In this document: one piece after another, positions 1 through 21,209 of the stretch | How the letters are laid out: every line of letters starts with the position of its first letter | How positions within the stretch are numbered: the first letter of the stretch is position 1 | IMG/VR virus record: IMGVR_UViG_3300010430_000523 | Span: 1-21,209 of that record | DNA length: 21,209 nt | Strand: one strand, 5' to 3' | DNA from: a virus | The notes under the pieces: generated by a model | What the model saw: the letters and a program-made list of their open reading frames with translations, nothing else | What the model was told of the DNA's origin: nothing | Database searches by the model: none | Position numbers and translations under genes: made by a program

Positions 1-1
1 G

Positions 2-154
2 CAACTGGATGATGCTCAGGAATTTGCTAAAAGGTGTGCCAATTCTCCGGTAGGTCAGATGGTGAAGCAACTGGAAGCGGTGCGTGTAGTCTGTGAGGAT
101 AACGGGTATTACGATGTACTTGAAGCAATCGGGGAGGAAGATGATGGTAAATAG
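2..154 (+). CDS. Coiled-coil array protein, 5' end cut by window edge
   Basis: The last 50 codons of a gene that begins left of the window; the frame is open from base 2 to TAG at 152-154. The visible part contains KQLEAVR (box at 65-85) and ends LEAIGEEDDGK, so it has the same middle and C-terminal signatures as the following paralogs. The next gene starts inside its 3' end (ATG 141), and the GGGGAGGA near the end of this gene serves as that gene's ribosome binding site. No function is recognised. It is placed in the family by its two shared boxes, and by the start QLDDAQEF, which may be the remains of another QLE heptad. Confidence 0.6.
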   Translation, partial: QLDDAQEFAKRCANSPVGQMVKQLEAVRVVCEDNGYYDVLEAIGEEDDGK

Positions 155-575
155 ATACATACCAAGACAGATAGGAAATCCAAATCAAATAATGTGTGAG
201 CATAAAGCAGGTACATGGGTTTCCTACGATGATTATAAAGAACTGGAAGCGCAACTGAAGTTGGCACGGGGAACACTCCGAAAGTGGCAGATTGTAATTG
301 CAGACTATAAAGCGAAAAGGTCAGCATTGAGTTGTTCAGCGGCATCGATGCTGACGAGATACTTGCAGCATACGCAGAGGAGAAATCAGAATGGATGTAG
401 ACAAATGAGCAAAGAATCATTCTTACGAAAAATGACACTGGAGAATCTTTACAGTCTGTATGCCAAGCGAGGTAAGCGCATTGAGAAACTGGAGAAGCAA
501 CTGGAAGCGTTACATAAAGAACACGATGAATACGTCAACTGGGCTATAGCAGCAATCGGTGAGGGTGAGACATGA
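141..575 (+). CDS. Coiled-coil array protein, possibly two genes separated by a frame disruption
   Basis: An open frame of 144 codons starting at ATG 141 (MMVNRYIPRQIGN), with GGGGAGGA just upstream. It contains ELEAQLK around residues 34-40 and EKQLEALHK near residue 120, and ends AAIGEGET, so both family signatures are present. The middle, about residues 60-88, is Ser/Arg/Gln/Cys-rich and unlike the rest. Over the same bases the -1 frame reads a typical acidic stretch (IELFSGIDADEILAAYAEE) ending in TAG at 398-400, five bases before an in-frame ATG at 405. The ancestral arrangement may therefore be two genes, 141-400 and 405-575 (56 aa, starting MSKESFLRKMTLEN), with one A lost from the AAAA run at 315-318. 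Function unknown. Confidence 0.55.
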   Translation: MMVNRYIPRQIGNPNQIMCEHKAGTWVSYDDYKELEAQLKLARGTLRKWQIVIADYKAKRSALSCSAASMLTRYLQHTQRRNQNGCRQMSKESFLRKMTLENLYSLYAKRGKRIEKLEKQLEALHKEHDEYVNWAIAAIGEGET

Positions 576-772
576 GTATTCAAGAATATGATGTGGCGTA
601 TGTTGAAGGGCTAATAGCAGAAAATGAGGAACTGGAAACGCAACTGGAAGCGGTTCGTTTGCTCATAGGCGGGATTGACGAGTCGAATGAGAAAACAATG
701 TCAGATGTAAGCTACGCAAAAGCTGAGATTGTTGACAGATTAAGAGCAGCAATCGGGGAGGGTGAGACATGA
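572..772 (+). CDS. Coiled-coil array protein (66 aa)
   Basis: Starts at the ATG in an ATGA overlap with the previous stop, with GAGGGTGAG immediately upstream. The 66-residue protein is acidic and probably helical. It has an EELETQLEAVR segment at residues 20-30 and ends RAAIGEGET, the same C-terminus as the gene before it. It is the most compact member of the array: a short variable N-terminus, the QLEAVR box, a variable linker and the C-terminal box. No enzymatic motif is present. Its role is unknown; the mosaic organisation resembles Ea22-like accessory proteins of lambdoid phages, which is an analogy of architecture and not a homology call. Confidence 0.75.
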   Translation: MSIQEYDVAYVEGLIAENEELETQLEAVRLLIGGIDESNEKTMSDVSYAKAEIVDRLRAAIGEGET

Positions 773-1278
773 GTAACAATTTAAACGGGTGTATCTGCCC
801 CGAAGATGATAAGACATACCACTTGGATAATTGCCCGTGGTTTAAACCTGCTGACCAGAAGAAGACCCTGAAAGAGATTCAGGAACGGCATGATGAGTTG
901 CCAAGATACCGTAACGGAGAAGCAACCGACAGGTATCCACATACAGACCTATGTCAGGCAGATAAAGACCGTGGCGAACTCCTGAAGATGGTGGATGACT
1001 TGCAGGAAAGGCTGCGACCAGAGAATGATGATTCTGTTCCGTATGAAAAATATGTGTATCTTCAGAAGCAACTGGAAGCGGTTCGTTTAGAAGTTGAACA
1101 TCTACAGCATGAGCAAGCAATAGGTGAGGATTTCAAAATTCAGAGAGATGTGGCAGTCAGGAACGTGGAAACGGTTCGTAAGCAACTTGCACTATATTTC
1201 AAGTACACCAATCACGGTGCGGGTTGTAGTTGCCCCTTACATATCGCAAAAGCAGCAATCGAGGAGGATAAGAAATGA
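769..1278 (+). CDS. Coiled-coil array protein with cysteine-rich ends (169 aa)
   Basis: Starts at ATG 769 in an ATGA overlap, with the Shine-Dalgarno GGGGAGGGTGAG supplied by the 3' end of the previous gene. The N-terminus carries CICPEDDKTYHLDNCPW (residues 8-24) and the C-terminus GAGCSCPLHIAKAAIEEDKK, so Cys/His pairs at the two ends could bind a metal; this is inference. The central KQLEAVRLEVEHLQ stretch is a coiled-coil candidate and matches the family box at 1063-1089. A second partial copy of the box DNA lies at 1164-1189 (ETVRKQL). The end AAIEEDKK is a diverged form of AAIGEGET. Function unknown; it is the longest clearly intact member of the array. Confidence 0.75.
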   Translation: MSNNLNGCICPEDDKTYHLDNCPWFKPADQKKTLKEIQERHDELPRYRNGEATDRYPHTDLCQADKDRGELLKMVDDLQERLRPENDDSVPYEKYVYLQKQLEAVRLEVEHLQHEQAIGEDFKIQRDVAVRNVETVRKQLALYFKYTNHGAGCSCPLHIAKAAIEEDKK

Positions 1279-1559
1279 GCGATAGCATAGAAAGCGTAAG
1301 GGCATCAGTAATTAACCACGAGCTTGAACGAGAGAATGCCGATCTGCAAGCGCAACTGGAAGCGGTTCGTAAGGTGTATGAATACGCAAAACGCACTGAA
1401 TCCATCCACGAAAAAGCCATCAACCTATACTTGCTAACTGATGTTCGAGAGAGGCTCAAAGCAGCAATCGGGGAGGTGTCCAAGTGCGACCATAGGTACG
1501 TGGCTACACAATTTGACCCAGTACCTCAGTGTGAGTATTGCGGGGAGGTGAAGTCATGA
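1275..1559 (+). CDS. Coiled-coil array protein with C-terminal zinc-ribbon-like tail (94 aa)
   Basis: Starts at ATG 1275 in an ATGA overlap with GAGGAGGATAAG upstream. The N-terminal half is a helical segment (HELERENADLQAQLEAVR) containing the family box at 1344-1373. The usual C-terminal signature AAIGE occurs near residue 63-67, but here the frame continues for about 27 residues into a tail with CDH and CEYCGEV, which resembles half of a zinc ribbon. This suggests that the ancestral stop was lost, or that a zinc-binding tail was joined on by recombination at the shared box. Function unknown. Confidence 0.75.
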   Translation: MSDSIESVRASVINHELERENADLQAQLEAVRKVYEYAKRTESIHEKAINLYLLTDVRERLKAAIGEVSKCDHRYVATQFDPVPQCEYCGEVKS

Positions 1560-1876
1560 TTCAGGCACGAATAGCAATTACCAATATGGTCTGTAAAGTT
1601 GAAGGCGCAGTTTCAGAATTGGAAACCTTAGCACTATCGCAACTTAAAGAGATTATAGAACTGGAAGCGCAACTGGAACGCAAAACACTGGCGTTGAAAA
1701 CTTGTCTGGGCAACTGCAATACACATGAACTGAATGAAGCCGAAGCAATTGAAAAGAATCTGGAACTGGAAGCGCAACTGGATGAAATATGTGATGGCTT
1801 TGTTGATGGAAACTGCACTGAAACTTACATCCATATTGCACCGCTGATTAAATCCTTAACAAACGGGAGAGAATGA
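1556..1876 (+). CDS. Coiled-coil array protein with two ELEAQL boxes (106 aa)
   Basis: I chose ATG 1556 because GGGGAGGTG lies at 1541-1549 and the start overlaps the previous stop as ATGA. An in-frame start 18 bases upstream would remove that site. The protein has two copies of the box: IELEAQLERK (DNA 1655-1683) and LELEAQLDEI (DNA 1760-1783). It lacks the AAIGEGET C-terminus and ends SLTNGRE, so this last recognisable member of the array is half-diverged. It is mostly helical with several cysteines. Function unknown. Confidence 0.72.
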   Translation: MIQARIAITNMVCKVEGAVSELETLALSQLKEIIELEAQLERKTLALKTCLGNCNTHELNEAEAIEKNLELEAQLDEICDGFVDGNCTETYIHIAPLIKSLTNGRE

Positions 1877-2040
1877 TGAGACATGACAGACCCCGCATCT
1901 TGATCGAGGAGCGCACATCACGCAATCAGTTGTGCGTTCCCGTAAGGAATCAGTATCGATCACCAGACAAACCCAACCGCAAGATGGTGAAGGAATATGT
2001 CGAGCGCAGTTGGATCACAGGGAGGAAGGATGATGGTTGA
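1873..2040 (+). CDS. Small basic hypothetical protein (55 aa)
   Basis: A short frame starting at ATG 1873 (ATGA overlap with the previous stop, GGGAGAGA upstream) and ending TGA 2038-2040. It is basic and rich in Arg, Lys, Asn and Pro (begins MMRHDRPRILIEERTSRN, ends SWITGRKDDG). It is supported by tight coupling on both sides: the next gene's ribosome binding site and start sit in its last codons. It lacks the coiled-coil boxes, so it marks the end of the array. No family recognised. Confidence 0.6.
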   Translation: MMRHDRPRILIEERTSRNQLCVPVRNQYRSPDKPNRKMVKEYVERSWITGRKDDG

Positions 2041-2185
2041 GAAGGCAGGTACGTCAGGGTCTGAGGGTCATTATGTCGAACCGATAGATTCACTCGAAGA
2101 ATTCTACCAGTGGGCGAAGAAAATTGGACACTACCACGCAACAGATGCGGTAGAGAGATACCGCAAGATGAAGGATGAGTCATGA
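2033..2185 (+). CDS. Small hypothetical protein (50 aa)
   Basis: Two tandem ATGs (2030 and 2033) follow GGGAGGAAGG; the second has the better spacing and is preferred, although the first cannot be excluded. The protein is short and soluble, with an acidic/aromatic core (SLEEFYQWAKKIGHYHATDA) and a charged C-terminus. It overlaps the preceding gene by eight bases, and its stop overlaps the next start as ATGA. No family recognised. Confidence 0.6.
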   Translation: MVEKAGTSGSEGHYVEPIDSLEEFYQWAKKIGHYHATDAVERYRKMKDES

Positions 2186-2631
2186 GCAGACCCATGTACG
2201 AGAACAAGCAAGACAACGCGAATGAAGAGAAGATCATCAACGACTTCAAGGAGTACATACTGACCAAGGATTCATCACTTGTCTTTGACCACCACAAGTT
2301 GCCAATTAAATACAAATTAGATTACGCACTCACATACAGGGACATGAAGCACGTCTACGCTTTTGTCGAGGCGAAGCGCAGGAAAGTACCGAAGGATAAG
2401 TACCCGTGGTTGATCCTGTCGCTGCAGAAGTTCTATGCCCTGCAGGATGCCGTAGGTGTTGGCATCAGGGCATTCCTTGTGTTCGAGTTTGATGATGGCA
2501 CGTTCTTTATAGAGATGAGGGACTTCCAGTCACCACGAATCACAATCAACGGCAGGACTGACAGGAATGATCCAGATGACATTGAGCCAGTGGTTTGCAT
2601 TCCCAGAGATATATGGAGGAAGGTGAAATGA
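2182..2631 (+). CDS. PD-(D/E)XK-like nuclease-fold protein
   Basis: 149 residues starting in an ATGA overlap. The arrangement KYKLDYAL (Asp47) followed by YAFVEAKRR (Glu63-Ala-Lys65) matches the D...ExK core of PD-(D/E)XK nucleases, and strand-like hydrophobic segments follow (AFLVFEF, TFFIEM). Glu15 or Glu16 in the N-terminal helix could be the additional acidic residue of this fold. The gene sits directly upstream of a NinB-like gene and a second nuclease, which supports a role in DNA processing or modification-sensitive cleavage. The precise activity cannot be read from sequence. The C-terminal 40 residues look like an extra strand region. Confidence 0.6.
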   Translation: MSRPMYENKQDNANEEKIINDFKEYILTKDSSLVFDHHKLPIKYKLDYALTYRDMKHVYAFVEAKRRKVPKDKYPWLILSLQKFYALQDAVGVGIRAFLVFEFDDGTFFIEMRDFQSPRITINGRTDRNDPDDIEPVVCIPRDIWRKVK

Positions 2632-3038
2632 AGAGGTTCATAAGCAGGAAGGATGATCCTCAAGCGAAAGTCATCAGGCAAAATGCCCGTCAGTACATTG
2701 ATCTTGATCTTGATTACAACAAGAGTTGGGTAATAGAGATAAAGGAATACAGGAAGAAGCGCAGCCTCGACCAGAACGCATACATCCATGCCGTGCCACT
2801 GAAGATAATCAGTGATCAAACAGGCTACACGATGGACGAGATCAAGGAATATCTCTGCGGTGAGTTCATGGGTTGGCAAGACTATGAGGTCAGGGGCAAG
2901 CAGATGCAGCGACCACTGAAGACCACAAGCCAGATGACAACGCTTGAGATGACGAACTTCATCGAGTGGATGCAATGGTTTGGGAGCAGTGAACTGAACC
3001 TCAACATCCCATCACCGAATGAGTGGAGTGGAGAATAA
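2628..3038 (+). CDS. ninB: NinB/Orf-family recombination mediator
   Basis: I placed the start at ATG 2628 (GGAGGAAGG upstream, overlap with the previous TGA); this gives 136 aa. Two regions recall lambda NinB/Orf: KKRSLDQNAYIHA (around residues 43-55) corresponds to the RSLDQN signature, and TTSQMTTLEMTNFIEWMQWFG near the C-terminus (first part of a longer helix) corresponds to the family's ST-S-x-M...F.E.I..FG helix. Lambda Orf binds single-strand DNA and SSB and helps load the annealing protein. The presence of annealing-protein, exonuclease and SSB-like genes 1-3 kb downstream fits that role. Confidence 0.75.
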   Translation: MKRFISRKDDPQAKVIRQNARQYIDLDLDYNKSWVIEIKEYRKKRSLDQNAYIHAVPLKIISDQTGYTMDEIKEYLCGEFMGWQDYEVRGKQMQRPLKTTSQMTTLEMTNFIEWMQWFGSSELNLNIPSPNEWSGE

Positions 3039-3040
3039 TA

Positions 3041-3400
3041 ATGGCAGCACCAAGGTACGGTAAGCGTAAGGATAAGAATCAAAACGAACTGGTTTCCATA
3101 CTCAATAGTATGGGAGTTCAAGTGATTGATTTGTCACAGGTTGGTGACGACATACCAGATACTCTGTTAATATGCGCGGGAGAACTGGTTTTCGCGGAGA
3201 TCAAGAACCCCGATAACTGGTACGGAAAAGGTGGTCTGAATGACAACCAAAAGAGATTCGCAATCAACAACGGAGTAGATATTTATGTTCTTCGTACCAT
3301 TGATGACTGCAGACACCTCGCATCTGGAACGGCAGGTGGACTTATCTACCGACCAACGGCAGATGATGTTCTACGCTTGTCCAAACGGGGACGATCCTGA
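3041..3400 (+). CDS. VRR-NUC-like PD-(D/E)XK endonuclease
   Basis: I preferred ATG 3041 (MAAPRYGKRKDKNQNE), giving 119 aa; an in-frame start 18 bases upstream lies inside the previous gene. The visible catalytic layout is Glu16 in the first helix, Pro39-Asp40, then FAEIKNP with Glu53-x-Lys55, followed by GGLNDNQKRF and a strand VDIYVLRTIDD. This is the arrangement of small phage VRR-NUC nucleases, which often replace RusA-type Holliday junction resolvases in early operons. Substrate (branched DNA or nicked duplex) is inference from context. It abuts the YbcO-like gene. Confidence 0.7.
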   Translation: MAAPRYGKRKDKNQNELVSILNSMGVQVIDLSQVGDDIPDTLLICAGELVFAEIKNPDNWYGKGGLNDNQKRFAINNGVDIYVLRTIDDCRHLASGTAGGLIYRPTADDVLRLSKRGRS

Positions 3401-3688
3401 GTGGGCAGAATTACGCGACACGCTCGAATGCAACCGTGTACCTTGCGCCTGCAGGGTTGCAATGGCGAACCAGAAACAACAGTCTTCGCCCACGCCCCGT
3501 CAGTTGGACGGAGTGGTATGCGTGACGAAGATTGGTGGGGATGCTTCGCCTGCTCGCAATGCCATGACCGACTTGATGGTCGTACTCCGCACTCTATTCC
3601 GCAGGAAGTAATACTTGACCGACTGCTGAAGGGCATTCACGAAACCCAACGAATACTGATACGTGACGAGTTAATACTCATCGCATAG
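3401..3688 (+). CDS. YbcO-like (DUF1364) putative HNH/zinc nuclease
   Basis: Begins at GTG 3401 directly after the previous TGA, with GGGGAC about nine bases upstream. The 95-residue product follows the YbcO/DUF1364 pattern: QPCTLRLQGCNGEPETTVFAH (part; Cys13, Cys20, His31), then CFACSQCHDRLDGRTPH (Cys48, Cys51, Cys54, His55, Asp56), then a C-terminal helix ETQRILIRDELI. Conserved Cys/His residues form a metal site in this family, whose members sit in lambdoid nin-type regions beside NinB and resolvases, as here. Nuclease activity is inferred from the family. Its stop lies inside the operator/promoter of the next gene. Confidence 0.75.
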   Translation: MGRITRHARMQPCTLRLQGCNGEPETTVFAHAPSVGRSGMRDEDWWGCFACSQCHDRLDGRTPHSIPQEVILDRLLKGIHETQRILIRDELILIA

Positions 3689-3709
3689 CACTGCGCTATG
3701 TGGTATACT
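3684..3709 (+). promoter_or_regulatory. Extended -10 promoter with overlapping palindromic operator
   Basis: TGGTATACT at 3701-3709 is a perfect extended -10 element (TGn-TATACT). No good -35 exists at the expected distance. Directly upstream, CATAGC (3684-3689) and GCTATG (3695-3700) form a perfect inverted repeat with a five-base spacer, ending where the extended -10 begins. The arrangement suggests an operator for the Cro-like protein encoded 21 bases downstream, giving autoregulation. The stop codon of the upstream gene (3686-3688) lies within the palindrome. Confidence 0.6.
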
Positions 3710-3729
3710 ATAAATCACAGGAGGAAGGT

Positions 3730-3936
3730 ATGTACGCAGAACGACTGAAGAGAAACTTCAGACCCGTCATTGAGGAGCATGGGTTTGAGATTCAGCACAA
3801 CGTGAGAACGTTGGAGTCAATATCTCCACGACAGGTGTGGAACATCGTCAATGGCAAGACAACCATAAAGATGGATACGCTCGAAGCGATAGCCGATGAG
3901 ATCGGTGCGGATATGCTTGAGTTCTTTCGCAAGTAA
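3730..3936 (+). CDS. Cro/CI-type (XRE) helix-turn-helix regulator (68 aa)
   Basis: Start at ATG 3730 is fixed by AGGAGGAAGG upstream and by the promoter at 3701-3709. The product has a single helix-turn-helix: SPRQVWNIVNGKTTIKMDTL (about residues 32-51), then EAIADEIGADMLEFF, which matches XRE-family helices 2-5 including the Leu-Glu-x-Ile-Ala signature. No C-terminal oligomerisation domain is visible, as in Cro. It probably binds the palindrome just upstream and controls the recombination genes that follow. It is the only regulator of this type in the window and no CI partner is seen. Confidence 0.75.
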   Translation: MYAERLKRNFRPVIEEHGFEIQHNVRTLESISPRQVWNIVNGKTTIKMDTLEAIADEIGADMLEFFRK

Positions 3937-3960
3937 GTTTTAAACACAGAGGTAATTGAG

Positions 3961-4638
3961 ATGAGCAAGACAATGAAGGAAGAGGTTGAAGAGATTCAAC
4001 AGAAGAAAGTGAAGGTGTATGAATCCTTCGCAGAAGCAGTATGGGATACGTTGTCACGTATCGATGTAACGAAACACACGCAGCAGCTACCTGCTACCAA
4101 GAAGCGTCCCGAGATTTCATACCTGCCGTGGCACATGGCATGGATGCTCTTGAAGCGCGAGTTCCCCGCAAGCACGTTTGCATACGAGGAAGATATCCGG
4201 CATCCAGACAACACCGTTGAGGTTGGCGTATGGGTGAGCATCAGGTCAAGTCGATCTATGGGCATGGAGAATGAGCAGGAATGCTATTCCAGATTAGCAG
4301 TCATGGACAATTGGATGAGTCCTATCGCCAATCCTACTGCGCGAGAGGTAAACGATTCCCGTCAACGTGTACTCGTCAAGGCACTGGCATTCGCAGGACT
4401 TGGTCTGAACATCTGGGGTCACGACACAATCCCTGTAGGCAAGTTGGAAGACCCAATCACCGATGATCAGTTGGAGAATCTTCAGGCACTGATCGAAGAG
4501 ACTGACACCAAGGAGAAATCATTCCTCGTGTGGTGTGAGTGTGAGACTCTGGCAGAACTTCCGTATGAACGTTATGCATCTGCCAGTGGACTGCTTCAGG
4601 CGAAACTTGATCGTCAGAAGAAGGAAGCGAAGAAATGA
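3961..4638 (+). CDS. Sak3/DUF1071-type single-strand annealing protein
   Basis: 225 residues with AGAGG before ATG 3961. Key segments are SYLPWHMAWMLLKREFP (around residues 53-69), a VEVGVWVSI strand, RLAVMDNWMSPIANPTAREVN (part), and SRQRVLVKALAFAGLGLNIWG in the centre. These match the DUF1071/Sak3 annealing proteins, a branch of the RecT/Rad52-like group. The product should coat ssDNA made by the neighbouring exonuclease and anneal it to homologous strands. The C-terminal 70 residues are charged and end in a Lys-rich tail (RQKKEAKK). It overlaps the exonuclease gene by ATGA, the usual order for a SynExo pair. Confidence 0.85.
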   Translation: MSKTMKEEVEEIQQKKVKVYESFAEAVWDTLSRIDVTKHTQQLPATKKRPEISYLPWHMAWMLLKREFPASTFAYEEDIRHPDNTVEVGVWVSIRSSRSMGMENEQECYSRLAVMDNWMSPIANPTAREVNDSRQRVLVKALAFAGLGLNIWGHDTIPVGKLEDPITDDQLENLQALIEETDTKEKSFLVWCECETLAELPYERYASASGLLQAKLDRQKKEAKK

Positions 4639-5258
4639 GTCCTATCTTCCATGATGTAGAGCAGCGCACTCCCGAATGGGATGTGCTACGAGCAGGGAAA
4701 CTGACCGCTTCTATGGCAAAGAAGTTGGTCACTCCTACAGGCAAAGCAAGTACGCAGTACCGTGCCGAGATCGCACGGATCATTGCAGAACGTATGGGGT
4801 TGCAAGAACCCGAGTTCATCAAGCCAACGTACTGGATGGAACGGGGTGTAAACCTTGAGGCACAGGCGCAGGCATGGTTCGAGGTTGAGACTGACCTTGA
4901 GGTTAAGCAGGTAGGATTTGTCTCTGACGAAGATGGTCTTGTCGGAGCGTCACCGGATGGGATTATAGGTAAGAACGTCCCATTGGAATTAAAATGTCCG
5001 AAACCATCCACTCACCTGCAGTACCTGATGGAAGGGCGTATGCCGAAGGATCATATTGCACAGGTACATTACCAGATCGCACTATGCAACGCCCCGTATG
5101 GCTATTTTTGTTCGTACAATCCTGACGTTCGACCACTTATTCTCAGGGTAGATCGTGACGATTATACGAAGACGATGGAGGAAGGGATTAAAAAGTATAA
5201 GGCAGAGTTTATCGCTGCAGTGAAATTAATCGAAGGTGTACATGAAGGAGAGGCGTAA
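4635..5258 (+). CDS. YqaJ-family viral recombinase (lambda Exo-like exonuclease)
   Basis: 207 residues. The visible family motifs are RTPEWDVLRAGKLTAS (residues 11-26), MERGVNLEAQA (68-78), GASPDGIIG (104-112; Asp108), LELKCPKP (117-124; Glu118-x-Lys120), and DHIAQVHYQIALC (139-151; Gln143, Gln147). Together they form the complete PD-(D/E)XK catalytic centre of lambda-exonuclease-type 5'-3' dsDNA exonucleases. The length is normal for the family. It is translationally coupled to the Sak3 gene upstream, so the two should work together in end resection and annealing, important for recombination-dependent replication or circularisation. Confidence 0.9.
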   Translation: MSPIFHDVEQRTPEWDVLRAGKLTASMAKKLVTPTGKASTQYRAEIARIIAERMGLQEPEFIKPTYWMERGVNLEAQAQAWFEVETDLEVKQVGFVSDEDGLVGASPDGIIGKNVPLELKCPKPSTHLQYLMEGRMPKDHIAQVHYQIALCNAPYGYFCSYNPDVRPLILRVDRDDYTKTMEEGIKKYKAEFIAAVKLIEGVHEGEA

Positions 5259-5458
5259 TGCCCAGATATAAACTTAGTGACCCAAATAAGAAGAAGCTGT
5301 TGTATGTGTGGAGAGACTGTCCGTGTATCAAGAAGTCTACCCTCGCTTACATCTTTGACATCTCCCCGTCCCGTGTGGGTGAGGTGATCAGGGAAGACGA
5401 TCAGGCCATTGAGAGGCGCAGGAAAGCCGAAGAGATGGTTGGAGACATCTGTGGATGA
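5258..5458 (+). CDS. Small helix-turn-helix protein (66 aa)
   Basis: Starts at ATG 5258 in a TAATG overlap with the exonuclease stop, with GGAGAGG upstream. The protein is basic. KKSTLAYIFDISPSRVGEVI (around residues 25-44) reads as a helix-turn-helix of the type found in sigma-like and small phage regulators: a first helix, a short turn at ISPSR and a recognition helix. The flanking parts are short and charged. It could bind DNA as a regulator or as an accessory to recombination. No specific family recognised. Confidence 0.65.
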   Translation: MPRYKLSDPNKKKLLYVWRDCPCIKKSTLAYIFDISPSRVGEVIREDDQAIERRRKAEEMVGDICG

Positions 5459-5624
5459 TCTCGACTTGGTAAACGAACTGGTATTCAAAATACTTGGAGA
5501 TGACCACAAAATGACAAAGGAAATAAAGGCAGAAGAACCTGTCCTATTTACCGATGTTGTGTTTGCTTGCATCGAAGAGATGGATAAACGCCTTCGGGCA
5601 ATTGAAGAGAGGAAGATACACTAA
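5451..5624 (+). CDS. Small acidic hypothetical protein (57 aa)
   Basis: I chose GTG 5451 because GGAG lies at 5440-5443 with seven-base spacing; this start overlaps the preceding stop by eight bases. A TTG further upstream in the same frame has no ribosome binding site. The product is acidic and predicted helical (VDDLDLVNELVFKILGDD, and FACIEEMDKRLRAIEERK at the C-terminus). It could be a small protein-protein adaptor. No family recognised. Confidence 0.55.
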   Translation: MDDLDLVNELVFKILGDDHKMTKEIKAEEPVLFTDVVFACIEEMDKRLRAIEERKIH

Positions 5625-5779
5625 TGATTATGCCGAAAAAAGAAGATATTGATGCGTTGTGGCAATACCAAGGTGGTACAGCACAAAGCTACCACGGAAT
5701 GAGTTACGCAGACGGTATAGAGGCCGTCCTGTTATGGCTCGAAGGTAATGCGCCCAGACCTGACTTGGAAGAAGAATGA
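5624..5779 (+). CDS. Small hypothetical protein (51 aa)
   Basis: A short frame from ATG 5624 (TAATG overlap with the previous stop) to TGA 5777-5779, which overlaps the next start as ATGA. The product begins MIMPKKEDIDALWQYQ and ends GNAPRPDLEEE, with a helix-like centre (YADGIEAVLLWLEG). The AGAGAGGAAG upstream and tight coupling on both sides support it as a real gene. Similar short proteins with a DALWxYQGG-type core may occur in other phages, but I cannot name a family. Confidence 0.6.
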   Translation: MIMPKKEDIDALWQYQGGTAQSYHGMSYADGIEAVLLWLEGNAPRPDLEEE

Positions 5780-6042
5780 TGGCAAAGTTAATCGGAAAGA
5801 TCATGGCAGCAACAGGCAAGTACATCAAAGAGGGTGCTGAAAAAACCTCATGGACAAAGTGTGGAGTCCTGATGGAGACTGACAAGGGGTTCAGAATAAA
5901 ACTGGACGCAGTGCCACTGGGTGGTGACGGATGGTTTGCGGTATTCGAAGAGGATAACCAACACCAGAGTCAGGGGTCAGCACCGAAACCCGCTTCTGCG
6001 CCTTCTGGTGCGGTTGGTGATGATGACGATATACCGTTCTGA
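5776..6042 (+). CDS. Minimal single-stranded-DNA-binding-like protein with SSB C-terminal tail
   Basis: 88 residues from ATG 5776 (a second ATG at 5779 is also possible). Residues 1-60 look like a short beta-barrel: KTSWTKCGVLMETDKGFRIK (20 residues of a longer strand region), then LDAVPLGGDGWFAVFE. A Gln/Ser/Pro/Ala-rich linker leads to the terminal DDDDIPF, which is almost the same as the E. coli SSB tip that recruits recombination and repair proteins. The domain is about half the size of a normal SSB. The position after the annealing protein and exonuclease fits a phage SSB. Binding to DNA is inferred; the tail is seen directly. Confidence 0.7.
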   Translation: MMAKLIGKIMAATGKYIKEGAEKTSWTKCGVLMETDKGFRIKLDAVPLGGDGWFAVFEEDNQHQSQGSAPKPASAPSGAVGDDDDIPF

Positions 6043-6052
6043 GGAGGAACAT

Positions 6053-6442
6053 ATGAAAAAGACAGCACAAGAAGCAAACGAACGAACGAACAAGAATCTT
6101 GAAGTGTTGAATCCACAACTCGATGAGTTCTTCGCAAAGGATAATCCAGAGATCGATCTGACCAAAAGGCATGGCTACATCGTCATCCTGCTCAGTGACT
6201 CTGGAAAAGTGGATGAGGACGGTGACGAGGTACTGGCCTGTGTTGCAGCGAAGTCAGACATTGGACACACGGATATCCCGAGCGGGTTTCATAATCAGTT
6301 GGAATACGGTGGGTTTCTTACACCCATGTTAACCCTGCTGCATAATTCCATACCCGATTTGGCAACTGACGTTGTTGAGCGCGTGGGTAAGCTGAAAGTA
6401 GCAACCGAACTGCTGAAGGAATTGGAATCGGCTGAGTCATAA
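6053..6442 (+). CDS. Hypothetical protein (129 aa), last gene of the early operon
   Basis: Start at ATG 6053 is set by GAGGAGGAAC directly upstream; the open frame extends further upstream but overlaps the SSB-like gene. The protein is soluble and acidic, with a helical N-terminus (EANERTNKNLEVLNPQLDEFF; first part), a strand-like centre (GYIVILLSDSGKVDEDGDEV) and a helical C-terminus (VERVGKLKVATELLKELE). No catalytic motif is seen. It lies between the SSB-like gene and the terminator. No family recognised. Confidence 0.7.
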   Translation: MKKTAQEANERTNKNLEVLNPQLDEFFAKDNPEIDLTKRHGYIVILLSDSGKVDEDGDEVLACVAAKSDIGHTDIPSGFHNQLEYGGFLTPMLTLLHNSIPDLATDVVERVGKLKVATELLKELESAES

Positions 6443-6451
6443 CCAATCTGA

Positions 6452-6477
6452 CACGGTAGTCATATCATCCTACCGTG
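6452..6477 (+). other. Stem-loop between last early gene and terminator
   Basis: CACGGTAG (6452-6459) and CTACCGTG (6470-6477) form a perfect eight-base stem with a ten-base loop. No T-run follows, so it is not a terminator by itself. It lies ten bases after the stop of the last early gene and just before the strong terminator. It may protect the 3' end of the early mRNA or form the end of the convergent transcript. Confidence 0.5.
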
Positions 6478-6487
6478 GAACGAGGAG

Positions 6488-6519
6488 AGGGGCAGGACGC
6501 GAACACCTGCCCCTTTTTT
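6488..6519 (+). terminator. Rho-independent terminator ending the early operon
   Basis: AGGGGCAGG (6488-6496) pairs with CCTGCCCCT (6506-6514) across a nine-base loop, followed by a run of T to 6519. This is a classical intrinsic terminator in the plus direction. In the minus direction the same stem is followed by CTCCTCG, a poor T-run, so termination of the late transcript here would be weaker. The minus-strand stop codon of the last late gene (6518-6520) touches the T-run, so the two operons converge with almost no gap. Confidence 0.9.
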
Positions 6520-7138
6520 ATACCTCTCTGAGTGATACGTTGTCTACGCAACCAATGTAGTTTACATCTGCCTTCAGGATGAGACTGCCTGTAGCAATAG
6601 CAGTAAACTCTTCCACTATAGGACCGTTACCTGCTGTTCCAATCCCCACATCCCCACCAACAGTGGGTCTTATGAGTCCTGCCACGTAATTACTGACCGT
6701 ATACCGCAGTCTGTAAGTCTTACCAATCTCCAGTGTCGTACTCTGCGCCAGATCAGAATCACTTACCTGAACACCTGAGCAGCAAGCCTTTCCATCACTG
6801 ATAGTCCACCCCAAACCTTTTGCCCAGTCAGTGTCAGTTGCGAAGTCACCGTTGACAACAAGATTCGGGTTGACCGTCCCACCGTCTAACCAGAACTGAT
6901 ACCACCTCTCGTTGAGCGTACCCAGATACCCGAAGGCAGCAAGCCAACCTGAAGCAGCATCATTCCATGTGCCAGTGAACCCTGCTGCTGCGAACTGCTG
7001 TATCCACATCTCGTTCAGTGTTCCTGTGCGACCCTTACTCTCAAGCCACAGAATCTCAAGTTCGTTGATCGTAACAGGCACTGTAGCACCTGTTGAGTTC
7101 AGTAATGCTGCGTATTTTGCTTCATTCAATGTTGGCAT
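6518..7138 (-). CDS. Repeat-containing receptor-binding-like protein (206 aa)
   Basis: The N-terminal 87 residues hold five repeats starting at residues 3, 23, 40, 57 and 74, with the pattern T-(L/I/W)-N-(E/D)-x(n)-(F/W)-x-x-x-G (for example GTLNEMWIQQFAAAGFTG and GTLNERWYQFWLDGG). The last three intervals are exactly 17 residues. From about residue 92 (NPNLVVNGDFATDTDWAKGLG, then GWTISDGKACCSG) the protein resembles a carbohydrate-binding-module jelly roll of the kind common in phage tail proteins, ending VDNVSLREV. A tail-tip or decoration protein that binds surface glycan is likely. It starts at ATG 7138, overlapping the upstream gene by 17 bases. Confidence 0.7.
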   Translation of the reverse strand: MPTLNEAKYAALLNSTGATVPVTINELEILWLESKGRTGTLNEMWIQQFAAAGFTGTWNDAASGWLAAFGYLGTLNERWYQFWLDGGTVNPNLVVNGDFATDTDWAKGLGWTISDGKACCSGVQVSDSDLAQSTTLEIGKTYRLRYTVSNYVAGLIRPTVGGDVGIGTAGNGPIVEEFTAIATGSLILKADVNYIGCVDNVSLREV

Positions 7139-7355
7139 CGTCTTCTCCTGTTGTTGAGTTGATCTCTACCTGACAGTTGGGGTCTACGTCCCACGTCCTC
7201 AGAATATCATCTGCCTGTCTGGTTGATACGCCCTCAATGATAACGATACACCCCTCAGAGATCAGCACCTTCGCACCGACCGACTGAGAAGCACACCCAC
7301 CCCCGCACAGCAGGGCGCAAGCCATGAGGAGTGTGAGGATGGATGCACTATTCAC
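7122..7355 (-). CDS. Putative lipoprotein (77 aa)
   Basis: Starts at GTG 7355, overlapping the previous TGA. The first 21 residues form a hydrophobic stretch (SILTLLMACALLC) followed by GGGCASQS, so Cys21 is a plausible lipid-attachment site, although the lipobox is not ideal (Gly at -1 to -3). The mature part (EGCIVIIEGVSTRQADDILRT, first 20 or so residues) is soluble. It lies between a secreted protein and a tail-tip-like protein. It is not proline-rich as Rz1 is, so a spanin role is not supported; surface exclusion or an unknown envelope function are alternatives. Confidence 0.55.
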   Translation of the reverse strand: MNSASILTLLMACALLCGGGCASQSVGAKVLISEGCIVIIEGVSTRQADDILRTWDVDPNCQVEINSTTGEDDANIE

Positions 7356-7816
7356 TTACCGCAGGGTATCGGCTGCGTGAGTCTTCGGTACAGGTAACTT
7401 CCCTTACAGACCTCACCAACGCAGTAATATTTCACCCCGTTCCTGTACTCCAGATCGAATTCATATTGGAAGTAGATGTTATTGAAACCAAGTGGTTCGA
7501 GGCTTGCCGTACCTACCAGTTTCGTTTCAGTTCTGAAGTCCTTGAACTCGTCATCCACCTTGAACGTGTCATACATTGCGAGATACGTTCCACCAATCAT
7601 CGTGTACCAGACACTCTTGTCGCTGCGGTTGAAGGTGTAGAAGTAAGCAATGGTCACGTCACCATCCGACTCGATGTTGATACCCTCACCGTCACGCTCT
7701 GGGTCGTACCACGATCCCGTCATGCAGTTGTCGAGTGCCTGTGCCGTGTTGATCGTGAGTGACAGTAAAACTGCCATTACGATTACGAATAAAACATGGT
7801 TCATAAACTTCTTCAA
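7352..7816 (-). CDS. Secreted protein with GSWYDP-type motif (154 aa)
   Basis: Starts at TTG 7816, preceded by AGGAGAG with good spacing; the next ATG in frame lies inside the signal peptide. The N-terminus (KK, then NHVLFVIVMAVLLSLTINTA, then QALDNC) is a Sec signal peptide, cut probably after AQA. The mature protein begins with GSWYDPERDGEGINIESDGD, a motif I associate with exported proteins of gammaproteobacteria, where it is followed by aromatic strands (AYFYTF, VWYTMIGG). Cysteines in the mature part suggest disulfides. Such a host-like exported protein between tail genes is a candidate moron, altering the cell surface or acting during exit. Function unknown. Confidence 0.7.
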   Translation of the reverse strand: MKKFMNHVLFVIVMAVLLSLTINTAQALDNCMTGSWYDPERDGEGINIESDGDVTIAYFYTFNRSDKSVWYTMIGGTYLAMYDTFKVDDEFKDFRTETKLVGTASLEPLGFNNIYFQYEFDLEYRNGVKYYCVGEVCKGSYLYRRLTQPIPCGK

Positions 7817-7826
7817 AGTTACTCTC

Positions 7827-8102
7827 CTATGGTATGTATTGGTCTGCCATTAACTGCTCGACATATCCGTACAGGTCTTGCAGTGCTGCCTGACCCGCAG
7901 GCGGAAGGTCTGCTGCAGTAAGCTGAATGTTTGATCCTGTGACCAACGCACCCACGCTTCCGGTATTGCCGATGCAGTCCAGTGTTATAGTGTTTGGATC
8001 AAGAACCCAAGCAGCACCATCCCACTCAGGATTGTACAGCAGGTTTATCCTGAATAGGATCACCTCATCAATTGCGTGTGTTGGGGGTATCGGTGTTGCC
8101 AT
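7827..8102 (-). CDS. Small hypothetical protein downstream of the fiber (91 aa)
   Basis: Starts at ATG 8102, eight bases after the stop of the 2062-residue fiber gene, with AGGA upstream. It is proline- and glycine-containing (MATPIPPTHAIDEVILFRIN, then LYNPEWDGAAWVLDP) and ends in a helical segment (AGQAALQDLYGYVEQLMAD). Its position right after the fiber fits a fiber-associated or assembly protein, but no known chaperone family is recognised. Confidence 0.65.
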   Translation of the reverse strand: MATPIPPTHAIDEVILFRINLLYNPEWDGAAWVLDPNTITLDCIGNTGSVGALVTGSNIQLTAADLPPAGQAALQDLYGYVEQLMADQYIP

Positions 8103-8110
8103 AATTATTC

Positions 8111-11100
8111 CTATGCGTCATCTGTCTTATAAGTGATCGAGCCACATATCGTTATCGTACCAGTGGATATGTTCTGGAAGTTGTCGTAGTTGATTACCGT
8201 TGAGATATTTCGAGGAAACCACACGGAGATCGCAAGTTTGGTTGTATTCTGAACAGTTGCCAGTTGGTACTGACCATTCGTCTGGATGCTTGCTTGCAGG
8301 TATCGGGATATAGAACCAGTGTACTCATGCCCACTCTCTGGTTGAAAGTTCTGCGATTTGAACGGCAGACCATCAATTGCGAAGGCAGTTGATGAGGATG
8401 TGGATGTCGATCCGAACCTGACCCAGAATGAAACCGTTACCAGATTACCGATGCGAGTCCACTTCCCACCCTGCTCAAAGTAGTTGATCGTGCCTGACAC
8501 GCCACCAACATCCTTGTTGGCGATGGTCGGAGTCCATGAACCTTCGGTCTGCGTGAGGCCACCAATCGGCACACCGTTGACGTAGTAGCCATCGGATACG
8601 TTGACAGAACCTGCTCCGGTTGCGCCTGATGGTGAACCAACCTTCACCGCACCTGCATTGTCGATACGCATACGTTCAGTCGGTGTGTAATCTACGTCTG
8701 CTGTCAATCCACTATCTGTCAAGAAGGTGATAGCGCCAGATACATATCCGATACTTGCTGCGGTTGTGGCTGCGGGTCTGTGTAACCCTGCACTCCGGTA
8801 GATGTTGCTGAAGTTTATTAACTGGTTATTCGTACTCAACGCGCCCATGAACAGGCCACTATTCGTAACCGCAGCAGAGGCTGCCTCAGAGGGTACTGCC
8901 CTGAACGCACTATAGAACTTACCACCTGCGTATGCGGGTCTTGACTGAATTGCCCCATACCCCTGAAACGCAAATCCTCCTGTATCATCTACATCCAGTT
9001 TTGCGTTTGGAGAAGACGTAGCAATACCGACCCTGCCTGCGGAGTCGATAACAGCAGCAATATTAGTTGTACTGACCAAGAACTCCATCCTGTCGTCAGT
9101 CATGTTGTAACGTATCCGCCCTCTCTGTTGCCCTACTTCATCACCGAATGAAAGTGTCGATTGATGCGTTGACGCTGATATGATTGATACGGATGCGTTG
9201 CCAAACCCGCTGTTGTCAAATAGCCCTACCGTTGAACCCACAGGAGTCCACGCTCTTACCAACCCAGAACCGACTACATCAAGTTTCACTTCAGGACTCG
9301 TAGTACCAATACCGACATTGCCTGCGTTGTCGATGCGCATTCTTTCTGCTTGCGCCGTGTTGAACGACATATACTCATCGGTTGTGTGATACCGGATACG
9401 CCCACGGTTGTTGGCAGTCGGAGTCCCAAAAAGGATGCTCTGTGTATTATCAGCCGGACTCATAAACTGGATGTTCGTACCCGTACCGCTTTCAATAGAG
9501 ATTCCCGCGTTCGCATTCGGTGGAACTCCAGAATCTCCGTCAGATACGTGCAGGAGGCCTGCAGGACTCGTAGTACCTATACCGACATTGCCTGCGGAGT
9601 CGATGCGCATACGTTCGGTATTGTCAGTAGCGAACACCATCGCAGATAGTTCATAATTCCACAGGTATGCCGCAGCAGCACCCTGAGTTATCGAAAACCC
9701 ATCATTCACAGTATGACCACTACCATCGTAGGTCATCTGGAATCCAGAATTTGTTGTACCTGCAACATGGAGTCTCTGAACAGGAGCAGTAGTACCAATA
9801 CCGACATTGCCTGTCGATCCCTCAATCCGCATTTTTTCATTCGCACTTGCAGTTCCATCTGCGGATACATTAAATGTCAAACTATAGTCTGCGTCACTGT
9901 AGGCAAGCTGCATAAGCACTTGATTGACGGGAGTACCCAACCGAAACCCAATCTTCTTACCGACATCACCGAACACCCCCACATAGGCATTGGTCGCTGC
10001 CTTCCCTTCGAATGATGCTATATCCGCACTGCCCCCCGTACCGAGACCAAGGTCGGTCTCTGAAACGTGGAGTAATGCTCTTGGAACAGTCGTACCGATA
10101 CCGAAATTGGCAGTGGCAGCGAATGTAACCGGATTGGAGTGACCCGTGTTCCAGTCAAACTTCACACCGTCCCAGTACCTGCCATACGTCCAACCGTCAG
10201 CAGGGAGGTCATCATCATTGATGAAGGATGAGATATCCTGCCAGTAGGTCGCGTAGTCCACGGAAGAAGATTTCGACAGTACCTCATTCTCCAGACCACC
10301 CGTAGGCATCCTGCTCTTTGGATTGCCTATCATGGCAAAGAAGATCGGAGCGAGGTCAGGGATGACTTCCAGTGGATCACTGAGGTATATGGTGATCGGA
10401 ACTTCCCACCACGTTGTGTGATCAACTGCTGCGGAATCTACCGTGTAGTAGTAGCTGAACCCGTCACTCTCATCCACAAAACCGAGGAAGTCTCCCGCTG
10501 CCAGTTGTGATGCCCACACCCTGATGGTGTTTCCGTTGACTGTCTCGTCACTGATCGAGGCAATGGTCGCCAGTGCTGCGTCTGTGTTGTTTATCTTTGC
10601 GAAACCTGCAGTCGGATCGGTCACGGTATTATCCGTGCTGTATGTGAACTCAAACCGGATGCCACCCGCAGGTATCACCGTCAGGTTCTGCCACGTACCA
10701 TCGTCTGACAGGTATCTGCCCTGCTCCAGACCATCAGGATTTGAAACGAAACCGAATGTTCCCGCACCATCGAAACGTGCTGCTGCCTCGATTGCCACAC
10801 CGTAGCTTGTGTTCAGTATTCTGGTTGATACCCTGACCATCTCAGACGGAAGCAGGTTGAGTGGTTCGTCTATCGGTTTATCCACACCATCCAGTGAGAA
10901 GTAAGTCCCTGCTGCGGGTCTGACTTCAATAATCAGGTCAGATGTAGCACCGTCATTCCATATGAGGATGTCGGATACTGTCTCAGTGCCAGTTATATTC
11001 TGATCTGGCGGAGGGAGTTGGCAGAAGTTTGGCGGAGAGTCGAAGCGTAACTTCTCATCCCATACCGCAGTGTAGTCATCCTGCTTTATCTCCCATCTGG

Positions 11101-14100
11101 CAAGGTCATTGGACTCAGTCTGCGAGTAGACCTTTTCCCATGTGCCATTCAATCTTCCATACGTCACCGAATCCACAGGTGCTTCTGGAATGATGAACGG
11201 GAGGTTCAGGATGTCTGGGTAGTCGGTAAACTTGAACGTACCGTCATCTGACAGGTGTTGTCGTATTGGTGTCGTTGGATAGAAGAACGGAGGATTCAGG
11301 ATGTCTGGGTAGTTAGTAAATTTCCACGTACCATCGTCTGACAGGTGCTTTTTCTCTTCTGTTACAGGATCAGGAACGTAGCCAGATGTACCTGCACCCT
11401 CAAACACGTCAGGTGTGAAGTCTCCGCTACCACCTCCACTACCACCCAGAAGGATCAAGTCCCAGTCTGGTGACTGTGCCAACTGTTGGAAGTTGAAGTT
11501 GATACCGTAACCATTGTTCGGATCGACTGCCTGAGTCACACCATCGTACTGAAGGAACGAGTCGATGGCAGCAAAGACAGGATTGGTCAGGAACTTGTCT
11601 GCCTCAAACACGAACTTGGTTGGCTGAGAGACAGGAATCTCTGCGGTCATCGTTGTGACCTCATCGTCAGGGATGAGTCCTGTCGATGCGCTCAGTGAGA
11701 CGGAATACTCTACATATGTAATCTGATCTACTGGTGGAGCAAGCACCGTGTACGTTCTGAGGTTGGTCGGTATTGCAGTCTCAACAAACTGTACCGTTGA
11801 ACCTGCAATAATACCCAGTAACTCTGCGCTACGGTCAGTGGCATTCAGATCGGTCTTGTCGATCCTCAGAATCGTGTTCGCGTTATTGTGATTCCAGTTC
11901 TGTGCCGGTGGTGCGCCAACATTCTGTGCGCCTTCTGAAATCCAACCACCCGTCACCTGTGACGTGCTGCCGTAGTTATCCGACTCCAGATACAGAAGAA
12001 TCTCAGCACCCGCAGCAAATAATTTACTACCAATCCCAATCGTGTTCCACTCACCTGCTGTCAGATCAGTGTTCTCCAGTGGCAGTCGTGAGGACTGCGG
12101 TGTAGCACCGTTCGGGTCTTCGATGGAAACTATCGTGTAGTGCGTGTCAACCGTGACCTCTGGTATCCACACCTGCAGCGCACGAACCTCACCGGACTCT
12201 GTGAAGGTGACGTAATAACCAGACCTGACCTGTGATGAGTTCTGGAACGTGGCGAATGGTGGGTCTGGTGGGTATATCGGTACAACACCACCAACCTCTG
12301 TCGGGAACGGGTACTCCTCAGTTGCCACGTTAGCCACGGCAATGTAGGTGCTGTTGTTCGTCCACGTCTCAGGCGGATAGATAACCCCACCCACGTAGGT
12401 CTTCAGGTACTTGTTGCGCCAGTCTGGGATGAACTCATCAATATTCCATTGGAGTAACTGTGCATCCTCCATCGGGTTTGTGATGTTGACATCTGTGTGC
12501 TGATTGAACGGGGTGATAGGGTCTGCATCCAGACCGTATAGCTTGTGCGCCTGCTGATGATGATTGTCTACAGTGATGCCATTGAGGAGATCGTGATCCG
12601 TGATCGGTGTTCCACCACCACCAACTCCCGCACCAATACCAACCGGACTCCAGACAGATTGCCCCGCAACCCAATTCGAAGCAGTTCTACGTGCCACAAC
12701 ATGACCAAGCAATACCGCAGACTGAAGCAGGTACGGAACAACCGTGTTTGCGTCATCGGCACTGATGCTTGCCAGTGCAGCAGAGAAGTTTGCGTAGGTG
12801 TTCTGACCCCAGAGCATCCAGTAGTTGTTCGCCTGATCCAGATACAGACGTTGGATCGTTGAGGTCGTTGCAGCACCACTAATGGATTCAACTGTGCCTG
12901 CGTTGTCGTACATGGATGCGTCAATTATGCTGCCAAGTGCGCCAACATCTGTGAAGTCACGGTTGGTGTACTTGAACAGGATAGGACTGCTGAAAGGTAG
13001 TGCCTCTCTATTCGGATCGGACTTGTCGTTGTGCCAGTTCCGGTTGTTCTCCCAGATAACCCCTTCATCTATCTCAAGCTGAAATGATGCTATCTCACGT
13101 GTCGCTCCACCACTGATGATGGTGGTCGGTGAGAGTACAGAGACTGCTATCTCGCGCAGTGTTTCTGCTGCCTGATTGATGACCTTCGGGTTAGATACAT
13201 CTTCCCATACCGTGCCGTTGTGTATTGTGACACCAAGAAAGACTTCCAACCTTCCAAGAGAGGGGGTCGGTGCTTGTGAATACTGCTTCAGTTCACCTAC
13301 AAATACAGATACGCCACCACGTTGAGGCGGAACTGCGGGTACACCTGTGGATGCCATTGAGTACCAGACTATGCTACCTGCCACGGGTGGTTCTGCTGTG
13401 ATCGGTTCGTTGATCTGACCCCACTGGATACCAATAAGAACAGGGGGGTCTGATGGGTCTGTGTAACTATCAACTGCAATACCAAGACCCGCAACGATCT
13501 CAACCTCGTCAGCTGTACTTGAAATAGACCAGAACTGATCATCCCACAACGAACCCTCTGGATCGGCCTGATCCAATGCCCACGTAGCATCCGTGGAGGG
13601 ACTGCCTATATTTATCTCGCCACCACTGATCAGACCAGTAGGCCACGATTCAGCAGCAGCAGCACGATTCCTCCACATCCCAGTATCGGCATCCCACCAT
13701 AACCCCTGACCCTCTTTTAACTCGTCTGTGGTTGTATCGACATCGGTATGGCTCTCGATATCATGTAGCTGTGGGTGGTGCTGATCAGGTGTGACATCCA
13801 ACAGATCGTCATGGTAGATCGCGCCAGTGTTCGGAAGGAATCTGACCTGAACGGGTGCTTCTTGAATGCTTGGTATATCCTGATTGAGATACTGTGTTGG
13901 AACTACGGCAATCGTGAAGTATTCCTCCGCAAAGAAGCGAACAGGTATCGCTGTTGTTGTGTATATTGCAGTGGAGTTTGGAGGTTCTTGCCCGATAATG
14001 GCAATGCCTGTGCCAACCGCAAGAGCAGCGATGATAGGACTGATGTCACTACCATGCTTGGTGAAGTAGCTGATCCTGATCTCTCTGACCAGTTCGAAGT

Positions 14101-14299
14101 CATTATTATTGACACCGATATGACCAGAGACTGGTGCGCCAAACAGATCGTTCGTCCAGAGGTAGTCGGCAACAATGCCACCACCACCTGCCTCAATTAT
14201 GTTGAGACGACTATCCAGATCACAAAGGAATTCCGATGCTTGTTTTCTTACATAATGTAAGTTTGCTCGGTCAATAAGATACTTGCAGTCATCTGCCAT
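8111..14299 (-). CDS. Giant modular tail fiber (2062 aa)
   Basis: Begins ATG 14299 with GAGG upstream. In order: an N-terminal region (1-170) likely for virion attachment; HHPQLHDIESHTDVDTTTDE near 172-191; a copy of the WDDQFW motif at about 236-258; a second HH...HTDV unit at about 578-629; beta-rich modules and a GSGGGSG linker near 955; three YLSDDGTW-type units between about 985 and 1205; then from about 1400 to 1890 units of the form RMRIDxAGNVGIGTTSP; and a C-terminal module with SWTPTI and IDGLPF (about 1918-1980) shared with the 262-residue protein. The trimeric beta-structure units are typical of fibers and adhesins. Length is extreme for a podovirus fiber. No S74 autoprotease residues are seen. 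Confidence 0.85.
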   Translation of the reverse strand: MADDCKYLIDRANLHYVRKQASEFLCDLDSRLNIIEAGGGGIVADYLWTNDLFGAPVSGHIGVNNNDFELVREIRISYFTKHGSDISPIIAALAVGTGIAIIGQEPPNSTAIYTTTAIPVRFFAEEYFTIAVVPTQYLNQDIPSIQEAPVQVRFLPNTGAIYHDDLLDVTPDQHHPQLHDIESHTDVDTTTDELKEGQGLWWDADTGMWRNRAAAAESWPTGLISGGEINIGSPSTDATWALDQADPEGSLWDDQFWSISSTADEVEIVAGLGIAVDSYTDPSDPPVLIGIQWGQINEPITAEPPVAGSIVWYSMASTGVPAVPPQRGGVSVFVGELKQYSQAPTPSLGRLEVFLGVTIHNGTVWEDVSNPKVINQAAETLREIAVSVLSPTTIISGGATREIASFQLEIDEGVIWENNRNWHNDKSDPNREALPFSSPILFKYTNRDFTDVGALGSIIDASMYDNAGTVESISGAATTSTIQRLYLDQANNYWMLWGQNTYANFSAALASISADDANTVVPYLLQSAVLLGHVVARRTASNWVAGQSVWSPVGIGAGVGGGGTPITDHDLLNGITVDNHHQQAHKLYGLDADPITPFNQHTDVNITNPMEDAQLLQWNIDEFIPDWRNKYLKTYVGGVIYPPETWTNNSTYIAVANVATEEYPFPTEVGGVVPIYPPDPPFATFQNSSQVRSGYYVTFTESGEVRALQVWIPEVTVDTHYTIVSIEDPNGATPQSSRLPLENTDLTAGEWNTIGIGSKLFAAGAEILLYLESDNYGSTSQVTGGWISEGAQNVGAPPAQNWNHNNANTILRIDKTDLNATDRSAELLGIIAGSTVQFVETAIPTNLRTYTVLAPPVDQITYVEYSVSLSASTGLIPDDEVTTMTAEIPVSQPTKFVFEADKFLTNPVFAAIDSFLQYDGVTQAVDPNNGYGINFNFQQLAQSPDWDLILLGGSGGGSGDFTPDVFEGAGTSGYVPDPVTEEKKHLSDDGTWKFTNYPDILNPPFFYPTTPIRQHLSDDGTFKFTDYPDILNLPFIIPEAPVDSVTYGRLNGTWEKVYSQTESNDLARWEIKQDDYTAVWDEKLRFDSPPNFCQLPPPDQNITGTETVSDILIWNDGATSDLIIEVRPAAGTYFSLDGVDKPIDEPLNLLPSEMVRVSTRILNTSYGVAIEAAARFDGAGTFGFVSNPDGLEQGRYLSDDGTWQNLTVIPAGGIRFEFTYSTDNTVTDPTAGFAKINNTDAALATIASISDETVNGNTIRVWASQLAAGDFLGFVDESDGFSYYYTVDSAAVDHTTWWEVPITIYLSDPLEVIPDLAPIFFAMIGNPKSRMPTGGLENEVLSKSSSVDYATYWQDISSFINDDDLPADGWTYGRYWDGVKFDWNTGHSNPVTFAATANFGIGTTVPRALLHVSETDLGLGTGGSADIASFEGKAATNAYVGVFGDVGKKIGFRLGTPVNQVLMQLAYSDADYSLTFNVSADGTASANEKMRIEGSTGNVGIGTTAPVQRLHVAGTTNSGFQMTYDGSGHTVNDGFSITQGAAAAYLWNYELSAMVFATDNTERMRIDSAGNVGIGTTSPAGLLHVSDGDSGVPPNANAGISIESGTGTNIQFMSPADNTQSILFGTPTANNRGRIRYHTTDEYMSFNTAQAERMRIDNAGNVGIGTTSPEVKLDVVGSGLVRAWTPVGSTVGLFDNSGFGNASVSIISASTHQSTLSFGDEVGQQRGRIRYNMTDDRMEFLVSTTNIAAVIDSAGRVGIATSSPNAKLDVDDTGGFAFQGYGAIQSRPAYAGGKFYSAFRAVPSEAASAAVTNSGLFMGALSTNNQLINFSNIYRSAGLHRPAATTAASIGYVSGAITFLTDSGLTADVDYTPTERMRIDNAGAVKVGSPSGATGAGSVNVSDGYYVNGVPIGGLTQTEGSWTPTIANKDVGGVSGTINYFEQGGKWTRIGNLVTVSFWVRFGSTSTSSSTAFAIDGLPFKSQNFQPESGHEYTGSISRYLQASIQTNGQYQLATVQNTTKLAISVWFPRNISTVINYDNFQNISTGTITICGSITYKTDDA
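9012..10110 (-). repeat. Five-copy GNVGIGTTSP-encoding repeat in the fiber gene
   Basis: Copies at about 9012-9049, 9293-9346, 9562-9616, 9787-9834 and 10084-10110 encode (RMRID)xAGNVGIGTTSPxxxLHV with variations (AGRVGIATSSPNAKLDV, NFGIGTTVPRALLHV). The two copies at 9293 and 9562 are nearly identical in DNA over about 45 bases. The intervals are 225 to 297 bases and the intervening parts are less conserved. Confidence 0.8.
11195..11347 (-). repeat. 63-bp direct repeat, 90-bp period, in the fiber gene
   Basis: Bases 11195-11257 and 11285-11347 are highly similar, each encoding a version of HLSDDGTxKFTxYPDILNxPF. A third unit at 10691-10713 shares 23 identical bases with 11324-11346 and encodes YLSDDGTW. 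This looks like a recent 30-residue duplication in the fiber shaft. Confidence 0.8.
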
Positions 14300-14339
14300 G
14301 TTGCCTCATTGCCCTTTGTAGTTGGTATTATTGTCGGGC

Positions 14340-15128
14340 TTATAATGGATCGTCTGTAAGATATGTCATGTTGAACCCGAAGACACCAGAAGTCTGCAAG
14401 GCATCGTACATCCACGGATACTGAATATCACCGTAACCATTCAAGGCTATATTGTTTGTTCCGAAATAGCTTCTGAGATGCAGGAAGGTAGCAGAAGTAA
14501 CATTTGCGGGATTCAGTGGATCGTAATTCACCCCACCTGCAATAGGAACAATACCCTGTACAACTGCTTCTGGATTGTATTCATCAGATGCGGGTGGGTT
14601 CTCTATTCCGATACCAGAACAAAGCATACCTGCACCTGAAAGGAAGTTGGAAGCATAAGCACCAAGAGATGCTCCTGCAATTGCGGGAGAGATCGTGAAT
14701 GGGAATCCTTTGACTGCGATACCAATGTTGTCTTGTTGACTCGTTGCAGTCCACTCAACACGGGCAAAGATATTTACCAACCTGCCTGATCGGGTGTAGT
14801 AACCGAAATTATCGGGTGATGCTGCCATCGTGGAGTTGTTCGCACCAGTCACTGGATTGACCAGTTGCGGAGTCCACTGACCCGAAGTTGCAAGAGTGCC
14901 ACCCTCAAGATTGATAATCGTGTTGCCACCCATATCAAGGTCTTGACGCATGGTGTTGTAACCATCGAGATTCAGGCAGTTTTCAATGCCACCTGCAATA
15001 TCCTCATCATGAAAATCGTGTCGGGAGGCAATAATTTTGATACTTGCCTGTTGATCTTGCGCCCAAACAGTCGCGCCCGTGAACTGGTTGTTCGTCCGTA
15101 GAAAGTTACCGTCATTTTGCCAAGGCAT
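14340..15128 (-). CDS. Short tail-fiber-like protein (262 aa)
   Basis: Starts at ATG 15128, two bases after the nozzle stop. The N-terminal half contains DGYNTMRQDLDMGGNTIINL (about residues 55-74), a motif common in the attachment regions of podoviral fibers and spikes. The C-terminal half begins GQWTPQLVNPVTGANN and continues GYYTRSGRLVNIFARVEW and IAVKGFPF, matching the C-terminal module of the 2062-residue fiber. It is probably a second, shorter fiber or a fiber adaptor. No enzyme motif is seen. Confidence 0.7.
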   Translation of the reverse strand: MPWQNDGNFLRTNNQFTGATVWAQDQQASIKIIASRHDFHDEDIAGGIENCLNLDGYNTMRQDLDMGGNTIINLEGGTLATSGQWTPQLVNPVTGANNSTMAASPDNFGYYTRSGRLVNIFARVEWTATSQQDNIGIAVKGFPFTISPAIAGASLGAYASNFLSGAGMLCSGIGIENPPASDEYNPEAVVQGIVPIAGGVNYDPLNPANVTSATFLHLRSYFGTNNIALNGYGDIQYPWMYDALQTSGVFGFNMTYLTDDPL

Positions 15129-15129
15129 T

Positions 15130-16776
15130 TTATTGCGCTCCTGCTATATTGAATCTAATGCCCGTTGACCTCCAACGGACTCCTTCGTTCTTCTTTGAGA
15201 ATCTTACCATAACTGATACTGCGTATCCGAATGCCGAGACATTCTGCCAACCTTTGGTGGTAAACGGGGTCTGTATCTGCGCCCAGTAATCCTCATCCCA
15301 GTTGGATATATCCCACGTACCAATATTCTGAAAATCAAATGGTGGAGGAGGGAAGTCCTCTGGATCGTATGGGTAATTAAAGTCTGCATATCCTCTCAGG
15401 TTGATTTGCTCTGGGAATGAATGCGTTGAGATTATCTGTGCAGCAGATACTTGCTTGTGTAACCCTGATTCACCGTAGTAATTGAACGCAGGCAGTGCCG
15501 TAAAGTTTATCGGCCTATCCTCGTCATTCGTTCCTTCCATCATCCTGATGACACGACCATCATTTGTGCCACCGTATAGGCGTTTGTCGTGTACCGTCAT
15601 GCAGTTGACATCGAGGTCGGTAAATCGACACCACCTCTGCGTGACAGTATTCAGAACGTGCTGCTCAAATTTGACAGGTGTAATTGGCACGTTGAACAGG
15701 AACAGACCCTCTCTTGCGAATAGAGTTGCCTGCCACCCATACGTCCGAGTGCTATCCTGTGTTCTCAACTTGATAGCGTCAGTGATCAACCGTGAGAATG
15801 CAGGCACATCGCTGATCCTACCCTGCTGTACGATCGTACTCAGAGCAATGTAGCCATCCCTCGTCATGATAATAATGTCAGAACCGTACTTGTCTCTGCC
15901 ACGTATTGAGAGTGGTTCTGCGGTAATGTACCTGCCAACCATCTCAAAGAATCCGATAGTCTCTGGATCGTCACCCTGATAGATGATGATCTCACCCGTT
16001 GAGAACACGATAACCAGAAAGTCATCCTTGCCATCACCAGAGTCTTGCTGCGTCCAAGTGGTCATCATGACGATCTTCCCGCCACGTTGTACCACCGAAC
16101 CCATTGGGAAATACTGTAACTCACCCTGATACGATCCGGCCTGCGCGTACCAGAACCCATCGTCATCATCTCGCCAGTAGTATGCCCTTCCCTTGAACAC
16201 CTCTACGCCAATGAAGTCACCATCCAGTGGAATCTGAACATCTGGATCGTTTGGGTCTTCCTCAGTGAACGGTATATCTACCGTGGTTGTGTACGGGGTA
16301 GCATACTTCTGTGCTTGGTCTTGACCATTGCACATGATCAGCACACCCTCTTCTGCCAGACCCCTGAAGTTGATGGTCTGCCACCTGTCATTCTGGAATG
16401 TGCCTGCAGGATGCAGAAGAACGATATTATTCCATAACTTTTCGTCCCAGAATGATCCCTCATCTTGTGGGGGTATTGCAGGATTAACAGACCATGTACC
16501 ACCAAGGTCTTCTGCGTATGTCATATCCCAGATGCCACCACCGGAGGCTACAACAAGTTTGGTTTCGAGATTGGTGTTCAGTGAGGCGACAGTCTCTACG
16601 GGTAGACCAGTTCCTGTGTCGGCATATTGGAACGTGCCTTTTCTGGTATCAACCGTACCCGCACTTGGGATGAGGTTATCCAGAATGACCGCACAGTCTG
16701 GTGGCATATTGTCGAGGCTATCAAAAGCGTTCCAACCACCGATTGGAGCGTCAACTGATACTGCATTCGACTTCAT
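15130..16776 (-). CDS. Tail nozzle/stabilisation protein (548 aa)
   Basis: I chose ATG 16776 in a TAATG overlap with the adaptor gene; a GTG four codons upstream is possible. The N-terminus, APIGGWNAFDSLDNMPPDCA (about 10-29), then VILDNLIPSAGTVDTRKG, is typical of the nozzle and stabilisation proteins (T7 gp12, P22 gp10 class) that extend the tail below the adaptor. Long beta-rich segments follow, with a propeller-like layout (YAEDLGGTWS, RDGYIALSTI, RLYGGTNDGRVI). The WDExxW motif occurs twice, at about residues 92-116 and 484-499. Its place after the adaptor and before the fibers supports the call. Confidence 0.75.
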   Translation of the reverse strand: MKSNAVSVDAPIGGWNAFDSLDNMPPDCAVILDNLIPSAGTVDTRKGTFQYADTGTGLPVETVASLNTNLETKLVVASGGGIWDMTYAEDLGGTWSVNPAIPPQDEGSFWDEKLWNNIVLLHPAGTFQNDRWQTINFRGLAEEGVLIMCNGQDQAQKYATPYTTTVDIPFTEEDPNDPDVQIPLDGDFIGVEVFKGRAYYWRDDDDGFWYAQAGSYQGELQYFPMGSVVQRGGKIVMMTTWTQQDSGDGKDDFLVIVFSTGEIIIYQGDDPETIGFFEMVGRYITAEPLSIRGRDKYGSDIIIMTRDGYIALSTIVQQGRISDVPAFSRLITDAIKLRTQDSTRTYGWQATLFAREGLFLFNVPITPVKFEQHVLNTVTQRWCRFTDLDVNCMTVHDKRLYGGTNDGRVIRMMEGTNDEDRPINFTALPAFNYYGESGLHKQVSAAQIISTHSFPEQINLRGYADFNYPYDPEDFPPPPFDFQNIGTWDISNWDEDYWAQIQTPFTTKGWQNVSAFGYAVSVMVRFSKKNEGVRWRSTGIRFNIAGAQ

Positions 16777-17573
16777 TAACTGACCCACAGCTTGGTGTAT
16801 GGATCACGTCTGATACCACGCCTGACACCACCGATGGTCTGGCCTGCATTGGAACGACCAATGGCCTCATTCATCTTGACCATATAGTTAGCCATATGCT
16901 CCATGTATGAGGGCATCTGCTTGGTCTGCTGCCAGTGTGCCTGAATCCCGAGGATCAGCAGTTGGTCATCGAGTAACCACGTATCTGAGTCTGCAGTAAA
17001 GAACTCCTTCTTCACACCCTCGCTTGACCAGTAATCTTCATCCCAGAACGAACCGAGTACGTTTGCAGGAAGTGCAGGCGGGATAGACCACTCACCTTCC
17101 AGTGCCTCTTCGATTCCTATATCGTATTCACTGCGGATTGGATACTTGGTAACGTATTCGTATGAGAATCCACCACCACCGAATGGCTCAATGACCTCGA
17201 TGGTATTACCGTAGAATCTCGCACGGATCGTTCCGCCAGAGGTCAGTGAACTGAACTTGTACTGATACCACTCCTGCTCACTGACAGGCACATCAACCTT
17301 TCTTGAACCGTCAGTCTCCCATGCTGAATCAGGGACGTAACTCTGGTAGTCACTCGGCAGGTCGTATATATTCTGACCCTCGATAAGATTGATCACACCT
17401 ACTTCGCGTAACTCACTCCAATCATAGAAATTGAAGATTTCATAAGCCACACGATTCGCAATGGCAATCATCTGTTTGTCATCGGGATCACTCGAACCTG
17501 TGAATGAATCCCTCTCAAGAAACCCTGACTGAGTCAGTACGTTATTCAGAATACTCTTGAGTGCCAGTGACAT
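16776..17573 (-). CDS. Head-to-tail adaptor (P22 gp4/T7 gp11-type, 265 aa)
   Basis: Starts at ATG 17573 with GAGAGGTAATC upstream. The N-terminus is helical (SLALKSILNNVLTQSGFLE, then DDKQMIAIANRVAYEIFNFYDWSELRE, part), followed by GQNIYDLPSDYQSYVPD and a beta region, then a C-terminal helical bundle (LLILGIQAHWQQTKQMPSYM; first part) with a GGVRRGIRRDPYTKLWV tail. That is the architecture of portal-bound adaptor proteins. A WDEDYW motif lies at about residues 158-183 in the sequence GEWSIPPALPANVLGSFWDE. The gene is coupled to the nozzle gene. Function rests on position and layout. Confidence 0.7.
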   Translation of the reverse strand: MSLALKSILNNVLTQSGFLERDSFTGSSDPDDKQMIAIANRVAYEIFNFYDWSELREVGVINLIEGQNIYDLPSDYQSYVPDSAWETDGSRKVDVPVSEQEWYQYKFSSLTSGGTIRARFYGNTIEVIEPFGGGGFSYEYVTKYPIRSEYDIGIEEALEGEWSIPPALPANVLGSFWDEDYWSSEGVKKEFFTADSDTWLLDDQLLILGIQAHWQQTKQMPSYMEHMANYMVKMNEAIGRSNAGQTIGGVRRGIRRDPYTKLWVS

Positions 17574-17583
17574 GATTACCTCT

Positions 17584-18231
17584 CTACTCGAAGCTGATGC
17601 TCCAGTTGTCGCTTACTTTTGGTTGATGACCGTTGAGTCGTCCACCCGTTGGTAACCCTTCGGCAACTTCTCTTTCTTCGCGTCCGAGACTGGGGGGAAC
17701 GATGCATTGTCCGACATCATCGCTGTCGATCCGTCCACGCTCCGCAAGCACATTTTCGGTTTGGATACTTTCTTCGTGTTTGATTTCTTCGTTGCCATCT
17801 TGCTGCTCCATTAATACAGATTGTAATGTTTTTGCCATTTCCCACACTTTGTTCAAGTGTACTGGAACTATGGTTACCTCTGCCAGACGCTCAATCGTTC
17901 CAAGCCTCATGTCGATCAACTCCTGCAGTTCGGCAGGTGATATGTTCGGAATGATACCAACACTTGGTGAGGTTTCTTTCTGACCCTCAAGATACAGTTT
18001 GTATTCCCGAGGATAATTCTTGATGTGGTGAGGTTGTGCTTTCTCAGCGACCCAATCAGTTACACCTACCTGTCTTTCGTTGATATAGGTAAATGTCGAA
18101 TAAATGCGCCTTCCTGCTTTCTTCGACTCTGATACATTCAGTCTGGCTTTATCATAGAAGACTACGGTTGGTTTTTGTGCTTTACCAACAACCAGTTCTT
18201 CAAGTTCGTGTTGAGATAGTTCGCCTGCCAT
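17584..18231 (-). CDS. Hypothetical virion-operon protein (215 aa)
   Basis: ATG 18231 is chosen because GGAG lies six bases upstream; the TTG one codon before has no better site. The N-terminal 140 residues are well-formed: LSQHELEELVVGKAQKPTVV, a basic segment, VGIIPNISPAELQELIDMRLG (part), and a helix VHLNKVWEMAKTLQSVLMEQQ. The last 70 residues are charged and low in hydrophobics, and this is where a second frame is open (17613-17798). It lies between capsid and adaptor genes. No family recognised; a head-completion or scaffold-related role is possible. Confidence 0.65.
   Translation of the reverse strand: MAGELSQHELEELVVGKAQKPTVVFYDKARLNVSESKKAGRRIYSTFTYINERQVGVTDWVAEKAQPHHIKNYPREYKLYLEGQKETSPSVGIIPNISPAELQELIDMRLGTIERLAEVTIVPVHLNKVWEMAKTLQSVLMEQQDGNEEIKHEESIQTENVLAERGRIDSDDVGQCIVPPSLGREEREVAEGLPTGGRLNGHQPKVSDNWSISFE
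17613..17798 (-). CDS. Nested out-of-frame basic protein (61 aa)
   Basis: An ATG at 17798 preceded by GGAG with seven-base spacing opens a 61-codon frame inside the 3' third of the 215-aa gene, in a different frame. The product is Lys/Ser/Thr-rich (MATKKSNTKKVSKPKMCLRS at the start, KKEKLPKGYQRVDDSTV near the end) and reads like a natural small basic protein, arguably more so than the overlapping tail of the longer gene. It may be a real nested gene, or it may replace the tail of the longer protein. The stop lies 40 bases before the adaptor start. Confidence 0.45.
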   Translation of the reverse strand: MATKKSNTKKVSKPKMCLRSVDGSTAMMSDNASFPPVSDAKKEKLPKGYQRVDDSTVINQK

Positions 18232-18248
18232 CAAGTTCTCCGTAAATA

Positions 18249-18270
18249 GTGGGGGGATTTACTCCCCCAC
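18249..18270 (-). terminator. GC-rich stem-loop downstream of the capsid gene
   Basis: On the minus strand GTGGGGGA and TCCCCCCAC pair across a short loop at 18249-18270, between the capsid stop (18288) and the next start (18231). The following TATTTACGG is only a weak T-run. It is probably a partial terminator or an mRNA-stabilising hairpin that raises capsid yield over downstream genes. Confidence 0.4.
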
Positions 18271-18287
18271 CATTCTACCATCAAGAC

Positions 18288-19262
18288 TTACGCAACATCA
18301 GATACAAGTACACCCTGTAAGAAACGTGCATTCGTTGTCAGGTTACCCATCGTCCAGTTGGGGATCACATCGTAATCGGCATTCTCGATCTTACGATAAT
18401 CCTCAGTGGTGAACCAACGCTCTGGTGCTTTACGGAAGCGCAGGAAGTCTGTATTCAAGAAATACATACGTCCTTCACCCGCAGTGGTCAGATCGGTAGC
18501 GCACTGTGCATCATACACAACAGGCTTGCCGAGGAACTCCAAGGTACGGAATCCGGCATCTGCCATCTTCGCATTGGTGAACCGTGCATTTTCCTGCAGG
18601 CTTTCCCAGTATGCGGTGAAGTAGTTACCGTTTGCGACCATCAGGTTCGTCTGATCAGTGCCACGAGTTGTAGCCAGAGACATCGCATTCATACGACTCT
18701 GGATCGTTGCAGCAGTAATGGCAGTGGTTGCCACGTCTGTCTGGTTCTGCCACCAAGTCTGAACAGCAGCATCGATTCCACCAACAACACCAGTGGAAGG
18801 ATCATCTGCAACCAGAAGGCGCAGTCCACCAAACTCTTTGCCACCTTCACCAGAACCATTGGAATACAAAGACAAACCAGTCTTGTTCCGAAGTCCGGCA
18901 ATAAGGGCATCGATACGTGCTTCAGCGAGTGACGTAACCTGCCACTTCTCGCGGTTCATGATCTTCTCACGTCCAGAGATGAACGCAAAACCACCAAGTT
19001 GTTTCCACTGGTAAACAGCAGCATCACATACTTCCTGAGAAGTATCGACAGAGAAGGTTTCGAAGCCATCATAGAACTTCGTTGCCAGTTCGTTGTAGAG
19101 CAGGTTCTCCGTGAGTTCACGACCACCACCTGCATTTTTAATATTGCCAGTGTCTTCGAGAGTTCTCAGGAGTGCATTGTGGTTGGTGACGTTATCCGCT
19201 ACAGGCATTTCCTGATTCATCAGGGTGGTTGCCACCAACTCAGTAAGGTTTACAGTTGCCAT
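18288..19262 (-). CDS. Major capsid protein (324 aa)
   Basis: Starts at ATG 19262 with AAAGGAAA upstream. The sequence follows a capsid family known from Bordetella BPP-1-type podoviruses: LVATTLMNQEMPVADNVTNHNALL (part of an N-terminal helix), GGGRELTENLLYNEL, VYQWKQLGGFAFISGREKIM (around residues 83-102), LYSNGSGEGGKEFGGLRLLV (about 132-151), then DPSTGVVGGID. The C-terminal part has RFRKAPERWF. An HK97-like fold is expected from the family. It follows the scaffold gene, as expected. Confidence 0.85.
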   Translation of the reverse strand: MATVNLTELVATTLMNQEMPVADNVTNHNALLRTLEDTGNIKNAGGGRELTENLLYNELATKFYDGFETFSVDTSQEVCDAAVYQWKQLGGFAFISGREKIMNREKWQVTSLAEARIDALIAGLRNKTGLSLYSNGSGEGGKEFGGLRLLVADDPSTGVVGGIDAAVQTWWQNQTDVATTAITAATIQSRMNAMSLATTRGTDQTNLMVANGNYFTAYWESLQENARFTNAKMADAGFRTLEFLGKPVVYDAQCATDLTTAGEGRMYFLNTDFLRFRKAPERWFTTEDYRKIENADYDVIPNWTMGNLTTNARFLQGVLVSDVA

Positions 19263-19284
19263 TAGTTATGGTTTCCTTTTTGAG

Positions 19285-20382
19285 TTAATTTGATCCTCCG
19301 GCTAACTTCGCATATGTAGCCTCAACCGCATCAGATACGGATAGATGAGGTACATTCGATGGTTTGCCAGAGGGCATTGTTGTCACGACATTAACATCCT
19401 GAGCAGCTTTGACCTTCTCAACTTGCCTCTTGTCTTTGCTTGTCATTCCTGCAGATCGAAACTTCGGATTCATACTACAAGCCATCCGATATGCCTGAGC
19501 AATCTGTGCTTTTATTGGGACAGGTTGACCATACTCGTCACTCTGCGTTACCAATCCACCACGGATAATTCCGGCTATCTGCGGAGCAACTGCTTCAACG
19601 TGGGGGTGAAGAGGTTTTCCGTCTTTCTGTTCGTCTATGAACGATCTGAGTTCGCCATGAACTTTTTGGACATACGATTGACGTTGCTCTTCAAGCTGTT
19701 GCTCTTCACCCTGTTGGGCATTTTGCTGCTGCTCTGTGAGGATCGTTCGTAAGTCTCCTACTTCGGCTTTCAGTGCGCGTTCAGTGGGGGTCAGGTATTC
19801 TTCCTGAACTTGCCCAGTCTTTGCACCTACGCCAAATTCTTTTTGCATATCCATTACGCCCTGCTCGACACCCACCTTCAAGAAGTGTTGCGCCCATGCA
19901 GCTTGTTTTCGGATAGCGTCAACAGGGTTTGCCCCTGCCCTTTCGAAATCTGAACCATAGTCATCCATGATCTGGAGCAATGGTGCGACCTTCTCTTTCA
20001 TTTTTGAGAGAGTCGTTGTTGATTCGGTGTACTGTCGTTGCATCGGCTTGAAGACGTTTTCTACCATCATCTGCCGTGCTTTGGGTGGCAACTCGTCATA
20101 CGTTGCCTTCATCTCTGGAGTCCAACGCTCCGGTGCAGGTTCTGAGTATTCAGGTTCTGGGGTGTCGTCAGCTTCCTGTTCTACCTCTGATTTGTCCTCA
20201 CTGCTCTGCGCCTCGACTTCTTCGGCTTCATCTGTTTCAGTAACTTCCTCAACAGCTTCCGCCTGAACCTCCACTTCCTCGACACTTTCTATCTCCTCTT
20301 TTTCAGGCGCAGCATCTTCAGACAGTTTATCGAACTGATCTGAAAGGATGTCTTCCATATGTTTTACTTTTTCTTCAGGCAT
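19285..20382 (-). CDS. Scaffolding-like protein (365 aa)
   Basis: ATG 20382 follows GGAGCAAATA. The first 85 residues are extremely acidic and low-complexity (long Glu/Val/Ala tracts such as SVEEVEVQAEAVEEVTETDE). Then PAPERWTPEMKATYDELPPK (84-103), helical coiled-coil segments rich in Gln and Glu (LTEQQQNAQQGEEQQLEEQR near 215-235), and a basic C-terminus with KDKRQVEKVKAAQD. This charged helical layout directly upstream of the capsid gene is that of internal scaffolds, which guide assembly and then leave the head. No protease domain is present in it or nearby. Confidence 0.75.
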   Translation of the reverse strand: MPEEKVKHMEDILSDQFDKLSEDAAPEKEEIESVEEVEVQAEAVEEVTETDEAEEVEAQSSEDKSEVEQEADDTPEPEYSEPAPERWTPEMKATYDELPPKARQMMVENVFKPMQRQYTESTTTLSKMKEKVAPLLQIMDDYGSDFERAGANPVDAIRKQAAWAQHFLKVGVEQGVMDMQKEFGVGAKTGQVQEEYLTPTERALKAEVGDLRTILTEQQQNAQQGEEQQLEEQRQSYVQKVHGELRSFIDEQKDGKPLHPHVEAVAPQIAGIIRGGLVTQSDEYGQPVPIKAQIAQAYRMACSMNPKFRSAGMTSKDKRQVEKVKAAQDVNVVTTMPSGKPSNVPHLSVSDAVEATYAKLAGGSN

Positions 20383-20400
20383 TATTTGCTCCAGTTGCCA

Positions 20401-20802
20401 TTAGTTTACTATGTCACCAATTCCAACGCTCTTCAATTCCTCTTTCTGTTTTGCAGTAGGAGTAATGTCAGCGATAGATTTGGAAATCTTCTTGTGCGCG
20501 ATTGCTTCTTCGTTTTTTGTTGGTGGGGTCATGACCTCATTTGCATCCAACAGGTCGTTACGTGCCATGAATTCTCTGCGCTGCTTTGCGCCCGTGATGA
20601 TCTCACCCTTCGCTCCGGCCTTGAACGGCACAGGGAACTCTGTATCTGTGACATATCCCCAAGGTGCTTTGGTAATGTAGTGATTCATGAACTCACCGCA
20701 CGTATAGCAGGCAGGATGCTCATCGTCCTCGTGCATACAACTCAGCATGACATCTTCAAGAACGTCACCGCACTCAGGGCATTTGAAATCAAATATAGCC
20801 AC
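20401..20802 (-). CDS. FmdB-type zinc-ribbon protein (133 aa)
   Basis: Starts at GTG 20802, overlapping the previous stop as TAGTG. MAIFDFKCPECGDVLEDVML followed by HPACYTCGEFMNH gives two Cys-x2-Cys pairs (Cys8/Cys11 and Cys32/Cys35), the zinc-ribbon of FmdB-family proteins common near phage structural genes. The rest is charged and probably disordered or helical (AKQRREFMARNDLLDANEVM). Role uncertain: regulator or head-assembly factor. Confidence 0.75.
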   Translation of the reverse strand: MAIFDFKCPECGDVLEDVMLSCMHEDDEHPACYTCGEFMNHYITKAPWGYVTDTEFPVPFKAGAKGEIITGAKQRREFMARNDLLDANEVMTPPTKNEEAIAHKKISKSIADITPTAKQKEELKSVGIGDIVN

Positions 20803-20960
20803 TAACGTCTCCCGTCACGTTTTCTTCCACCAAGAACAGCAGCACCTTCATCGAACCCTTTACCAGTCCACTTGAAGTCCTTGTAGGGTCTGAGTTTGAT
20901 GACTTTCGACTCATCGAACTCTTTACGTTTTGATGATGGTACATAATGTTTTTTGCTCAT
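20802..20960 (-). CDS. Small basic protein at start of the late operon (52 aa)
   Basis: ATG 20960 to TAG 20804-20802, 52 codons. Very basic: begins MSKKHYVPSSKRKEFDESKV and ends GAAVLGGRKRDGRR. The promoter element TGGTATACT lies six bases upstream, so a transcript from it would begin at or next to the ATG. AGG is adjacent to the ATG, too close for normal ribosome binding. It is coupled to the FmdB-like gene by TAGTG. Could bind nucleic acid or the head interior. No family recognised. Confidence 0.6.
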   Translation of the reverse strand: MSKKHYVPSSKRKEFDESKVIKLRPYKDFKWTGKGFDEGAAVLGGRKRDGRR

Positions 20961-20966
20961 CCTGTA

Positions 20967-20975
20967 AGTATACCA
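20967..20975 (-). promoter_or_regulatory. Extended -10 promoter for the virion operon
   Basis: On the minus strand TGGTATACT (20975 to 20967) is identical to the nine-base element upstream of the Cro-like gene. No good -35 is visible 17 bases upstream. A start site about seven bases downstream of the hexamer would coincide with the ATG at 20960, implying a leaderless message, unless the true start is a later codon. Confidence 0.5.
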
Positions 20976-21093
20976 TTCGCTTCATCGATTCCTATTTAAC
21001 ATAATCTTGTTATTCGCGCCATTCTATATACAAGCCCTTTTTTCCATGTTACCGTGACCGTGTATCACCATAACGACATAGTAAGGAGTTATT
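20976..21093. other. Divergent intergenic region
   Basis: About 120 bases between the minus-strand promoter element and the ribosome binding site of the plus-strand frame. It is AT-rich, with CTATATAC near 21026 and a tandem CCGTGACCGTG at about 21051-21061, and contains no convincing frame. It probably holds the plus-strand promoter, but I cannot define one: TTGTTA and TATATA are spaced too closely for a standard promoter. Confidence 0.45.
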
Positions 21094-21165
21094 TTGATAC
21101 CCTCGAAGAGCAAGAGCAAAGATGTAAGCAGGAAGGACATCAATCCAACCCCTCCATTTCCATGA
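21094..21165 (+). CDS. Short TTG-initiated leader-like frame (23 aa)
   Basis: TTG 21094 follows AAGGAG with five-base spacing, the best ribosome binding site near the right edge. The frame encodes MIPSKSKSKDVSRKDINPTP followed by PFP and ends with TGA at 21163-21165, which overlaps ATG 21162. It may be a coupled leader peptide for the following gene. Very short and without similarity I recognise, so it may be chance. Confidence 0.3.
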   Translation: MIPSKSKSKDVSRKDINPTPPFP

Positions 21166-21209
21166 CATCTCCAGTCCGATCTGCAATAGCAAGCAAGGAA
21201 CGAATTTCA
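21162..21209 (+). CDS. Start of a plus-strand gene, cut by window edge
   Basis: ATG 21162, in an ATGA overlap with the TTG frame, is open for 16 codons to the edge (MTSPVRSAIASKERIS). No ribosome binding site stands at normal distance, so expression would depend on coupling. Too little is seen to name it. Terminase and portal genes have not appeared in the late operon, so they may lie in this direction. Confidence 0.4.
   Translation, partial: MTSPVRSAIASKERIS

Follow-up and report, generated by a model that had tools for sequence, protein, structure and literature searches.

A triple-tryptophan segment recurring in three tail proteins of an uncultivated podovirus may be a portable dock for trimeric fibres

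The evolution of phage tails leaves open how receptor-binding fibres are gained, moved and multiplied. The case described here is a partial record of an uncultivated virus (IMG/VR IMGVR_UViG_3300010430_000523, positions 1 to 21,209; this whole 21.2-kb stretch is referred to here as the window), the minus strand of which carries a podovirus tail module. A short tryptophan-rich segment occurs four times in this module, in the adaptor, the nozzle (twice) and a giant tail fibre, proteins that are otherwise unrelated, as the first-pass annotation rightly held. Where did these copies come from, and what might they do?

All genes of the module lie on the minus strand. Family searches identify the major capsid protein (18288–19262), which is separated from the adaptor by a gene for a 216-amino-acid protein (17584–18234) that matched nothing in PHROGs or Pfam. 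This small protein keeps its position in close relatives, at 33–45% identity. The head-to-tail adaptor (16776–17573; 265 amino acids) matches phrog_6013 (E = 7e-29) and Pfam SU10_adaptor (28 bits; cut-off, 27), and its predicted model matches the adaptors of phages SU10 and Pa223. The nozzle (15130–16788; 552 amino acids) belongs to phrog_5107 by a match across the whole protein (E = 1.6e-78, residues 9–533). Its predicted model (mean pLDDT 84) consists of a β-propeller and a platform and is closest to the nozzles of Pa223 (Z score, 28), SU10 (gp17; 26–27), VP1 and P22 (gp10; 24). The family phrog_5107 is named ‘amidase’, a name also given in RefSeq records NC_020856, NC_020858, NC_027299 and NC_003085; as the predicted fold is that of a propeller nozzle, this is probably an annotation error that has since spread. 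Next come a candidate short tail fibre (14340–15128; 262 amino acids), with the conserved N terminus MPWQ..F.R...VW.QD..AsIKIIAsRHD.HD.DiA, and the giant tail fibre (8111–14299; 2,062 amino acids), which matches PHROGs tail-fibre families at residues 1386–1731 and has an N terminus 34% identical to that of the fibre at a related locus, L017. Judged from the genes alone, which are intact and overlap normally, there is no sign of an assembly artefact.

The four WD[ED]xxW motifs were found where the first-pass annotation had placed them, all on the minus strand: WDDQFW in the giant fibre (13529–13546), WDEDYW towards the nozzle C terminus (15283–15300; nozzle C), WDEKLW towards the nozzle N terminus (16432–16449; nozzle N) and WDEDYW in the adaptor (17028–17045). 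Every copy has exactly three tryptophans, a feature absent from the pattern as originally described: residues 162, 177 and 182 in the adaptor, 99, 114 and 119 in nozzle N, 492, 497 and 502 in nozzle C, and 240, 252 and 257 in the fibre. The spacing between them is 15 + 5 in the adaptor and nozzle N, 12 + 5 in the fibre and 5 + 5 in nozzle C.

In the nozzle and adaptor models, the segments sit in stretches that separate predicted strands or helices. The adaptor insert spans 35 residues (148–182; 17028–17132, minus strand; SEYDIGIEEALEGEWSIPPALPANVLGSFWDEDYW) and appears to be a copy of a long form of the loop that is described below. The 27-residue nozzle N insert (residues about 95–121; 16426–16506, minus strand; LGGTWSVNPAIPPQDEGSFWDEKLWNN) lies between predicted strands 85–91 and 121–126, in a loop that the model places at the first propeller strands, with pLDDT below 50 over residues 96–119. 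Nozzle C has a short form (15283–15318, minus strand; TWDISNWDEDYW) between predicted strands 461–468 and 515–521 of the C-terminal platform, where model confidence is low on either side (under 50 at 478–491 and 504–508). The giant-fibre insert comprises 28 residues (238–265; 13505–13588, minus strand; ATWALDQADPEGSLWDDQFWSISSTADE). The alignment of the adaptor copy with that of nozzle N is gap-free, as had been claimed (41% identity over 37 amino acids); the reported sharing of 18 of 19 bases (95%) between the adaptor and nozzle C copies is also correct, but concerns the WDEDYW stretch only.

We aligned the nozzle with those of isolated-phage relatives (Mx8 and phages of Rhizobium, Sulfitobacter, Stenotrophomonas, Bradyrhizobium and others) and of viral contigs. 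Few positions in this family are nearly invariant, tryptophans 492, 497 and 502 being among them, and most of some 50 nozzles contain WDxxxWDxxxW or WGxxWGxxWG; repeats such as WDVADWDLADW and WGSPWGSPWG are threefold by sequence. To judge from this alignment, the nozzle C copy is the ancestral one. Full-length nozzles that lack a close tryptophan triple occur at L014, L038, L041/L044 and L051; incomplete records, L031 among them, allow no judgement in this respect. The fibres of L014, L038, L041 and L051 may dock in another way, which would make these nozzles helpful as a negative set.

Six sister phages (L017, L018/L026, L021, L022, L023 and L062), the capsid proteins of which are 71–78% identical to that of the window where measured, carry a long form at nozzle C, TWSxxPxxPP...GSFWDEDYW (for example, ATWSVDPATPPQEVGSFWDEDYWSREGV); L028 is of intermediate length. 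In a nozzle tree from which the motif columns were left out, the closest partner of the window is L022 (support, 87/89); the long form is present in L022 and in most members of the surrounding clade. With this moderate tree support, the short nozzle C form of the window may be a secondary shortening. The adaptor gene of L017 (L017:7863–8580) is split over two frames, with open reading frames at 7863 and 8044, reflecting either a frameshift or a sequencing error.

The other three copies have no counterpart at the same sites in relatives. The adaptor segment faces a clean 35-residue gap in the adaptors of every close relative, the nozzle N segment a gap of 21–27 residues in sister nozzles that are 54–62% identical, and the fibre segment a gap of 28–30 residues in the fibres of L058 and L059 (47–48% identical over 470–550 amino acids). 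Across 51 related loci, no copy occurs anywhere but at the nozzle C terminus, and the further records searched gave the same result; two genome-collection relatives that we examined lack an insert, and the six sisters have the long form at nozzle C only.

Different structural contexts together with absence from close relatives had been named in advance as findings that would count against a shared motif, and for the adaptor, nozzle N and fibre copies such absence is what we found; their relationship to the nozzle C termini of sister phages points the other way. We built a search profile solely from five sister-phage nozzle C termini and used 200 shuffled window proteomes as a control. This profile recovers the adaptor copy at 46.8 bits (E = 1e-14), nozzle N at 40.9 bits (E = 1e-12), the fibre copy at 14.8 bits (E = 1e-4) and the short nozzle C form at 10.3 bits, all above the best score in the 200 shuffles (8.7 bits). 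Within the window, which is a partial record, it finds the adaptor, nozzle and fibre only. The fibre segment as the sole query also matches nozzle C of L017 (E = 0.003). These matches argue for homology of the adaptor, nozzle N and fibre segments with the sisters' long nozzle C form, the case for the fibre copy being weak by sequence alone (14.8 bits). Such homology indicates that the copies were gained and are not a chance resemblance, and the proposal of a spreading insert is supported in that every copy except nozzle C is a clean insertion related to the long nozzle C form.

Tryptophan-rich loops could also have arisen independently and come to look alike through a common WD turn. This would best suit the low-scoring fibre copy, as short loops converge readily, but even there it is disfavoured by the clean insertion and the three tryptophans. 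The copies in the adaptor and nozzle N have the length, proline pattern and GSFWDE of the long nozzle C forms, with matches at 40–47 bits that convergence does not explain, and 8-mers of this kind are very rare: when 2.9 million viral contigs were scanned with the pattern of the 8-residue core, 14 stretches matched. The five confirmed ones are all nozzle C termini of the clade of the window, and nine are unconfirmed as relatives. We therefore give convergence very little credence. Among isolated-phage records, the module gave two chance-level matches only (E = 4 and 9) and a search with the fibre segment gave none. Matches of the module profile to a glycoside hydrolase and to gelsolin are weak and look like chance.

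Although the adaptor and nozzle N copies are of equal length, their DNA is only 54% identical over 27 codons, so the match of 18 of 19 bases is no evidence of recent copying and we reject a recent duplication. Nozzle C of L017 is closer in DNA to each of them (62% identity to the adaptor copy and 59% to the nozzle N copy) than they are to one another, which suggests separate, old derivations from nozzle-C-like donors, with neither copy made from the other.

A series of in-frame insertions of about 80–105 bases in unrelated genes of one genome also recalls the palindromic elements of Rickettsia, which are short coding inserts repeated in frame in unrelated genes (PMC10969869). A selfish element of this type would jump into genes and be tolerated as a soluble loop. 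However, the inserts have neither a palindrome nor another mobile-element signature (folding z-scores of 1.41, 0.08 and 0.66, with no hairpin), and the DNA identity of 54% between copies is low for such an element. Every copy lies in a tail gene with its three tryptophans kept, the source is a conserved and evidently functional loop, and the profile search of the window, a partial record, met no copies in non-structural genes. Given the lack of both recent DNA identity and a palindrome, the copies appear to be old and not a palindromic mobile element, and we regard the selfish reading as highly improbable. Recombination between diverged phages or relatives, together with selection, is the most likely means of copying.

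The first-pass annotation knew of no named motif that fits, a statement that needs some correction, as there is a counterpart of solved structure. In the nozzle gp17 of phage SU10, a fibre-dock loop (IWSDFQEITWDDPSIKELVW) presents Trp839, Trp847 and Trp857 as a star of quasi-threefold symmetry (PMC9509320; PDB 7z47), and each of these tryptophans contacts Ile24 of one chain of a trimeric short fibre (PMC9509320). The two systems share a nozzle of the same fold and a loop with three tryptophans (W-S..., W-D..., W), and in SU10 the docked fibre is a trimer. The likeness of fold to gp17 concerns only the protein with the two nozzle copies, the remaining two being carried by the adaptor and the fibre. 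Internally, the window-type motif is a threefold repeat of near-equal W[D/G]xxx steps, the form that would be expected of a socket for a trimer. Moreover, in the clade of the window the nozzle gene is directly followed by one whose product has a conserved N terminus of fibre type, and we propose the 262-amino-acid protein (14340–15128), the one short-fibre candidate in the partial record, as the natural partner of the docks. Farther out in the family, proteins with a related N terminus turned up at some loci but not at others, and the co-occurrence therefore lends support without serving as a test.

Taken together, the SU10 analogy, the threefold repeat and the position of the fibre gene make it most likely, with a probability of about 0.62, that the segment is a portable fibre-dock loop, short and at the surface, in which the three tryptophans would make up a star of pseudo-threefold symmetry and each would grip a single chain at the N terminus of a trimeric fibre. 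We propose that the dock loop resided ancestrally in a hairpin of the nozzle C-terminal platform, that it was lengthened in the clade of the window to the long form of about 27–30 residues, and that, in the lineage of the window, loops of the adaptor, the nozzle propeller and the giant fibre each received a long-form copy in frame. The short fibre encoded at 14340–15128 would thereby have additional or displaced docks: up to 12 on the adaptor ring (12 chains), 6 on the propellers (6 nozzle chains) and 3 per giant fibre, where a copy would lead to fibre-on-fibre branching.

The window also departs from SU10. Each SU10 nozzle chain carries a single dock, at the edge of propeller blade 1, with tryptophan spacings of 8 and 10, whereas in the window the apparently ancestral copy is in the platform, spacings are 5 + 5 or 15 + 5, and extra copies occur in the adaptor, propeller and giant fibre. 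The SU10 loop is about 150 residues from the C terminus and the platform loop of the window about 50. The nozzle model has its best structural match in Pa223, and LUZ24, probably a relative of Pa223, has a triple-tryptophan loop in its nozzle gp56 (L061:19297–20838; LWDDDPNPWDTDTSVW; SNLWDDDPNPWDTDTSVWGEG). As in the window, the LUZ24 triple includes WD pairs and lies beside a short fibre gene; it differs in being a single copy, apparently before the platform, in a loop known here by sequence. The N terminus of the LUZ24 fibre gp57 (SDLKSFGDDHLRLIKSAIKNTFPN) resembles SU10 gp16. Profile and sequence alignments of the nozzle family to the SU10 and LUZ24 nozzles gave no significant score, and the placement of their loops follows the SU10 paper and direct inspection of the LUZ24 sequence. 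On that basis both loops seem to be in another hairpin and may be analogous, rather than homologous, to the platform loop. A sequence search found no solved structure with the window-type platform motif.

The first-pass annotation had suggested a docking motif that joins successive tail components. The SU10 loop favours docking as such, but the likely partner is a trimeric fibre and not the next ring. Adaptor, nozzle and fibre do adjoin in podovirus tails (PMC6702177, PMC9509320), and aromatic loops are capable of packing together, so that copies could in principle pair across the interfaces between these components. However, more than 40 relatives encode the same adaptor–nozzle pair with an adaptor that lacks the motif, and in T7 and SU10 the contact between the two is made by the nozzle platform and the adaptor helix bundle. 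With the same rings encoded in relatives that have no inserts, docking of ring to ring is unlikely.

Exposed tryptophan-rich loops are often sugar-binding, and the segment might instead bind the host surface or its carbohydrates, with more copies raising avidity. Its presence in a fibre, the receptor-binding part of the tail, would agree with this. The adaptor and platform loops, however, are far from the tail tip, and the motif is conserved across phages of Myxococcus, Rhizobium, Sulfitobacter and Stenotrophomonas, unlike a host-binding site; a role in host binding is very unlikely. If the fibre-dock reading is true, it explains why WDxxxWDxxxW is nearly invariant in a nozzle family of about 20–30% identity, and it gives work on virion assembly a simple part that can be tested.

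More tentatively, and at somewhat less than even odds, the triple-tryptophan loop may be a self-sufficient docking cassette that can be grafted onto any exposed loop of any tail protein, allowing one trimeric fibre to be mounted at several tiers (the adaptor ring, the propellers and along the giant fibre) and fibres to branch by means of fewer than 35 residues. The branching systems described so far rely on larger folded domains. In the branched receptor-binding proteins of the G7C, CBA120 and KP32 viruses, T4gp10-like domains act within one fibre as a docking module that carries a second fibre (PMC6872550); these are folded domains, in contrast to the 28-residue three-tryptophan loop of the window. 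Sequence searches of the giant fibre gave no Pfam match and no T4gp10-like domain. We found no description of such a spread of a dock loop in the literature searched, in which structural papers are sparsely covered. If a loop of about 30 residues suffices as a fibre socket, such sockets could be searched for by sequence across podoviruses.

The giant fibre has other repeats. A near-repeat, HLSDDGT[WF]KFT[ND]YPDILN, occurs at residues 985–1002 and 1015–1032 (window positions 11204–11347), with a related RYLSDDGTW at residue 1195, and residues 1497–1880 (8660–9811) form a repetitive fibre region with repeated ERMRID and GNVGIGTT.P units.
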